Assembly (NCBI GenBank): GCA_024919035.1
Contig: CP103442.1
Span: 248,001-312,000, forward strand
Length of the DNA stretch: 64,000 nt
Direction of reading: 5' to 3'
From: Methylophilaceae bacterium LSUCC0401
GTDB taxonomy: Bacteria; Pseudomonadota; Gammaproteobacteria; Burkholderiales; Methylophilaceae
The notes beneath the pieces are model-generated. The model was not told where the DNA came from and made no database searches. It worked only from the letters and a program-made list of their open reading frames with translations. The position numbers and the translations under genes were made by a program. This document shows positions 1-64,000 of the stretch, in pieces (position 1 is the stretch's first letter; each line of letters starts with the position of its first letter).

Positions 1-201
1 GCTGAAAAGCAATTTAATAAGGATTTTGCAAAATTATTTCTTAATAAATCAATACAGCTGAATTCTAAAAACCTTGATGCTCTTGAAGTCCTTCATCAAA
101 TTGCGGTTGAGGAAAACGATAGTGAGTTGATTCAGAAATACAAGTCCATGATTGAAAAGGTTGACCAATATTACTTTGAAAATTTAGCCAACCAATCTTA
201 A
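1..201 (+). CDS. C-terminal tail of an unidentified protein (partial)
   Basis: Frame 1 is open from the first base to a TAA at 199-201, giving 66 residues with no start inside the window. The residues are mostly charged or helix-forming (many Lys, Glu, Asn, Leu), like the end of a helical-repeat or coiled-coil protein, but no family is recognisable from so short a piece. It converges on the tRNA-Arg(TCG) gene, whose 3' end begins only 3 nt after the stop. The reading frame is inferred from its openness and sensible composition. Confidence 0.6.
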   Translation, partial: AEKQFNKDFAKLFLNKSIQLNSKNLDALEVLHQIAVEENDSELIQKYKSMIEKVDQYYFENLANQS

Positions 202-204
202 ATT

Positions 205-281
205 TGGCGCGCCCGAAGAGATTCGAACTCCTGACCACTTGGTTCGAAGCCAAGTACTCTATCCAGCTGAGCTACGGGCGC
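205..281 (-). tRNA. tRNA-Arg (anticodon TCG)
   Basis: Read on the minus strand this is a complete 77-nt cloverleaf with encoded CCA (complement of 205-207), discriminator G and a 7-bp acceptor GCGCCCG/CGGGCGC. The anticodon stem CTTGG/CCAAG encloses loop CTTCGAA, giving anticodon TCG, which reads CGA. It differs from the neighbouring tRNA-Arg(ACG) at only two positions: wobble base 34 and one variable-loop base. The two genes are 13 nt apart and are probably co-transcribed, this one being distal. Confidence 0.93.
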
Positions 282-294
282 AGATAGATTTAAA

Positions 295-371
295 TGGCGC
301 GCCCGAAGAGATTCGAACTCCTGACCCCTTGGTTCGTAGCCAAGTACTCTATCCAGCTGAGCTACGGGCGC
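295..371 (-). tRNA. tRNA-Arg (anticodon ACG)
   Basis: A complete 77-nt cloverleaf on the minus strand with encoded CCA (complement of 295-297). The anticodon loop is CTACGAA, so the anticodon is ACG, the usual bacterial arginine tRNA whose A34 is deaminated to inosine by TadA. The body is identical to the tRNA-Arg(TCG) copy downstream except for two bases, which points to tandem duplication. It follows the lipoprotein gene by about 36 nt and may share its transcript. Confidence 0.95.
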
Positions 372-407
372 GTCACCCGTATTATATCCTTAAAACATAC
401 AGATTAA

Positions 408-1493
408 CTAGTTGCTCGATACGGGGAGTGTTAATATAGGGCCAGACTTTTCGATTTTTCCTGATTGGAGAGCAGAAATTTGATTCAGCAACATGAGGGT
501 ATATTTGCTATGCATATCATTGTCTTTGATATAAAACCAATTACCTCGATATTCAACAGCAATAGCCGCCTGTTCTGGAGGATTTTTTGAGGTATACACT
601 GTAAATAATCCGTCAAGCACTTTTTGCCAATCAAAGATCTCCCCATTTTTATTTTTAGTAATAGTTACTCTTCCATTCGCAATGTCATCAATGGGAACTT
701 CAACTCCATGGGAAAGGAAAAAAAGTATACCCGCTAGGGAGCGTGACTCAATTTGTATTTTTGAATCTTGTGTTGAATCAAAATAATTTTTAGTAATTGG
801 GATGATGTTGTTTTTGGTTTCAATTTTAAGATCATTTAAAAGACGATTCACCATTGGGTCATTTCTGTAATCTTTTTGAATTAATAAAGCCAATTCGTCT
901 GGATTGCCCTCAAGTTGATAGCCAAGGGTGATCTTAGATGTCTTTTGTAGGTCTCTGAAATCTTTGGATAATTGAATAAACTCATTAAATTCTGGGGCCT
1001 CAGACGGGGTTGGACCAGAGGCTTCTGATGCATTATTGATATTGTTAATGCGGTTTACCGTTAATCTTAGAATACGTTCAATACTCCACCCGGATCGAGC
1101 CAGCAATAAAATCACTTCATGGTCGACTGGGGTTAAGACATTTTTCACAAAATCAGCACCCGACAATGGCGAATAAGTGATGGTTGGTTTTTCAATGTAT
1201 TCTGTATTGCCTCGAACGCCGATGTTATTTGAAGTCGTAGCCCCATCAAAAATCGAGCCATTAATTCCAAAACCCTCTTTCCAGTTAAATGCAGTTGATA
1301 CACTGCTGACTTTTAAAAAAGTAGGGTTATCAGCATATCGAAGACGAATTAAGTTTAATAAAATCTCCTCGTCATCTGTCTGCGCCAGCACTTTGTTATA
1401 CTCATTTCTGCCGGCTTTCATAAAATCAGGGCCAAATTGACTGCAGCTAATTAACAACAGACTAAAAAATAATATTAATCCTTTTAAATACAT
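408..1493 (-). CDS. putative outer-membrane lipoprotein of unknown function
   Basis: The protein starts with a short lipoprotein signal peptide, a hydrophobic stretch ending in the lipobox LISC, so the mature N-terminal Cys should be lipidated. About 340 residues follow, with no recognised enzymatic motif. The preferred start is the ATG at 1493, which overlaps the DUF1993 stop as TAATG and has AGGAAAG upstream; an ATG at 1517 would add eight residues before the signal peptide. No basic or membrane segment occurs after the signal, so a membrane-anchored periplasmic role is likely. Similar uncharacterised lipoproteins seem to occur in other proteobacteria, but I cannot name a family. Translational coupling to DUF1993 suggests a shared role. 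Confidence 0.75.
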   Translation of the reverse strand: MYLKGLILFFSLLLISCSQFGPDFMKAGRNEYNKVLAQTDDEEILLNLIRLRYADNPTFLKVSSVSTAFNWKEGFGINGSIFDGATTSNNIGVRGNTEYIEKPTITYSPLSGADFVKNVLTPVDHEVILLLARSGWSIERILRLTVNRINNINNASEASGPTPSEAPEFNEFIQLSKDFRDLQKTSKITLGYQLEGNPDELALLIQKDYRNDPMVNRLLNDLKIETKNNIIPITKNYFDSTQDSKIQIESRSLAGILFFLSHGVEVPIDDIANGRVTITKNKNGEIFDWQKVLDGLFTVYTSKNPPEQAAIAVEYRGNWFYIKDNDMHSKYTLMLLNQISALQSGKIEKSGPILTLPVSSN

Positions 1494-2002
1494 TAAAACT
1501 TTCCTGTGTAATCCCATTTGCCAAGATTAACCCCGTTCATTCTAAGAATATTGTAGGCGGTGGTGATGTGAAAAAAGAAATGAGGAAGAATCCATCTTTT
1601 TAAATAATCTTCGCCATTACTAAAGGAAAATTTATGCTCACGGATAGAAAATTCAATGGGTTTTTTTTCAGAATTTATCATGTCTTTTGGTTTAATTTTT
1701 TTTAAGAAATTAATAGTTTTTGTAATACGGTTTTGTAATTGTTTTAAGGTTTTTTCGTCATCTTGGTAGTTAGGAAATTTTTTATTGGCAAGTCTTCCTA
1801 TCCCTTTTCTGACCATGTCAGTACCAATCTGAATTTGACGAGACAACGGGTACATGTCTGCAATCAGTCGACTTTCAACAAAAATTACACTGTCGAATTT
1901 TTTTTTATCTGCATACCGCTGTGCTTTATTCAATATGTTTATCAAATTTTCAAGCATTTTGATGATCATTGGTACAGATAAGTCGTACATTGGCTCTTGC
2001 AT
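1493..2002 (-). CDS. DUF1993 family protein
   Basis: This 169-residue protein matches what I know of the DUF1993 family: a small all-helical protein with an N-terminal MYDLSVPMI segment, a central RLIADMYPLSRQIQ helix and a late HFFFHITTAYNILR helix. The family is related to the DinB/YfiT four-helix fold and its function is not known. The start at 2002 has AGGGAGA at good spacing; a second ATG at 1990 is possible. It lies just after tRNA-Ser and overlaps the downstream lipoprotein start by one base (TAATG), so the two proteins are probably made together. Confidence 0.85.
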   Translation of the reverse strand: MQEPMYDLSVPMIIKMLENLINILNKAQRYADKKKFDSVIFVESRLIADMYPLSRQIQIGTDMVRKGIGRLANKKFPNYQDDEKTLKQLQNRITKTINFLKKIKPKDMINSEKKPIEFSIREHKFSFSNGEDYLKRWILPHFFFHITTAYNILRMNGVNLGKWDYTGKF

Positions 2003-2026
2003 CTGGGGTCTCCCTTGATATAAAAA

Positions 2027-2120
2027 TGGCGGAGAGCGAGGGATTCGAACCCTCGATACAGGCTTAAACCCGTATGCTTCCTTAGCAGGGAAGTGCCTTC
2101 GACCACTCGGCCAGCTCTCC
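2027..2120 (-). tRNA. tRNA-Ser (anticodon GCT)
   Basis: A 94-nt class II tRNA on the minus strand with a long variable arm, encoded CCA (complement of 2027-2029), discriminator G and acceptor GGAGAGC. The anticodon stem CTTCC/GGAAG encloses CTGCTAA, giving GCT, which reads AGC and AGU serine codons. It lies between lysC and the DUF1993 gene on the same strand. Confidence 0.95.
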
Positions 2121-2164
2121 TAGTCTATAAACTATATTCTAAATGAAATTAAGCTAGATCCCAA

Positions 2165-3385
2165 TCATTGATCTAAGTTAAATGCTTTATGAAGAGATTG
2201 AACTGCGGCATCTAGAGATTTTTCTTCAATGAGAATAGATATTTTGATCTCACTGGTGGATATGGTTGAGATATTAATACCTTCCTCGGATAGTGTTCTA
2301 AACATCTTGCTTGCCACACCAACATGTGATTTCATTCCAACACCTACAAGGGAAAGTTTAGCAATGTTTGAGTCACCAATAATTGTTTTGGCACCTAAAT
2401 GATCTTTCATTTTTTCTAAGATCTCAATCGTTTTATCCAATTCAGTTTTATTCACTGTGAAGGTAAAATCATTGAGTCCATCATGTCCAATATTTTGAAT
2501 GATCATGTCCACATCAATATTCTGTTCCGCAATTGGCCCAAGAATTTGATATGCAATTCCTGGTTTATCTGGAATACTTTCCACGGTTACCTTAGCCTCA
2601 TCACGATTAAAGGCTATTCCTGAGATTATTGGATCTTCCATTTTATGACTTTCCTCATATGTAATAATAGTTCCCTCGCCATCTTCTTCAAAACTTGAGA
2701 GAACTCGCAAATTAACTTTGTATTTACCAGCAAATTCGACGGAACGTATTTGCAAAACTTTTGAGCCAAGACTGGCCATTTCTAGCATTTCTTCAAATGT
2801 AATTGACTTTAATTTTCTTGCATTAGAAACAACTCTTGGGTCAGTGGTATAAATACCATTTACATCTGTATATATTTGACATTCATCTGCGCCTAATGCA
2901 GCAGCAATTGCAACTGCAGTTGTATCAGAACCGCCTCTTCCCAGTGTTGTTATATTTCCTTGCTCATCAGCACCTTGAAATCCAGCAATGACTAAAACAT
3001 ACCCATTATCTAAATCCTTTCGAATATTCTCGGTGCCAATATTAATTATTCGAGCTTTAGAGTGAGCATTGTCTGTAAGGATCTTAACTTGAGCTCCGGT
3101 ATAACTTTTAGCTTTTACCCCCCGAGCTTGAATGGCCAGTGCTGTTAAACCTATGGTAACTTGCTCTCCAGTAGATAAAACTACATCAGATTCTCTAGGA
3201 TCCGGTTTTTTATTGACATCGTTAATGAACTGAAGCAACTTATTGGTCTCTCCAGACATTGCAGATACCACCACCACCACTTTGTGACCTTTATCCACGA
3301 AGCGTTTAACACGATCAGCAACCGCATTAATTCGTTCCGGATTGGCAACTGAAGTGCCTCCATATTTTTGAACAATCAGGCTCAT
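2165..3385 (-). CDS. lysC: aspartate kinase
   Basis: Aspartokinase phosphorylates L-aspartate, the first step toward lysine, methionine, threonine and diaminopimelate. The 406-residue length fits the monofunctional bacterial enzyme. The amino-acid kinase domain begins with KYGGTS at residues 7-12 and contains GFQG and LGRGGSDTTA near residues 135-155. Two ACT domains occupy roughly residues 265-406 and in this family bind lysine and/or threonine for feedback inhibition. The ATG overlaps the alaS stop as ATGA (3382-3385), so it is the last gene of the recA-recX-alaS-lysC run. That order is common in Betaproteobacteria. Confidence 0.97.
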   Translation of the reverse strand: MSLIVQKYGGTSVANPERINAVADRVKRFVDKGHKVVVVVSAMSGETNKLLQFINDVNKKPDPRESDVVLSTGEQVTIGLTALAIQARGVKAKSYTGAQVKILTDNAHSKARIINIGTENIRKDLDNGYVLVIAGFQGADEQGNITTLGRGGSDTTAVAIAAALGADECQIYTDVNGIYTTDPRVVSNARKLKSITFEEMLEMASLGSKVLQIRSVEFAGKYKVNLRVLSSFEEDGEGTIITYEESHKMEDPIISGIAFNRDEAKVTVESIPDKPGIAYQILGPIAEQNIDVDMIIQNIGHDGLNDFTFTVNKTELDKTIEILEKMKDHLGAKTIIGDSNIAKLSLVGVGMKSHVGVASKMFRTLSEEGINISTISTSEIKISILIEEKSLDAAVQSLHKAFNLDQ

Positions 3386-6003
3386 GTATTTAAAATTTCT
3401 TTAATGTGTTCTAGTGCTTTGGGGAGTTGTTTAATATTATGCCCCCCTGCCATTGCCATTTCTGGTTTTCCTCCACCTTTTCCATCAACCATTTCAGCAA
3501 TTTGGCTAGCTATTTTACCAGCATGATACTGATTAGTAATATCTTTTGTAATACCTACACCAATATTTATTTTTTCATCAACAGTTGAAGCTAAAATTAT
3601 AATTCCAGAACCAATGGCATCTTTAAGATTGTCAATCAACGTTCGGAGTTGAGGAGTTTCAATGGCGTCAAGCCTAGCAATTAAAACTTTATTCCCCTTG
3701 ATTATTTCAACTTGATTTATTAGGTCACTTTTTGAATCATTCGAAATTTTTTGTTTTAAGAGATTAATTTGTTTCTCTTGGTCTTTAATTTGATCAATAA
3801 CCTGTTTAATTTTTATGGATAATTCTTCTTTAGATGTTTTTAATTCCTTAGCTGATAAATTTAATAATGAATCTTGTTTATTCAATAACTCTAAAATATT
3901 AAACCCGGTAGTAGCCTCAATTCTTCTGATTCCAGATGATATTCCATTTTCAGAAATGATTTTAAAAAGTCCAATGTCTCCTGTAGCACTTACATGCGTT
4001 CCCCCACATAATTCCTTACTGTTGCCAATGGTTAATACGCGAACATTATCATCATATTTTTCTCCAAAAAGCATCATTGCCCCACTTTTTTTTGCAACTT
4101 CAATTGGCATAATTTCTGCTTGTGTAGAATTGTTTTTAAGTATTTCTTCATTGACCAGAGATTCCACTTTGCATAGTTCTTCAGAAGTCATTTGGCCGGA
4201 GTGGGAGAAATCAAATCTGGTTTTAAATTCATCTACCAGAGATCCCTTTTGTTCAACATGATCCCCTAAAACAGACTTAAGAGCCTTATGTAATAGGTGT
4301 GTTGCGGAGTGATTTCTTTTTATAGAGTCTCTCCTCTTTACATTAACCACACAGGTCACTTTATCAGAAAGCCCTATATGACCTTGAATGATCTGACCAA
4401 TATGAACAACTACTCCATTAGGGAGTTTCTGGGTATCGGAAACTGTAAACGTCATTTGATCATTAAAAATTTCGCCAACGTCACCAACTTGACCTCCAGA
4501 TTCAGCATAGAAAGGTGTGTTATTGACCACTAAGCTGCATACCTGTTTATCACTAACCTCACTCACCAAATTATCATCTACAATGATGGCTTCTATCGAC
4601 GATTCTGTCTTAATATCTGAATATCCATGAAAAATGGTTGGCTCTTTATCAATTTTTATTTGAACAGAGGCTTTAAAGTTATTTGCACTTTTTGCTTGAT
4701 TTTTTTGCTTTTCCATTTCTTGATCAAATACTTTTTGATCAATGGTGATATGGTTTTCTCGACAAATATCTGCAGTTAGATCAATTGGAAATCCATATGT
4801 ATCGTGTAATTTAAAAGCTATTTCACCATCAAATTGGTTTAATTTTTCTGTTTTTAATCTGATGATTTCACGATCTACTAAATCCATACCATTGGCAATG
4901 GTTTCAAAAAATTTATCTTCTTCCTGCGCCGTGATAGCTTGTATTTTTTTGATATTTACACTTAATTCTGGATAGGCTTCATTCATATTCTCAGCGACAC
5001 TTTGAATTATAGATGCTAGAAAAGGAGATTGTGCTCCAAGCTTATAACCATGTCGTATAGCACGACGCATTATTCTTCGGAGGACATATCCTCGACCATC
5101 ATTTGATGGCTGGACCCCGTCATTAATTAAAAATGTAATCGAGCGAACATGATCCGCGATGACTTTCAATGATGGAAGTAAATGATCTTTTACACTCAGT
5201 ATTTTTGCTGCGTGTTTAATAAGGCTTTCGAATACATCAATCTCATAATTTGAATGAACAGATTGAAGTACAGCAGAAATTCGTTCTAATCCCATTCCAG
5301 TATCAACAGAAGGTTTTGGAAGCAGCTCCATTGTCCCATCTTCTTTTCGGTTGAATTGCATAAACACCAAGTTCCAAATCTCAATAAATCGATCTCCATC
5401 TTCATTTTTGCTCCCTGGAGGACCTCCAGGAATCTCTGAACCATGATCAAAGAAAATTTCACTACAGGGTCCACACGGGCCTGTATCTCCCATCATCCAG
5501 AAGTTATCGGAAATATACTTGTCAGATTTATCCCCAATTTTTATTATTTTTTCTTGGGGAAGGTTGATGGTATTTTTCCATATGTCAAATGCTTCTTCGT
5601 CTTCATGATATACGGTTACCAGAAGCTTATTGGCTGGGATATGGAATTTCTCCGTTAACAGTTCCCAGGCGAAAATAATTGCTTCTTTTTTAAAATAATC
5701 ACCAAAACTAAAGTTACCCAACATCTCAAAAAAAGTATGATGCCGTGCAGTGTAGCCAACATTTTCAAGGTCGTTATGTTTTCCTCCGGCACGTACACAT
5801 TTTTGACTTGTTACGGCTCTTAAAAATTTTGGTTTTTGTTGGCCCAGAAAATAATCTTTAAATTGATTCATCCCTGCATTGGTGAACAGGAGTGTTGGAT
5901 CGTTATGCGGAACCAAGCTGCTCGAGGATACAATGGTATGATTTTTTTCTTTAAAGAATTCAAGAAAAATGTGTCTAATTTCGTTGCTGGTTAATTGTTT
6001 CAT
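3382..6003 (-). CDS. alaS: alanyl-tRNA synthetase
   Basis: This class II synthetase charges tRNA-Ala. At 873 residues it is full length. The N-terminal catalytic core shows the RHHTFFEMLGNFSFGDYF motif, followed by the tRNA-binding region. The editing domain carries the zinc ligands HSATH and CGGTH that clear mis-charged Ser- and Gly-tRNA. The C-terminal C-Ala/DHHA1 region holds GKGGGKPEMAMAGG. It overlaps recX upstream and lysC downstream by ATGA junctions at 6000-6003 and 3382-3385, so translation is probably coupled throughout. Confidence 0.98.
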   Translation of the reverse strand: MKQLTSNEIRHIFLEFFKEKNHTIVSSSSLVPHNDPTLLFTNAGMNQFKDYFLGQQKPKFLRAVTSQKCVRAGGKHNDLENVGYTARHHTFFEMLGNFSFGDYFKKEAIIFAWELLTEKFHIPANKLLVTVYHEDEEAFDIWKNTINLPQEKIIKIGDKSDKYISDNFWMMGDTGPCGPCSEIFFDHGSEIPGGPPGSKNEDGDRFIEIWNLVFMQFNRKEDGTMELLPKPSVDTGMGLERISAVLQSVHSNYEIDVFESLIKHAAKILSVKDHLLPSLKVIADHVRSITFLINDGVQPSNDGRGYVLRRIMRRAIRHGYKLGAQSPFLASIIQSVAENMNEAYPELSVNIKKIQAITAQEEDKFFETIANGMDLVDREIIRLKTEKLNQFDGEIAFKLHDTYGFPIDLTADICRENHITIDQKVFDQEMEKQKNQAKSANNFKASVQIKIDKEPTIFHGYSDIKTESSIEAIIVDDNLVSEVSDKQVCSLVVNNTPFYAESGGQVGDVGEIFNDQMTFTVSDTQKLPNGVVVHIGQIIQGHIGLSDKVTCVVNVKRRDSIKRNHSATHLLHKALKSVLGDHVEQKGSLVDEFKTRFDFSHSGQMTSEELCKVESLVNEEILKNNSTQAEIMPIEVAKKSGAMMLFGEKYDDNVRVLTIGNSKELCGGTHVSATGDIGLFKIISENGISSGIRRIEATTGFNILELLNKQDSLLNLSAKELKTSKEELSIKIKQVIDQIKDQEKQINLLKQKISNDSKSDLINQVEIIKGNKVLIARLDAIETPQLRTLIDNLKDAIGSGIIILASTVDEKINIGVGITKDITNQYHAGKIASQIAEMVDGKGGGKPEMAMAGGHNIKQLPKALEHIKEILNT

Positions 6004-6438
6004 TTAATAATTTTTTTTATAGTTTCAAAACTAAATCCTCGACTTTGCATAAATCGAATTTGTTTTGCTTTTTCGTTAATATCTTGTGTTACATGAGAAT
6101 ACTTTTTGTTCCAGACTTGTAAAGCTAAATCATATTCATTCCTCACTAATTCGCCTATAAAAGTTGCTATAAGATCCTCACTTACCCCTTTTTGTGTTAA
6201 TTCAAAAACAATTTTTTGGGCACCAAATTTATTTTTTTTCGAGTTAATGTAAGATTCACAGAATCGTTGATCTGATTGCAGATTTTGTTCTCTTAATTTA
6301 CTTATAATAAATTCACAATCTTTTTTATTTAAACCAAGTTCTTCAGCGTAGTTAAGAGTTTTATTAACTAATTCATGGAAACTATATTCTCTTTTAGCAA
6401 GATAATAGAGTGCACGATTCCTTAATTTTTTATCTGCT

Positions 6439-6458
<20 letters not shown>
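6000..6458 (-). CDS. recX: regulatory protein RecX
   Basis: RecX binds RecA filaments and limits RecA activity. The 152-residue protein shows the RecX pattern: an N-terminal [14 protein letters not shown] helix and three-helix repeats with E-Q-x2-Q-S-D-x-RF in the middle (around residue 57). Its start lies inside the end of recA (20-nt overlap, 6439-6458) and its stop overlaps alaS by ATGA. Position directly after recA is the standard one and supports the call strongly even though RecX sequences diverge widely. Confidence 0.93.
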
Positions 6459-7494
<1,036 letters not shown>

Positions 7495-7538
7495 TGTGTT
7501 TAACTTTCAGTAATTTGTGAATTTGACTTGTAATTATT

Positions 7539-8027
7539 TCATATTTGAATATTAAAAGTAAGTTTATCTAGCTCACTGATAATAAAATTTAATGTTCCCA
7601 TTCGAATTTCTTCTCTAGTACCTGATAAGCTCAGGTGATATTCATGAATAATCTTTTTTTGATAAACAAAGCTAATAAATACTGTGCCCACAGGTTTTGA
7701 TTTTGTACCACCTCCAGGGCCGGCGATTCCCGTGATTGCTATCGAAAAATTAGCACTTGAGTTTGCTTCAGCGCCTAAGGCCATTGCATTAGCAATTTCT
7801 TGACTAACGGCTCCAAATTTTTCCAATGCATTCGGGCTTACTTGAAGTAAATTGATTTTTGAACTATTGCTATAAGTTACAAATCCAGAATCAAACCATG
7901 CCGATGAACCTGGAATATCCGTGAAGGTTTTTGAGACTAAACCTCCTGTACACGATTCTGCAAGTACAAGTTTAACCTGATGATTTAAAAATTTAGAAGC
8001 TATTTTTTCAAGTTTAAGCGAGGACAT
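7539..8027 (-). CDS. pncC: nicotinamide-nucleotide amidohydrolase (CinA C-terminal domain)
   Basis: PncC deamidates nicotinamide mononucleotide in pyridine-nucleotide recycling. The 162 residues correspond to the CinA C-terminal domain alone, as in the short E. coli PncC form, with the diagnostic AESCTGG at residues 23-29 and GIAGPGGG near the middle. The N-terminal molybdopterin-binding half of full CinA is absent, which is normal for this form. The start overlaps the end of pgpA by 14 nt, and recA follows after 44 nt. Confidence 0.94.
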   Translation of the reverse strand: MSSLKLEKIASKFLNHQVKLVLAESCTGGLVSKTFTDIPGSSAWFDSGFVTYSNSSKINLLQVSPNALEKFGAVSQEIANAMALGAEANSSANFSIAITGIAGPGGGTKSKPVGTVFISFVYQKKIIHEYHLSLSGTREEIRMGTLNFIISELDKLTFNIQI

Positions 8028-8478
8028 AAATATTGATCAGTAATGTAAGGATTAGAGTTGCTAATGCAGCTCCCATGTCATCTGCAATGACTCCAAAAGC
8101 ACCAGGTAATTTTTCCAGAAGACCTATGGGCCATGGTTTGATAATATCAAATAAGCGAAAAAGAATAAAAGCGATAAAAAATAAATAAGGATTAAATGGT
8201 AACAAGATCAACACAAATAGAAATGCAATAATTTCATCAATCACAATACAAGAGGGATCTTTGATGTTGAGATTAATAAGAGTTTTTTGCGTACTCACAA
8301 AGCTTAGCCAGAATAATAAGATATAGATGAAGCATTGAAGCTGAAAATCAAGTTTATATATCAGAAAAAAATACACAAAAGTCATCAAGGTTCCGAAAGA
8401 GCCAGGGGCAATTTTTGAAAGCCCTGAACCGAATCCTAAAGCGATAAAATGCCAAAAATTTGAGCATAAAAATTTCAT
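8014..8478 (-). CDS. pgpA: phosphatidylglycerophosphatase A
   Basis: PgpA removes the phosphate from phosphatidylglycerol phosphate in the inner membrane to make phosphatidylglycerol. The family signature GFGSGLSKIAPGSFGTL lies near the N-terminus and the acidic VIDEIIAF motif in the centre, among about four hydrophobic helices. I chose the ATG at 8478 because the family aligns from there; an ATG at 8502 would add eight residues and overlap thiL. Neither start has a clear ribosome-binding site. The thiL-pgpA-pncC order is common in Betaproteobacteria. Confidence 0.93.
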   Translation of the reverse strand: MKFLCSNFWHFIALGFGSGLSKIAPGSFGTLMTFVYFFLIYKLDFQLQCFIYILLFWLSFVSTQKTLINLNIKDPSCIVIDEIIAFLFVLILLPFNPYLFFIAFILFRLFDIIKPWPIGLLEKLPGAFGVIADDMGAALATLILTLLINIYVLA

Positions 8479-8479
8479 A

Positions 8480-9430
8480 TTAACCAAAGTGTCTGAACCC
8501 ATCCTTACTTAAATAAAATGGCTGACCATTAAGCTCATACTGAATGCTTTTTTTATTTGATACATGGCCAATCATTGCCCCTTTCATTGAAAATTTTTTT
8601 AATAAACTATTGATTTTATTGTTATTTTTTTTAGGAGCAGTGAATAAAATTTGATAATCTTCACCCCCAGTTAACGCTAATTCATAAAAATTATTTTCTC
8701 TAAACCATTTATGCATGGGAATTTTGTCAATATAAATCTTTGCCCCAAAACCATTTTTTAATGTGATGTGTTGTAAATCACCAGCTAATCCATCGGATAC
8801 GTCAATTGCGCCGTGAATTAAACTTTTTGCTTTTTGAATAAAGTCTAGAGGTGGCATGGGCTTCACAAAGCCTTGATGAGCACTTTTTTTTAAGCAGTTT
8901 GATATGGTTTGTCTATTTTTTTGAGGGATACTATCGTACTGAAAATGAAGTGCAGCATACCCCACTTCGTTTGTTAACCAAATTTCATCTTTGATTTGCA
9001 CCTGATCTCTGCGAAGTACATTTTTTTTTAAAACATCGCCTATGATCGTAATTGATATCGATGGCGAGCCTTTGTTAGTGTCTCCACCAATTAACTCAAC
9101 ATTGTATTTTTTAGCACAGGCTCTTAACCCTTTTGCAAATTTTGATAACCAAAAATCCTCAGGTTCGAGAATTGATAATGATAGCAGGGCGTATTTCGGC
9201 ATACCTCCCATGGCAACAATATCTGAAATATTCACTGCTAGTGACTTCCAGCCTAAGTAGTATGGATCAGATGTCTTTGTAAAATGGTGGTTGAGATTTA
9301 ATGTATCAACTGAAATAGCATAAAATTCATTTTTATTTTTATTGAACAGAGCGGCATCATCTCCAATTCCAAGATCAGCAGATATGCTTGGAAAATTAAA
9401 ATATTTATTTATGAGATCGAACTCATTCAT
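8480..9430 (-). CDS. thiL: thiamine-monophosphate kinase
   Basis: ThiL phosphorylates thiamine phosphate to the active diphosphate using ATP. The 316 residues are full length for this PurM/AIR-synthase-like family: IGDDAALF near residue 21, VNISDIVAMGG near residues 68-78, GGDTNKG in the middle, DVSDGLAGDL near residues 203-212, and TGGEDYQILF in the C-terminal half. The ATG overlaps the mogA stop by ATGA (9427-9430). Confidence 0.97.
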   Translation of the reverse strand: MNEFDLINKYFNFPSISADLGIGDDAALFNKNKNEFYAISVDTLNLNHHFTKTSDPYYLGWKSLAVNISDIVAMGGMPKYALLSLSILEPEDFWLSKFAKGLRACAKKYNVELIGGDTNKGSPSISITIIGDVLKKNVLRRDQVQIKDEIWLTNEVGYAALHFQYDSIPQKNRQTISNCLKKSAHQGFVKPMPPLDFIQKAKSLIHGAIDVSDGLAGDLQHITLKNGFGAKIYIDKIPMHKWFRENNFYELALTGGEDYQILFTAPKKNNNKINSLLKKFSMKGAMIGHVSNKKSIQYELNGQPFYLSKDGFRHFG

Positions 9431-10005
9431 TTTTTTGGTCTAAAGGCTTTAACAATATCATTATTGGTTTCAATAAACGGACCCCCAATCAAATCGATAC
9501 AGTAAGGGACAGCTGCAAAGATGCCCTGAACAATAATATTTTTGTCTAAATCCTTCAGGCCCTCCAGGGTTTGCTGAATGGCTTTTGGTTGTCCCGGAAG
9601 ATTAATGATGAGGGATTTATTTCGAATGACTGCTGTCTGTCTTGACAAGATTGCAGTTGGAACAAAGTGAAGACTTATTTGACGCATCTGCTCTCCAAAT
9701 CCTGGCATTATTTTATCAGCAATTGCCTCTGTGGCGTCAGGGGTGACATCGCGAAGAGATGGACCAGTGCCACCTGTGGTTAAAATTAAATCGCAATGTT
9801 CGAGATCGCAAAGATCAATGAGGGTTGATTTAATTAATTCGAAATCATCAGGGATAAGCTTTTCTTGAAAAACAATTTCGCCAAGAATAGCTTTTTCGCA
9901 CCAGTCCTTTAGGGTAGGTACACCTAAATCCTCATATATTCCATTGGAGGCCCGATCGCTTATCGAAACTATACCAATCTTTATGAATTTTTTTTCTTTA
10001 TTCAT
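9427..10005 (-). CDS. mogA: molybdopterin adenylyltransferase
   Basis: MogA adenylylates molybdopterin before molybdate insertion. The 192-residue protein has the MoCF-binding motifs TTGGTGPS at residues 76-83 and DVTPDAT at about 87-93, plus NLPGQPKA toward the C-terminus. Its presence implies that the cell makes molybdenum cofactor. It is first in the mogA-thiL-pgpA-pncC run and is divergent from the PDZ protein gene with only 36 nt between the starts, so both promoters must be compact. Confidence 0.96.
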   Translation of the reverse strand: MNKEKKFIKIGIVSISDRASNGIYEDLGVPTLKDWCEKAILGEIVFQEKLIPDDFELIKSTLIDLCDLEHCDLILTTGGTGPSLRDVTPDATEAIADKIMPGFGEQMRQISLHFVPTAILSRQTAVIRNKSLIINLPGQPKAIQQTLEGLKDLDKNIIVQGIFAAVPYCIDLIGGPFIETNNDIVKAFRPKK

Positions 10006-10041
10006 GTCTTAAATATTTAACGGTCATTTTTAAAAATCATT

Positions 10042-10776
10042 ATGAAACAAATCTATTCCTTTATTCTACTCTTTACTATTCTATCAAACCTCCACGCTGA
10101 GAATGTTTTTGAAAAAAACTATAAACAGCAAGGAGATAAAAATCTAAGATCTTTGCAGGCAGAGCCCTCAACAGAAATATACCGTGGTTGGGATAAAGAT
10201 AAAGATAATATCTTAATGCTTGAGGAGGGCTATGATCTAATGGGTTTTTCATCTTTTGCGGGACCGTATGTTCCTCCCTCAGAAGCCTTAGAGTATGGTA
10301 AACAAATTAAAGCCGACACGATGCTCGTTTATGACCGACAAATTAATGAAGCCACTCGTGCAACGGCAATTAATAAAGCAAGAAAAAATTTAGCCAAAAA
10401 GAAGTTTGATGAGGCTGGAAAAATTGAAGAGATTATTATTAACGCAGATGATTTAGCCGATCCAGACGTCATGTATGACTTTTATGTCTCTTACTGGGCT
10501 AAGTTACCCAAACCTTTGTTTGGAACGCATTTGATTAGCTTTTCAGAAAATGATGAGCGTGGAAGCGAAGGAGGTTTATTTGTTGTTGCTGTGATTAAAG
10601 AGTCAGCTGCAGCTAATGCAGGGATTCTCAGGCAAGACCGAATCATGAAAATTAATGGCATTGAACTCAACACACCCGAAGAATTTATCAAAGAGTTGAT
10701 AAAAAATAGAGGTCAAACAGTTGTGATTGATTATAAAAGAAGTGGCGTGCTCAAAAATATTAGCGTTCAGCTTTAA
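10042..10776 (+). CDS. secreted PDZ-domain protein
   Basis: A signal peptide covers about residues 1-19, cleaved after LHA, so the protein is probably periplasmic. The central part is charged, with DKDKDN near residue 50 that resembles a calcium-binding loop but is not a full EF-hand. The last 80 residues form a PDZ domain: GGLFVVAVIKESAAANAG and RQDRIMKINGIELN are the typical peptide-groove and turn segments. No protease domain is visible, so it is more likely a binding or adaptor protein. Its stop overlaps the stop of yjgA by 3 nt (10773-10776). Confidence 0.75.
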   Translation: MKQIYSFILLFTILSNLHAENVFEKNYKQQGDKNLRSLQAEPSTEIYRGWDKDKDNILMLEEGYDLMGFSSFAGPYVPPSEALEYGKQIKADTMLVYDRQINEATRATAINKARKNLAKKKFDEAGKIEEIIINADDLADPDVMYDFYVSYWAKLPKPLFGTHLISFSENDERGSEGGLFVVAVIKESAAANAGILRQDRIMKINGIELNTPEEFIKELIKNRGQTVVIDYKRSGVLKNISVQL

Positions 10777-11258
10777 TCACTTTTTTGAATACTTTCCAAT
10801 ATGAGGCGATATAAGTTGCGATAATTTTTACTTTTCTTGTCAGCCAGTGATTCTTTTCTTGCATTTGATATTGTTTGATTAAGATTGGATACATCTGGTT
10901 GATACTGGTTTATAAATTCATCTAACGCTGCTGGAGATGTTATTAACTTTTCTCTCCACCTCTCCGCCTCGTGTTCAAGCTTTATTCTCAATTTAGATAT
11001 GTTTTTAATGACATTTAATTCCTCATTGACTTGACTTAAATCAAGGCCTCTTAATATTTTTCCAATATATTGTGCTTGTCTTCTTTTAGCGCTATTTTTT
11101 TTAATATGTTGATAGAAAATAATGGCTTCTTTGGCATCATCTGGAAGCGACAGTGAAGTTATTTTTTGTTTTGGAAGTTGGGCAATCTCTACACCTAAGG
11201 TTTGGACGTCATCCGCCTCTTTTTTAAGTTGAGTTTTACTTTTTAAATGTTCTTCCAT
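10773..11258 (-). CDS. darP: ribosome-associated protein YjgA/DarP (DUF615)
   Basis: DarP (YjgA) associates with late 50S ribosomal precursors and helps their maturation. The 161-residue protein is lysine-rich and helical and fits DUF615: SKTQLKKEADDVQTLG near the N-terminus, RRQAQYIGKILR in the middle and KNYRNLYRLI at the C-terminus. It is divergent from pmbA with 44 nt between ATGs; this yjgA-pmbA pairing is conserved in many proteobacteria and supports both calls. Confidence 0.95.
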   Translation of the reverse strand: MEEHLKSKTQLKKEADDVQTLGVEIAQLPKQKITSLSLPDDAKEAIIFYQHIKKNSAKRRQAQYIGKILRGLDLSQVNEELNVIKNISKLRIKLEHEAERWREKLITSPAALDEFINQYQPDVSNLNQTISNARKESLADKKSKNYRNLYRLILESIQKSD

Positions 11259-11302
11259 ATGATAGATTGCTCACACTTGTTTTAATTGAAAAGGCAACTT
11301 TT

Positions 11303-12646
11303 ATGACTATTGAAATTCTTGGTTATGATCAAGAAAATCTTAAAAATTTATCTGAAGACATTATAACTCACTCGAAAACGTTTGGAGTTGAATCCGCTGA
11401 AATTGACATTAGTGTATCCACTGGAAAAACTTTGACAGTTCGAAATGGTGAGACAGAAACCGTGGAGATCAATAATGATAAAAATATCACCTTAACTTTT
11501 TATAAAAATAACAAAAAAAGTATGGTGTCATCTTCTGACTTTTCAAAAAAAACAATTCAACATCTGATGGATAATTCACTCGCTGTTTTAGATGTAGTTG
11601 AGCCCGATAACTTATTTTCTTTAGCCGACAAGGAACTTCACCCTAAACTAACCAAAGAGATCGATGTGTATTATCCATGTGAACTTGATTTTGACTCTAT
11701 GATTCATGTGACCCAAGAGGCAGAGCATGCAGCAAGAGATTATGATCAAAAAATAACGAACTCAGAGGGAGCAACCTTAAATTACAGCTCATCTCTTTTT
11801 CTGTATGCAAACTCCAATGGCTTTTATGGAGGTTTTCCAGGCACTCGCTATTCTCTTTACTGTTCAGTTATTGCATCTGAGAAAAACTGTATGCAAAGAA
11901 ATTATGATTATTCAAATGTTCGTGATTATCAAGATCTAAAAAATGCATCAGAATTGGGCCAAGAGGCAGCTAAAAATACCCTATCAAGATTAAATATAAA
12001 GAGCATCAAGACGGGAACATACCCAATCATCTTTCACAATACAATTTCAGATTCAATCATCTCTCCTTTAATGTCTGCTATTTCAGGTCGAAATTTGTAT
12101 CGTCAGAATTCTTTCTTGTTGGATTCCATTGGGAAAAAAATAGCGTCTGATTATTTGACGATTAACGAACAGCCTTTTTTAAGCAAAGGGCATGCCTCTA
12201 CATATTTTGATGATGAGGGTGTCGAAGTGTTTGACAATACAATAATTGAAAAAGGGGTTTTGAATCATTACTTACTGTCATCGTATTCTGCTAAAAAATT
12301 AAATTTAACAACCACTGGCAATGCGGGGGGGACTCATAATCTCGTCATTGATCATCAGAATATTTCTTTAGAAGAGTTAATTAAAAACATGAATCGGGGA
12401 TTATTGATTACTGAACTGTTAGGTCATGGAGTCAATATGGTTAATGGTGATTTTTCTAGAGGAGCGTCTGGATTCTTTATTGAGAATGGTGAAATTCAAC
12501 ATGCGGTTGAAGAAATCACCATAGCTGGAAATTTAAAAGATATTTTTATGGATATTGAGGCCATAGCCAATGATATTAACCTTAATGGCTCTAAGTATAT
12601 TGGTTCTGTATTGATTTCTAAAATGGCTGTGGGTTCACAGGGGTAG
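11303..12646 (+). CDS. pmbA: metalloprotease PmbA/TldE
   Basis: PmbA (TldE) is the non-catalytic partner of the TldD zinc protease; together they mature microcin-like peptides and degrade the antitoxin CcdA. From the ATG at 11303 the protein has 447 residues, the normal length. The open frame extends upstream only to a TTG at 11267, which I reject because family members start near this ATG. Features include ARDYDQKITNSEGA and GFPGTRYS, and a C-terminal GGTHNLVI and GASGFFIENGEI. No tldD gene is visible in this window. Confidence 0.96.
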   Translation: MTIEILGYDQENLKNLSEDIITHSKTFGVESAEIDISVSTGKTLTVRNGETETVEINNDKNITLTFYKNNKKSMVSSSDFSKKTIQHLMDNSLAVLDVVEPDNLFSLADKELHPKLTKEIDVYYPCELDFDSMIHVTQEAEHAARDYDQKITNSEGATLNYSSSLFLYANSNGFYGGFPGTRYSLYCSVIASEKNCMQRNYDYSNVRDYQDLKNASELGQEAAKNTLSRLNIKSIKTGTYPIIFHNTISDSIISPLMSAISGRNLYRQNSFLLDSIGKKIASDYLTINEQPFLSKGHASTYFDDEGVEVFDNTIIEKGVLNHYLLSSYSAKKLNLTTTGNAGGTHNLVIDHQNISLEELIKNMNRGLLITELLGHGVNMVNGDFSRGASGFFIENGEIQHAVEEITIAGNLKDIFMDIEAIANDINLNGSKYIGSVLISKMAVGSQG

Positions 12647-12679
12647 AGCAAAAACTTGAAATACTAATGTTGTGGTTAT

Positions 12680-13450
12680 CTAATTAGCTAGAGAAACAAT
12701 TGCATCATCAGAGTAGAGTTTGAAACCGTCAGACAATAAATTTTCATCACTATAATCTACAGTACTTCCATCAGCATCTTCCACTAGGCCTTGACGATAT
12801 TGTAAATAGGCATCTCTTTGAAATGCATAGGGATCAATCGATGCTTCATTTAGGATATCAGAAGCATTTAACAATTCTGTTCTCGCATCAGTAAACTGAG
12901 CTAGCCTTACTTGATTTCGGGTGCGTACATCAGTGATATAGCTTATCGGATCAAAATATAACGTATCAGCTACCAAACCCACACCGTCTCGGATTGAAGA
13001 AGGTCCAAAAAATGGAATCACTAAGTAAGCGCCGGAACCCACTCCCCAGTGTCCTAAGGTTTGACCAAAATCTTCTTTTCGTCTCTCGCCACCGGACATT
13101 GAATGAACGTCTATAAAGCCAAGTAGACCAACCGTTGAATTAATGGCAACTCGACCAGCGTCATTGGCTGCATGTTTAATTTTAAATTGAAGTAAATCAT
13201 TAATGACGGTAATCACATCTCTAAGGTTGTTAAAGAAATTATTGATCCCTTTAACAACAAAAGATGGAGCAACAGCCTTGTAGCCTTTTGCAACTGGTTT
13301 AACAACAGCATCATCAACTACAGTATTAAATTTGTAAATACCTCGGTTCATGGTTTCGAGGGGATCTGGATTTTTAGTGGTAGCACATCCTCCAATCAGC
13401 AAAACGAGGACAAATAGAGTTAGCGTGCGAAACAATTTACTTAATTTCAT
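12680..13450 (-). CDS. mlaA: phospholipid-binding lipoprotein MlaA (VacJ)
   Basis: MlaA is the outer-membrane part of the Mla system, which moves misplaced phospholipids from the outer leaflet back to the inner membrane. A lipoprotein signal ends in LIGGC with Cys22 as the lipidation site. The family motif DPLETMNRGIYKFN follows at once, and GHWGVGSGAYLVIPFFGPSS and DGVGLVAD are in the centre. The gene stands alone here: no mlaBCDEF genes are adjacent. It converges on pmbA with a 33-nt gap. Confidence 0.96.
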   Translation of the reverse strand: MKLSKLFRTLTLFVLVLLIGGCATTKNPDPLETMNRGIYKFNTVVDDAVVKPVAKGYKAVAPSFVVKGINNFFNNLRDVITVINDLLQFKIKHAANDAGRVAINSTVGLLGFIDVHSMSGGERRKEDFGQTLGHWGVGSGAYLVIPFFGPSSIRDGVGLVADTLYFDPISYITDVRTRNQVRLAQFTDARTELLNASDILNEASIDPYAFQRDAYLQYRQGLVEDADGSTVDYSDENLLSDGFKLYSDDAIVSLAN

Positions 13451-13493
13451 TACCTTATTATCTAATAAATTAAATTTAAAGTCATTGAGGATT

Positions 13494-13527
13494 TGTCAAA
13501 TTGATGGAATTATAAATTAAATTTAAA
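13494..13527 (-). promoter_or_regulatory. candidate promoter for mlaA
   Basis: On the minus strand a perfect TTGACA (complement of 13494-13499) lies about 45 nt before the mlaA ATG. The matching -10 is ambiguous because the next 25 bases are nearly all A and T (TAAATT or TTTAAT could serve). It lies in the 77-nt gap after phrB. Confidence 0.3.
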
Positions 13528-14946
13528 TCAATGTTGTTTTTTTACAACATTATTGATTTTTTCAAACATTTGTAGCGCTTTTTGCCGCTGTAATGCATGC
13601 TCTACCGCAGGTTTGGCATATGTGATATTTGAGTTTTTTTGATGCGGTTCGTGTACAGATTTTTTATCAAAACCTTCTAGTTCAGGTATATATTTTTTTA
13701 TAAATTTACCTTCTGGATCAAATTTTTGTGATTGCAGTAAAGGATTAAAAATCCTAAACCAAGGCTGTGCATCACATCCAACTGACGCGGCCCATTGCCA
13801 TCCACCGTTATTTGCAGAAAAATCATAATCAATTAGTTTTTCTTTAAAATATCTTTCGCCCCAACGCCAATCGATTAATAAATCTTTGGTTAAAAAAGAG
13901 GCAACAATCATTCTAAGACGGTTATGCATGTAACCGGTTTGGTTCATTTGGCGCATGGCGGCATCTACAATTGGAAAGCCAGTATTTCCTGTTTTCCATG
14001 CCTCGAATAAATGATCACTATTTTCATATTCCAGTTGATCATATTGTTGTTTAAAAGATTTTCCATCTTGGACATGAGGAAAGTTGACGATGATTTGGAA
14101 GTAAAAGTCTCGCCAAATAAGTTCATTAAGCCATGTATTCGAACCAGAATTTAGATTATTCAGACATAAATCGGCAATTTCTCTTATGGAAATAGTCCCA
14201 AATCTATTATGGACAGAAAGATATGAGACTCCCTTGATCGCAGGGTAATTTCGAGTTTGATCGTAATTGTTCAGTCGACCTTCAAAGTCTTTAATCTGAC
14301 TTTGAATTTGACTTTGCTTAAGGGCGATGGGTAGATTTGAAATATTGGTAGATTCAAAACCAATTTCAGCAAGGGGCGGCATTTTATTAGCGCTAAATTT
14401 TTCAAAGTTGATTGTATCAACTTTGTAATTTAATCTCCCTGCGCCAGTTAATTTAAGTTTCTCAAGGTGATTATTTCTATAAGGAGAAAATACCGAATAA
14501 GGGGTTGAGGTTTTTGTTAAAACTTCATTGGCTTCAAAAAGGACCTGGTCTTTATAATCTTCAAATGAAATATTTTGTAGATTAAGAGATTTTTTTATAT
14601 TTTCATCTCTAAGCACTCCATATTTTTCATAATCTCGATTGGCGAAGACTGCATCTGCTTGAATTGATTTGGCAAGACTTGGAATTTCAGTTTTAGGATC
14701 ACCATGAAGTATCCAGATGTCTGATTGCAATTTTTTCAGTGTCTCTTTGATATCTAAAAGAATACGATGTAAAAAATCAACCCTCTGATCTTTTTTATCT
14801 GAGAGTGCATTAAGTATTTCTGTATCAAATACAAAGCATAGATTTACCTTCTCGGATCTTAAATGAGCCTGATAAAGTGCCGTATTATCATGCAGCCTTA
14901 AATCTCTCCTAAGCCAGACTAATGATTTTTGATAGAGCTTACTCAC
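13528..14946 (-). CDS. phrB: deoxyribodipyrimidine photolyase
   Basis: Photolyase uses light, FAD and an antenna cofactor to split cyclobutane pyrimidine dimers. The N-terminal antenna domain begins with SLVWLRRDLRLHDN; the C-terminal FAD domain carries ELIWRDFYFQI, GFPIVDAAMRQMNQTGYMHNR and NNGGWQWAASVG. From a GTG at 14946 it has 472 residues, the normal size. The frame is open further up to a TTG at 14997, but those 17 residues lie inside rlmH and would add a membrane-like stretch that photolyases lack. It overlaps the end of rlmH by 8 nt. It fits a sunlit surface habitat. Confidence 0.95.
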   Translation of the reverse strand: MSKLYQKSLVWLRRDLRLHDNTALYQAHLRSEKVNLCFVFDTEILNALSDKKDQRVDFLHRILLDIKETLKKLQSDIWILHGDPKTEIPSLAKSIQADAVFANRDYEKYGVLRDENIKKSLNLQNISFEDYKDQVLFEANEVLTKTSTPYSVFSPYRNNHLEKLKLTGAGRLNYKVDTINFEKFSANKMPPLAEIGFESTNISNLPIALKQSQIQSQIKDFEGRLNNYDQTRNYPAIKGVSYLSVHNRFGTISIREIADLCLNNLNSGSNTWLNELIWRDFYFQIIVNFPHVQDGKSFKQQYDQLEYENSDHLFEAWKTGNTGFPIVDAAMRQMNQTGYMHNRLRMIVASFLTKDLLIDWRWGERYFKEKLIDYDFSANNGGWQWAASVGCDAQPWFRIFNPLLQSQKFDPEGKFIKKYIPELEGFDKKSVHEPHQKNSNITYAKPAVEHALQRQKALQMFEKINNVVKKQH

Positions 14947-15403
14947 GGTGATAAGGCAAATTATTAATGATAGAAAACCCCCGATAAATTTGCTCAATGA
15001 TCAAAACTTTAACAAGTTGATGGGGAAACGTTAGATTAGATAAGCTTATCACCTTACTGCATTTTTCAAGAATATCTTTACTGAGTCCATCAGCGCCGCC
15101 AATTAGAAATATAATTTCCGAGTGATGCATCATAGTTTGTTCAAGAAAATTTGAAAATGTACACGAGTTATAGGATTGTCCGTTTTCATCTAAGGCAATA
15201 ACAAAAGAATTTTTATTAATGGATGAGAGTATTTTTTTTGCTTCAAGTTCTTTCTTTAATATTATATTTTTTTCTTTTGATTTGATCTGATGATTCACCC
15301 ATTCAATTTTTGTAAAGGTATTAACTCGAGAAGTGTACTCGTCAATAAGCGAATTAACTGATGATGAGGGTGGAGATCCGATACTAATGATTTTGATTAA
15401 CAA
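14939..15403 (-). CDS. rlmH: 23S rRNA (pseudouridine-1915-N3)-methyltransferase RlmH
   Basis: RlmH methylates pseudouridine 1915 of 23S rRNA in the 70S ribosome. The 154-residue SPOUT-family protein shows LDENGQSYNS near residue 72, the SAM-binding IIFLIGGADGL knot, and the C-terminal RGFSIINNLPYHRE, the usual end. The start is a TTG at 15403; no ATG is available nearby. It follows rsfS by 6 nt, the standard rsfS-rlmH pairing, although nadD, often just before rsfS, is not here. Confidence 0.96.
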   Translation of the reverse strand: MLIKIISIGSPPSSSVNSLIDEYTSRVNTFTKIEWVNHQIKSKEKNIILKKELEAKKILSSINKNSFVIALDENGQSYNSCTFSNFLEQTMMHHSEIIFLIGGADGLSKDILEKCSKVISLSNLTFPHQLVKVLIIEQIYRGFSIINNLPYHRE

Positions 15404-15409
15404 AGTTAC

Positions 15410-15736
15410 TTAGCTTGGCTGCCAAAGTTGCTCAAGATTATAGTATGCTCTTGTGGTTGGGAGCATGATGTGTACTAAAACTTCATTGAGATCTACAAGA
15501 ACCCACTCCCCATCAATATCACCCTCAATATTAACAATCTCTTTACCCACCTCTTTGAGTTTATCTCTTAAATGTCGAGCTAATGCCTTGGTTTGGCGAT
15601 TCGAATTTGCGCTAGCGATAATCATATAATCTGTCATAGATGTTTTTTTTCGTACATCTATGACTGTTATATCAAAGGCTTTAATATCCTCCAGTGATTC
15701 GACAATAAATTGATTAAGTTTTTTTCCTGAGGTCAA
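15410..15736 (-). CDS. rsfS: ribosome silencing factor RsfS
   Basis: RsfS binds L14 of the 50S subunit and blocks subunit joining when nutrients are scarce. The 108 residues fit the family: VIDVRKKTSMTDYMIIASANSNRQ, and later EGDIDGEWVLVDLNEVLVHIM. The first codon is TTG at 15736 and no ATG exists before the conserved core. It comes 4 nt after panD and 6 nt before rlmH, so all are one transcript. Confidence 0.95.
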   Translation of the reverse strand: MTSGKKLNQFIVESLEDIKAFDITVIDVRKKTSMTDYMIIASANSNRQTKALARHLRDKLKEVGKEIVNIEGDIDGEWVLVDLNEVLVHIMLPTTRAYYNLEQLWQPS

Positions 15737-15740
15737 AACT

Positions 15741-16121
15741 CTACGCAGCTTGAATGTCTATGGAGTTTTTTGTGATGGTAATCTTGTTATTGCTGTCGAC
15801 GTAAACTAGGGAAGGAGCATATTTTTCTAGTTCTAACTCATTGTAGTCGGAATAGGTCGCGATAATTAACATATCACCAGGATTAGCTTTATGAGCTGCA
15901 GCACCATTAATGGAAATAATGCCAGAATTTTTTTCAGCTGATATCGCGTAAGTTGTGAAGCGTTCACCATTAGTAATGTTATAAATAGCTATTTGTTCAT
16001 ACTCATTAATATTTGCTTCTTTAAGTAAGGCGATGTCAATAGCGCAAGATCCCTCATACTCCAATTCCGAGTGAGTAACCGTGACGCGATGAAGCTTGGA
16101 TTTCAACATTCTTCTAAACAT
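15741..16121 (-). CDS. panD: aspartate 1-decarboxylase
   Basis: PanD makes beta-alanine for pantothenate. The proenzyme cleaves itself between Gly24 and Ser25, and here YEGSC places Gly24-Ser25 at exactly those positions. The pyruvoyl group forms on Ser25. Further conserved parts are [10 protein letters not shown] and [13 protein letters not shown]. The 126-residue length is normal. It follows panC after 54 nt, a gap holding its own candidate promoter, so beta-alanine supply may be regulated apart from panB and panC. Confidence 0.97.
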
Positions 16122-16156
16122 AGAGTTATGAATTACCTAATAAATATTAATTCGCT

Positions 16157-16185
16157 ATTATAAACTTGAAAATAATCAGATGCAA
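16157..16185 (-). promoter_or_regulatory. candidate sigma-70 promoter for panD
   Basis: Minus-strand TATAAT (complement of 16157-16162) sits 17 nt after TTGCAT (complement of 16180-16185), which overlaps the end of panC. The ATG of panD is about 35 nt downstream. The -10 is perfect and the spacing ideal; the -35 matches only half the consensus. Confidence 0.45.
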
Positions 16186-17003
16186 AACTCGATATTGTCG
16201 ATTAATCTGACATTTCCAAGGTGGGCGGCAATTAAAGCCACTAATTTTTTTTCATTATTTTTTGGACTCAGCAGGGTTTTCTGTGAACGCACACTTACAT
16301 AATCAACAATCCAACCATTTTTTGTTAAATTTTGAAATGCTCTAAGTTCAACTTTCTTTATATGAATCAATGATTTACATGTTTTTTTGATTTGCATCAG
16401 CTCATTGTAAAGCTCTGATATTTTTGTTGTATATTTTTTTTGAATGAGCCCATTTCTTGAACTCATGGCTAACCCATTTTTTTCTCTTTTGGTGGGTACG
16501 GCCATTATCTTTATCGGATAGCAAAATTCCCGCATTAGATTTTTGAGAATGAAAAGTTGTTGATAATCTTTCTTACCTAAAAAGAGATAATGTGGCTGAA
16601 TGATATTACAGAGTTTCATAACGATTGTGATTACCCCTTCAAAATGACCAGGCCGAAAAGCGTCACATAGCTGATACTCCAAATTAAAAAAACTTAATTT
16701 AAATTCACTGTGATTAGTATTCATCTCTTGTTCGGTAGGAATAAAAACGGCGTCAACACATTCATTTTTCAAATATTCCAAATCTTGCTTTAAGGTTTTT
16801 GGGTAGGAGGCAAAGTCTTTTTTGTCATTAAACTGCAGTCTATTTACAAAAATGGAAACCACAATGCAGGTTTTTGGTTTCTTTGCTTTTTGAATGAGGG
16901 ATAAATGACCCTGATGAAGATTACCCATTGTTGGCACAAAAGCAATTTGACTTTGTTTGCTTAAATATTTCTGAATTGAGCTGATGGACTTAAATATTTT
17001 CAT
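16176..17003 (-). CDS. panC: pantothenate synthetase
   Basis: PanC joins pantoate and beta-alanine with ATP. At 275 residues it is full length. The nucleotide-binding PTMGNLHQGH lies at about residues 24-33; RPGHFEGV, LGKKDYQQL and MSSRN follow. The usual FVNPxQF pantoate-site motif reads FVNRLQF here, with Pro replaced by Arg, while the Gln is kept. panB ends immediately before it (stop then start with no gap), so the two are coupled. Confidence 0.96.
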   Translation of the reverse strand: MKIFKSISSIQKYLSKQSQIAFVPTMGNLHQGHLSLIQKAKKPKTCIVVSIFVNRLQFNDKKDFASYPKTLKQDLEYLKNECVDAVFIPTEQEMNTNHSEFKLSFFNLEYQLCDAFRPGHFEGVITIVMKLCNIIQPHYLFLGKKDYQQLFILKNLMREFCYPIKIMAVPTKREKNGLAMSSRNGLIQKKYTTKISELYNELMQIKKTCKSLIHIKKVELRAFQNLTKNGWIVDYVSVRSQKTLLSPKNNEKKLVALIAAHLGNVRLIDNIEFCI

Positions 17004-17696
17004 TTATCTTGAAAAAAAATTCTTGATGGTTTTAAACACCTGGCTTTGTTGATTAATATTAATCTTAATCTCTTCACCCTTAATGAGATTCATCGCTTTA
17101 TAAAGGACATCCACTTTACCTCGACAAAATTTTGAATTTTGATACCCAATCGTTGGAATATTCACACATTCAGATATTTTTTTATTACTTAATGAAGTCA
17201 TTTTTGATAAGACAATCATATCAGCACCAGCTTCTTCTAGAGATTTTGCAATTTTTGTATATTCGAGAGGCTTTTGTTTGGTGATTTTTTTTTGAGGCAT
17301 TTGTCCGATATGTGAACAAACAGCTATTCCAAGGGATTTGAGCTTTCGTATTAACGCAATTACCTCCTCATGCCCTTCAATTTTAATAATATCAGCTCCT
17401 TGATGAATTAATCTTTTTGCATCTTGTACAGCCTTTTTTGTTGATATCATCGATTTTGCAGGAAGATCAGCAATAATCGGAATGCGAGTTTGTTTTTTTA
17501 TAATTTTGAGAAATGCTAATAATGTATTGATATCGATTTCTGAAGTGTTTCTATGACCCAGAACAAGAACACCAATTGAATCACCAATTAAAACAGCATC
17601 ACATCCGACTAAATTAGCAATGGATGCAGATGTGGCGTCATAGCAACTAAGAATTTTTAAGTATTTTTTTTTAAAGAGTTTATGGTTGACATCCAT
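17004..17696 (-). CDS. panB: divergent 3-methyl-2-oxobutanoate hydroxymethyltransferase
   Basis: PanB makes ketopantoate from 2-oxoisovalerate with methylene-THF. The family is recognisable: the metal-binding acidic residues Asp39 (in GDS), Asp77 (in ADLP) and Glu107 (in KIEG) are all kept. However, the protein is 230 residues against about 264, and the motif that holds the catalytic Glu (E. coli Glu181, in LECVP) reads LSKMT here, so position 164 is Ser. The glycine-rich IGIGAG segment is also replaced by IGYQNS. The frame is intact and lies in the expected folK-dgk-panB-panC order. It may be active by another residue, changed in function, or decaying. Confidence 0.85.
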   Translation of the reverse strand: MDVNHKLFKKKYLKILSCYDATSASIANLVGCDAVLIGDSIGVLVLGHRNTSEIDINTLLAFLKIIKKQTRIPIIADLPAKSMISTKKAVQDAKRLIHQGADIIKIEGHEEVIALIRKLKSLGIAVCSHIGQMPQKKITKQKPLEYTKIAKSLEEAGADMIVLSKMTSLSNKKISECVNIPTIGYQNSKFCRGKVDVLYKAMNLIKGEEIKININQQSQVFKTIKNFFSR

Positions 17697-17698
17697 AA

Positions 17699-18349
17699 TT
17701 AAATTATTTTTGGATTAAAGAACTCGCGGGTTGAGGTCATCTGGTCTATTTTATCAATTAACATTCTTACTGCTCCAGGATCCTCAAGGATATCAAGGTT
17801 CTCGTTATTGATAATTAATAATTGATTGCTATATTTAAAATGAAAAAAATTACTATAAGCTTCCGCAATTTTTTCGAGATACTCAGTGCTAATTGTTTTT
17901 TCATAACCAATACTTCTTCCATCCACTCTTTTTTTTAAGAGTTCAACAGGTGTTTGCAAATAAATCACTAAATCAGGTTTTGGAACTTTTAACTCAAGGA
18001 ATTGATAGATTTGTTTATATAACTTTAATTCTTCATCATCAAGATTAAGTTGAGCGAAGATGGGATCCTTATAGATAAAAAAATCTGCAACAGAGCCTTT
18101 ATGAAAAAAATCATTTTGTTTAACTTCATTGATCTGTTCGGCACGTTGAAATAAAAAAAATAATTGAGTAGGCAGGGCATATTGAGTCATATTTTTGTAA
18201 AACTTTGGAAGAAAGGGGTTTTGCTCAGCCCTTTCTTTGATAAATTTTGCTCCAAAATTTTCACTTAACATTCTTGAAAGGGTAGACTTCCCTGAACCAA
18301 TAGGACCCTCAACTACAATATATGGATATTTTTTAAATGGATTGATCAT
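17699..18349 (-). CDS. deoxynucleoside kinase (deoxyadenosine/deoxyguanosine kinase type)
   Basis: The enzyme phosphorylates deoxynucleosides for salvage. The P-loop GPIGSGKST is at residues 15-23, followed by the family's ERAEQNPFLPKFY, the LFFLFQRAEQ helix, and the R-rich lid KKRVDGRS. Length 216 residues is normal. The exact substrate cannot be told from sequence. It overlaps the end of folK by 17 nt and precedes panB by 2 nt; folK-dgk-panB-panC is a frequent betaproteobacterial order. Confidence 0.9.
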   Translation of the reverse strand: MINPFKKYPYIVVEGPIGSGKSTLSRMLSENFGAKFIKERAEQNPFLPKFYKNMTQYALPTQLFFLFQRAEQINEVKQNDFFHKGSVADFFIYKDPIFAQLNLDDEELKLYKQIYQFLELKVPKPDLVIYLQTPVELLKKRVDGRSIGYEKTISTEYLEKIAEAYSNFFHFKYSNQLLIINNENLDILEDPGAVRMLIDKIDQMTSTREFFNPKII

Positions 18350-18824
18350 TAATTTTCATTAGAGTTTTTTTATCAAGTTTACCTAAAATTTCCTTTAGAT
18401 TGCTGATTTTAGGCACAAGAATATTGGGTTCAATTTCAAGCAATGGAATCATCACAAAAGCCCTATCAAGCATCCTCGGATGTGGAATAGTTAAATCCTT
18501 AGTTAAAATAATTTCTTGATTAAATAATAATATATCAATATCAATTGTTCTTGGCCCATTGACAATCTTTTTTACTCTTTTTAATTGAAATTCTATCTGT
18601 TGAAATCGCTCAAATAATTCCGCTGGAGATAAACTTGTTTGAAGGGAAATAACTTGGTTTATAAAATTAGGCTGATCAAGATAACCGACTGGTAAAGACT
18701 CATACAGCGAGGATTTTTTGGTAATTTTTGATGTCTCAATTTTTTCAATAAGTTCTGTGGCATTTTTAATTTGATTAATTGGATCAGATTGATTACTTCC
18801 AAGCCCCAAGTAAACCGTATGCAT
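18333..18824 (-). CDS. folK: 2-amino-4-hydroxy-6-hydroxymethyldihydropteridine diphosphokinase
   Basis: FolK transfers diphosphate from ATP to the folate pterin precursor. The 163-residue protein starts with YLGLGSNQSDP and carries the signature GPRTIDIDILLFN near the middle, then LTIPHPRMLDRAFVMIPLLEI. These are the complete conserved segments of HPPK. It begins just after pcnB (2 nt) and overlaps dgk. Confidence 0.97.
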   Translation of the reverse strand: MHTVYLGLGSNQSDPINQIKNATELIEKIETSKITKKSSLYESLPVGYLDQPNFINQVISLQTSLSPAELFERFQQIEFQLKRVKKIVNGPRTIDIDILLFNQEIILTKDLTIPHPRMLDRAFVMIPLLEIEPNILVPKISNLKEILGKLDKKTLMKINDQSI

Positions 18825-18826
18825 AT

Positions 18827-20035
18827 TTATTCATCTTTCTGGTCTAATAATTGTTTACGAGTTGACTCGTTTGCTGACTGCCAGCGAGTCCACCAATCTG
18901 CATATTTTTTTTCCTCCTCATCAGATTCGGATCGAAGAAGAAGAAAGTCATAAGCGGCACGAAAACGTGGATGATTAGATAGGCGGTACACAGCCTTTAA
19001 TCTAATTTTCATAAATCTTGGCTGTAAACGCCAAATATCAGAGATGTATTTAATAAATCTTTTATGAATAAATATATTGGGTGCAGATTGATTAAAAAAA
19101 TTCTTAATTTTTGCATCTAAACTAAGCGCTTCATCGTTAAATGATTTATCTGTTTTAAAGGCATCCCACAATACAACCGCCATTAAAAATCCTGGATTTA
19201 CAGTCTTATTCTCTTTTACCCGATTATCAGTGTTTTTCATTCCTAGCATGAGTAATGATTTTTTTTCGAGAGAGTGTTGGGCGAGGTGTGGAAAAAAAAT
19301 ATCCAACAATTCATATTGCTTTAAAACTTTGATACTTCTTTCAGCGTGACCCGTTAAGAAAAACTTCATCATTTCATCAAATATTCTTGAATAGGGGATG
19401 TCCTCTAAAAGTTGAATATAAGCTTGTATCTCCTTTTTTGTTAAACACAGATTAAAGTCTAATTTCGCATGAAAACGAATGGCTCTTAACAGCCTGATGG
19501 GATCTTCATGTAGCCTTTGATCTTTTTTACCGATGAAGTTAATTTGACTGTTTTCTATATCTTTTTTTCCATTGAATGGATCAAAAAAATTTTCATGAAT
19601 TGGATCATAAAAGATAGCATTCATAGTAAAGTCTCTTCTTTCAGCATCCTCTTCAATTGTTCCAAAAGCGTTATCCTGTATGACCCCATTTCTTAATTTA
19701 CTGACTTCATCAGGTTTTTTTCTAAAAGTTGAAACTTCGATGAGCTCTCGTTGTTGGCGCACATGAACAATCTTAAATCGACGTCCAATAATTCTTGAGT
19801 TTTTAAAAATCGCGGTGATTTGTTCAGGATGCGCATCAGTGGCGACATCAAAATCTTTTGGGATCCTATTAAGTAGTATATCTCTGATGCAACCACCAAC
19901 AACAAACGCCTGAAAATCATATTGCTGTAGTTTTTTTATAACCGTAAATACAAATTCTGGAATTAGGTCTGCGTTTATGGGAGAAGATTTTGATTGGTAA
20001 GAGGAATTATTTGGTGCAGTCAACTTCGCTTCCAA
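18827..20035 (-). CDS. pcnB: poly(A) polymerase I
   Basis: PcnB adds 3' poly(A) tails that mark RNAs for decay. The class II nucleotidyltransferase head has AFVVGGCIRDILLNRIPKDFDVATDA, with the two catalytic Asp in DFD, then RRFKIVHV and RRDFTMNA. The C-terminal third is basic and ends in low-complexity sequence. These poly(A)-polymerase-type features, and its place before folK, favour pcnB over the related cca gene. The start is a TTG at 20035 with no ATG before the conserved core. It overlaps the adenosyltransferase gene by 16 nt. Confidence 0.92.
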   Translation of the reverse strand: MEAKLTAPNNSSYQSKSSPINADLIPEFVFTVIKKLQQYDFQAFVVGGCIRDILLNRIPKDFDVATDAHPEQITAIFKNSRIIGRRFKIVHVRQQRELIEVSTFRKKPDEVSKLRNGVIQDNAFGTIEEDAERRDFTMNAIFYDPIHENFFDPFNGKKDIENSQINFIGKKDQRLHEDPIRLLRAIRFHAKLDFNLCLTKKEIQAYIQLLEDIPYSRIFDEMMKFFLTGHAERSIKVLKQYELLDIFFPHLAQHSLEKKSLLMLGMKNTDNRVKENKTVNPGFLMAVVLWDAFKTDKSFNDEALSLDAKIKNFFNQSAPNIFIHKRFIKYISDIWRLQPRFMKIRLKAVYRLSNHPRFRAAYDFLLLRSESDEEEKKYADWWTRWQSANESTRKQLLDQKDE

Positions 20036-20562
20036 AGAGTATCAGGTACATTGTTCTCTTTATTCAAAGCTCGAGCTAATACAAATAAGTAATCCGAGAG
20101 TCGATTCAAATAATATAAAGCAGTGATATTGATTTCTTCTAACTGTTTAAGCGATAAGCAACATCTTTCTGCTCTTCGACAAACGGTTCTTGCCACATGG
20201 GTGTAGGCGGCAGATTTTACCCCCCCTGGAAGAATAAATTCTTTCAGTGGAGAAAGATTTTGATTTAAGGCGTCCAGTTGTTGTTCCAGATAATCTACTC
20301 GATTTGGGTCAAGTAGTTTGTGATTGGGTATTGATAACTCTCCACCAATATTAAATAAATCATGTTGGACCTCTACTAATGTTTCTTGAATTTCCTGAGA
20401 AAGTGGTTCAGTAAGAATAAGCCCAATAATCGAATTGAGTTCATCGATGGTTCCTAAACATTCAATGCGGACGGAATTTTTTTGTACCCGGGCCCCATTG
20501 CCAAGTGAAGTTTCACCTTGATCACCAGTTTTGGTATAAATGTGTGTTAATCTATTTGCCAT
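20020..20562 (-). CDS. cob(I)alamin adenosyltransferase, PduO type
   Basis: This enzyme transfers the adenosyl group of ATP to cob(I)alamin to make coenzyme B12. The 180-residue protein has the PduO signature: IYTKTGDQGETSLGNG at about residues 8-23, the VECLGTIDELNS-like segment IECLGTIDELNS, and C-terminal HVARTVCRRAER and LNRLSDYLFVLAR. Its presence implies a B12-dependent enzyme or salvage elsewhere in the genome. It is divergent from murI with 39 nt between starts. Confidence 0.95.
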   Translation of the reverse strand: MANRLTHIYTKTGDQGETSLGNGARVQKNSVRIECLGTIDELNSIIGLILTEPLSQEIQETLVEVQHDLFNIGGELSIPNHKLLDPNRVDYLEQQLDALNQNLSPLKEFILPGGVKSAAYTHVARTVCRRAERCCLSLKQLEEINITALYYLNRLSDYLFVLARALNKENNVPDTLWKRS

Positions 20563-20601
20563 AATTTTCTCTAATCACCTAAGCGTTATTATATGTAATT
20601 T

Positions 20602-21393
20602 ATGGATCAAGATACACCAGTTATTTTAGTTTTTGACTCAGGTCTTGGTGGTACGACTATTTTGAATCATATTCTTGCTCGCAAGATTAGTGGCCCTTTT
20701 ATTTATGTTGCCGATAACAAATTTTTACCGTATGGACAACAAACAAAAGAGTTTATCCAAGAGAGAGTGTTGGAAATATTTTCAAAATTGAACCAAAAGT
20801 ATGCCATAAAATCAGCTGTTCTCGCCTGCAATACAGTCACAGCCTATGTGGCTGAACAATTAAGAGGCTCTTATAATTTTCCAATTATCGGTATGGAGCC
20901 AGGAATTAAACCAGCCATCAAGGTCTCTAAGAATAAGAATATAGGTATTTTGGCAACCGAAGGAACGATTAAGAGCCTTAGATTTACCTCATTGGTAGAT
21001 CAATTTGTCTCTAAGGAGCACAACTTAATCATCATTCCAGGCAATGGTCTAGTTGAGGAGATTGAAAATCTGCCTGATTCAGCTGAGGATCTTTTGAATA
21101 ATCTAAAACCTAAAATTAAACAATTTGAAGATGCAGGCATTGACGTCTTAGTCTTGGGATGCACCCATTATCCACTTATCATTAAGCAATTAAAATCACT
21201 ATTTTCAAACAACATAGAAATTATTGATACCACAGAAGCTGTGGTCAATGTATTGGAGAATGCTTTAAAAGCTGAATGTTTCCCAAACAATCAGGAGGTC
21301 GATGTTATGGTTAGTGATAATTCAAACAGTTATTATGAAAAAATAAGAAAAGTAATTCAGGCTGCAAGCATCAAGCAAATAAAATTTATTTAA
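20602..21393 (+). CDS. murI: glutamate racemase
   Basis: MurI makes D-glutamate for peptidoglycan. The 263-residue protein has the N-terminal FDSGLGGTT (catalytic Asp and Ser), the first catalytic Cys in LACNTVTA, and the second in LGCTHYPLI. Both cysteines needed for racemisation are present. It is a lone plus-strand gene between two minus-strand runs and converges on the CHCC zinc-finger gene with a 3-nt gap. Confidence 0.96.
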   Translation: MDQDTPVILVFDSGLGGTTILNHILARKISGPFIYVADNKFLPYGQQTKEFIQERVLEIFSKLNQKYAIKSAVLACNTVTAYVAEQLRGSYNFPIIGMEPGIKPAIKVSKNKNIGILATEGTIKSLRFTSLVDQFVSKEHNLIIIPGNGLVEEIENLPDSAEDLLNNLKPKIKQFEDAGIDVLVLGCTHYPLIIKQLKSLFSNNIEIIDTTEAVVNVLENALKAECFPNNQEVDVMVSDNSNSYYEKIRKVIQAASIKQIKFI

Positions 21394-21396
21394 AAC

Positions 21397-21567
21397 CTAC
21401 TTAATCCGATAAAGGATTCCGCAGTAGGGGCAACTCACCTCTTTTTTATTATGATGATCGATATACACTCGAGGATGCATGGCCCAAAAGTTTTCTGTTT
21501 TGGGTGGGCAGTATATTGGCAGATCATTTTTAGATACCTGAATGGTTTGCCGACTCTTATTTGACAT
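21397..21567 (-). CDS. small CHCC zinc-finger protein
   Basis: A 56-residue gene that is short but clearly real. The four ligands are Cys20, His31, Cys46 and Cys49, with the family segments MHPRVYID and CPYCGILY. This is the zf-CHCC domain, also found in mitochondrial complex I subunit NDUFS6; the function of the bacterial form is not established. Its ATG at 21567 overlaps the end of ilvE by 11 nt, and ilvE followed by this small protein is a familiar pair in Betaproteobacteria. It ends in TAG 3 nt from the murI stop. Confidence 0.9.
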   Translation of the reverse strand: MSNKSRQTIQVSKNDLPIYCPPKTENFWAMHPRVYIDHHNKKEVSCPYCGILYRIK

Positions 21568-22492
21568 ATGTCAGCCACCTATCATAAGTTGTGTTTTCGC
21601 CTTTCACAATATCAAAATAAGTTTTTTGTAAAAATTCTGTTAACTCACCTCTGCGACCTAAACCAATAATGCGATGATCTAATTCACGAATAGGTGTAAC
21701 TTCGGCAGCCGTCCCCGTAAAAAAAGCTTCGTCCGCGGTATACACTTCATCACGCGTAATATTTTTTTCAATAACTGGAATTTTGTTGTCATAGGCAATC
21801 TGAATAATTGTATCTCGAGTAATTCCTTCTAAAGCTGAAGAAAGCGATGGGGTAATTAATTTACCATTTTTAACTAAAAAAATATTTTCACCGGAACCTT
21901 CGGCAACATACCCTTGAGTATCAAGCAATAATGCTTCATTGTAGCCATCCGTAATCGCCTCCTGATGTGCGAGAATCGAATTCATATAATTACCATTGGC
22001 TTTTGCCTTACACATGGTGACATTAACGTGATGTCGGGAATAAGATGATGTTTTAACCGATATTCCTTTTTCGAGAGCTTCTTGACCCATATAAGCTCCC
22101 CAGGTCCAAGCGGCAACAATTACATGAGTAGAAAGGCTTTTGGCTGATATTCCCATTGCCTCCGAACCATAAAACGCCATAGGTCGAATGTAACCAGATT
22201 TTAAGTTATTTTCTTTGACGCTGGTAAGTTGTGCTAAATTTATTTCTTCTTTAGTAAATGGCATCGGCATGCTCATGATGTGAGCTGAGTTAAAAAAACG
22301 ATTTGTGTGCTCTTGAAGTCTAAAAATTGCAGTTCCTTTTTTAGCTTCATAAGCCCTCACACCCTCAAAAACACCCAAACCATAATGTAGGGTATGAGTC
22401 AGCACATGGGTTTGTGCATCACGCCATGGAACCATTTTTTTATCAAACCAAATTAAACCATCGCGATCAGACATCGATTGAACAACTGCCAT
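21557..22492 (-). CDS. ilvE: branched-chain amino acid aminotransferase
   Basis: IlvE is a class IV PLP enzyme that makes the last step of leucine, isoleucine and valine synthesis. The 311-residue protein has HYGLGVFEGVRAY near residues 36-48, the PLP-lysine segment containing CKAKANGNYMNSILA, then EGSGENIFLV and TGTAAEVTPI. It stands divergent from SCO1 with a 54-nt gap and is followed by the CHCC zinc-finger gene. Confidence 0.97.
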   Translation of the reverse strand: MAVVQSMSDRDGLIWFDKKMVPWRDAQTHVLTHTLHYGLGVFEGVRAYEAKKGTAIFRLQEHTNRFFNSAHIMSMPMPFTKEEINLAQLTSVKENNLKSGYIRPMAFYGSEAMGISAKSLSTHVIVAAWTWGAYMGQEALEKGISVKTSSYSRHHVNVTMCKAKANGNYMNSILAHQEAITDGYNEALLLDTQGYVAEGSGENIFLVKNGKLITPSLSSALEGITRDTIIQIAYDNKIPVIEKNITRDEVYTADEAFFTGTAAEVTPIRELDHRIIGLGRRGELTEFLQKTYFDIVKGENTTYDRWLTYVK

Positions 22493-22546
22493 TATTTTTC
22501 CTAAAGTTTGTTAGAATGAGTTTTCTTAAAATTAAGATTACAACTT

Positions 22547-23107
22547 ATGTTAAAAAAATTAATATGCTTATTATTCCTTATTTTTGTTGCATGTGGAAGT
22601 GAAACTCCTAATTTCCATGGTTCAGATATTACTGAGGCAAAATTAAATGGGCGAATTGAACTCACTTCACATAAAAATGAGAATTTTGACTCCAACAGCC
22701 TTTTAGGAAATGTAGTTGCAATTTTTTTTGGGTTTACCAATTGCCCTGATATTTGCCCAACTACTCTAACTGAGCTTAAGTTACTTTCAACTCAAGTGAA
22801 TGATCCTGCACATTTTAAAGTGTTATTTGTTAGCGTTGACCCTGGGAGGGATACAGTAGAGATGCTCAATGATTATATTCCTCGATTCGGAGATAATGTG
22901 ACTGGATTAACTGGCAGTAAAGAAAATATAAAAAAAGTTGCCGACCAATATAAAATATTTTACCAGGCTATCCCTCAAGGGAATGACTACACCATTGATC
23001 ATTCCGCTGGAATATACTTGATGGATAAAAAAGGAAGAGTCAGACTGAGATTCCCATATGGTACAGAAACGACCTCAATTATTGAGGATATCAATAAGCT
23101 ACTTTAA
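22547..23107 (+). CDS. SCO1/SenC copper chaperone lipoprotein
   Basis: SCO proteins deliver copper to the CuA site of cytochrome c oxidase. A short lipoprotein signal ends at Cys16 (FVACGS). The thioredoxin-like fold keeps both copper cysteines, Cys66 and Cys70 in CPDIC, and the distal histidine His152 in DHSAG. At 186 residues it is of normal length. No oxidase genes are next to it. Its 3' end overlaps the YgjP-like gene by 4 nt. Confidence 0.95.
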   Translation: MLKKLICLLFLIFVACGSETPNFHGSDITEAKLNGRIELTSHKNENFDSNSLLGNVVAIFFGFTNCPDICPTTLTELKLLSTQVNDPAHFKVLFVSVDPGRDTVEMLNDYIPRFGDNVTGLTGSKENIKKVADQYKIFYQAIPQGNDYTIDHSAGIYLMDKKGRVRLRFPYGTETTSIIEDINKLL

Positions 23108-23820
23108 TCGAGAATAAAATAGGATAGGGAGTGATCCTTTAATTCTTTTTTAAATGTTTTATACTCGGGGAAAATAGATTCAACTTCTTTCCAGAAAAGA
23201 ATGGAATGATTCATATGTTTTAAATGAGCCAATTCATGACATAACACGTAATCAATAATTTCTGGTTTTGCATGAATCAATCGCCAACTCAGTTTTATAT
23301 TTTTTGAGCTCGAACATGACCCCCATTTTGTTTTTGCGTTGCTTAAGGTTATATGATTTGGGTGTTCATTAATCTTTGTTTGATAAAACTCTAACCTTTC
23401 GTTGAAGTATTTTTGAGCACTCTCTTTTAAAAGCATTGTAATAATTTTTTTATGATTCTCTTTATTGACCAGTTGAATGATTTCATTCTTAAAGTCGATA
23501 GTATTGTTTGAACACTGATAAATGACTTTAAAATTTTTCCCCAAAACAGGTATCGAGGTAATGAGCTGACTGTCTGTATTAATTTTCTTAAGATGCTCTA
23601 GAATCCATGATAATTTTTTTTTAATAATAACCTCGATATAAGATTGGGGAGTATGAAAAGGGGTTGAGATAATCAAGCCTTGTTGATCAATTTTGAGACT
23701 AATATTTTTTTTTGTTTTTTGGATGTGGATATAATTAATTGCCATTTCATTTATAACGATAGCCTTATTTTCTTTAATCGATTTTTGAGTTTTGTTAAAT
23801 AATTTTTTCCACATGCTCAT
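23104..23820 (-). CDS. YgjP-like zinc metallopeptidase (DUF45)
   Basis: The C-terminal half holds the DUF45 / YgjP zinc site: HELAHLKHMNHSILFW, with the HExxH-like HELAH and a later His. Before it, KTKWGSCSSSKNIKLSWRLI is another family hallmark. The N-terminal half is divergent. The function of this soluble peptidase-like family is not well defined. The frame opens at a TTG (23823); the next codon, ATG at 23820, is preferred. It overlaps plsC by 26 nt, so it is probably translated from the plsC transcript. Confidence 0.9.
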   Translation of the reverse strand: MSMWKKLFNKTQKSIKENKAIVINEMAINYIHIQKTKKNISLKIDQQGLIISTPFHTPQSYIEVIIKKKLSWILEHLKKINTDSQLITSIPVLGKNFKVIYQCSNNTIDFKNEIIQLVNKENHKKIITMLLKESAQKYFNERLEFYQTKINEHPNHITLSNAKTKWGSCSSSKNIKLSWRLIHAKPEIIDYVLCHELAHLKHMNHSILFWKEVESIFPEYKTFKKELKDHSLSYFILD

Positions 23821-24499
23821 CAATCCAGTTTTTTGCTTTTACATTAATGTCATCAGGAGATAGCTGATCAGTTGAAATTAGTGGGCCAATAGTTAACTTA
23901 ATCGTTCCTGGATGCTTTAAAAAACTATTCTTAGGCCAATAATAACCAGCATTATGAGCTATCGGTAAAATAGGACTACTTAGTTTTTTAGCCAACCAGC
24001 TCCCACCAATATGATAGTTTCTCTTTTCATCAACTCCAACCCGAGTTCCTTCTGGAAAAATAATGATAAAAAAACCTTTAGATAATTTTTTTCCTCCTTG
24101 TTCAAACATTTGCATCAGAGCCTTTTTTCCTGCCGATCGATTGATTGCAATTGGTGATGTAAGCCAAAGGCCCCAGCCAAAAAAAGGAATTAGAAGTAAT
24201 TCTTTTTTTAGGACCCAGACTTGAGGGGGGAGGGCGATTTGAAGGGCAAGCGTCTCCCATGCTGATTGATGATTTGAAAATACAACACAAGGTTTTTTTG
24301 GAACATTTTCTTTTCCTATAATTTGAAAATCCAGATGACATGTAAATTTTAACCAGGGGAGCATTGATTTTGCCCACAAAGAAATAAATAAATAACGATA
24401 TTTTTGGGGCAATGGGAAAGTGAAAAGGCTAATCACTGTAAATGGAATGGTAAACAATATCATCCCTAAATTGAAAATTAATGATCTTAAAAAAATCAT
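23795..24499 (-). CDS. plsC: 1-acyl-sn-glycerol-3-phosphate acyltransferase
   Basis: PlsC adds the second acyl chain in phospholipid synthesis at the inner membrane. An N-terminal hydrophobic stretch is followed by the acyltransferase motif, here NHQSAWE, so the usual HX4D appears as HX4E. FPEGTRV, the glycerolphosphate-binding motif, is present, as is ILPIAHNAG. The Asp-to-Glu change is conservative and I believe it occurs in related betaproteobacterial homologues. It overlaps gmhB by 4 nt (24496-24499). Confidence 0.93.
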   Translation of the reverse strand: MIFLRSLIFNLGMILFTIPFTVISLFTFPLPQKYRYLFISLWAKSMLPWLKFTCHLDFQIIGKENVPKKPCVVFSNHQSAWETLALQIALPPQVWVLKKELLLIPFFGWGLWLTSPIAINRSAGKKALMQMFEQGGKKLSKGFFIIIFPEGTRVGVDEKRNYHIGGSWLAKKLSSPILPIAHNAGYYWPKNSFLKHPGTIKLTIGPLISTDQLSPDDINVKAKNWIDEHVEKII

Positions 24500-25035
24500 G
24501 ATGATTTAATTATGTACTGTGAGGCTTCAAGTAAATTTTTAAAAATTTTTGTTTTTTTAGGATATTTTTTTTGTTTAGATACTTTTTGCCCATTTCCAGT
24601 TTTTACTAAGATAGGTTGCATTTTAGCGGTATCAAAAGCCTCAAGATCTCTGAGTGAATCTCCAATCCCAAATAAATTTTTTACACTGATCCCATATGTT
24701 TTTTCAATTTCAAAAAGCATTCCAGGACGAGGTTTCCGGCAGTGACAATCATCCTCATCTGTATGTGGACATATAAAAATTGAATCAATTCGACTGCCCA
24801 TGTCAGCTAATAAGCGATGCATTTTTTGATGGATTTGATTTAGATTGTCCATTGAGTACAATCCTCTGCCAATACCAGATTGATTGGTCACGATAATAAC
24901 TTTGAAATTATTTTGGGTAAGTGTTGCAATGGCTTCAAGGCTACCGGGAATAGGAATCCATTCATTTTCATTTTTGATATAGTTTGCAGAGTCTTGATTG
25001 ATTACTCCATCGCGATCAAGAATGACAATTTTCAT
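24496..25035 (-). CDS. gmhB: D-glycero-beta-D-manno-heptose 1,7-bisphosphate 7-phosphatase
   Basis: GmhB removes the C7 phosphate in ADP-heptose synthesis for the LPS core. The HAD motif DRDGVIN is at residues 7-13, VTNQSGIGRG follows, and a zinc loop reads CPHTDEDDCHCRKPRPG. GIGDSLRDLEA is the last HAD motif. The 179-residue length is normal. It lies directly after glyS, and glyQ-glyS-gmhB-plsC is a conserved betaproteobacterial order. The waaG-like gene further on also implies a heptose-containing core. Confidence 0.95.
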   Translation of the reverse strand: MKIVILDRDGVINQDSANYIKNENEWIPIPGSLEAIATLTQNNFKVIIVTNQSGIGRGLYSMDNLNQIHQKMHRLLADMGSRIDSIFICPHTDEDDCHCRKPRPGMLFEIEKTYGISVKNLFGIGDSLRDLEAFDTAKMQPILVKTGNGQKVSKQKKYPKKTKIFKNLLEASQYIIKSS

Positions 25036-25038
25036 TTG

Positions 25039-27126
25039 TTAAGTACCCAATACAGATAAATTGGCAATAATGTTCATCGATTTATTTAACTCCGCTAACA
25101 ATTGATGGCGATTGTGTTTTATTTTAATATCTTCTGCATTAATCATTGTATCCTCAAAGAAATCATCAATTGGCCCCGATAAATGAATAAGGTTTTCTAA
25201 TAAGCTTTTATAGTTTTTCTTGTCAAGAAAGCTCTTATTTTGTTTACTAATAGATTGAATAATTTTGAAAAGGGCATGCTCACTTTTATTCTCAAATAAA
25301 GATTCATTGATGTTGCCATCTAATTTTTTTTCATATTTCTTTAATATGTTCAAAACCCTTTTATTGGATTGAGCAAGATTATTACTTAATTCAAATTGTT
25401 TAAATTGCTCTATTGCTTCAATTTTATTTATAACATCATTAATTAAAGAAGGTTTTTGCTCACAAACAGATTGGACCACTAAAGTTTCATATCCTTGTTC
25501 ACGAATATAATTTTCCAGACGATCGTAAAAGAAATTAAATAGGCTTAATTTGTGATCTTTTTTATCTTCAGGAAAAAATGTATCAATGAGTTGATGAATA
25601 TTAAGATCTATATTCTTATCAATCAGAATCCTGATGATAGATATTGCACACCTTCTTAATGCATAAGGATCTTTCACGCCTGATGGTTTTTCACCAATAG
25701 AAAATAAGTCGAATAAACTAATCCATTTATCAGAGAGCGCCAATAATATGGATGTATCTCCTTGAGGAAGCTCATCACCAGAAAATTTTGGTTTGTAATG
25801 ATCCTCTATGGCTTGGCAGAATTCGCTACTTAGCTTTTCCTCTAAACCATAGTATTTTCCCATAACGCCTTGAAGTTCGGGAAACTCTCCGACCATCAAT
25901 GAGCTTAAGTCCGCCTTTGCGAAGAGTGCAAGTTTTTTACTGTCTATATCTGAGTTCAGAGAGGTATGCTTTATGAGGTGATTAAAGACAAGGCTCACCT
26001 TTTCACATCTTTGCTCAATGCTCCCTAATTTTTGGTGATAGATAATATTTTTTAAATCAAGCGACATTTCCTGGAGTGATTTCTTTTTATCTTGAGCGTA
26101 AAAAAACTCGGCATCTGATAGGCGAGGATAGATCACCTTTTCATTTCCTTGAATAACAAATTTAGGCTCTTTTGGATCAATATTGGATATTAAAATAAAC
26201 TGATTGGTTAGTTCATCATTTTTTAAAATGGGAAAATATTTTTGATTACTCTTCATCGATAAGATAAGACATTCTGATGGAATAGTCAGAAATTTTTGAT
26301 CAAATGTTCCTATAAAAGCTTTAGGCTTTTCAATCAAGGTAGTGACCTCATCCAAAAGCTCTTCATCAATAGGACAACTAAAAGAGCTTCCCAAATTTTT
26401 TGTTAATTCTTCAATTTGTAAGCGAATGAGTTGTTTTCTTTTTTCAAAATTTGGAACAACATTTCCTTGGCTTTCAATTAATTTTTCATAATCTTCAGCG
26501 TTTTTAATTGTCAAAATTTCTGTTGATGCAAACCTGTGCCCATGGACTTGGTTATTGGCTTGTAAGCCTAAAACATTAATATCAAGAATTTTATCACCAT
26601 GCATACAAACAAGATTTACTGCTGGGCGAGCAAAGCTCACAGTTTGCCACCCATCATCAAGTTGATATGACATGGTTTTTTCAATAGGAAGTTGCTTGAG
26701 TATTATCGGTAGTTGATGTTGCATAAAGGTTTCAACTGTTTGCCCTTTATTTTGTTTTTTTACATACAAAGTATCATCTTGAATTATAAAGTTCGTTAAT
26801 GAATCTTTAAGCTCCAGGAGACCTAAGGCCTCCAGTTTCTTTAATAAAGGCTGAGAGGCATGATCATCTTGCCAACCCACGTTGATAGGCATTAATTTAA
26901 CTTCCACAATCTCATCAGGGCTTTTGCTTAACACATTAGAAATTGTTAATCCTAATCTTCTGGGTGTTGAGTATATGATTAAATTCTCATTGGGGGCGAC
27001 AAATTTATTGTCTGTGAGTGCTTGTCGAAGATTATTTGCTAAATATTCGGCCATATTTTTCTGTGATGTAGGAGGTAATTCCTCACAAAGTAACTCAAAT
27101 AGAAGAGTTTGTTTAGAATCAGACAT
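25039..27126 (-). CDS. glyS: glycyl-tRNA synthetase beta subunit
   Basis: GlyS is the large tRNA-binding subunit of the tetrameric glycyl-tRNA synthetase. From the ATG at 27126 it has 695 residues. Diagnostic parts are [12 protein letters not shown] at the start, [14 protein letters not shown], and the HD-domain-like [30 protein letters not shown] segment. An in-frame TTG at 27138 is less likely. The ATG overlaps the glyQ stop by 8 nt, fitting coupled synthesis of the two subunits. Confidence 0.97.
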
Positions 27127-28033
27127 TATGGTTCTCAATATTTTTCAATACCTCTTCGGCATGATGTTTATCGGCTAGCGGAAAACCTAGATCTGCTCGG
27201 CTATTTAAATAACTATTTGCTACAGAACGTGAGATATTTCTAATTTTGGCAATGTAGCCCGCTCGTTGAGTGACACTGATGACTCCTCGTGCATCGAGGA
27301 GGTTGAATGTGTGTGCAGCTTTTAAAACTTGTTCGTATGCAGGCAAGGCTAGCTTTTGTTCAACAAGATAACTTGCTTGTTGTTCATAATTTTCAAAAGC
27401 ACGTTGAAGAAATTCAATATTACTGTGTTCAAAGTTATATGCGCTTTGCTCTTTTTCATTTTGCAAGAAAACATCTCGATAGGTTGTATGCTTATTCCAT
27501 TGAAGGTCAAATACGTTATCAACTCCTTGGATATACATGGCAAGTCTTTCAAGACCATAGGTAATTTCTCCAGTGATGGGTTTACAAGAAATACCTCCGA
27601 CTTGTTGAAAATAAGTGAATTGAGTAATTTCCATCCCATTAAGCCAAACTTCCCATCCCAGTCCCCACGCACCAAGTGTAGGATTTTCCCAATTATCCTC
27701 TACGAGTCTTAAATCATTTTCATTCAGATTAAATCCAAGTGATTTGATGGAATCAATATAAAGATCAACAATATTATTTGGTGCTGGTTTTAAAACCACT
27801 TGGAATTGATAGTAGTGCTGTAATCGGTTAGGATTTTCACCGTATCTTCCATCTTTCGGTCTTCGGCTCGGTTGAACATAAGCTGAACGCCATGGTTCTG
27901 GACCAATAGCCCTTAAGAAGGTTGCGGTATGGGATGTTCCTGCGCCAACTTCAAGATCATAGGGCTGAATAATCACACAATCCTGTTTAGCCCAAAATTG
28001 TTGTAAGTTAAAAATTAATTCTTGAAAGGTCAT
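27119..28033 (-). CDS. glyQ: glycyl-tRNA synthetase alpha subunit
   Basis: GlyQ is the catalytic subunit that activates glycine. It opens with [18 protein letters not shown] and carries [32 protein letters not shown] split over several segments, all hallmarks of the family. The class II motif 2 lies in this region. Length 304 residues is normal. It follows lnt by 17 nt in the same direction. Confidence 0.98.
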
Positions 28034-28050
28034 TTTCTCTTTTGTTGATT

Positions 28051-29526
28051 TTAAGGTTGTGATTTTACTTTCTTTTTCCTCTTCAATAAAGGGAAGCTTT
28101 TAAATTTATCGCATAAAGCAATCATTAAAAGAAATACGTATAAGGGGAAATATCCAAATTTGGAAAATACAGTAGGCATGGATTTTGGAATGACCTCAAT
28201 CTCAAGAACATCTCGAGTGAAAGTGGGTAGGGAATTTATAATCTCTCCTTTATTATTAATGTAGGCTGTAACTCCGGTATTCGTTGCCCTGATAATGGGC
28301 CTATTAAATTCCATCGCCCTGGCTTGCGCAATCTGAATATGCTGGTGTGCCGCGGGGCTTCTGTCATACCAGGCATCATTGGTAAGATTAATAAATAAAT
28401 TTGCCTGAGGTAAAAATTCATCATAGGACGCCTTAAAGATATCCTCATAACAAATATTCAAACCAAGATAAAAACTATCATATGCAATAAATTCATTTTG
28501 AATTTTAGAGGGGGTTAAATTTGAAAATGGAATATTTAATATTTTTCTGTAAATAAAACCCAGATAATTGCTAAGTGGAAAATACTCTCCAAAGGGAACG
28601 AGGTGTTGTTTAAAGTAAAATTGGTCTTCTTTGTCATTTTTTATAACTGCACTATTTAGATAATTTCCATCAATTTCAAGAATGGAGCCAAGAATGATGG
28701 TCTTATTTGTTTTAATTTTTTCATTAATTCTTTGATGAAAATCACTGGGGTAGTTTGTATAAAGTAAAGGAATAGCAGTCTCTGGAAAAACAATGAGATC
28801 TCCTTTTGCAGAATCCAATAGATCGAGATAGCTTTCAATTTGATGCATTACAGTATCTTCATTCCATTTTATATCTTGACTGACATTACCTTGAAGAAGA
28901 GATATTTTTAGTTTTGTTTCATTATCTGGCTGAGGCTGTGTTAAAGGGAGCATAAAATTCACTAAGATAATGATAATAATTCCAATAGCCGGAATAACTT
29001 TTTTATTTTTGTACTCAATCACTTTAAAACTTAGAGCAGAGATCAATAAAATAGTCATGGTGATGCCATGGCTTCCTATAATTGAGAAATATTGATTAAT
29101 CAATGGATTGCTGACTTGAGAGAACCCAAGGGATAACCAAGGAAATCCTGTAAAGAGATATTCACGGATTATTTCTAAAAGTGTTAAGAGAATAATGGCA
29201 TGAGCAAAAGCATTTTTTTTGATTAATGCAAATGGAAGAAAAAAAAGACCTAAAAAGATATAAAACAGCAGGCATAAAGTTAGGGCGGAGAACCATGAGG
29301 CGCCCCCGTAATTCACTATACAAAAAATCAACCAATATAAGCCAATTGAAAAAAATGAAAATCCAAATAAAAAAGCATTTAGCCAAGGAGCGTTTGTTTT
29401 TTTAAGAATAAAAAAAAGTGATGGAAAAATAATAAAAGGAATAATGAAGAAATTAAAAGGCTCAAAAGCGAGAACTAATAAACCTCCTAAAACAACTGCG
29501 GGCAAAAAGCTAAAGATTCGATTCAT
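28051..29526 (-). CDS. lnt: apolipoprotein N-acyltransferase
   Basis: Lnt adds the third acyl chain to the N-terminal Cys of lipoproteins in the inner membrane. Five or six hydrophobic helices fill the first 200 residues. The periplasmic nitrilase-like domain carries the catalytic triad: Glu in VFPETAIP, Lys in [15 protein letters not shown] and Cys in [10 protein letters not shown] final helix and a basic tail close the 491 residues. Its substrates include the lipoproteins in this window (MlaA, LolB, SCO1, the protein at 408-1493). It belongs to the miaB-phoH-ybeY-corC-lnt cluster. Confidence 0.97.
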
Positions 29527-29557
29527 GCCCTTATTCTATAATCAAAGTGAAACGAAA

Positions 29558-29962
29558 CTAAAAGATTTTTTCAGGCCTCTTGATATCGTACTTTTGACCT
29601 TCCACTCGATCAATATCCTCCATATTGGAATTTAAGAAAACAACTGATTCAATATAACCATCGACGATATCAATTTCAGTGATTGGGTAATACTTTCCAT
29701 TGTAATCAGTGTTGATATTTTCATAATACCATGATGAAGCGATAACCTCTTTTGAGGATTCAAGGGTAATGTTGACAATTTTTTTTGGCTCACCAAGAAT
29801 CTTTTCAACCTCATCGGGAGTAAGCAAACCTATGGTGTCAACAAATTCAATTTCATTTACAGGAAGTGAATCGATGATAGGTGCTTCGGAAATTGAGAGG
29901 TCGTCATTGGCAAATAAAAAAGGCGTCACAAAGAGTAAGAAAAGTACTAATATTTTTTTCAT
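29558..29962 (-). CDS. small secreted protein of unknown function
   Basis: The 134-residue protein has a clean signal peptide (residues 1-18, cleaved after LFA), so it is probably periplasmic or outer-membrane associated. The mature part includes IGLLTPDEVEKILGEPKKI, reminiscent of the SmpA/BamE-like fold, followed by an acidic stretch with WYYENINTD. I cannot assign a family with confidence. It lies between corC and lnt in the same direction, an unusual insertion in this otherwise conserved cluster. Confidence 0.7.
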   Translation of the reverse strand: MKKILVLFLLFVTPFLFANDDLSISEAPIIDSLPVNEIEFVDTIGLLTPDEVEKILGEPKKIVNITLESSKEVIASSWYYENINTDYNGKYYPITEIDIVDGYIESVVFLNSNMEDIDRVEGQKYDIKRPEKIF

Positions 29963-30009
29963 GAGAAGTTACTATTTAATTTATTGTAGTGGGGCAATGA
30001 ATAGATTAT

Positions 30010-30852
30010 TTAGTTCAAAATATCTTGGTCGACGCTGTCTAGGTTGATAGAGAATCTCAAAAGGTATAATTTTCGACTGTCTCTTCTTAGAACCTGGATA
30101 TCAAAGCCGTCAAAATGAATCGGCTCCGTTTTTTTGGGTAAATGCCCTAATTTAGATATCACTAGTCCACCTACTGTTTGTGATTCGCTTGATGAGTAGT
30201 TTGTTTTAAAAAAATCATTAAATTCTTCTATTTCAGTAGACGCTTTTATCCTAAACACGGTTGTCTCTTCCTGAATAATATTGTCTTCATTTTCATCATA
30301 ATCAAATTCATCTTCAATCTCACCTACGATTTGTTCCAGCACATCCTCAATGGTTAAGATCCCAGCAACACCCGCATATTCATCTACCACGATGGCCATA
30401 TGATTTCGATTACTCCTAAACTCTTTTAACAACACATTTAGTTTTTTTGATTCAGGAATATAAACAGAGGGCCTGAGGACGTCTCTAAGATCAAGACCTT
30501 TCTCTTTACCCAGCCTAACTAAATCTTTTGCAAGCAGAATCCCCAAAACATTATTACTATCCTCATCAATCACTGGAAAACGGGAATGGGCCGTGTGTAT
30601 CGCTGTATCAATAATAGTATCAAGGGAATCATTAATATTGATAAATGACACCTGAGATCTTGGTATCATTACATCTCTGGCCTGCATTTCAGAAATACTG
30701 AAAACTCCTTCAAGCATCATTAATGAATCAGAATCAATTAAATTTGCCTGATACGCCTTCTGTAATAACACTAATAATTCCTCCTTATTTTTTGGCTGAA
30801 CTATTTTTTTAAACATTTTTGGGATTAATTTAAATTTGTTTTTTTTGATCAT
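30010..30852 (-). CDS. corC: CBS-domain transporter-associated protein CorC
   Basis: CorC (YbeX) is linked to magnesium and cobalt efflux and, in E. coli, to ribosome maturation. The 280-residue protein has two CBS domains (MLEGVFSISEMQARDVMIPRSQV and the DIINDVL-type partner) and the DEYAGVAGILTIEDVLEQIVGEIEDEFD motif split over residues 150-190, then a CorC_HlyC C-terminal domain. Its ATG overlaps the ybeY stop by ATGA (30849-30852). Confidence 0.96.
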   Translation of the reverse strand: MIKKNKFKLIPKMFKKIVQPKNKEELLVLLQKAYQANLIDSDSLMMLEGVFSISEMQARDVMIPRSQVSFININDSLDTIIDTAIHTAHSRFPVIDEDSNNVLGILLAKDLVRLGKEKGLDLRDVLRPSVYIPESKKLNVLLKEFRSNRNHMAIVVDEYAGVAGILTIEDVLEQIVGEIEDEFDYDENEDNIIQEETTVFRIKASTEIEEFNDFFKTNYSSSESQTVGGLVISKLGHLPKKTEPIHFDGFDIQVLRRDSRKLYLLRFSINLDSVDQDILN

Positions 30853-31280
30853 ATTGTTAAATAAGGATTATCAATTTTATATTTTTTTAAAATTTTAATT
30901 TCTAAACTTTCCATTCTCTTTTGTTCATGTTTTTCCATGTGATCGTATCCAATCAGATGTAAAAAACCATGTAATACTAAATGCATATAATGATCTTTAA
31001 TTTTCTTTTTATACATTTTTGCTTCTTTTTTGACAATATCGTGACAAAGAACCAAGTCGCCAATTAAAGAAGGTTGGTTATCAATTAAAAAAGATAATAC
31101 ATTGGTTGCACTGTGAATATTTCTGTACTGCCCATTGAGTTTTTTTGATTCTTTGTGATTGGTAATTCTTATGGTGATTTGAGCATTTTTCTTCCATACA
31201 TTCGAAAAAAGCTGATGACACATCGCCGCTGAAAAAATATTTTTTTTAGTGACGGTATTTTGAATGACGACATTAATCAT
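30849..31280 (-). CDS. ybeY: endoribonuclease YbeY
   Basis: YbeY is a zinc-dependent RNase needed for 16S rRNA 3' maturation and 70S quality control. The zinc-binding signature reads HGFLHLIGYDH, with all three His, near the C-terminus, and NVLSF is in the middle. I prefer the ATG at 31280, which fits the family N-terminus; ATGs at 31295 and 31301 are possible. The gene overlaps phoH by 8 nt and corC by ATGA. Confidence 0.94.
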   Translation of the reverse strand: MINVVIQNTVTKKNIFSAAMCHQLFSNVWKKNAQITIRITNHKESKKLNGQYRNIHSATNVLSFLIDNQPSLIGDLVLCHDIVKKEAKMYKKKIKDHYMHLVLHGFLHLIGYDHMEKHEQKRMESLEIKILKKYKIDNPYLTI

Positions 31281-32211
31281 TTGAATATTTTTCATAGGCA
31301 TCAACGATTTTTTGCACCAGTGGATGCCTCACCACATCTTTTGATTGAAATTTTGTAAAGGAGATACCCTTAATATTTTTTAAGATTTTTTCAATTTCAA
31401 CTAACCCACTTTTTTGACCTTTATTAAGATCAATTTGTGTGATATCACCTGTAATCACTGCTTTCGTGCCAAAGCCAATGCGTGTCAAAAACATTTTCAT
31501 TTGTTCAGGTGTAGTATTTTGAGCCTCATCAAGAATAATAAAACTCTGATTTAAGGTTCTCCCTCTCATGTATGCCAGTGGGGCAATTTCAACAATCTGC
31601 TTTTCAAACCATTTGTTCACCACTTCATAACCGCCAAGATCATATAAGGCATCGTATAAGGGTCTTAAATAGGGATCTACTTTTTGTGCCAAGTCTCCGG
31701 GAAGAAAGCCAAGTTTTTCTCCAGCCTCTACAGCCGGTCGCACTAAAATGATTCTTTTTATTTTTTCTCGATTGAGCGCATCTATGGCAGACGCAACAGC
31801 AAGATAGGTTTTACCAGTCCCTGCTGGACCAATTCCAAAATTAATATCATTTTCTTGAATATGTTTAAGGTAGCTTTGTTGCCTTGGTGTTCGACCTTGA
31901 AGGTCATTTTTTTTGGTCAGTAACTCAACTAACTCAATCTTATCATTGAGGCGTTCATTAGTGATGCTGACTAAACTCAGTTGGATTTCTTCAAGTGAAA
32001 TTTGGGCATTGGCTTTTTCATAAAAATGAATGATCAAATCTGATGCGGTTTTAATTTTATGATCGGATCCATTGAGATCAAATTGAAATCCATTGCGGGA
32101 GATGGTTATTTCAAGATTTTTTTCTATAGCATGAATGTTTTCATCCAATGGGCCACAGAAATTCACAAGCCTTTTATTGTTCTCTGGGGAGAGTTTAAAT
32201 GAGCTTTTCAA
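31273..32211 (-). CDS. ybeZ: PhoH-like ATPase (YbeZ)
   Basis: YbeZ is a PhoH-family ATPase that works with YbeY in rRNA processing. The P-loop reads GIGPAGTGKTYLA near residue 130; DEAQNTTPEQMKMFLTR is the Walker B region and GDITQIDL follows. The first codon is TTG at 32211, directly after the miaB stop, with CAGGGA a few bases upstream as a plausible ribosome-binding site. No ATG exists before the conserved N-terminal region. Order miaB-phoH-ybeY-corC is conserved. Confidence 0.96.
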   Translation of the reverse strand: MKSSFKLSPENNKRLVNFCGPLDENIHAIEKNLEITISRNGFQFDLNGSDHKIKTASDLIIHFYEKANAQISLEEIQLSLVSITNERLNDKIELVELLTKKNDLQGRTPRQQSYLKHIQENDINFGIGPAGTGKTYLAVASAIDALNREKIKRIILVRPAVEAGEKLGFLPGDLAQKVDPYLRPLYDALYDLGGYEVVNKWFEKQIVEIAPLAYMRGRTLNQSFIILDEAQNTTPEQMKMFLTRIGFGTKAVITGDITQIDLNKGQKSGLVEIEKILKNIKGISFTKFQSKDVVRHPLVQKIVDAYEKYSND

Positions 32212-33528
32212 TTAATTTAAGATCCCTGTGAGATTTTTTTTGGAGACGTCAACGATCTTAACATTGATCAGTTTGTTTATAATATTTTCTGGGGCTTCAA
32301 TTTCAATAATCCGGTTATTATCTGACCGACCTTTATATTTATTCACACCAATTTGCTCACTCACCAGAATTCTTTGATGGGTATTAAGCATGTTTTGCGT
32401 GTGCCGCTTACCCTGTAAAGCAATGAGATCCTGAATCTCTTTCAGCCTTAATTTTTTAACAGAAGTATCTGTTCTATCCTCTAAATACGCTGCTGGAGTT
32501 CCTGGTCTTGGGCTATAGATAAAGCTAAAACTGTAATCAAAATCAATTTCTTGAATTGCTTTGAGTGTTTTTTGGTGATCTGAATCACTCTCTCCAGGAA
32601 ATCCAACAATAAAATCTGATGAGATTAAAATATGAGGAGACGCAGCCCTTAATTTTTTAATGATTTGCTTGTACTCGAGGTATAAATAATTTCTTTTCAT
32701 TGCCGCAAGGACTTGATCTGATCCTGATTGAATCGGCAAATGAATAAAGTTGGCTAATTTTTTATTGTCACGAAAACAATTAATTAAACTCTCATTCATC
32801 TCATTGGGGTGGGATGTTGTAAAGCGAATCCTCTGGAGTTCATCAATTTGAGAAATAAAATTGATAAGCTCTGCAAAATCATATTCAAATCCTTTTTTAT
32901 CCTTATAGAGGTACGCATTTACATTTTGCCCTAGAAGATTAATCTCAATAACACCTTGTTGGGTCAGCTTGATTACCTCCTCAATAATATCTTCAGCAGG
33001 TCTTGAAACTTCTTCACCTCTGGTATACGGGACAACACAAAAAGAGCAATATTTGCTACACCCTTCCATGATAGAGACGTTACCCGAATAACCATCAACT
33101 TTTACATTGGGTAAATGGTCAAATTTTTCGATTGCCGGAAAGCTTACATCAATTTGTGATTGGTCTTTTTTTTCATTTTCCTCAAGCATTGATGACAGTC
33201 TATGAAGCGTTTGTGGTCCAAAAATTATGTCAACATAAGGAGCTCTTTTGAAGATGTTGTCCCCCTCTTGCGAAGCCACACAGCCCCCCACTGCAATTTT
33301 CATTGAGGGTTTATTCATTTTCAGCTCTTTGATTCTTCCCAATTGATCATAAACCTTATCTTCTGCTTTCTCACGAATTGAGCATGTATTTAACACCACC
33401 AGGTCGGCATCTTCCATGTTTTCCGTCTTTTGGTAGCCCTTATGGTGATTCATTAAATTGGCAATTTGATCAGAATCATATTCATTCATCTGACACCCAA
33501 AAGTTTTGATAAATATTTTTTTTGGCAT
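32212..33528 (-). CDS. miaB: tRNA-2-methylthio-N6-dimethylallyladenosine synthase MiaB
   Basis: MiaB adds the methylthio group to i6A37 in tRNAs that read UNN codons. The N-terminal UPF0004 domain begins with TFGCQMNEYDSD and binds one iron-sulfur cluster; the radical-SAM motif is GCSKYCSFCVVPYTRG, with three Cys; a C-terminal TRAM domain closes it. Length 438 residues is normal. It is divergent from cysG with a roughly 65-nt gap and is the first gene of its operon. Confidence 0.97.
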   Translation of the reverse strand: MPKKIFIKTFGCQMNEYDSDQIANLMNHHKGYQKTENMEDADLVVLNTCSIREKAEDKVYDQLGRIKELKMNKPSMKIAVGGCVASQEGDNIFKRAPYVDIIFGPQTLHRLSSMLEENEKKDQSQIDVSFPAIEKFDHLPNVKVDGYSGNVSIMEGCSKYCSFCVVPYTRGEEVSRPAEDIIEEVIKLTQQGVIEINLLGQNVNAYLYKDKKGFEYDFAELINFISQIDELQRIRFTTSHPNEMNESLINCFRDNKKLANFIHLPIQSGSDQVLAAMKRNYLYLEYKQIIKKLRAASPHILISSDFIVGFPGESDSDHQKTLKAIQEIDFDYSFSFIYSPRPGTPAAYLEDRTDTSVKKLRLKEIQDLIALQGKRHTQNMLNTHQRILVSEQIGVNKYKGRSDNNRIIEIEAPENIINKLINVKIVDVSKKNLTGILN

Positions 33529-33593
33529 TACTTTAAATAATTATTTTAAATAGAATAGTATTATAAATTATTACACCCTGAATGGTATTGCTA

Positions 33594-34967
33594 ATGAAGC
33601 GTTTTCCTCTTTTTGTCACACTTGATCAATTACCTGTCCTGGTCGTTGGTGGAGGAGAAATTGCAGAGAGAAAAATTAAATTAATTTTAAAAGCCAATGC
33701 AAATATTCATGTGCTGGCTAAAGAATTCAGTCAACCGGTTGATGACCTTATAAAAATCTATAAATTAAAAAAAATAAAATCTGAATTAAAGCTCTCTAAT
33801 TTAAGTAAATCATATTCTTTAATCATTGCAGCAACTAACAGTAAAAGAACGAATAAGGATTTATATCGATATGCCCAAAAACATCATATTCTTATCAATG
33901 TGGTGGATGAGCCAACTTTATGTACCTGCACGTTTGGATCCATAGTTGAAAGAGGCGATTTAGTGGTTGCCATTTCCTCAGGCGGCAATGCCCCTGTTTT
34001 TGCAAGACAGCTTCGAGAAAAGATTGAGTCCATCCTCCCTCAGTCCACAAAATTTTTGATTGAATTTTCTGGGAGCATGAGGGAAAAAGTCGCAAATACG
34101 TTTAAACAATTTAATAGGCGTCGTGTTCTATGGGAAACTTTCTATGAACATTTATCGACATATAAAAATTTAGATTTTAATCAGCAAAAAAGTTTTTTTA
34201 AGAAACTTCTTAACCAACATAAAAAGTTGCAAACAGGTGAAGTTTTTTTAGTGGGGGCAGGCCCTGGTGACCCTGAGCTCCTAACCATTAGAGCTTTACA
34301 TCTGCTACAGAAAGCGGATATCTGCATCTACGACAACTTAGTATCAAAAGAAATACTCGAGCTTGTTCGAAGAGATGCACACATGATTTATGCAGGAAAG
34401 CTTAGAGATAACCACACAATTGAACAAAATGAGATTAATAAGCTATTAATTAAATATGCAAAAAAAGGTTTGAGGGTATTAAGACTCAAGGGCGGAGACC
34501 CCTTTATTTTTGGAAGAGGGGGAGAGGAGATTTCAGAACTCATGAGTCAAAAAATTAAATTTCAAGTGGTGCCTGGCATCACCTCTGCTAGCGGTGTTTC
34601 TGCCTATGCTGGTATACCATTAACGCATAGAGATTTTTCTCAAAGCTGTATTTTTATCACCGGCCATGAAAAAGATGGCGACTTAAAAGTCAATTGGGAA
34701 CGTTTAAATGCTCAAAATCAGACCATTGTGATTTACATGGGCCTTCATTCATTAGCCAAAATTACAACTAATTTAATCTCCGTTGGCATGGCTAAAAATA
34801 TGCCAATCGCTGTTGTTCAAGAAGGAACAACCCAAAATCAAAAAGTTCTGGTGAGCACCTTAAGTCGTGTGGTAAAAAAAGTTGCCGATGAAAAAATCAA
34901 ATCACCGGCAATCCTTATTATTGGAAACGTTGTTAAATTAAGAAAAAAAATTAAATGGTTTAATTAG
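33594..34967 (+). CDS. cysG: siroheme synthase CysG
   Basis: CysG is a fusion that makes siroheme for sulfite and nitrite reductases. The N-terminal part has the NAD-binding VVGGGEIAERK and does precorrin-2 dehydrogenase and ferrochelatase; the C-terminal part is the uroporphyrinogen methyltransferase with VGAGPGDPELLT, LRLKGGDPFIFGRGGEE and PGITSASG. From the ATG at 33594 it has 457 residues, the E. coli length. An ATG four codons upstream (33582) is an alternative. Confidence 0.96.
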   Translation: MKRFPLFVTLDQLPVLVVGGGEIAERKIKLILKANANIHVLAKEFSQPVDDLIKIYKLKKIKSELKLSNLSKSYSLIIAATNSKRTNKDLYRYAQKHHILINVVDEPTLCTCTFGSIVERGDLVVAISSGGNAPVFARQLREKIESILPQSTKFLIEFSGSMREKVANTFKQFNRRRVLWETFYEHLSTYKNLDFNQQKSFFKKLLNQHKKLQTGEVFLVGAGPGDPELLTIRALHLLQKADICIYDNLVSKEILELVRRDAHMIYAGKLRDNHTIEQNEINKLLIKYAKKGLRVLRLKGGDPFIFGRGGEEISELMSQKIKFQVVPGITSASGVSAYAGIPLTHRDFSQSCIFITGHEKDGDLKVNWERLNAQNQTIVIYMGLHSLAKITTNLISVGMAKNMPIAVVQEGTTQNQKVLVSTLSRVVKKVADEKIKSPAILIIGNVVKLRKKIKWFN

Positions 34968-34968
34968 G

Positions 34969-36300
34969 CTAACCCTTACTTATTGGTAAGGTAATTTTAA
35001 CATTGAGTCCACCGGTTTTACGATTTAATAATTCCAATTTTCCATTGTGGACCTTGATGATTCGATTTGCTATGGCTAAACCAAGACCAGAACCGCCGAT
35101 AGAACCCCTGGCTTGATCCAATCGTTCAAACGGCTGTAATAATTTTTCTCTTTGCTCCTTTGGGATACCTGGACCATTATCTAAAACATTGATCACTATT
35201 TTTTCATTAAAGAGTGTAGCGACGACTTCAATATTTTTTGATTTTGAAAATTTGACTCCATTGATGATGAGGTTATCGAGCATCCTCTTAAATGCAAGTT
35301 GGCGCACATCTATAAAAAGATTTTCCGGCACATCTTTAGATCGAGTAATTTTGGTAATTTTAATTTTATGACCCAATCTTGCATGTTGTTGTTTAAGGTC
35401 TAATAAAAATTTTCCAAAATTAATCGAGCTTAAGGGCTCATCATCGAAACCCCTGACAAAATCAAGAAACTGATTAATAATCTGATTAATCTCATCGATA
35501 TCCTGATCCATGCTGTCTTTAAGTGTCTGATTTTTTTGGGGAAGCAGTTCTAAGCTGAGTTTTAGCCTGGTTAAAGGGGTTCTGATGTCGTGGGATACGC
35601 TGCCCATGATAAACCTTCTTTCATTCTCAATTTTAGCTAAATTTGTGGCCATCTCGTTAAAGGCTTTTGTGACTTCTTTGAATTCGGTTGCGGTATCCTC
35701 AGGGATTTTATGAAAGGGTAACCCTTTCCTTAATTCTCCTGTCGCACTGATTAATAAATTTAGAGGTTTATTGATTCGGTTCGTTAAAAAATAAGCCCCT
35801 GATATTGAGACTAAGAAAACAACAATACCCCAGCCAATCCAATGCCATGGAAAGGGCCGATCAATCAGATTTCTCGGGATCACCGCCCAAAATAAACCAT
35901 CACCAATTTCAAAAGTTACCCAAATTCCAGGAATATCATAATGATTCAGTGTGACGATAGTTTCATTGCCAAGATTTTTTTTGATCTTAGCAATGACCAT
36001 GGATAAAAATAAATCATCGGGCAGGGGCTTTATAGTTTCAAAATAATAAGCAGGAACGATTTTTACGTCACTCATTTTCGAAAGCGATTGAAGTAAGTCT
36101 AGTCTTGTTGAGGGGTAAGCACTTTGTATAGCCGCTTTGGTATATTTCACAATTGTGCTTATTTCTTGAGCCATGGATTCAGCTCGAGGCTCCATTTCGA
36201 AATAATCAAACACTTTAATCGTGATTAATTGGGAAATAATAATTAATGAAGCAATAATTAAAATTAAACGATTAAGGAGGGATTTGGGAAAAAATTTCAT
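34969..36300 (-). CDS. sensor histidine kinase, EnvZ type
   Basis: An inner-membrane sensor kinase of 443 residues. There are two transmembrane helices (about residues 10-28 and 155-175) around a periplasmic sensor region, then a HAMP domain. The dimerisation box is GSVSHDIRTPLTRL with the phospho-His, and the ATPase region has NLIINGVKFS, DNGPGIP and GGSGLGLAI. It overlaps the response regulator gene by ATGA. This is EnvZ-like in architecture, though the actual stimulus is unknown. Its end faces cysG with a 1-nt gap. Confidence 0.93.
   Translation of the reverse strand: MKFFPKSLLNRLILIIASLIIISQLITIKVFDYFEMEPRAESMAQEISTIVKYTKAAIQSAYPSTRLDLLQSLSKMSDVKIVPAYYFETIKPLPDDLFLSMVIAKIKKNLGNETIVTLNHYDIPGIWVTFEIGDGLFWAVIPRNLIDRPFPWHWIGWGIVVFLVSISGAYFLTNRINKPLNLLISATGELRKGLPFHKIPEDTATEFKEVTKAFNEMATNLAKIENERRFIMGSVSHDIRTPLTRLKLSLELLPQKNQTLKDSMDQDIDEINQIINQFLDFVRGFDDEPLSSINFGKFLLDLKQQHARLGHKIKITKITRSKDVPENLFIDVRQLAFKRMLDNLIINGVKFSKSKNIEVVATLFNEKIVINVLDNGPGIPKEQREKLLQPFERLDQARGSIGGSGLGLAIANRIIKVHNGKLELLNRKTGGLNVKITLPISKG
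34974..34991 (+). terminator. possible hairpin terminator of cysG
   Basis: CCTTAC (34974-34979) pairs with GTAAGG (34986-34991) around a 6-nt loop, just after the cysG stop, followed by TAATTTTAA. The stem is short and lies inside the end of the kinase gene, so the evidence is modest. Confidence 0.3.
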
Positions 36301-37010
36301 GACTGCGGTGTCATTTCAAAAACGTATCCATACCCCCATTTAGTTTTTAAGTATTTAGGTTTATTAGGGTTAGCCTCAATCAGTTTTCGAATTCGAGAAA
36401 TTTGAACATCAATACTTCTATCAAATACATCCAATTCTTTTCCTTTGGCAAGTTGCATGATTTGATCTCTGCTTAAGGGTTGATTTGCGTTTTCAATGAA
36501 CACTTTAAGTAAGCTGAATTCTCCACTGGTCAAATCTATAGATTGCTGTCCTTTTTTTAACGTTCTCTCTTGAGAATTAAATTCAAAATCATCAAACTTA
36601 ATGATACTTGCACTCCGATTTATGAGGTTCTCATTCGTTTCCATCTCATGTCTTCTGAAGATTGAATTGATTCTTGCCAATAATTCACGAGGATTAAATG
36701 GTTTAGGGAGGTAATCATCAGCACCCATTTCCAGACCAATAATTCGATCAACCTCGTCACCTTTTGCTGTAAGCATAATGATTGGGATGTTCACTTTATT
36801 GACTCTCACTCGTTTACAGATATCAAGACCACTTTCGTTTGGAAGCATCAAATCAAGAACAATAAGGTCAATATCTTTTTTTTGAATAATTTGGTCCAAA
36901 TCTTTTCCCTGCTCTCCAGCAAAACATTCAAAACCTTGATCATTTAAGTATTGCTTTATTAGATCGCGTATCTTTTTGTCATCGTCAATTATGGCTATTT
37001 TTTTTCTCAT
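36297..37010 (-). CDS. response regulator, OmpR family
   Basis: A two-domain regulator. The receiver has DDDK near the start, the phospho-Asp in LIVLDLMLPNESG, and the conserved Thr and Lys in MLTAKG and LPKPFNPREL. The C-terminal winged helix is OmpR/PhoB type, ending in YLKTKWGYGYVFE. I chose the ATG at 37010 (MRKKIAIID); an upstream ATG at 37022 would add four residues. It partners the EnvZ-type kinase. The 119-nt gap to the EF-hand gene carries the divergent promoters, but I see no clear direct repeats for the regulator. Confidence 0.94.
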   Translation of the reverse strand: MRKKIAIIDDDKKIRDLIKQYLNDQGFECFAGEQGKDLDQIIQKKDIDLIVLDLMLPNESGLDICKRVRVNKVNIPIIMLTAKGDEVDRIIGLEMGADDYLPKPFNPRELLARINSIFRRHEMETNENLINRSASIIKFDDFEFNSQERTLKKGQQSIDLTSGEFSLLKVFIENANQPLSRDQIMQLAKGKELDVFDRSIDVQISRIRKLIEANPNKPKYLKTKWGYGYVFEMTPQS

Positions 37011-37141
37011 TACGCAAATCATACCTTAGAAAATTACTAAAACTCGTTACATTTTATTAACAAATATGTTAGTTTATGTCATAAATAATTAACATTTTCA
37101 TAAGATTATAGTCTTTCAAAATTCGTTTATGTAAATATTAG

Positions 37142-37588
37142 ATGATTATTAAAACAATTCTTTCAGTTGCATGTCTTTCTTTTCCTCTCGTTTCGGCATT
37201 AGCGGATCAAGCTAATCTTCCTTCTGGTGAAAAGTATCACTCTGAAGAAAAGAGCCTTAAAGTGATCATTAACGAATTTACAAACCAACAAAATGATGAA
37301 TTTAATGCCTTCTTACAAGAAAAAAGAAGTGAAATGTTATTGAGTGTTGAAAAAAGGTTTGTGGATTGTGACAAAGATAATGATGACACGCTTGATGTAT
37401 TTGAAACTACGGTATGCTTACCCCAGGTTGCAAGACAGTTTCGAAGCGTTGACATCAATAAAGATAATTTAATTTCATTGGATGAATTATCAATTCTCGC
37501 AAGAGATTATTATAAAGATATAAACCCCTCTAAATCACCTCAAAAAAAAGAAGCTAAAGTTAATAAGTTTGCAAAAGAAGTAAATTAA
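37142..37588 (+). CDS. secreted EF-hand protein
   Basis: A signal peptide covers about residues 1-20 (ends ALA). Two EF-hand loops are complete: Asp77 to Glu88 (D-K-D-N-D pattern, with Asp85 at position 9 and Glu at 12) and Asp104 to Glu115 (with Asn106 and Asp108). So a pair of Ca2+-binding sites is expected in the periplasm. The C-terminus is lysine-rich. The partner and role are unknown. It is divergent from the OmpR/EnvZ pair, which makes shared regulation possible but unproved. Confidence 0.85.
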   Translation: MIIKTILSVACLSFPLVSALADQANLPSGEKYHSEEKSLKVIINEFTNQQNDEFNAFLQEKRSEMLLSVEKRFVDCDKDNDDTLDVFETTVCLPQVARQFRSVDINKDNLISLDELSILARDYYKDINPSKSPQKKEAKVNKFAKEVN

Positions 37589-37628
37589 TTTTTCTTGATA
37601 TCAATTCCAAGTATGTTTAAATAAAAAC

Positions 37629-38750
37629 ATGCTTTCATTTAAGATTCACAATTCCTTTTTAGATTTATCAGATGATGTTGATCAGTTCATTGGTCAAAAG
37701 TTGTTGTGGAATTTAGATTTTTTAAAAGCAATGGAAAAATCTCAATCGATCGGTAAAGACTCTGGTTGGGACCCTAGGGCAATATGTATATATGATACTA
37801 ACAATCTTATAGGTTTTGTTCCTATGTTTATCAAGCATCATTCATATGGGGAGTATGTGTTTGATTGGTCTTGGGCAGAAGCCTACAATCAATTAGGCTT
37901 GGCATATTTTCCTAAATTATTCATTGGACTACCTTTTACTCCTGTTAACTCCAATAAAATAATTACGCAAAAAGATACTTTAAAGAAAGACATAATTAAA
38001 TTTATTGAAAACTTTATCGAAAAAGAAAATTTATCATCGGCTCACTATGTTTTTTCTGAAAATAACGATTCTATAAATGATATTTTTAGAAATAAAAATT
38101 GGTCAAATCGCAAAACCATCCAGTATTTATGGAGAAATAAAGAGTATAAAGATTTTGATCATTTTTTAAGCATACTGAAACACGATAAACGAAAAAAAAT
38201 TAAACAAGATAGAAAAAAAATAAGTAGTTTTAATCTTTCCTTTCAGATAATTGAATATGATCAAATCACCACAGATGTAATTGATTTTTTTTATCAGTGC
38301 TACTCAATGACCTACCATCAGCATGGATCCATACCTTATATAAAAAAAGAATTTTTTGACGAATTCTTTGTAAAACATAGTGATCGTGTTGTAATCTTTT
38401 GTGGAATGATTGGTGGACAAAGGGTTGGATCATCCTTTTGCCTAAAATTAGGTGACTCTCTTTATGGAAGATATTGGGGTGCTATAGAGTATATTCCAGC
38501 CTTACATTTTGAATTAAGTTATTACCAAGGAATTGAATATTGCATTAGAAATAAAATTGAAAAATTTTATGCGGGCATTCAGGGTGAACATAAATTATCG
38601 CGAGGTTTTGAACCTTTATTTTCAGACTCTTTTCATTTCTTAAAAGATGAGAGATTAAAGAAGGCTGTCAGTGATTTTGCAAAAAGAGAAGGCAATCTTC
38701 ATCAGCAATATTTAAATGAATTAGAATCGAGAGTTCCTTTTAAAGATTAG
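37629..38750 (+). CDS. FemAB-like / GNAT-fold acyltransferase (PF04339 type)
   Basis: The 373-residue protein matches the conserved proteobacterial family of peptidoglycan-like FemAB/GNAT proteins: WNLDFLKAMEKS near residue 30, KHHSYGEYVFDWSWAEAYNQLGLAYFPK split around residues 75-105, PFTPV, and near the end QGEHKLSRGFEP. Family members are usually annotated as hypothetical or as peptidoglycan-related acyltransferases; the substrate is not established. The gene converges on the waaG-like gene with an 11-nt overlap. Confidence 0.85.
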   Translation: MLSFKIHNSFLDLSDDVDQFIGQKLLWNLDFLKAMEKSQSIGKDSGWDPRAICIYDTNNLIGFVPMFIKHHSYGEYVFDWSWAEAYNQLGLAYFPKLFIGLPFTPVNSNKIITQKDTLKKDIIKFIENFIEKENLSSAHYVFSENNDSINDIFRNKNWSNRKTIQYLWRNKEYKDFDHFLSILKHDKRKKIKQDRKKISSFNLSFQIIEYDQITTDVIDFFYQCYSMTYHQHGSIPYIKKEFFDEFFVKHSDRVVIFCGMIGGQRVGSSFCLKLGDSLYGRYWGAIEYIPALHFELSYYQGIEYCIRNKIEKFYAGIQGEHKLSRGFEPLFSDSFHFLKDERLKKAVSDFAKREGNLHQQYLNELESRVPFKD

Positions 38751-39831
38751 CAAGAATTTTTTTGTCTAATTGGTAATTAGTAAATTTTTTGAAACTTAAA
38801 TCAGGAGTTTTGGGTGTTTTTAATGTAGTTTTTAAAAGCTTGTGAAGGGCTACATTTAGTTGATTTTGTTCAAATGGATTGTTAAGAACTATGGAGTAAT
38901 TATGATTTTTAACATAGTGACTATATCCGCAGTTTTCTGTGGTAATGATAGGTAGATTCTGAGATAACGCCTCTAATAAGATGAGGCCTGTATTTTCATA
39001 TCTAGCCGGATGTATCAATAATGATGCTGCCCGCATTACTTTGTGAATATCATTATGTCCCTCAAAAATTTTTATCGAATCAGAAAGATTATATTGATCA
39101 ATCAGTTTTTTATATTTATTAGCTTTATCTTTTCCAAAAATTGCAAAATTATAATTTTTTTGAATTGAATTTGGCAGACTTGCAAATGCATGAATTGATC
39201 TGTCCAAACCCTTGGTTTTAAAACCTGAGCCCACAAATAAAATAAAATTTTTATTTTTTGAAAAATACCCTTTAATAGGATTAGAAATAATTTTATTGAA
39301 CGTAAAAAACTTTTTATCAATAAATGGAGGAATGAAAATAAATTTTTTGTTATCAGTCTTAAAAATAGACTGGTATATCTGATTTTCTTTTTTAGAAATT
39401 GATAGAATTTTAGTATGTGAATAATTAGAAAAAATATCATTTTCTTGTTTTAAAAAAAATTTATTACGTGGAAATAAATTTAAAAAAAAATTTTTATTTT
39501 TAAAAGTGAAGCATGAGTCTGCCGCATAATAAAAATCAAAACCTGAAAGTTTGCTAAAAGCTATTGAAATTGAATCGGTTTGCGATTCTAAATATTCGAG
39601 TGCTTTTTGCTGGAAATTTGAATATTTTTTGTGATTAAAAAAAGCGTTATTTTTTAATAATTTTATTTGAATGTTTTTGGAAGGCTTTATTGCATTCCAT
39701 TCCATTGTCAAAATTTCAACAGTAAATGTTTTACTTAATTTTTCTGCTAATAGCATCATGTCTCTTTGAGCGCCGCCAAAAGGAAAATACTTATAAATAA
39801 TTAATACAAATTTTTTAACTTTTTTATCCAA
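38740..39831 (-). CDS. LPS-core glycosyltransferase, WaaG-like (GT4)
   Basis: A GT-B fold glycosyltransferase of 363 residues. The N-terminal FPFGGAQRDMM glycine-rich motif, AFSKLSGFDFYYAADSC, and the C-terminal ENTGLILLEALSQNLPIIT with the E-x7-E motif follow WaaG, which adds the first glucose to heptose in the LPS core. The first codon is TTG at 39831, with no ATG before the glycine-rich motif and no obvious ribosome-binding site, so its start is uncertain. It overlaps the DUF2970 gene by 8 nt. Confidence 0.85.
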   Translation of the reverse strand: MDKKVKKFVLIIYKYFPFGGAQRDMMLLAEKLSKTFTVEILTMEWNAIKPSKNIQIKLLKNNAFFNHKKYSNFQQKALEYLESQTDSISIAFSKLSGFDFYYAADSCFTFKNKNFFLNLFPRNKFFLKQENDIFSNYSHTKILSISKKENQIYQSIFKTDNKKFIFIPPFIDKKFFTFNKIISNPIKGYFSKNKNFILFVGSGFKTKGLDRSIHAFASLPNSIQKNYNFAIFGKDKANKYKKLIDQYNLSDSIKIFEGHNDIHKVMRAASLLIHPARYENTGLILLEALSQNLPIITTENCGYSHYVKNHNYSIVLNNPFEQNQLNVALHKLLKTTLKTPKTPDLSFKKFTNYQLDKKILANL

Positions 39832-40027
39832 TGATTTGAGAGACGATAAATATTAATGTAAAAATGAAAATTATAGCTAGACAGAGTCCAACAAGAAAAT
39901 AAGGCATAAAACCATATTTTTCTATTAAGTTATCATCCTCATTAAATTTGCTATTTTTTTGAATACCGATAAAGGCTGATAAAACACTCTGGATTATTTT
40001 AAATAGATTCATTAAATAATTATACAT
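39824..40027 (-). CDS. DUF2970 small membrane protein
   Basis: A 67-residue protein with FKIIQSVLSAFIGIQ near the N-terminus and a single transmembrane helix (about residues 42-65), the pattern of DUF2970. Function unknown. A second ATG at 40012 would give 62 residues and fits the family at least as well. It lies immediately outside the left repeat of the tRNA island. Confidence 0.8.
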   Translation of the reverse strand: MYNYLMNLFKIIQSVLSAFIGIQKNSKFNEDDNLIEKYGFMPYFLVGLCLAIIFIFTLIFIVSQIIG

Positions 40028-40054
40028 ATCTATTTAAATAATAGAACTAATTGT

Positions 40055-40130
40055 ATTTTAAAGTATTGATTTTAAATGAAATAATGGTGGTGATGGAGAG
40101 ACTTGAACTCTCGACCTCAGGATTATGAAT
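40055..40130 (-). repeat. left direct repeat: 3' half of tRNA(CAT) plus downstream flank
   Basis: This 76-bp segment repeats 42035-42110 with three mismatches. From 40082 to 40130 the 49 bp are identical. It contains the 3' half of the tRNA (40085-40130, from CCA up to the anticodon loop), after which similarity stops abruptly. The 5' half is missing, so it cannot fold into a tRNA. This is the expected displaced end after integration of a mobile element into the tRNA. Confidence 0.9.
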
Positions 40131-40341
40131 ACTAGATTCTAGTTCAATCTAATACCCTTTGAAGCATTTGAGAGTGTAATATATTACACTTTTTTTATGT
40201 CATTTTGATCCTCTACATCCCACTGTTTTCTGTGCTTTCAGAGTATTACCCCTGCTATTTAATGTCAAGTTTTTTTGCCCATCCTGTAGCCCTTGATATA
40301 TAACTCATTCAGAAGGTCATTTTTTCAAAATATTTTTTTAA
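40131..40341. other. left island flank without genes
   Basis: With the repeat before it, this makes a gene-free stretch of about 314 bp. It holds the dyad ACTAGA-T-TCTAGT at 40131-40143, directly at the end of the repeat, and the palindrome at 40173-40190. The rest, to the stop of the glycosyltransferase at 40342, shows no open frame, promoter or RNA I can support. Confidence 0.6.
40173..40190. repeat. perfect 18-bp palindrome containing the island octamer
   Basis: AGTGTAATATATTACACT is its own reverse complement. It carries the octamer ATTACACT in inverted orientation, starts 10 bp apart. The same octamer occurs twice at the other end (41985 and 41995). It is followed by seven T, so it could also be a weak terminator, but the shared octamers favour a protein-binding role. 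Confidence 0.55.
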
Positions 40342-41316
40342 TTACCTAATAAGGTTTAACCACTTTTTAGCGATCATTTCTTGAGTATAGTTTTTAACCT
40401 TTTTCTGTGCCATCTCGGCGCGACTAGAATATAGCGATGGATTCTGAAGAAAATTTTCAAATTCAGTTTGATTATCAATATCTACAAATTGGTGATCAAA
40501 CTCAAGATATGATTCATATCTTGTGGCAGCAACAGGAAGTCCAAGAGCAAAAGCAGTGATCAAGCGATTATGACTAACCCCATTTTTTCTTTCATCACTT
40601 ATATCCCCTGGAATAATAACTCCTGATACATTAGCAGATGCTTTTAGCATGTTTTCAATGCTCCATAATTGAAACTGAATATTTAAATTAGGAGGATTTG
40701 AAATATGTTGTGATTGGTTTCTAATTTCATCCATACCTTCTTCTGATGTTTGAATGATTAAATTGGATTGAATTTTAGAATTCCAATTCCAATTATTTAT
40801 TAAATTGAAAAGATATTTGAGATTAGTATGATGCCCAAAGAATAAAAATGATGATTCCTTACTTTTTTTTACTTTTTGAATTTGAATTTCAATCGGATCC
40901 TCAATGATTGTTATGTTTTTAAAATTAGGATTAAGGTGATTCTTTAGTTTTACACTTGAGGTTATGATCTGATCATTTGAGTTTAATGACGCTCGATAAA
41001 ATTGACCTGGTAATGTTTCTTTATCAAGATGATGATCTGTGTAGTCAAAAAATATTTTTTTTCTATTCTTTCTATGATTATCAATTATATTAAACCAATT
41101 AGTTAATAGATCCTCTCTGTTGCCCGGAAATTTACTAATAAACAAGAAATCAATTTTACCAAGGTCATCAATAGACTCATTGATGGTTAATTTATATTCA
41201 TTAAAAAATGGTAAATTAAATAGAGAGGTTCTTAATCTTATTGACGCAATATTTGATAGAGAAATATCTTTTGGTTCTTTTACTTTATAAGGAACTAACC
41301 AGTGTATGCTTTTCAT
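40342..41316 (-). CDS. glycosyltransferase-like protein (island cargo)
   Basis: A 324-residue protein. The second half has a GT-B-type Rossmann domain: LFFGHHTNLKYL begins the domain, followed by SGVIIPGD and NRLITAFALGLPVAATRYESYLEF, the region that in GT4 enzymes contacts the nucleotide sugar. The classical E-x7-E motif is not clear, so the call is by fold only; substrate unknown. No signal peptide or membrane segment. It is encoded 6 nt after the FkbM gene within the island, suggesting that the two act on one surface glycan. Confidence 0.7.
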   Translation of the reverse strand: MKSIHWLVPYKVKEPKDISLSNIASIRLRTSLFNLPFFNEYKLTINESIDDLGKIDFLFISKFPGNREDLLTNWFNIIDNHRKNRKKIFFDYTDHHLDKETLPGQFYRASLNSNDQIITSSVKLKNHLNPNFKNITIIEDPIEIQIQKVKKSKESSFLFFGHHTNLKYLFNLINNWNWNSKIQSNLIIQTSEEGMDEIRNQSQHISNPPNLNIQFQLWSIENMLKASANVSGVIIPGDISDERKNGVSHNRLITAFALGLPVAATRYESYLEFDHQFVDIDNQTEFENFLQNPSLYSSRAEMAQKKVKNYTQEMIAKKWLNLIR

Positions 41317-41322
41317 AAACCT

Positions 41323-41976
41323 TTACCAGGACAATATATAATCTTTAACAACCTGATCAATTACTTTTGCCCCATAACTTTTTAAGGTATCGACTGCTTC
41401 AAACTGTGTTTCATTAAATCTATTTGAAAAACCTTTTTGTTCAACAATAATAATTGGTTTATTTCTTAATAAGGTTTCTTTAGCACCTAAAACAACTTGA
41501 TTTTCATATCCTTCAACATCAATTTTAATGAAATCTACATCAGTCAATTCATAATCGTCTAATTTTTTTAATTCAACTTTATTTAAATCATTTGTATTAC
41601 TTGACACATGTGTTGCACCAGTATTTTCTAATTCAACATTCATACTAACAAAACCATTTTCATTACCAAGAGCAACTGGAAGTAATTCAACATTTCCATG
41701 TGGAATATTCTTTTTAAAACATTCTCTAAAAATTTCTACGGGTTCAAAAGCATAAACTTTCTTAAAATTTCCACCTAAATAAAAACTCCAAAAACCACAA
41801 TGTCCACCAACATCAATAGCAGTGTGCTTTCTATTTTTAATATGATGGAAACATCGATCAATATGCTGAGGTTGGTAAAGTCGCTTATCGCCCACTTGAA
41901 CTGATTGAGAAAAGTAACCTTCAAAATGTTGGTCTTCTTTGGGTAACCACCAACCGTATATATATTTTTTATTCAT
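41323..41976 (-). CDS. FkbM-family SAM-dependent methyltransferase (island cargo)
   Basis: The 217-residue protein is a clear FkbM methyltransferase: AIDVGGHCGFWS is the SAM-binding glycine motif, YAFEPVEIFRECFKKNI the acidic second motif, and DFIKIDVEGYENQVVLGA the third. FkbM enzymes methylate sugar hydroxyls. Its short N-terminus with GWWLPKEDQHFEGYF resembles, as I recall, small methyltransferases of marine phages, which would fit a mobile origin; this is a weak inference. Its ATG is 88 nt from the tRNA 3' end, so read-through from the tRNA promoter could express the cargo. Confidence 0.88.
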   Translation of the reverse strand: MNKKYIYGWWLPKEDQHFEGYFSQSVQVGDKRLYQPQHIDRCFHHIKNRKHTAIDVGGHCGFWSFYLGGNFKKVYAFEPVEIFRECFKKNIPHGNVELLPVALGNENGFVSMNVELENTGATHVSSNTNDLNKVELKKLDDYELTDVDFIKIDVEGYENQVVLGAKETLLRNKPIIIVEQKGFSNRFNETQFEAVDTLKSYGAKVIDQVVKDYILSW

Positions 41977-41984
41977 AAAAAAAT

Positions 41985-42002
41985 ATTACACTTTATTACA
42001 CT
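41985..42002. repeat. paired octamer ATTACACT at the right island end
   Basis: ATTACACT occurs at 41985-41992 and again at 41995-42002, starts 10 bp apart (one helical turn), in direct orientation. The same octamer is in the left palindrome. The location suits arm-type recombinase or excisionase sites, but it is also just upstream of the FkbM start and could be an operator. Confidence 0.5.
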
Positions 42003-42034
42003 TTTTTGTAACCTTATTGGGTAGAGCATTAGAG

Positions 42035-42110
42035 ATTTTAAGTTATTGATTTTAAATGAATTAATGGTGGTGATGGAGAGACTTGAACTCTCGACCTCAG
42101 GATTATGAAT
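42035..42110 (-). repeat. right direct repeat within the intact tRNA(CAT)
   Basis: It matches 40055-40130 with three mismatches, all outside the tRNA, at 42042, 42043 and 42061. Identity ends at the anticodon loop, after which the true 5' half of the tRNA follows. With the left copy it forms the presumed attachment-site pair. Confidence 0.9.
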
Positions 42111-42141
42111 CCTGCGCTCTAACCAGCTGAGCTACATCACC
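42065..42141 (-). tRNA. tRNA with CAT anticodon (elongator Met, or Ile2)
   Basis: A complete 77-nt cloverleaf with encoded CCA (complement of 42065-42067), discriminator A and acceptor GGTGATG/CATCACC. The anticodon stem CAGGA/TCCTG around TTCATAA gives anticodon CAT. The first pair is a normal G1-C72 and the stem lacks the GGG/CCC of initiators, so it is not initiator Met. Elongator Met is most likely, but CAT tRNAs modified by TilS to read AUA cannot be excluded. It is the integration site of the island. Confidence 0.9.
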
Positions 42142-42184
42142 AAAAGATCAGGCATTATATTTTTTTCAATGAGTTATGTAAAGC

Positions 42185-43270
42185 TTAAACATTAAATTTA
42201 AAGTGAATGACATCACCATCTTTGACAATGTAGTCTTTTCCTTCCAATCTCTGCTTTCCAGCCTCTTTTGATTTTAATTCACCTCCATATTTTATGTAAT
42301 CTTCAAAAGAAATGACTTCAGCTTTAATAAAACCTCTTTGAAAGTCTGTGTGAATAACACCGGCTGATTCTGGTGCAGTGTATCCAGTTTTAATTGTCCA
42401 GGCACGAACTTCTTTTACGCCTGCAGTAAAATATGTTTGCAAATTCAACAGTGAATATGTTTCTCTGATAATTAAATTTAGCCCCGGTTCGGCAACATTT
42501 AATTCAGATAAAAAAAGCTGTTTTTCCTCATCAGTTAGGTCTGCAATTTCTGATTCAATTTTGGCACATATGGGAATACACTTTGATCCATGATTTTTTG
42601 CATATTCAATCACATTCTCTAAATACTGATTATTTTCAAAGCCATCCTCATTGACGTTTGCAACATACATTACTGGTTTTAAGGTAATAAGAAATAGAGG
42701 ATAAAGCAACTTGAGATCATCTGGATTCAAAGACATATCTCTCAGAAGTTTTCCTTGATCTAAGTGACTTAATACAGATTCAAATAAACTAACTTTTTTA
42801 ATTGATTCTTTATCACCTGATTTTGATTTCTTCCTTTCTTTTTCTAGTGATTTTGATACTGATTCTAGATCTGCAAGAATTAGTTCTGTGTTTATTGTTT
42901 CAATATCGGATATGGGATTGATTTTTCCATCAACGTGAACAATATTTTCATCTTCAAAACATCTTACTACATGAAGAATGGCGTTTGTTTCTCTAATATT
43001 TGCAAGAAACTTATTTCCCAAGCCTTCACCTTTCGAGGCTCCAGCAACTAATCCGGCAATGTCAACAAATTCAACGATTGCTGGCTGTATTTTTTCAGGG
43101 TTAACGATCTTTGCGAGTTCATCTAACCTTGAATCTGGTACTTCAACAATTCCAGAATTGGGCTCAATCGTGCAAAAAGGGTAATTTTCAGCTTCAATGC
43201 CAGATTTAGTTATGGCGTTAAATAAGGTTGATTTGCCAACATTGGGTAATCCCACGATTCCACATTTCAT
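42185..43270 (-). CDS. ychF: redox-regulated ATPase YchF
   Basis: YchF (Ola1) is an Obg-related P-loop NTPase that prefers ATP and binds ribosomes. The 361-residue protein opens with [19 protein letters not shown], has the G3 region [22 protein letters not shown] (split over residues 65-90), and ends with a TGS-like domain including [30 protein letters not shown] in segments. It follows pth by 6 nt, the usual pth-ychF pair. Confidence 0.97.
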
Positions 43271-43276
43271 TTATCT

Positions 43277-43852
43277 TTATTCCTTCGTGTGTAGATTTAA
43301 CATGGCTTTTTCAAAACTTCCGTTGATCATATAGGACAAGTTTTGATAGCCTCTCAGAATTGCTGAACGAATTTCTTCTTCTTCATTTTTTAAAGGTCTT
43401 TTCAAGACATAAGCCTTTACAAGGTTTTTATTCCCTGGGTGTCCAATACCAATTCTGAGTCTCCAAAAAGTATTCGTTCCAATTGAACTAATTATACTTT
43501 TCAGTCCGTTATGTCCTCCATGACCACCACCATTTTTTAATCGAATGTCACCGGGAAGAAGATCGAGTTCATCATGGATCACTAAAATTTCTTCGGGCTT
43601 TACTTTATAAAAGTTTAAAATTTTAGCTACAGACAGCCCTGAATCATTCATAAAGGTTGTTGGATTGAGCAAATGAATATTATCAAGATCAGGGATTTTT
43701 TTATATAAACCATTGAATTTAATACTCTTTTCAAAGCTTAATTTTAAATTACTTGCAATTAAATCATTGAACCAAAAGCCAACATTATGTCGGGTACTTT
43801 CATATTCACCGCCTGGATTACCTAGGCCAACAAAAATTTTAATTCCCGTCAT
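43277..43852 (-). CDS. pth: peptidyl-tRNA hydrolase
   Basis: Pth releases peptides from prematurely dropped peptidyl-tRNA. The 191-residue protein has GLGNPGGEYESTRHNVGFW at residues 10-28 (catalytic His), the Asn in FMNDSG, and HDELDLLPGDIRLKNGGGHGGHNGL in the centre. The ATG lies only 9 nt after a strong hairpin, and the only SD-like bases (AAAGGG) are in the hairpin's 3' arm, so initiation may be regulated. Confidence 0.97.
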   Translation of the reverse strand: MTGIKIFVGLGNPGGEYESTRHNVGFWFNDLIASNLKLSFEKSIKFNGLYKKIPDLDNIHLLNPTTFMNDSGLSVAKILNFYKVKPEEILVIHDELDLLPGDIRLKNGGGHGGHNGLKSIISSIGTNTFWRLRIGIGHPGNKNLVKAYVLKRPLKNEEEEIRSAILRGYQNLSYMINGSFEKAMLNLHTKE

Positions 43853-43886
43853 TTAAACAAAAACACCCTTTTAGCAAAGGGTGTTA
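43850..43886 (-). terminator. hairpin between rplY and pth, possible attenuator
   Basis: On the minus strand, AACACCCTTT and AAAGGGTGTT form a perfect 10-bp stem with a 4-nt loop (43862-43885), followed by TTTGTTT. It has the form of an intrinsic terminator after rplY, but the pth ATG begins just after it (43852). Its 3' arm contains the only plausible SD of pth. Confidence 0.65.
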
Positions 43887-43912
43887 TTTTCAAATTTAGA
43901 ATGGAAATAAAT

Positions 43913-44593
43913 TTAACTTTCTTCTGGCTCTTCATTATCACTATCTTGTGAATCTGCTTCATTAGAATCAGCATCTTCTGCTGCAGAATCATCTGTAGAT
44001 GATGCAACATCCTCTGTTGCTTGAACTTTAGGTTTAATAATTGAAGTGACGGCTGCATCATTTTCATGAGTCAATGCAGTGATTTCAACACCCTCTGGAA
44101 CTTTAAGATCAGACAAATGAATCGAATGACCAAGTTCTAGATTTTCTAAGTCAACCTCTATGAATTGAGGTAAGTCTTTAGGTAGACACGAAATGTCTAC
44201 TTCGGTCATGATGTGAGAGATCACTCCACCTTCTAGCTTAACGCCCTTAGCGATATCTTCATTGATAAAATGGAATGGCACATTCACATGAATTTTTTCG
44301 TTTTGATTCACTCTTTGAAAATCAATATGAAGAATAGTGCCTTTTACAGGTTCTAGCTGGTAGTCTCTTAATAAGACAGACTCTTTTTCTCCATCTGTTG
44401 ATAATTCAAGAATTGATGCATGGAATGCTTCTTTATTAAATTGTAGATGAAGCGTTTTGCTATCAAGAACAATGGATTGTGCTTCCTTGTGATTTCCATA
44501 CAGTATTCCTGGGATCTTGCCATTTTTACGAAGACGGCGGCTCGCACCCGTTCCTTTCGTATCTCTTTTTTCTGCTGTTACAGTTATTTTCAT
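43913..44593 (-). CDS. rplY: ribosomal protein L25/general stress protein Ctc
   Basis: L25 binds 5S rRNA. At 226 residues this is the long Ctc form: an N-terminal L25 domain (TAEKRDTKGTGASRRLRKNGKIPGILYG split at residues 7-34), a beta domain including PVKGTILHIDFQRV, and an acidic, Ser-rich tail of about 35 residues. It lies between prs and pth, as in many Betaproteobacteria. Confidence 0.97.
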   Translation of the reverse strand: MKITVTAEKRDTKGTGASRRLRKNGKIPGILYGNHKEAQSIVLDSKTLHLQFNKEAFHASILELSTDGEKESVLLRDYQLEPVKGTILHIDFQRVNQNEKIHVNVPFHFINEDIAKGVKLEGGVISHIMTEVDISCLPKDLPQFIEVDLENLELGHSIHLSDLKVPEGVEITALTHENDAAVTSIIKPKVQATEDVASSTDDSAAEDADSNEADSQDSDNEEPEES

Positions 44594-44647
44594 TTACTTA
44601 CTCCAAATAGTTAATAGTAAATTCGCGACCAAATTTACCAAATAAAA

Positions 44648-45598
44648 TTAATCAATAAACAATGAGCTTACTGAATCCTCATGGCTAATACGTTTAATCG
44701 TTTCAGCCAATAAACTTGCTACAGATATTTGTCTGACTTTTTCACACTTTTGTGAATTTTCAGAGAGCGTAATTGTATCAGTTACTACAATTTCATCAAG
44801 TTCTGATCCATTAATATTTTCAATAGCATTTCCTGAAAGAATTGGGTGGGTGATAAATGCTTTTACTTCAAGAGCCCCTTTATTTTTAAGAGCCAATGCA
44901 GCTTTAGTTAATGTGTCCGCCGTATCAACAATGTCATCAACAATGACACATGATCTGCCTTCAACATCACCGATGATATTCATGACTTCAGAAACATTCG
45001 GCTTTGGGCGTCTTTTATCAATAATAGCCAAATCAGAGCCAAGTATTTTTGACCAGGCACGAGCCCTGACTACACCGCCTACATCTGGAGATACTATGAC
45101 TAGATTTTCAGGTTTATTAACAGCTAAGTCATCCAATAAAATGGGCGTTGCATATATATTATCAACAGGAATATCAAAAAATCCTTGAATTTGGTCTGAA
45201 TGTAAATCCATGGTAAGTAGCCGATCAACTCCAGCACTGGAGAGCATATTGGCAACGACTTTAGCTGTGATCGCAACTCGTGCTGAGCGGGGACGTCGAT
45301 CTTGTCTTGAATAACCTAGGTAAGGAATGGCAGCTGTTATTCTCCCTGCTGATGAGCGTTTTAACGCATCAACCATAACCATGATTTCCATTAAATGATC
45401 ATTGGTTGGCATGCTGGTTGATTGCAATATGAAAACATCTTTACCGCGAACATTTTCTAAGAGTTCAACCATGGTTTCACCGTCACTAAACTTTCCCACA
45501 TTGGCTTTGCCAAGCTTAATATTGAGATGATCAGTAACTTTTTTTGCAAGTGTAGGGTTAGCGTTACCAGTAAAAACCATCAAACTGTGGTTATCCAT
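44648..45598 (-). CDS. prs: ribose-phosphate pyrophosphokinase
   Basis: Prs makes PRPP for nucleotides, histidine, tryptophan and NAD. The 316-residue protein has [16 protein letters not shown] near residues 37-50, [12 protein letters not shown], the [20 protein letters not shown] substrate region, and the PRPP loop [12 protein letters not shown]. tRNA-Gln lies just upstream with only 21 nt between them. Confidence 0.98.
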
Positions 45599-45619
45599 TA
45601 CAAACCCTCCTTAAAAAAA

Positions 45620-45696
45620 TGGCAGGGGAGGAAGGATTCGAACCTTCGCATGCAGGGATCAAAACCCTGTGCCTTAACCAGCTTGGCGACTCCCCT
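45620..45696 (-). tRNA. tRNA-Gln (anticodon TTG)
   Basis: A complete 77-nt cloverleaf with encoded CCA (complement of 45620-45622), discriminator G and acceptor AGGGGAG/CTCCCCT. The anticodon stem CAGGG/CCCTG around TTTTGAT gives TTG, reading CAA and CAG. Its mature 5' end overlaps the ispE stop codon by two bases. The ispE-tRNA-Gln-prs arrangement is typical of Betaproteobacteria. Confidence 0.95.
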
Positions 45697-46543
45697 ATAA
45701 TGAACTATTGTACGCAATATTATGTTCTAGACTTCTTGATTTAAAAAAAACAGTATCTGCGGGTAATTCTTTAATAACTGCTTCAACATCAATATTTTCT
45801 TTTAAAATTAAAAAACAACTTGATCCCGTTCCTGTGATTTTAGCATTACCAAATTGTCTTAAATAGTTTAATAGTTGCTTTATTTTTATGTTTTTATCTA
45901 GAATGTATTCTTCTAAATCATTTCCCTGCGTATTAATGATGTCATCATAATTGCTGAGAGCCGTAATTTTCAACTCTTTTGATTTATTTGTCAATTTAAA
46001 AGCACTGAAAATCTCTTTTGTAGAAATATTTATAGAGGGGTAACAAATGAGAAATTGCATAGGCTTGAGATTTATTGGTGTAATTTTCTCACCAATACCC
46101 TCTACAAATGCATTTTTATTATTGATAAAAAAGGGAATATCAGCCCCGAGACTCGCGCCAAGATCAGTCAGTTGTTCCTGATTCTGATTGAGATGACACA
46201 GCTGATTGATAGCTATCAGCGTTGTTGCTGCGTTTGAGCTTCCACCCCCCAAACCTCCCCCTTGAGGGATAATTTTGTTAACTTGAATATCTACTGAATA
46301 TTCTTTTGGAAGAATACGTTCACAGGCTTTATAAATTAAATCATCAAAAAGATTTGTTTGAACAGATGGATTATTAACAGTAATTTTTCTAGATTCAGAC
46401 CTTTCAATTTTGAAAAATAATTCATCATATAAATCAACAAAGGTGAAGATGCTTTGTAAGTTGTGATATCCATCCGGTTTTCGATCAATTATATTGAGAA
46501 ATAAATTTAATTTTGCAGGGGATTTAAATTTAACGTAAGCCAT
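45695..46543 (-). CDS. ispE: 4-diphosphocytidyl-2-C-methyl-D-erythritol kinase
   Basis: IspE phosphorylates CDP-methylerythritol in the MEP isoprenoid route. The 282-residue GHMP kinase has SPAKLNLFLNI at residues 8-18, the ATP loop PQGGGLGGGSSNAAT near residues 93-107, and ITGTGSSCFLI near the C-terminus. The TAG stop at 45695-45697 overlaps the first two bases of tRNA-Gln. Confidence 0.97.
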   Translation of the reverse strand: MAYVKFKSPAKLNLFLNIIDRKPDGYHNLQSIFTFVDLYDELFFKIERSESRKITVNNPSVQTNLFDDLIYKACERILPKEYSVDIQVNKIIPQGGGLGGGSSNAATTLIAINQLCHLNQNQEQLTDLGASLGADIPFFINNKNAFVEGIGEKITPINLKPMQFLICYPSINISTKEIFSAFKLTNKSKELKITALSNYDDIINTQGNDLEEYILDKNIKIKQLLNYLRQFGNAKITGTGSSCFLILKENIDVEAVIKELPADTVFFKSRSLEHNIAYNSSL

Positions 46544-46553
46544 AAGAAAGAAG

Positions 46554-47102
46554 TTATGAGTTTAATATTAAGGTGAGCTGAAATTGATCTTGTCTGATGG
46601 TAATTTTTTTTGGAGTATAAAAAGTATTTTCTTTTAACTTGAAGTATTCGTTAATTAGAATATCACAACATTTTGTCTTTATTGTAAGAGGTTCGAGATT
46701 GTATTCGCTATAAAGAATACGTTTCAGTTCTTGAATAGTTGTTTTGTCAAAGATTTTATTAATTTCTTGATTCTCGCGGTTTAAGTGTTCAAATATCACG
46801 TCGTCATTTATGACCACTTTGGAAATGATTTGATTGAATGCTGACAATAAGATCATTTCATGACCATCGCCTTTTGGGTACCATTTAAACGAGCCTGAAT
46901 AACCCTTTTCCTGAATATATAATTTAAATTTACCTATGAAAGAATGATCCTGCGATGAAGGGGAGTATTGCGAATCGAATTCTGAAAAAGAGAGAACATT
47001 ATTTTCAGAAAAGTCGAGCGTTCGACAGCTCGATAAAGTTATCAAATATAAAAATGGTAATAAATATAAGAATTTATTGAAATAATCTATTTTTAGTTTC
47101 AA
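46554..47102 (-). CDS. lolB: outer-membrane lipoprotein receptor LolB
   Basis: LolB receives lipoproteins from LolA and inserts them in the outer membrane. A lipoprotein signal ends at Cys26 (TLSSC). The mature part has FIGKFKLYIQEKGYSGSFKW and later helix-strand pattern of LolB. Similarity is weak, as usual, so the call rests partly on position: TPR-lolB-ispE-tRNA-Gln-prs. The first codon is TTG at 47102, with no ATG before the lipobox. It overlaps the TPR gene by 29 nt. Confidence 0.9.
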   Translation of the reverse strand: MKLKIDYFNKFLYLLPFLYLITLSSCRTLDFSENNVLSFSEFDSQYSPSSQDHSFIGKFKLYIQEKGYSGSFKWYPKGDGHEMILLSAFNQIISKVVINDDVIFEHLNRENQEINKIFDKTTIQELKRILYSEYNLEPLTIKTKCCDILINEYFKLKENTFYTPKKITIRQDQFQLTLILNS

Positions 47103-48765
47103 TGAGGATCAAGTTTTCAGGAAATTTTTCTAAAGAGCTTTGCCAAATCGAGATGGCTTCATTTTGTTTTCCTTGCTTCCATAAAACTTCACCCAGATGA
47201 GCAGCTATTTCTGGGTCTTCTTGGATCGTATAAGCTTTGGTGATAAATTCGTATGCAATATCGTAATTGCCAAGTCGGAAATAAACCCAACCCATACTGT
47301 CCAGAATGTAATGATTTTGTGGGTCAATTGACAGGGCAATTTCTATATATTTTTTTGCATCATCAAGTTTTATATTTCTATCTGCATAGGAATAACCTAG
47401 GGCATTATAAGCTATCGCATAATCTGGTTTTAATGAGATCGCTTTTTTCAGGTGTTTTTCCATAGACTCAAAATCTCTATTTTTTTCATAAAGAAGGCCA
47501 AAATCAAAATAAAACTCAGCAGAGTCATTATATTTTTCTTCTTCTGAGAGCATTAGGTTAATGGCTTGTTGGTATTGATTGTCGTTATACAAAAAAGAGG
47601 TTTTCAGCTGAAGAAATTTAAGCTTTTCTTGGCGGTCAAGAGATTTAAATTGGTCTAAATAATTTATCGCATCAGAAATACCATTTTTTGCACGAATGGA
47701 TTGCGCTGCGAAAATTCTTGAGTCAACAAACATGGGACCCGCGCTTATTTTTTCAACCCAATTGAGGACGTTGGCTAAATCCTCCCTTTGTGCATAAATT
47801 CTAGCTAGGTACATATAAATCTGATCAGGGCTGGGGTGTTTTCTTTCTAAAGCTTGTTTCAGATATTTTTCAGCAACTAGATCATCACCTGACTCTAAAG
47901 CAAGAAGGGCGACTGTTAAACTTAAATCTGAGGAAGCAAGTGGGCTATTTACAAGTTGCTCAAAGTGCTGTTTTGCCTCAGCATATTTTTCTGTTTGGAC
48001 CAAAGCTTTTGCAAGTTCTAGGCGAACAGCATTTGATTTTGGATTCTTATTTATAAATTTTTTGTACTCATCAATTGCCTGGTTTGGATCTTGTTGGAAA
48101 AGAATTGCGCCTTTAAACAAGATACTTGTCTCCCATTTTGGATCTAATGAGTCGACAATTTTGAGTTCTCGATCTCTAATCGTTTCATTTCCAGCCATAT
48201 GAGCCGTATGCGCTACTGCAAAGTGAGCCTCAACCATGTTGGGATATGGTTTTGCAATATCAACAATAAATCTTAATGCATTTGTTTTATTTTCAACTCG
48301 GCTCAATATATTATTCAAATATAGGAACCCATCTCCTTTTGATTCTTCACTTTCCAGAATTTTCTTAACAATTGGCCGCGCTTTGGCAAGATTACCGCTG
48401 GCAATATACATTTCTGCTAACACTTTCTGGGCATCTGCTGATTTTGGATCGAGTTTGCTCCATACATCCGCTGCATCTAAGGCAAGTCTCCCATTTCTCA
48501 CCATACTTCCAAGTTGAGCTGCATTTTGTGCAAGAAAGCTATTTTTCGTTAGTTTTGCTAAATCCAAGTATAGGTGACCTGCAGCATTTGGATCATTTCT
48601 TTGAAGCGCGATTTCCGCTAAAAGAAATTTATAGATGAATTCAGCATTTGCTTCTGAAATTTGTGCAGGTAAATTAGGATTAAATGTTTCAACTTCCTCT
48701 TCAGCAGTTAAATTTGTAAAGACAAGAAGAGAGCTAATAATAAGTATTAATTTATTAAATTTCAT
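47074..48765 (-). CDS. periplasmic TPR-repeat protein
   Basis: A 563-residue secreted protein: signal peptide at about residues 1-21 (ends LTA), then many 34-residue TPR units, for example DYAIAYNALGYSYADRN and NHYILDSMGWVYFRLGNYD near the C-terminus. TPR proteins of this size before lolB are common in Betaproteobacteria and probably aid outer-membrane assembly, but their role is not shown. It is divergent from the GldA-like gene. Confidence 0.9.
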   Translation of the reverse strand: MKFNKLILIISSLLVFTNLTAEEEVETFNPNLPAQISEANAEFIYKFLLAEIALQRNDPNAAGHLYLDLAKLTKNSFLAQNAAQLGSMVRNGRLALDAADVWSKLDPKSADAQKVLAEMYIASGNLAKARPIVKKILESEESKGDGFLYLNNILSRVENKTNALRFIVDIAKPYPNMVEAHFAVAHTAHMAGNETIRDRELKIVDSLDPKWETSILFKGAILFQQDPNQAIDEYKKFINKNPKSNAVRLELAKALVQTEKYAEAKQHFEQLVNSPLASSDLSLTVALLALESGDDLVAEKYLKQALERKHPSPDQIYMYLARIYAQREDLANVLNWVEKISAGPMFVDSRIFAAQSIRAKNGISDAINYLDQFKSLDRQEKLKFLQLKTSFLYNDNQYQQAINLMLSEEEKYNDSAEFYFDFGLLYEKNRDFESMEKHLKKAISLKPDYAIAYNALGYSYADRNIKLDDAKKYIEIALSIDPQNHYILDSMGWVYFRLGNYDIAYEFITKAYTIQEDPEIAAHLGEVLWKQGKQNEAISIWQSSLEKFPENLILIETKNRLFQ

Positions 48766-48912
48766 ATAGAACCTAGTTTATTTGAATGAATATAAGCAAT
48801 CAATAGAAATGACTATAGAATTAGAATATAATTCAGCATATTTTTTAAAAAATTTAAAACTTTTTCGTTTTGCGGATGGTCCACAAACGGTTAGTTTTAA
48901 TTTATAACACAT

Positions 48913-49830
48913 ATGACAAAAACTCTTAAAGCGACACAATTGACCAGACGTTTTGGACCTAATACTGCTGTTAACAACGTTTCATTTGATCTTTCTAAGG
49001 GAGAAGTTTTGGGCTTCCTTGGGCCCAATGGTGCTGGCAAATCAACGACCATGAGAATGCTCACGGGTAACTTAGCGCCAACAGAAGGGCAGGTTGAAAT
49101 TTGTGGAATCAATATTATTGAGGATCCAAAATCAGCCAAAGCAAAAATTGGCTATTTACCAGAAATGAGACCCTTATATAAAGAGTTTAAGGTTAACGAA
49201 TTTCTGAAAATCGCAGCCAAACTTCATAATGTACCGAATAAAAAAATAAATGAATCTATTGACACAGCCATGGAAAAGTGTGGACTAACGCACATGCGTG
49301 ATCGGCTGATTGAAAATTTATCAAACGGTTATCAACAAAGAGTAGGTATAGCTCAGGCCATTATTCACAATCCGGAAATTGTTATTCTAGATGAACCTAC
49401 TGTTGGCTTGGATCCAATTCAGATTAGAGAAATAAGAAAGCTTATTAAAGATATAGGTAAAGAGCATAGCGTTATTTTATCAACGCATATTCTGCCTGAA
49501 GTTGAAATCGTTTGTGATCGTGTGCAAATAATTGACCGAGGAAATCTTGTTTTTCATGGGTCAATCGAAGATTTGAAACAGCAAAGACGAGGAAATAAAT
49601 TGTTAGTGGGTATGAAAAAACCACCCACACTTAAAAAGTTACAAGCCTTATTTGATGTGGTTAAATTAGAGAAGCAAGATGATTTACTTCACATTATTCA
49701 ATTTAAATCTATGGACATCGACGTAGAGGCTTTTATAAAAGCAAGCATCAAAGAAAAATGGGGCTTATTTCAGATATCACCGCACATTACTAGCCTCGAG
49801 GATACCTTTGTTCAATTAACAAACCAATAA
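48913..49830 (+). CDS. ABC transporter ATPase, GldA-like
   Basis: The ATPase of an ABC system: Walker A GPNGAGKST at residues 37-45, the LSNGYQQRV signature, and Walker B with IVILDEPTVGLDP, then STHILPEVE. In gliding Bacteroidetes the homologue is GldA; in other bacteria this set has no known role. The permease follows 6 nt later. Confidence 0.9.
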   Translation: MTKTLKATQLTRRFGPNTAVNNVSFDLSKGEVLGFLGPNGAGKSTTMRMLTGNLAPTEGQVEICGINIIEDPKSAKAKIGYLPEMRPLYKEFKVNEFLKIAAKLHNVPNKKINESIDTAMEKCGLTHMRDRLIENLSNGYQQRVGIAQAIIHNPEIVILDEPTVGLDPIQIREIRKLIKDIGKEHSVILSTHILPEVEIVCDRVQIIDRGNLVFHGSIEDLKQQRRGNKLLVGMKKPPTLKKLQALFDVVKLEKQDDLLHIIQFKSMDIDVEAFIKASIKEKWGLFQISPHITSLEDTFVQLTNQ

Positions 49831-49836
49831 TTAATT

Positions 49837-50589
49837 ATGAATATGATACTTAATATAGCAATGAAGGAAATAAAAAGTTTTTTTGTTACTCCAATGGGGT
49901 GGATTATTATTGCCCTAATCACAGCCGCATTTGGATGGAATTATTTTATTGGTGTAAATAATTACTTTGAAGTAATGTCAGGTGCAATTAGACCAGCTGA
50001 GAGAGTCGGCGTGACAATTTATGTTGGACAGACTGTATACGGATCTGCCTCATTTCTAATGTTGTTTGCAGTCCCACTTTTATCGATGAGATTAATTAGT
50101 GAGGAAAGAAGACAACAAACGCTTCCCTTTCTATTTTCAGCCCCAATCTCAATAATTGAAATTGTCTTAGGTAAGTTTTTTGGACTTTTTGCTTTTCTTG
50201 CGATTATGGTGCTCTATATTTTTGTCATGCTATCAACTTTAAATATTTGGGCTGACATCGACTTTGGATATTTAATCGCGAATACTTTTGGTTTGTTTTT
50301 ATTGGTAGGAAGTTTTGCGGCCATTGGAATTTATTTCTCAAGCTTAACAAGTCAGCCCATAATTGCTGCTATTTTAAGTTTCATTTTTGCCGTCACATTG
50401 TTTATTTTAGAAAGATATTTTGCAAGCCAGCCCAATCATTGGTTTTCATACATTTCACTGATGAAACATTTTCAAACTTTTTCACGTGGGGTAATAAGCT
50501 CAAAAGATATCATATATTTTATTTTGTTTATAAGTACATTTTTAGTATTAACGATTCGTCGTTTAGATGCAGATAGGTTACGCGGATAA
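49837..50589 (+). CDS. ABC transporter permease, GldF-like
   Basis: The 250-residue permease has six predicted hydrophobic helices, with the start pattern IAMKEIKSFFVTPMGWIIIALI and the charged MRLISEERRQQTLPFLFSAPIS. This is the ABC-2 type permease form of GldF. It overlaps the next gene by one base (TAATG at 50587-50591). Confidence 0.88.
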   Translation: MNMILNIAMKEIKSFFVTPMGWIIIALITAAFGWNYFIGVNNYFEVMSGAIRPAERVGVTIYVGQTVYGSASFLMLFAVPLLSMRLISEERRQQTLPFLFSAPISIIEIVLGKFFGLFAFLAIMVLYIFVMLSTLNIWADIDFGYLIANTFGLFLLVGSFAAIGIYFSSLTSQPIIAAILSFIFAVTLFILERYFASQPNHWFSYISLMKHFQTFSRGVISSKDIIYFILFISTFLVLTIRRLDADRLRG

Positions 50590-51971
50590 TGAAAAATAAA
50601 ACAAGCTTTAAGCTCAAACTTCAACTGCTTTTACAAAACTGGGTTTTTGTAATTCTATTTATTATCCTTATTTTTTTACTAGGGTTTATTGCGAATAAGT
50701 ATGAATTTTCTAAAGACATCACACAAGCCAATCGAAATACGTTAACTGAGGGAAGTGTTGGAGTTCTTAAAGAAATGAACGGGCCAATAAATTTAACTGT
50801 ATTTGCCACAAAAGATGATGTGAATAAGGGAGATAAATTTAGACAAGGAATTATTAATTTTATCGCTCGATATCAAAGAACTAAACCAGACATCAATATT
50901 AAGTTCGTAAGCCCTATTGAGGAACCAAAATTAGCCCAAGAAATGGGTATTCGCGTTGATGGGGAGGTCGTTGTTGAATATAACAAGCGGACTGAACATA
51001 TTACCCCACCCTTTGCAGAACAAGACCTCACTAACCTGTTGGTTCGCCTAACAAGAACCAATGAGAAGCCTATTATGTATCTGGATGGACATGGTGAAAA
51101 AAACCTTGTTGGCCTGAAAAATTCTGATCTCGGAGAGTTTGGTAAACAGCTTGAAAATAAGGGATTCAAATTCTCTAATCCAGATTTAACAGTTTTGCCC
51201 GATGTGCCTAAAGAGGGATCCATGCTGGTAATTGCTAGCCCTAAAAAAAACGTATCAGAGTTGGAAGCAAAAAAAATTGTTAAATATCTTGAATCTGGCG
51301 GAAACCTGCTATGGCTTCTTGATGATGCACAATTAAAAGGTTTAAAAGAAGTTGCCGATTATATTGGTTTAGAAGTAGCTTCTGGAAAGATTCATGATCC
51401 AGGTGCCATGCAGTATGGTTCAACTCCAGATTTAACTTTTGCTCTGAGGTACGGGGACCATCCCATCACTAGAAACTTTATGCTGAGAACGTTATTCTCA
51501 AATCCAAAAGCCCTTAATGCCGTTGGAACGTATGAAAATGGATGGGAAGTCACTGAGTTGATTGATGTTGCCGCTGGAGGTTGGCTTGAAAATGGCAATG
51601 AAAAAGATCCTTCTTTTGAAGCCAGTGAGGATAAAGAGGGACCCATTAATATCGCAGTTGCACTAAAACGTGAATATGGTGAGGCTGGACAACGTGTAGT
51701 TGTCATTGGAAATTCTGAATTTTTGTCAAATGCATTTATTACATCTGGAGGAAATTTAGATTTAGGTGTAAACATAGTGAATTGGTTAAGTGGGGATGAC
51801 AAATTAATTAATATCCAACCAATGCCGCTAAAAGATGTGAACGTTACTATCCCGGAAACAAAATTTTCATTTGCGGTGGCTTGGACAATTTTTCATAGCG
51901 TGCAATACTTTATTCCAATCGGATTATTCATTGGTGGAATTTGGTTATGGCTAAGACGCAGGAAAATTTAA
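50589..51971 (+). CDS. GldG-like ABC-associated protein
   Basis: A 460-residue protein with one N-terminal helix (about residues 17-35) and one C-terminal helix (about 430-452), and a large extracytoplasmic domain between them. The latter includes YLDGHGEKNL and GNLLWLLDDAQ, features of the GldG / DUF4350-like domain. It probably works with the GldA and GldF-like proteins. Confidence 0.87.
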   Translation: MKNKTSFKLKLQLLLQNWVFVILFIILIFLLGFIANKYEFSKDITQANRNTLTEGSVGVLKEMNGPINLTVFATKDDVNKGDKFRQGIINFIARYQRTKPDINIKFVSPIEEPKLAQEMGIRVDGEVVVEYNKRTEHITPPFAEQDLTNLLVRLTRTNEKPIMYLDGHGEKNLVGLKNSDLGEFGKQLENKGFKFSNPDLTVLPDVPKEGSMLVIASPKKNVSELEAKKIVKYLESGGNLLWLLDDAQLKGLKEVADYIGLEVASGKIHDPGAMQYGSTPDLTFALRYGDHPITRNFMLRTLFSNPKALNAVGTYENGWEVTELIDVAAGGWLENGNEKDPSFEASEDKEGPINIAVALKREYGEAGQRVVVIGNSEFLSNAFITSGGNLDLGVNIVNWLSGDDKLINIQPMPLKDVNVTIPETKFSFAVAWTIFHSVQYFIPIGLFIGGIWLWLRRRKI

Positions 51972-51978
51972 GCATACT

Positions 51979-52869
51979 ATGAACAAAAGATGGCTCTCAA
52001 TTTTGGTGTTGGTTATTTTTATTGTCCCTTTGGCCATTTTTTCACTTTATAATTCAGACGATGAAATTGAAGAGGCAACTTATGAATTATCAAGCTTAAA
52101 GTTATCTGAATTTGATGAAATTTTTATTGATTTTCCATCCAAAGCGGCTACATCATTTAAAAAAATAAATGGTTTTTGGTATCAAACAAAACCCTATCAA
52201 ACAAGAGCGGATCAAAACATAGTTTATCGCTTACTTTCTATCCTCGCAGCTCGATCAAAAGAAAAGCTAGATTCTTTGCAAATTGAAAAATACGGTTTAG
52301 ATAAGCCTAAATTAAAAATGACCTTTGCAAAAGAAAATGAAAAAAAAGTTTTTGCCTTTGGTACCTATAATCCAGTCACTGAACAGCAATACATCCTTTT
52401 TGAGAATAATGTGTTTATTCTCGATGGAATTTTTTCTGAAATGGCAAGTTACCTCCCCGTGGAATTAATTGACAAGAGACCCTTGGCGCCTTTTGAGAAG
52501 GTAATGAAGTTTGACTTCTCCAGACTTGAGCAATGGCAAGAGAATTATTTGAGAATTGAAATTGATGATTCAGGAAATTTTACCGCTGACGGTAAAAAAA
52601 TTAATTACAAGAGTGAGCAACTCGCGGAATGGTTCGCAGATAATTGGTTAAAAGCCTTGGCAACGAGAGTTGAGCCCTATAAGTTTGACGCGCGAATTGG
52701 TTATAAGAGTTTTGACTTATACCTCGATGATAAAGCCAAAATTACTTTTTATCGAATCCAAGAGTCACCAGAATTACTCCTCTATCGTAAAGATGAGGGT
52801 CTGCTCTATAGCTTTCCCCAAGACCGAGGATTTTCTATGTTAAATCCTAATGTAACTCGTCAAGATTAA
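51979..52869 (+). CDS. DUF4340 protein
   Basis: A 296-residue protein with one N-terminal transmembrane helix (about residues 6-24) and a large extracytoplasmic domain with repeated FDEIFIDFPSKAATSFKKING-like segments split over the domain. DUF4340 is regularly encoded after GldG-like genes, so it is likely a fourth component of the same complex. It starts 7 nt after that gene. Confidence 0.82.
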   Translation: MNKRWLSILVLVIFIVPLAIFSLYNSDDEIEEATYELSSLKLSEFDEIFIDFPSKAATSFKKINGFWYQTKPYQTRADQNIVYRLLSILAARSKEKLDSLQIEKYGLDKPKLKMTFAKENEKKVFAFGTYNPVTEQQYILFENNVFILDGIFSEMASYLPVELIDKRPLAPFEKVMKFDFSRLEQWQENYLRIEIDDSGNFTADGKKINYKSEQLAEWFADNWLKALATRVEPYKFDARIGYKSFDLYLDDKAKITFYRIQESPELLLYRKDEGLLYSFPQDRGFSMLNPNVTRQD

Positions 52870-52872
52870 TGT

Positions 52873-53688
52873 ATGCCTGAACTACCCGAGGTTGAAACGA
52901 CCGTCAATGGCCTTCAACCCATTCAATCACTTACAATAAAAGCATTTTCAATTTTTAATCCAAACCTCAGATGGCCTGTTGATCCAGAAATTTCCTTACT
53001 ACTAGAGAATGAAATAGCCCTTCAGATTTATCGAAGAGCTAAATATATCATTTTAAAATTTCAATCTTTTCATTTGGTTATTCATCTGGGTATGACTGGT
53101 AAATTTACGTTTTCATCTCCTGCTGAGAGTAGAAAAAAACATGACCATATTGAAATTAGTTTTTTTAATTTTAATCAGGTAGTTCGTTATAACGACCCAA
53201 GAAGATTTGGATCGGTCCATCTTGTTCGAGGTAAATTAGAGGAATTTTTCTTGATTAAAAATTTAGGTGTTGAGCCATTGAGCGATGAGTTTTCTGGCGA
53301 TTACCTATTTCAAAAAGCTCGTAACCGTCAGCAAGCGATTAAAGCTTTTATCATGAATCAATCAATCGTTGTTGGTGTTGGAAATATTTATGCAAGTGAA
53401 GCACTTTTTATGACAGGAATTCCCCCACAAAAAAAATCAAAACAGGTCTCTAAAAAGCTTATGAGTAATTTAACTGACAACATTAAAGCTGTATTGAATC
53501 ATGCGATAGAAAAAGGAGGCTCGTCTATTAATGATTTTTTTAATACTGGCGGACAGGCAGGATATTTTCAAATTGAGCATCAGGTTTATGGAAGAGAAGG
53601 CTTGCCATGCAAAAGATGTGGTAGCTTCATCAAAAAAATTGTGATCGCACAGCGATCAAGTTTTTTTTGTCGCCAATGCCAGAGATAG
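52873..53688 (+). CDS. mutM: formamidopyrimidine-DNA glycosylase
   Basis: MutM removes 8-oxoguanine and formamidopyrimidines from DNA. The catalytic N-terminus PELPEVETT follows Met1, the essential Lys is in RRAKYIILKF, HLGMTGKF follows, and the C-terminal zinc finger has CKRCGSFIKK and CRQC. The length of 271 residues is normal. It follows the DUF4340 gene by 3 nt. Its last 33 nt overlap the symporter gene on the other strand. Confidence 0.98.
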   Translation: MPELPEVETTVNGLQPIQSLTIKAFSIFNPNLRWPVDPEISLLLENEIALQIYRRAKYIILKFQSFHLVIHLGMTGKFTFSSPAESRKKHDHIEISFFNFNQVVRYNDPRRFGSVHLVRGKLEEFFLIKNLGVEPLSDEFSGDYLFQKARNRQQAIKAFIMNQSIVVGVGNIYASEALFMTGIPPQKKSKQVSKKLMSNLTDNIKAVLNHAIEKGGSSINDFFNTGGQAGYFQIEHQVYGREGLPCKRCGSFIKKIVIAQRSSFFCRQCQR

Positions 53689-55086
53689 GGGCTGAGTTAA
53701 ATGAGATACTATAATCATGGAGAGCATGCTGATCATTAGGCCAATAAGTTGTGCGGGAATAAGCAAAAGATCGCCATAGATAATTTCTAACCCCGCCCAT
53801 GAGCCAATACCAAAAATGATCGCGGCCAGTGCTCCATGATGATTCGCCTTTTTCCAGAATATGCCAAATACCAAGGGTGTGAATGCCCCTGCTAGGGTAA
53901 TTTTATATGCAGACTCAACCATTCCAAAAATAGTGAGATTGGATGACAGCGCATATAACAAAACACAGCCAGAAAATATGACTAAACATATGCGCATCAC
54001 TTTCAAAAATTCTCTATCAGACATATTTGGCCTTAACGGGCGAATTACATTTTCTGCAAAAGTGACTGAGGGAGCCAAAAGAGTGGCGGACGAACAGCTC
54101 ATGATCGCTGAGGTTACCGCACCAAAAAACACAATTTGCGCGAATGGATGGGTATATTTAATCACAAACTCCGGGAGTACAAATTGAGAATCAAATGCCA
54201 TGATATTTTGAAAATGTTCAGGATCAATTAACGTAGCGGAGTAGGCGATAAACATGGGAACGAAAGTAAATACAAAGTAAATTGAAGCACCAAAAACTGA
54301 CCCCCAAAAGGCAATCTGCGCTGATTTTGCAGATGTTATTCTTTGAAAGACATCTTGCTGTGGAATAGATCCAAGCATCAATGTAATCCAGACTCCAAAA
54401 AAGGTGATCCATGTGTAAATATCGCCTTTGGGCCAAAAATCAAGTTTATTATTTACCCGTGCATGATCGATGACCACGTTGACTCCACCGGTCATGTCAG
54501 AAACTGTCCACCCGATAAATAATAAGCCGCTGATCACTACAATCATTTGTATAAAGTCAAGAATAGCAACCGACAACATGCCCCCTAGGGCTGTGTAGGA
54601 TACAACTATCAGGGTGCCTAAAATCATACCGGTTGATTCGGCAATCTGACCGTCACTGAGGATATGAATTACAAGACCAAGTGCCTTGATTTGTGCAGCA
54701 ACCCAACCGAGATAAGATATGAGTATGGCAATGGATGTGAGGATCTCAATTTTTCGGTCATATCTTTTTCGATAAAAATCACCTAAGGTTATAAAATTTT
54801 GGTGATATAAGTACTTTGAAAATAAAAAACCTGCCAAGACTAGACAGAGGCTAGCACCAAACGGGTCAGCGACTAGACCGTTTAAGCCTTCGTTGACAAA
54901 CGTTGATGAAACTCCAAAAATTGCCTCTGCCCCAAACCATGTTGCAAATACAGTTGCAATCACTACAGGTAAAGGCAGATGTCGACCCGCAATGGCAAAA
55001 TCACGAGTGTTCTTTACTTTGGTAGATACATAAAAACCGATACCTACAGAAACAAGGATATAACAGGCAACAAAAACAGGAAGCAT
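53656..55086 (-). CDS. sodium:solute symporter (SSS family)
   Basis: The 476-residue protein has about 12-13 transmembrane helices. The family pattern appears as GRHLPLPVVIATVFATWFGAEAIFG near the N-terminus and AQIKALGLVIH. The substrate cannot be named from sequence; an amino acid, organic acid or other small solute is possible. It faces mutM with a 33-nt overlap of coding ends and follows ubiB by 20 nt. Confidence 0.88.
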   Translation of the reverse strand: MLPVFVACYILVSVGIGFYVSTKVKNTRDFAIAGRHLPLPVVIATVFATWFGAEAIFGVSSTFVNEGLNGLVADPFGASLCLVLAGFLFSKYLYHQNFITLGDFYRKRYDRKIEILTSIAILISYLGWVAAQIKALGLVIHILSDGQIAESTGMILGTLIVVSYTALGGMLSVAILDFIQMIVVISGLLFIGWTVSDMTGGVNVVIDHARVNNKLDFWPKGDIYTWITFFGVWITLMLGSIPQQDVFQRITSAKSAQIAFWGSVFGASIYFVFTFVPMFIAYSATLIDPEHFQNIMAFDSQFVLPEFVIKYTHPFAQIVFFGAVTSAIMSCSSATLLAPSVTFAENVIRPLRPNMSDREFLKVMRICLVIFSGCVLLYALSSNLTIFGMVESAYKITLAGAFTPLVFGIFWKKANHHGALAAIIFGIGSWAGLEIIYGDLLLIPAQLIGLMISMLSMIIVSHLTQPLSLALATKKT

Positions 55087-55106
55087 AGGTAATCTTGAGA
55101 AAAATC

Positions 55107-56630
55107 TTAATTATTGATGATCATAATAAATAATTGTAGACACAGCAATAGAAAAAAAATAACCAGTATGCCGATAAGAATTTTATTATTTTTTTGTTGT
55201 TGATGCATTTGCAGCTGTTGTTCAGATAATTTAATCGAGAGTTCGGTATGATTTTTTTTCATCATTTCGTAGTCAGGTATATTTTTTAATATATTTAACC
55301 ACTTTGGGATATCTTTTTTTATTGATTTGATGAAATGTTTAAAGCCAAGTTGTTGCTTTAACCATTTTTCTAGGAAAGGACGAGCTGTTTTCCATAAATC
55401 TAGATCCGGATTAAGCTCTCTTCCCAAACCCTCAACATTAAGGAGTGTTTTTTGCAGCATGGTCAGTTGGGGTTGTATTTGCATATTAAATTGACGCGAG
55501 GTCTGGAATAAACGTATTAATAGTTTTCCAAAAGAAATTTCTTTGAGAGGCTTATTAAAAATTGGCTCACAGACTGCTCTAATTGCATTCTCGAAATCAT
55601 CGACGGACGTCTCTTTTGGGACCCAATTGGAGTCCAGATGAGCCTGGGCCACCCCCCTATAGTCGCGATTAAAAAAACAAACAAAGTTTTTAGCTAAATA
55701 GTATTTATCTTCTTCATTTAATGTGCCCATGATTCCAAAATCCATGGCGACGTATCGACCATCTTTAGATACTTGAATGTTTCCCGGGTGCATGTCGGCA
55801 TGAAAAAAACCATCTCTGAACACTTGTGTAAAAAAAATTTGAACACCTTGTTCAGATAACTGTTTGAGATCTATATTATTTTTTTTAAGTTCCTCGATCT
55901 TGGATATGGGAATACCTTGCATTTCCTCCATCACCATTACTTTTTCAGTACAGAAGTCCCAATAGACTTGAGGAACAATTAACAATTTTTGATCTTTAAA
56001 ATTTTCCCCAAGATGTGCACAATGACCAGCTTCAAGTAGTAAATTCAATTCAGATTTTGTATGTTTTTCAAATTCTTCGACCACCTCAACAGGCTTCAGT
56101 CTTTTTCCATCAGACCAGATTAAGGTTAGTAGTGTTGCTACCCATTTTAAAAGCAGAATATTATCTGAAACTTGTTTTTCAATATTTGGACGCAGAATTT
56201 TTACAGCGACTTTTTTTCCATCATGAAGCTCACCCAGATAAACTTGAGCAACAGAGGCGCTGGCGATTGGAGTGGCTCCAATTTTTTTAAAGATTTTATG
56301 GTATCCATCCGGATAGGCCTCGTTTAAGATTCGCTCTGCATCTTTAAATGAGAACGGCGGAACTTTGTCTTGCAGTTTAGCCAGCTCATCGGCGATATCT
56401 AAAGGGAGCAAGTCTCTTCGGGTTGAAAGCATTTGGCCAAATTTAACAAAGATTGGGCCAGCCACTTCAAGGGATTTTCTTAGATTTTCTGCCTGAGACC
56501 CTCTTTGAAAAATTCGAAATGGACTAAGTAGTAGAGAAATGCATTTGATGATAATCTTTTTATTAAAAAAAAGATCAACTTTATAAGACAGAGCAATAAC
56601 GATGAATCTTAAAAATTTTAACAATACCAT
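55107..56630 (-). CDS. ubiB: ubiquinone biosynthesis protein kinase-like UbiB
   Basis: UbiB is an atypical kinase-like protein needed for ubiquinone synthesis. The KxGQ motif is in FVKFGQMLSTRRDLLP, the Ala-rich loop in IASASVAQVY, and the DFG-like catalytic segment in AMDFGIMG. Two transmembrane helices at the C-terminus fit. Length 507 residues. It overlaps the ubiJ stop by one base (TAATG). DUF971-ubiE-ubiJ-ubiB is the standard order. Confidence 0.97.
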   Translation of the reverse strand: MVLLKFLRFIVIALSYKVDLFFNKKIIIKCISLLLSPFRIFQRGSQAENLRKSLEVAGPIFVKFGQMLSTRRDLLPLDIADELAKLQDKVPPFSFKDAERILNEAYPDGYHKIFKKIGATPIASASVAQVYLGELHDGKKVAVKILRPNIEKQVSDNILLLKWVATLLTLIWSDGKRLKPVEVVEEFEKHTKSELNLLLEAGHCAHLGENFKDQKLLIVPQVYWDFCTEKVMVMEEMQGIPISKIEELKKNNIDLKQLSEQGVQIFFTQVFRDGFFHADMHPGNIQVSKDGRYVAMDFGIMGTLNEEDKYYLAKNFVCFFNRDYRGVAQAHLDSNWVPKETSVDDFENAIRAVCEPIFNKPLKEISFGKLLIRLFQTSRQFNMQIQPQLTMLQKTLLNVEGLGRELNPDLDLWKTARPFLEKWLKQQLGFKHFIKSIKKDIPKWLNILKNIPDYEMMKKNHTELSIKLSEQQLQMHQQQKNNKILIGILVIFFLLLCLQLFIMIINN

Positions 56631-57202
56631 TAGTTAATCTCTTGCATCTTTCTTTTAAGCTTTTCAAGGCGAATACTCAATTGATCAACTTCATCATTAA
56701 ATTGTTTAACTTGATATTCTTTAGCAAATATTTTATTTTCTTCTTGGTAATATTCAACTGCCGTTTCGGCAATATTTTTTGATATCTGTTTTAATCGTTT
56801 TGATAATAAGGAGGTGATTTTTTTGAAATAGCTGGCAATGGTCAGTCCAAAATATTTTTCAACTTCCATAGAAATATCCCATTCAATTTTTTTTAATATT
56901 TCATTAATTGCTTTGGCGAGCTTCATATCCCCATGAATATCAATATCTTCTGGTTCTTGTTTAAACATCATTTTGATTAGAGAATCAGTATTCAACTGAA
57001 TCACTAGATTTGCTTTATTTTCAAACATCTCTTCAGTTACCTTCAATTGGCCATATTCAGAAATATACAATTGAATATCAAATAAATTTTTATCAAGTCT
57101 AAGAGTTATGGTTTTATTTTTATGTGTTAAAAGATCATCTTGCATCCAGTCATTTTGGTCTAAGACATGATTGATGGCCTGAAATATTTTTGTTTTAATC
57201 AT
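56630..57202 (-). CDS. ubiJ: ubiquinone biosynthesis accessory factor UbiJ
   Basis: UbiJ is an SCP2-like lipid-binding accessory factor of ubiquinone synthesis. The N-terminal two-thirds hold the SCP2 domain (IQLNTDSLIKMMFKQEPEDIDIHGD split), and the C-terminal third is a helical coil with DQLSIRLEKLKRKM. Sequence conservation is weak in general, so the call also rests on position between ubiE and ubiB. Confidence 0.9.
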   Translation of the reverse strand: MIKTKIFQAINHVLDQNDWMQDDLLTHKNKTITLRLDKNLFDIQLYISEYGQLKVTEEMFENKANLVIQLNTDSLIKMMFKQEPEDIDIHGDMKLAKAINEILKKIEWDISMEVEKYFGLTIASYFKKITSLLSKRLKQISKNIAETAVEYYQEENKIFAKEYQVKQFNDEVDQLSIRLEKLKRKMQEIN

Positions 57203-57933
57203 GGCTTAAAACCAGAGTGAATGGCGACTACACCTGCAGTTAAATTTTGATAGCGACAATTACAGTAACCCTGAGCTTCAAGCATCGAGAGTAAGGTTGC
57301 TTGATCTGGATGCATGCGAATTGATTCAGCCAGATATTCATAGCTTTCTCTGTCTTTGGCAATAAATTTTCCGATTCGAGGAATGATGTTAAAGGAAAAA
57401 AAATCATATATTTTTTGTAAGGCAGGCTGTATTTTTGAAAACTCAAGAATGACAATTTTCCCTCCAGGTTTAAGACACCTGAAAACTTCAGCCAAGACTT
57501 TTTTTTGATCCGTCATATTTCTTAAGCCAAAACCAATGGTTATTAGATTAAATGTATTATTTTTGAAAGGAATCGCTTCAGCATTAATAACCATCGATGG
57601 AATTACCAGTCCATGATTAATAATTTTCTTCTGCCCCTCAATCAACATTTGTTTATTAATGTCGCTATGAATGACATGCGCTTTTTTATTTTTCTTTTTA
57701 ATAAGAATGGAGAGATCACCTGATCCCCCCGCTAAATCTAAAATATGATCATGATCCTTGATCGGATTATCCAGGCTGACAAATTTTTTCCAGAATCGAT
57801 GAATACCGAATGACATGAGATCATTCATTCGATCATAGTTACTGGCGACAGAACTGAAGACATTTTCAACTAACGGTTGCTTATCTTCTACATTTACTTC
57901 TTTATAGCCAAAATGAGTTTTACTGTTTTTCAA
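57199..57933 (-). CDS. ubiE: ubiquinone/menaquinone methyltransferase UbiE
   Basis: UbiE is the C-methyltransferase of ubiquinone synthesis. It has THFGYKEV at the start, FSSVASNYDRMNDLMSFG, the SAM motif ILDLAGGSGDLS, and GFGLRNMTDQ and LKPGGKIVILEFSK. 244 residues. The first codon is TTG at 57933, with no ATG before the conserved THFG. It overlaps the DUF971 gene by 14 nt and ubiJ by 4 nt. Confidence 0.97.
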   Translation of the reverse strand: MKNSKTHFGYKEVNVEDKQPLVENVFSSVASNYDRMNDLMSFGIHRFWKKFVSLDNPIKDHDHILDLAGGSGDLSILIKKKNKKAHVIHSDINKQMLIEGQKKIINHGLVIPSMVINAEAIPFKNNTFNLITIGFGLRNMTDQKKVLAEVFRCLKPGGKIVILEFSKIQPALQKIYDFFSFNIIPRIGKFIAKDRESYEYLAESIRMHPDQATLLSMLEAQGYCNCRYQNLTAGVVAIHSGFKP

Positions 57934-58273
57934 AATGTTGTTTAAGTTTTAGTTGATAGTCTTGCCATAAAATATCATAATTCTTGGCTAATTCATAAAG
58001 ATAGTCCCAAGTGAATAAGCCAGTATCATGATGATCATCAAAAACTAATTTTATGGCATAGTTGCCAACGGGTTCAATTTTTGCAATAGCAACATTTTCT
58101 TTTCCAATTTGTAAAACAGCTTCAGATGGATGGTGCCCTTGAACTTCTGCAGAGGGCGAATAGACTCTTAAAAATTCGGCAGACAGCATACACTCAGTCT
58201 GGTTATTGAATACAATTTTTAAGAGCTTACTTTTTTGGTGGTAATTTATTTCAATAGGAACTGGATTAGCCAA
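57920..58273 (-). CDS. DUF971 protein (GBBH-like N-terminal domain)
   Basis: A 117-residue protein of the DUF971 family, with LSAEFLRVYSPSAEVQGH and the C-terminal FDDHHDTGLFTWDYLYEL. The domain resembles the N-terminal zinc-binding domain of gamma-butyrobetaine hydroxylase. Its function is unknown, but it regularly precedes ubiE. The start is a TTG at 58273, 3 nt after rpoH. Confidence 0.93.
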   Translation of the reverse strand: MANPVPIEINYHQKSKLLKIVFNNQTECMLSAEFLRVYSPSAEVQGHHPSEAVLQIGKENVAIAKIEPVGNYAIKLVFDDHHDTGLFTWDYLYELAKNYDILWQDYQLKLKQHFEKQ

Positions 58274-58276
58274 GCT

Positions 58277-59122
58277 CTAACTCATTAGGCTTTTTAGTTT
58301 TTTTAATGCATTTTGCTCTATTTGTCGTACTCTTTCTGCTGAAATATTCAGTTCATCCGCTAGCTCATGTAGCGTTTTTGTTTTCGCTTCATTTAACCAA
58401 CGTGTCTCTAGAACATAGCGACTTCTCTCATCGATTGTTTTTAAGGCTTCTGTTAGGGCATCCAACTTATTTGTTTCTGTTTCTTCAAGCATCAACTGTG
58501 AAGCTGGGTCAGCATTTTCATCTTGTAAATAAGATATGGGGCGATAATTATCCTCTTCGGATTCATTGTCTTGATAATCTATGGCAATCTCATGACCATT
58601 GAAACGATATTCCATCTCAATAACATCGGATTCTTTAACATTCAATTCTTTAGCAATATCAGTAATTTCTGACGGTTTTAACGGTTTTAAGGTTTTCTTC
58701 ATGCTGCGTAAATTAAAGAATAGTTTTCTTTGAGCTTTGGTGGTGGCCGTTTTCACTAAACGCCAGTTTCTTACCACGAATTCTTGAATTTCTGCTTTAA
58801 TCCAATACATTGCAAAGGAAACAAGACGCACGCCTCGTGTAGGATCAAATCGTTTAACAGCCTTCATTAATCCAATATTACCTTCTTGAACTAAGTCAGC
58901 CAGGTTTAATCCGTAACCAGAGTATGAACGGGCAATTTTAATCACCAGCCTTAAATGCGACATAATCAACTGACGTGCTGCATTTAGGTCATTATGATGA
59001 TGAAGTTTAGTGGCTAATTCCATCTCCTCCTCTTCGGATAACATAGGGATCGCCTGAACCTGACGTTGGTACAGGTCAAAACTGTCTAGAGATGGACTTA
59101 GTGGAATTGTTAACGCGTTCAT
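58277..59122 (-). CDS. rpoH: heat-shock sigma factor RpoH (sigma-32)
   Basis: RpoH directs RNA polymerase to heat-shock promoters. The 281-residue sigma-70 family protein has region 2 with DLVQEGNIGLMKAVKRFDP and the RpoH box RKLFFNLRSMKK, which distinguishes it from other group 3 sigmas. Region 4 has LHELADELNISAERVRQIEQNALKKL. The SD AAGGA is well placed. A CIRCE operator and a sigma-70 promoter lie right upstream. Confidence 0.97.
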   Translation of the reverse strand: MNALTIPLSPSLDSFDLYQRQVQAIPMLSEEEEMELATKLHHHNDLNAARQLIMSHLRLVIKIARSYSGYGLNLADLVQEGNIGLMKAVKRFDPTRGVRLVSFAMYWIKAEIQEFVVRNWRLVKTATTKAQRKLFFNLRSMKKTLKPLKPSEITDIAKELNVKESDVIEMEYRFNGHEIAIDYQDNESEEDNYRPISYLQDENADPASQLMLEETETNKLDALTEALKTIDERSRYVLETRWLNEAKTKTLHELADELNISAERVRQIEQNALKKLKSLMS

Positions 59123-59148
59123 AAATTATCCTTAATAATAGTTTAATT

Positions 59149-59175
59149 TTAGCACTCTACTAATAAGAGTGCTAA
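59149..59175 (-). promoter_or_regulatory. CIRCE operator for HrcA, upstream of rpoH
   Basis: TTAGCACTC, nine bases, GAGTGCTAA: a perfect match to the CIRCE consensus. It lies 27 nt before the rpoH ATG and overlaps the end of the -10 and the likely transcription start. The repressor HrcA is therefore expected to control rpoH here. Confidence 0.95.
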
Positions 59176-59203
59176 TTTTAGTAAAAAGTTCTCTAAAAAT
59201 CAA
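59175..59203 (-). promoter_or_regulatory. sigma-70 promoter of rpoH
   Basis: On the minus strand TTGATT (complement of 59198-59203), a 17-nt spacer and TAAAAT (complement of 59175-59180). The -10 abuts the CIRCE operator, so bound HrcA would block RNA polymerase. It begins 5 nt from the end of ftsX. Confidence 0.75.
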
Positions 59204-59207
59204 TGTT

Positions 59208-60116
59208 TTAACTATTATTTTTGAGTTTATATAAAGATCGAGTTGATGAGAAGAAAGAGGCTATCCAGCCTATGGCGATACAAGAAATCGTCATTAAAAA
59301 GTAATGGGTCATTTGTAAGTCATTGAGAATAACATTAAACCCAAGGATTCGCTCAATGGCATAGGCATAAAGATTAAATACATAGACCATGAGCTTGATG
59401 ATAGCTGTGCTCACCAGTGCCCCACCTAGTCCATAAAAAAATCCGGTATATAGAAATGGACGTCGAATAAAAGCGTTCGATGCCCCAATAAGTTTACTGA
59501 CTTCTATTTCATCTTTATTTGAGAGGGTTTGTAATCGAATTGTATTGCCAATGATTACTGCTAAAACGATGAGTAATAATAAACCCAGAAAATTAACAAT
59601 CAGCTGGATTAAATTGAGTATGGAATTCAGTTTATTAACCCAAGCTGAATCTATAAGAATATCTTGAATGATTGAGAAATTTTGTATTTCTTTCGTTAAA
59701 AAATTGATTTCATTCTGATCTAATGTGGATAAAGAAAGATAGAAGCTATCGGGGAGTGGATTTTTTTCAATTAAGGTCTTGCCATCAAAGGCTAATTTTT
59801 TTTGAAGCTTCAACCATGCCTCTTCTTTTTTTTCAAAATTACTCTTATTGATAATGGGCTGCTCTTTTAGGAATTTTTCAAATTCTATCAATTCTTCTTT
59901 GGTATATTCATCAATTAAAAAAACACTTACCTCAGCCTGATATTCAATTTGTGAGGATGCTTGTTTAACATTTTCTAATAAAAGCAAAGCAGACATGGGT
60001 AGGCACATGGTGATACCAATGATGATAAACATCATCAGGGTCGCCCCTTTGGCATAAAATAATCTTCGGGTGGCAACACGCAAAGATTCTAATTGGTTAA
60101 GCAGGTAATTGATCAT
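59208..60116 (-). CDS. ftsX: cell-division ABC permease FtsX
   Basis: FtsX couples the FtsE ATPase to periplasmic murein hydrolase activation at the septum. 302 residues with four transmembrane helices (about residues 23-45, and three in the C-terminal half) and a periplasmic loop of about 120 residues, plus LLLIVLAVIIGNTIRLQTLSNKDEIEVSKLIGA in the third helix region. It overlaps ftsE by 20 nt. Confidence 0.96.
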   Translation of the reverse strand: MINYLLNQLESLRVATRRLFYAKGATLMMFIIIGITMCLPMSALLLLENVKQASSQIEYQAEVSVFLIDEYTKEELIEFEKFLKEQPIINKSNFEKKEEAWLKLQKKLAFDGKTLIEKNPLPDSFYLSLSTLDQNEINFLTKEIQNFSIIQDILIDSAWVNKLNSILNLIQLIVNFLGLLLLIVLAVIIGNTIRLQTLSNKDEIEVSKLIGASNAFIRRPFLYTGFFYGLGGALVSTAIIKLMVYVFNLYAYAIERILGFNVILNDLQMTHYFLMTISCIAIGWIASFFSSTRSLYKLKNNS

Positions 60117-60777
60117 AGGTTTGTTGATTTATTTTTAATTGACCATTTTCGAGACGAATGTGTTTAAAGCGCATGGGAATATTTGGTAGTTCATGAGTTG
60201 AAATAATTACCGTGACACCCACCTGATGGAAGCTGAAAAAAATATTCATAATTTCATTAGCATAGGCTTGATCTAAATTTCCGGTTGGCTCATCAGCAGT
60301 AATGACCGACGGTCGGCAAACAATAGCTCTGGCTATGGCCAATCTTTGTTGTTCTCCCCCAGAAAGGGTTATGGGCATCATTCTCTCTTTATTTAATAAA
60401 CCGACTTTATCTAAAGCGGCGCGAATTCTTTTTTCAGCCTCTTGTCCAAAAATATTATTTACGGCGAGGGGTAAAGCTACATTTTCAAAACAATTTCGAT
60501 CATATAAGAGTTTGTGGTCTTGGAATACCATGCCAAACTTTTTTCGGATTTGGTTTAACGTTTTATCTTTCGCTTGTCCCAAATTGAAATTTTCAAACAT
60601 CACGGTTCCCGAGGAAGGTCTTTCTATTGATGACAACACTTTTAAAAGTGTGGATTTTCCTGCCCCTGATGGGCCAGTTACAAAGACCAGTTCACCGGGC
60701 GATATTTCAAAGCTCACATTTTGCAGGGCTTCTTGATATCCAGGATAACGTTTATAAACTTGGTCGAACCTTATCAT
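60097..60777 (-). CDS. ftsE: cell-division ATP-binding protein FtsE
   Basis: FtsE is the ATPase partner of FtsX. The 226-residue protein has Walker A GPSGAGKST near residue 36, signature LSGGEQQRLAIARA, and Walker B VITADEPTGNLD, then STHE. It overlaps ftsY by ATGA (60774-60777). ftsY-ftsE-ftsX-rpoH is widely conserved in proteobacteria. Confidence 0.97.
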   Translation of the reverse strand: MIRFDQVYKRYPGYQEALQNVSFEISPGELVFVTGPSGAGKSTLLKVLSSIERPSSGTVMFENFNLGQAKDKTLNQIRKKFGMVFQDHKLLYDRNCFENVALPLAVNNIFGQEAEKRIRAALDKVGLLNKERMMPITLSGGEQQRLAIARAIVCRPSVITADEPTGNLDQAYANEIMNIFFSFHQVGVTVIISTHELPNIPMRFKHIRLENGQLKINQQTYDQLPA

Positions 60778-61940
60778 TCCAACATTCCTTCTGCATAATC
60801 TTCAGCGCTAAAAATTTTTAAATCATCAATTTTTTCACCAACTCCAATAAAGCGGAGTGGGATAGGATTTTCTTTAGCAATTGCAGCAACAATTCCACCT
60901 TTCGCGGTTCCATCTAATTTAGTCATAATAAGTCCCGTGAGAGTTACCGCCTCATTAAATGTTTTGATTTGATTGATTGCATTTTGTCCAGTATTGGCAT
61001 CAAGCACTAAAATAGTTTCATGTGGAGCGCTTTCATCAAACTTCTTTATAACCTTTTTTATCTTCGCTAACTCATCGATCAAATGTTTTTGAGTGGGCAG
61101 TCGTCCTGCTGTATCAGCAATCACAATATCAATTCCTTTGGCTTTTGCAGATTGCATGGAGTCGTATATTACTGCACTTGGATCCCCAGTTTCTTGAGAA
61201 ATGACCGTAACATTATTCCGATCGCCCCACACTTGTAATTGTTCTTTTGCGGCAGCGCGGAAGGTATCCCCTGCAGCAATCAAAACAGACTTACCTTCAT
61301 CCAGAAGAAGTTTAGTTAATTTACCGATGGTCGTTGTTTTGCCTGCCCCATTGACGCCAACTACTAGAATCACAAAGGGCGTCTGTTTAATATGAATTAA
61401 TGGTTTTTCAATCTCCTGAAGGAGTTCTGTTAAGATAACTTTGAGTAACTGTTTTAATTCTGTACCATCCTCTATTCTCTCTTGTTTAACTCTTTTTTTT
61501 AATTCTTCAATAATCTGTTGACTTGCCGCATAGCCAACATCAGCGGCAATGAGTGTCATTTCAAGATCATCATAAAAATTTTGATCTATTTTTTTGATGG
61601 AAATCAGGCTTGATAAATTAACGCTTATAGCGTCCCTGGTTTTTTTTAATCCAGCTTTAATTTTTTCAGAAAATGAAAGAGTATTTTGCTGCTCAGGCGC
61701 TTCTGGAGTTTGATCTTGAACGCTTATCTTATCGTTTTTTAACTTTGGCTTGGTTTTAGCGGCAATAAGTTTTGATTTATTTTTTTGAATAGGAGGTGTT
61801 TTTTTAGTGACCGTCTTTTTTTTAACTTCCTCGATAGATTTAGAACTTTTTTTTGATGGAGCTGATGGTTGTTTGGGTGCTTTTGATTCTGCTTTTTTTG
61901 AATCATTACCTTTAAAGATCTTTTTGAGGAAATCAAACAT
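60774..61940 (-). CDS. ftsY: signal recognition particle receptor FtsY
   Basis: FtsY docks SRP-ribosome complexes at the membrane. About the first 100 residues are Lys-, Ser- and Pro-rich (the variable A domain). The NG domain then has GVNGAGKTTTIGKL, DTAGR, LVLDANTGQNA and TKLDGTAKGG. The length of 388 residues is normal. It is divergent from the M16 peptidase gene with a 91-nt gap. Confidence 0.97.
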   Translation of the reverse strand: MFDFLKKIFKGNDSKKAESKAPKQPSAPSKKSSKSIEEVKKKTVTKKTPPIQKNKSKLIAAKTKPKLKNDKISVQDQTPEAPEQQNTLSFSEKIKAGLKKTRDAISVNLSSLISIKKIDQNFYDDLEMTLIAADVGYAASQQIIEELKKRVKQERIEDGTELKQLLKVILTELLQEIEKPLIHIKQTPFVILVVGVNGAGKTTTIGKLTKLLLDEGKSVLIAAGDTFRAAAKEQLQVWGDRNNVTVISQETGDPSAVIYDSMQSAKAKGIDIVIADTAGRLPTQKHLIDELAKIKKVIKKFDESAPHETILVLDANTGQNAINQIKTFNEAVTLTGLIMTKLDGTAKGGIVAAIAKENPIPLRFIGVGEKIDDLKIFSAEDYAEGMLE

Positions 61941-62031
61941 AAGAATCTTCTTTTGAGAGCGAACTAAGTTTATGTTTAACAGTCATTACTGAACATTATA
62001 TCAAATATTAATCAATTATCATTTCAAAATT

Positions 62032-63354
62032 ATGAGAATACTATCGACATTTATTGGAATTTTTTTATCATTTACCATTCTTGCATCCACCAATGAATAT
62101 AAACTTGATAACGGCTTACGTTTGATTGTTAATGAAGATCATCGTGCCCCTGTGGTTGTTTCTCAAGTGTGGTACCAAGCAGGCAGCATTGATGAAGTTA
62201 ATGGAAAAACCGGGGTTGCACATGTCCTCGAGCACATGATGTTTAAGGGTACTAAAACTTCAAAACCAGGAGAATTTTCAGAAATTATTGCTCGCTCAGG
62301 TGGGCGGGAGAATGCTTTTACAGGAACTGATTACACCTGCTATTTCCAAACAATGGAAAAATCAAATCTTGAATTGTCTTTCAAGATGGAGTCAGACCGC
62401 ATGCAAAACTTGGTCATCACTGAGGAAGAGTTTAAAAAAGAAATCAAAGTTGTCATGGAAGAAAGACGCTGGAGAACAGAAGATAAGCCAGAAGGAATAC
62501 TTAATGAGACGTTTAATGCACTGGCCTTTAAGGCCCATCCATACAGTCGTCCTATTGTTGGCTGGATGAACGACCTCGAGTCTATGACCTATGAGGATGC
62601 CCTTGAGTGGTATCAAAATTGGTATGCTCCGAATAATGCAATTATCGTGGTTTCTGGGGACGTGATTCCACAAGAGGTTTTTCAATTAGCTCAAAAATAC
62701 TTTGGATCCATTCCACAAAAAAAATTACCCCAACGCAAACCTCAGCTTGAACCATCTCAAAAAGGAACCATCCGTGCTGAATTAAAAGCTCAGGGTAGAC
62801 TGCCAATGATTCAAATGGGATATAAAGTCCCGTTACTAAATAAAGACCCAATGAAAACAAATACCGAGGCATACGCTCTAGAAGTTTTGGCAGGTGTTTT
62901 ATCTGGAACATCCACTTCAAGAATTCAGAAAAAACTGATTCAATCTGGAAAAGCGCTTAGCGCTTATGCTAATTATCCGATGCTCTCCCGCGGGGATGTT
63001 GGAACTTTTGAATTTGTAGTGACTTTAAACCAAGGCTCTGACCCAGCTGATATTGAAAAAAATATTAAACAAGAAATTCAGAATATTGCGAAAGAGGGCG
63101 TCACTCAAGAAGAGTTAAATCGAGTGAAAGCAAATGTGATTGCAGGTGACGTTTATGAAAAGGATTCTATGTTTTATCAAGCAATGATCATAGGACAGTT
63201 GGAAACAATGGGATATCCGTATGAGATGAAAGATGGCTATATCGCAAATATTGAAAAGATTAATTCAGATGATGTTAAAAAGGCGGCACAAACATTTTTT
63301 AGTGATGACGGTTTAACGATTGTTCATCTCGTTCCCGAGAGTACAGACAAATAA
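62032..63354 (+). CDS. M16 family zinc peptidase
   Basis: A secreted metallopeptidase with a signal peptide of about 19 residues. The inverted zinc motif HVLEH is at residues 64-68, with the distal Glu in the VVMEERRWRTED segment. The C-terminal half has the second M16 domain. 440 residues. It is the catalytic half of a pair with the following gene; its specific substrate is unknown. Confidence 0.93.
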   Translation: MRILSTFIGIFLSFTILASTNEYKLDNGLRLIVNEDHRAPVVVSQVWYQAGSIDEVNGKTGVAHVLEHMMFKGTKTSKPGEFSEIIARSGGRENAFTGTDYTCYFQTMEKSNLELSFKMESDRMQNLVITEEEFKKEIKVVMEERRWRTEDKPEGILNETFNALAFKAHPYSRPIVGWMNDLESMTYEDALEWYQNWYAPNNAIIVVSGDVIPQEVFQLAQKYFGSIPQKKLPQRKPQLEPSQKGTIRAELKAQGRLPMIQMGYKVPLLNKDPMKTNTEAYALEVLAGVLSGTSTSRIQKKLIQSGKALSAYANYPMLSRGDVGTFEFVVTLNQGSDPADIEKNIKQEIQNIAKEGVTQEELNRVKANVIAGDVYEKDSMFYQAMIIGQLETMGYPYEMKDGYIANIEKINSDDVKKAAQTFFSDDGLTIVHLVPESTDK

Positions 63355-63368
63355 TATTAAGGAAATAT

Positions 63369-64000
63369 ATGAAATTTATTTTTTTACTCATTGGATTAGT
63401 ATCAACATTTATTGCTCATGCAAAAATTGATATTGATTTTTGGACAACAGACAATGGGGTGAGGGTCTATTTTGTAGAGTCTCATGAATTACCCATTGTA
63501 GATATCAACATTAATTTTGACGCTGGAGCCGCAAGAGATCCTGTTGGAAAATCCGGTTTAGCAAATTTAACAAATTATTTAATGTTGCTTGGTGCAGGAC
63601 AGTTTAATGAAAATCAAATTAGTAATCTTTTTTCTGATATCGGATCTACCCTCGGTGGAGGGATTGATCACGATCATGCCAAGTTAAATGTCCGAACTTT
63701 ATCAAAAAAAGAGACCCTCAATCAGACAATAGAGACATTCAAACTTGTCATTACTGCGCCTAGGTTTGATCCAGAGACTTTTGAGCGTGAGAAAAAAAGT
63801 ACAATATCTTTATTGGAACAATCAAAGACTCAGCCGGATTCATTGGGAACAAATGCTTTTAAAAAAGCATTATTTGGTAATCACCCTTATGCATTTCCTG
63901 AACAAGGAACAGTTGAAACTATTCAAAAATTAGATCGTAAAGATCTTATAGGTTTTTATAATGACTATTACTCTGCACAAAATGCTTCAATTGTGATTGT
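63369..64000 (+). CDS. M16 family protein, non-catalytic partner (partial)
   Basis: An open frame starts with ATG at 63369, 14 nt after the first M16 stop, and continues past the window end (210 codons visible). A signal peptide (about 18 residues, ends AHA) precedes an M16-like domain. The position of HxxEH is taken by GLANLTNYL, so zinc ligands are missing; this is the usual non-catalytic partner of the paired M16 proteins. Later ALFGNHPYAFPEQGT fits the fold. Confidence 0.9.
   Translation, partial: MKFIFLLIGLVSTFIAHAKIDIDFWTTDNGVRVYFVESHELPIVDININFDAGAARDPVGKSGLANLTNYLMLLGAGQFNENQISNLFSDIGSTLGGGIDHDHAKLNVRTLSKKETLNQTIETFKLVITAPRFDPETFEREKKSTISLLEQSKTQPDSLGTNAFKKALFGNHPYAFPEQGTVETIQKLDRKDLIGFYNDYYSAQNASIVI

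Follow-up and report, generated by a model that had tools for sequence, protein, structure and literature searches.

Small integrase-less segments with surface-glycan-type genes at a tRNA-Met gene of streamlined Methylophilaceae: putative cassettes mobilised in trans

How does a segment of 1,980 bp, holding two genes and no integrase, come to lie between an intact tRNA-Met gene and a displaced duplicate of the gene's 3′ part? The segment belongs to LSUCC0401 (G000 below; G001–G030 label its congeners and C1 denotes contig coordinates), a freshwater-type bacterium of a genus of streamlined, Ca. Methylopumilus-like Methylophilaceae. An earlier note had read it as a recent, little-described cargo-only insertion that must be mobilised in trans. 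We analysed the surrounding 64-kb stretch of DNA (the window) and compared the site in 28 of 31 congeners, G002, G021 and G028 giving no usable stretch.

ARAGORN, Rfam and a repeat search of the window all bear out the duplication of the tRNA end, which takes the form of a 79-nt direct repeat with 95% identity, spaced 1,980 bp start to start. Its exact core of 49 nt (40082 = 42062) is the longest two-copy exact direct repeat of at least 25 nt in the window; the two others lie inside neighbouring tRNA-Arg genes (205–371), and no 25-mer has an inverted copy there. Identity stops in the anticodon stem, just beyond the anticodon, in agreement with the proposed crossover near that point. The target gene, which adjoins ychF, is the only one of 35 tRNA genes with a displaced exact copy of at least 18 nt in the 384 kb examined of the 1,307-kb genome. 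A third, 26-nt match of the flank was rejected, being weak (E 3e-4) and inside a long ORF, which we take to be mnmE. Separately, a tRNA-Arg(cct)-type fragment lies at C1:421,093, with no parent tRNA within the 384 kb examined.

Only two ORFs of at least 80 aa lie between the repeat copies, and neither is an integrase; the ORF list and Pfam thus uphold, for the cassette, a cargo of one glycosyltransferase (GT)-like gene and one FkbM gene. The GT-like gene (GTx) has no Pfam match at E 0.001 and a weak NCBIfam match (E 0.013), and its low-confidence structure model has no Foldseek match at E ≤ 0.001, so we dropped its description as a proven glycosyltransferase. A tyrosine recombinase, which the earlier note had suggested seeking across the genome, is encoded only outside the cassette: the genome has XerC, XerD and one divergent phage-type integrase below the Pfam cut-off (ORF C1:408504-409745). 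The genome also encodes one serine resolvase (C1:415900-416316).

Table 1 Features of the tRNA-Met(CAT) locus in window coordinates.
Feature	Position	Strand	Basis or remark
Intact tRNA-Met(CAT), proximal copy (putatively regenerated target)	42065..42141	-	ARAGORN; Rfam RF00005 at 42068-42141
Displaced distal copy: tRNA 3′ part (40085-40133) and 30-bp flank	40055..40133	-	Repeat search
FkbM-family methyltransferase, cargo gene 1, 217 aa	41323..41976	-	PF05050 E 4e-17; TIGR01444
GT-like cargo gene 2 (GTx), 324 aa	40342..41316	-	Glycosyltransferase assignment weak
Flank motif ATTGATTTTAAATGAATTA, putative att signature of the cassette-bearing group	42045..42063	+	1 bp from tRNA 3′ end
Right-end tandem motif ATTACACTTTATTACACTTTTT, arm-site-like, 10-bp period	41985..42006	+	58 bp from tRNA 3′ end
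Conserved non-coding left end, ~205 nt	40134..40341	.	85.4% vs G010, 85.1% vs G006
Perfect 18-bp palindrome AGTGTAATATATTACACT, two inverted right-end half-sites	40173..40190	.	Matrix scan

The same site in relatives carries other contents. Within one clade of 90–98% core identity, the orthologous site has no second tRNA copy in G011, a methyltransferase-like cassette of 0.68–0.69 kb in G003, G001 and G015, and a GT-like cassette of 1.34 kb in G006 (683–1,336 bp in all), providing both the empty site and the alternative cargo that the earlier note had proposed to look for. When the flanks of these four occupied sites are joined, they align to G011 with 89.4–92.5% identity over 612–613 columns and at most two gaps, each of 1 bp; on the element side, identity at these sites is 68–71%. 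The GTx of G006 is 39–42% identical to that of G000 in protein and 62.7% in DNA, and the tRNA part of the displaced copy carries a single mismatch in G006 and likewise in G015.

The claim that the insertion is recent found no support, as G010 carries the same cassette type as G000 despite only 90.6% identity in the next core stretch, and dS between their FkbM genes is ~0.089 (the methyltransferase stretch of G001 was left out of this comparison). For the perfect match of the tRNA part, constraint on an att core, or exchange, is a better explanation than recency. In the distant G018, FkbM is 81% identical and YchF 69%. G026 encodes a 267-aa FkbM-like protein. For the GTx homologues near a tRNA-Leu gene (G004) and on a contig with tRNA-Ser (G027), any displaced tRNA copy is at most 14 nt long.

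Beyond the features first described, the cassette has conserved ends, a left one of ~205 nt and a structured right one of ~80 nt with tandem ATTAYACTTT repeats. The right-end motif occurs nine times in 8 of the 31 genomes of the genus, always at the tRNA-Met site and with no match in the controls, and it stands 57–58 bp from the tRNA in all eight; in G000 it lies 8 bp upstream of the FkbM start. The flank motif matches at 17–19 of 19 positions at nine intact and five displaced copies in nine genomes (the eight with a cassette end, and G011), against 8–14 of 19 in 14 other congeners and two family members, where the 95% level of shuffled sequences was 11–14 over all rows; G014, G024 and the displaced copy of G010, which was read separately, were left out of this scoring. 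The left end is 85–87% identical among G000, G010 and G006, is found elsewhere in the genus only as one 33-nt piece (88%) in G011, and has an unremarkable RNA structure score (z −1.78). Its palindrome is the second-best match in the window to a matrix built from four right ends, that of G000 included.

The half-sites at the two ends change together, reading ATTACACT in four of four in both G000 and G010, and AATATAC in four of four in G006. The ends also disagree with the core: G006 and G010 share 79.4% and 90.6% core identity with G000, yet both left ends stand at ~85%, in G006 next to the far more divergent GTx; G030 and G001 have right ends of 94.2% identity with a core of 73.9%. In G003, G001 and G015 the left arm is missing. 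The flank of the G011 site holds a degenerate right end (13.2 bits with the same matrix), a score matched by the best ones elsewhere in the stretches of cassette-free genomes (14.0 bits in G009, 12.8 in G018), so that its support comes from its position: degenerate right ends keep a distance of 56–57 bp to the tRNA copy, both in G011 and beside the displaced copies of G003, G015, G006 and G001.

Judging from these sequences, we consider it fairly likely that the locus holds a cargo-only integrative cassette served in trans by a tyrosine integrase. The G000 segment would be one of several very small cassettes (0.68–2.0 kb) that carry one or two surface-glycan-type genes each and use the tRNA-Met(CAT) beside ychF as att site. 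Each would supply the tRNA 3′ part and flank anew, such that insertion would regenerate the tRNA and displace the old 3′ part. The ends would be recognition sites: on the right the tandem 10-bp repeats located 57–58 bp beyond the tRNA, on the left the inverted pair. A tyrosine integrase would use them as arm-type sites while acting on the anticodon-stem core, as happens in a phage attP. Since the cassettes have no recombinase gene, that integrase would have to act in trans; mobilisation in trans is our best inference, with the enzyme coming from a phage or another element. Cassettes would be excised, would pass through a circular form and may be mobile today, and transformation or transduction could carry them from cell to cell. 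This reading keeps the tRNA insertion, cargo-only content, empty site and exchangeable cargo of the earlier note, and gives up 'recent' and 'little described'.

Searches for a helper covered cellular and viral sequences. Among the 31 congeners we found neither an autonomous element with these ends nor an integrase-bearing relative at the tRNA-Met site, and among the PF00589 matches listed for them no extra integrase adjoins the tRNA-Met of ychF. In G003 and G015, PF00589 matches only Xer tyrosine recombinases, and no serine recombinase is present. Phage and plasmid matches covered 3–6% of the query, at the tRNA, and none covered 80% (best 20 of 37 and best 20 of 79 records). The viral contigs gave no match to the 45-nt tRNA part or to the left-end pattern; they hold FkbM relatives at 26 loci (33–41% identical), and three contain the tandem motif. 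One of them, L284, encodes a tyrosine integrase and, ~320 bp upstream of it, shares a 28-nt stretch with the right end of G000; by a rough estimate, however, ~1 chance match of the 22-mer is expected in the collection. Related 9-mers occur at most 700 bp upstream of the integrase in only 3 of 80 relatives, the L284 contig included (8 sites within 80 × 700 bp versus 10 elsewhere). The L284 integrase may be taken as a weak lead to a helper.

The cassettes could instead be immobile relics of larger integrase-bearing islands, decayed in the manner of cis-mobilizable elements (CIMEs), and their variation could stem from homologous replacement between the flanks, for example after transformation. 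The outcome of the helper searches fits such decay, as do the persistence of a degenerate right end in the G011 flank, the presence in G018, G025 and G027 of additional glycan-type genes but no second repeat, and the GTx of G010, which looks mosaic (61% identity in the N-terminal and 86% in the C-terminal part) although a contig break intervenes. For G003, G001 and G015, where the left arm is absent, relic status may apply. As a general account, however, we find it rather improbable, because drift would erase the end motifs, which G000, G010 and G006 preserve intact and with coordinated changes; the fixed spacing between motif and tRNA and the fit of the joined flanks to G011 also argue against it.

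A comparable, rather low probability goes to the view that the end motifs are expression signals of the cargo (tandem −10-like boxes and a terminator or operator), with insertion through the tRNA core alone, a view compatible with mobility. The right motif lies 6–27 bp upstream of the nearest minus-strand start in seven measurable genomes (6–8 bp in five; 16 bp in G003, or 6 counting a third repeat; 27 bp in G006) and reads TGTAAT/TATAAT on the minus, coding strand, so that it could equally be a promoter, and the left palindrome follows the last cargo gene. Against this, the motif is unique to the tRNA-Met att site in 31 genomes, keeps its spacing to the tRNA even in G006, where the gene is 27 bp away, and recurs at the far end as the same half-sites, altered in concert.

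Insertion by host XerC/XerD, as in IMEX-like elements, we regard as very improbable. Apart from these two, a PF00589 search finds no recombinase in G003, G015 or G011, but G000 has a dif-like site at C1:657000 that agrees with a dif-type sequence at 27 of 28 positions, and within the tRNA core two dif-type queries match at no more than 13 of 28. Xer recombination at a dif-like core was therefore rejected; arm-like sites would not be expected for Xer. An assembly artefact or chance repeat has a negligible probability: draft contigs break inside the cassette in G010, G030 and G026 or end 6–7 bp outside the tRNA in G020 and G007, and G011 is the sole draft of the cassette-bearing group to span the site, but five single-contig genomes span it with three different cargos, G001, G003, G006 and G015 showing the geometry of G000 with other cargo.

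Describing such elements as little known proved an overstatement. The closest known kind is the CIME, which is described as keeping attL and attR without integration or transfer genes, and as accreting at the end of a target gene (PMC5704250); at the level of sequence the G000 segment has the same make-up, yet the tRNA-Met cassettes are very small, hold several cargos at one site in sister genomes, have conserved arm-like ends, and have no parent ICE/IME or integrase-bearing relative among the 31 congeners. Integrase-less ssrA islands of Dehalococcoides are likewise cargo-only and bounded by displaced copies of the target RNA gene, but are reported to involve a serine recombinase and tandem arrays, with known relatives at the same site that do carry an integrase (PMC3146451); here the crossover is of the anticodon type in a tRNA, and no integrase-bearing relative was found among the 31 congeners.

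Within the genus, Ca. Methylopumilus/OM43 has the fGI-3 tycheposon, likewise at a tRNA-Met(CAT); tycheposons resemble the cassette as tRNA-linked cargo in streamlined aquatic bacteria, but are given as 4–200 kb with a tyrosine recombinase (PMC10872708), neither of which applies to the G000 cassette. By our mapping, fGI-3 starts in G000 at another CAT tRNA (139,707), not at the cassette tRNA (290,065); a xer gene lies at 132,551, and glmS at 1,288,932 across the origin. The additive, tRNA-Lys-flanked fGI-2 of Ca. Methylopumilus, which goes down to 330 bp and one CDS, shares tRNA-end repeats and additive content, but its repeats are 20 bp and of that other tRNA, and its published description, as far as it was available to us, mentions no end motifs (PMC10872708); its 20-mer matches only tRNA genes in the 384 kb of G000 examined, at 17–19 of 20 positions. 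The same source states that small insertions in the genus are not bona fide integrons (PMC10872708). In congener G001 (L269), a similarly small 3.8-kb element at tRNA-Phe has a 62-nt displaced tRNA 3′ fragment but, unlike the tRNA-Met cassettes, encodes a tyrosine integrase of its own beside the tRNA. The excision and replication proteins of PICMI-type phage satellites (PMC10803314) are absent from the cassette.

From sequence comparison, the site looks like a slot for swapping sugar-coat genes with a borrowed recombination enzyme, since relatives hold other cassettes or none at the same spot. It lies outside the large replacement island already reported in the genus (PMC10872708). Although the locus has the signature sought by the Islander software, an intact tDNA with a downstream displaced 3′ fragment in the same orientation, this standard finder is described as rejecting candidates without an integrase ORF inside the island and as accepting lengths of 2–200 kb, and would discard the 1,980-bp and 683–1,336-bp cassettes twice (PMC4383910); cargo-only cassettes may therefore be frequent yet escape counting. 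With end motifs that co-vary and keep a constant spacing, a search for the missing integrase is feasible, and the site offers a clear test of surface-glycan gene swapping in streamlined aquatic bacteria, a swapping that probably takes place under phage pressure. Possible, if still tentative, is a system parallel to integrons, in which standardised one- or two-gene glycan cassettes would replace one another at a single tRNA-Met slot through an integrase encoded by none of them, with two or three co-evolved specificities (ATTACAC, AATATAC and ATTATAC types). If true, such a system would enable a streamlined genome to change its surface with no such recombinase of its own.

The genome of LSUCC0401 (G000) is a single contig (C1) of 1.307 Mb, from which the window covers C1:248001-312000, and the best four named loci matching the YchF protein of the window are Nitrosomonadales/Methylophilaceae MAGs. 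The earlier note described an intact tRNA(CAT) gene in the window, whose 3' part and flank are duplicated 1,980 bp away around a glycosyltransferase-like and an FkbM gene as sole cargo. Both tRNA-Met copies were recovered, with an exact common core of 49 nt, and the cargo consists of an FkbM methyltransferase and a 324-aa protein (GTx), for which a glycan function is weakly suggested. Among 35 tRNA genes in 384 kb of G000, this is the only one with a displaced exact copy of at least 18 nt.

Features of the tRNA-Met site and of other loci (window positions unless C1 or an examined stretch, L, is named)
Feature	Position	Strand	Remark
tRNA-Met(CAT), complete	42065-42141		ARAGORN; Rfam
Second copy, tRNA-Met 3' part + 30 bp flank	40055-40133		79 nt, 95%, spacing 1980
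FkbM	between tRNA-Met copies	minus	PF05050
GTx, 324 aa	between tRNA-Met copies	minus	no Pfam match
GT4 glycosyltransferase gene	38740-40027		flanked by FemAB and small membrane ORF
tRNA-Arg(cct), intact, G000	C1:409,754 (L177 about 5755-5829)		adjoins divergent integrase
tRNA-Arg(cct) fragment, G000	C1:421,093-421,160 (L177, C1:404000-423999, about 17094-17161)		congener type, without 5' end
tRNA-Ser(gga), G000	C1:562,450		
GTx homologue, G004	L406, 6116-7422		65% aa; follows tRNA-Leu(caa) directly
Integrase-bearing element, G001	L269, 3665-7517		3.8 kb, at tRNA-Phe; bounded by 62-nt displaced tRNA end
Tyrosine integrase, G006	L270, 5183-7878		381 aa; 1.5 kb downstream of other tRNA-Met/Ile2-like (CAT) gene

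The right end of the segment between the copies (the cassette), next to the intact tRNA, carries tandem ATTAYACTTT repeats; eight genomes have them, always at a distance of 57-58 bp from the tRNA. Across the 31 genomes of the genus (G000 and congeners G001-G030), the right-end motif, with at most two mismatches, gave nine matches in eight genomes, every one at the tRNA-Met site, and control matches numbered 0. Only 1 bp separates the tRNA from a 19-bp flank motif, which is conserved at 17-19 of 19 positions in nine genomes and absent (8-14/19) from 14 other congeners and two family members. The left end, at the displaced copy, measures 203-208 nt in G000, G010 and G006 (pairwise identity 85.1-86.7%); beyond the tRNA-Met site of these three, it was found nowhere in the 31 genomes, save for a 33-nt piece (88%) in G011. 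It contains an inverted pair of right-end half-sites, and with a half-site matrix that included the G000 right end and excluded its left end, the top two matches in the 64-kb window are the right and left cassette ends. All four half-sites are ATTACACT in both G000 and G010, and all four are AATATAC in G006; G003, G001 and G015 have the right end only, of the ATTATAC type.

The site could be compared in 28 of the 31 genomes, G000 counted in, with one genome per species among the relatives. Two tRNA-Met copies and the cassette lie on a single contig in G000, G006, G003, G001 and G015, and both copies are also found in G010, but on two contigs. In G030 and G026 the right end is seen and the contig breaks inside the cassette, and in G020, G007 and G008 the contig terminates at the tRNA-Met or its flank. 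Such breaks in or beside the cassette, present in five draft genomes of the group (G010, G030, G026, G020, G007), may stem from variation within populations, or from nothing more than the 79-bp repeat. The tRNA-Met is single-copy in 13 genomes with FemAB about 217-306 bp away, in G018, G025 and G027, which have extra genes and no second repeat, and in G011, which falls inside the cassette clade. The neighbouring GT4 gene occurs at the locus in seven genomes (G000, G010, G006, G003, G001, G015, G011) and is absent in the 13 tight FemAB-tRNA congeners; it would be an older insertion into the same locus.

A check of close relatives for an empty site or other cargo, proposed in the earlier note, yielded both, the former in single-copy G011 and the latter in G003, G001, G015 and G006. 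Next to the site these five genomes are 90-98% identical. The joined flanks of the four filled sites align with G011 at 89.4-92.5%, with at most two 1-bp gaps, whereas their element sides reach only 68-71%, so that across the clade a single orthologous site is without insert, with cargo A or with cargo B. G000 aligns less well with G011 (82.1%, ten gaps, the largest 21 bp), in keeping with the greater distance between the two, so that a close empty-site relative is missing for G000 itself. The G011 flank has the motif of att, the presumed recombination site (19/19), and, 57 bp from the tRNA, a degenerate right end whose 13.2 bits are the top match within its 18 kb and not above the best chance matches in cassette-free genomes (G009, 14.0 bits), its weight resting on position. 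A degenerate right end also lies at the displaced copies of G003, G015, G006 and G001, 56-57 bp from the tRNA copy. With an att motif and a degenerate right end, the G011 site is not pristine, which suggests an earlier occupant and insertions in series.

Cargo comprises GTx and FkbM in G000 and G010, a GTx homologue alone (39-42% aa) in G006, a 179-aa methyltransferase-like protein in G003, G001 and G015 (Pfam matches of the G003 copy are below cut-off), and a 267-aa FkbM-like protein in G026 (29.5% to FkbM). FkbM differs between G000 and G010 with dN 0.0105 and dS 0.0888, which indicates purifying selection. FkbM of the G000 type was found in G000, G010, G018 and G025, only at this tRNA-Met, with three weak matches (27-41%) elsewhere. 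GTx of G000 is 62-65% identical to homologues in the distant G004, G018 and G027, versus 41% in G006. Identity between G001 and G030 is 73.9% for the core and 94.2% for the non-coding right end, and G006 and G003 show the opposite pattern (90.7% and 77.8%); the G000 left end is 85.1% identical to that of G006 and 85.4% to that of G010, with cores at 79.4% and 90.6%, respectively. Judged from these identities, the discordance between ends, core and cargo would be a horizontal signal.

Most likely, a tyrosine integrase provided in trans would recombine the core in the anticodon stem, using the end repeats as putative arm sites, a role suggested by the uniqueness of the motifs, by their fixed distance from the tRNA and by the way both ends change together. 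Cassette core and arms span roughly 200-250 bp, fitting the attP length of ~250 bp in the accessible text of PMC4383910. A point against the arm-site role is that the right motif resembles a -10 box and that, in five of seven genomes, the cargo starts 6-8 bp downstream of it; the motif may be a cargo promoter, and the two roles could coexist. Xer/dif recombination at the tRNA core was rejected: a dif-like site is recognisable in G000, yet dif-type queries had no match in the tRNA core.

Searching G000 for tyrosine recombinases, as had been advised, gave XerC, XerD and a divergent integrase beside tRNA-Arg(cct); the genome also has a serine resolvase, detected in 0 of 8 congeners searched. A PF00589 search of G003, G015 and G011 (the last 88% complete) returned nothing besides XerC and XerD, and an integrase-bearing element with cassette ends was found neither in the 31 genus genomes nor in viral contigs or the listed phage and plasmid matches. 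The tRNA-Phe element of G001 also encodes a second secreted-looking protein, and one of its proteins is presumably, from its sequence, an invasin-like beta-barrel. Near the 381 aa integrase of G006, stretch L270 contains no displaced tRNA copy; the CAT gene there is, by our own mapping, the published fGI-3 site. In viral contig IMGVR_UViG_3300048672_001228 (L284/L285), dense ATTACACT/TTGCACT repeats, inverted and direct, lie with a repressor-like gene on one side and a tyrosine integrase on the other and have 28 nt in common with the G000 right end, a likeness possibly due to chance.

At other tRNAs, the GTx cargo family appears to occupy a second site, tRNA-Leu(caa) of G004, where a displaced tRNA copy was not found. 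The tRNA-Arg(cct) and tRNA-Ser(gga) of G000 match the fGI-1 borders of Ca. Methylopumilus in the accessible text of PMC10872708. The intact tRNA-Arg(cct) is quite unlike the fragment in sequence, and an island at fGI-1 appears to have carried in a replacement tRNA of its own.

The cassette appears to work as a CIME-type, integrase-less tDNA element. It lacks two Islander features, integrase and length, as listed in the accessible text of PMC4383910, and two tycheposon features, recombinase and 4 kb size, as listed in that of PMC10872708; the fGI-3 'tycheposon' published there for the genus maps, by our own mapping, to a different CAT tRNA at 139,707. The accessible text of PMC10872708 contains no description of the tRNA-Met cassette site, and its main text 0 occurrences of FkbM. 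What is new is the combination found at one slot: a size below 2 kb, cargo that can be interchanged, standard ends and sites that co-vary.
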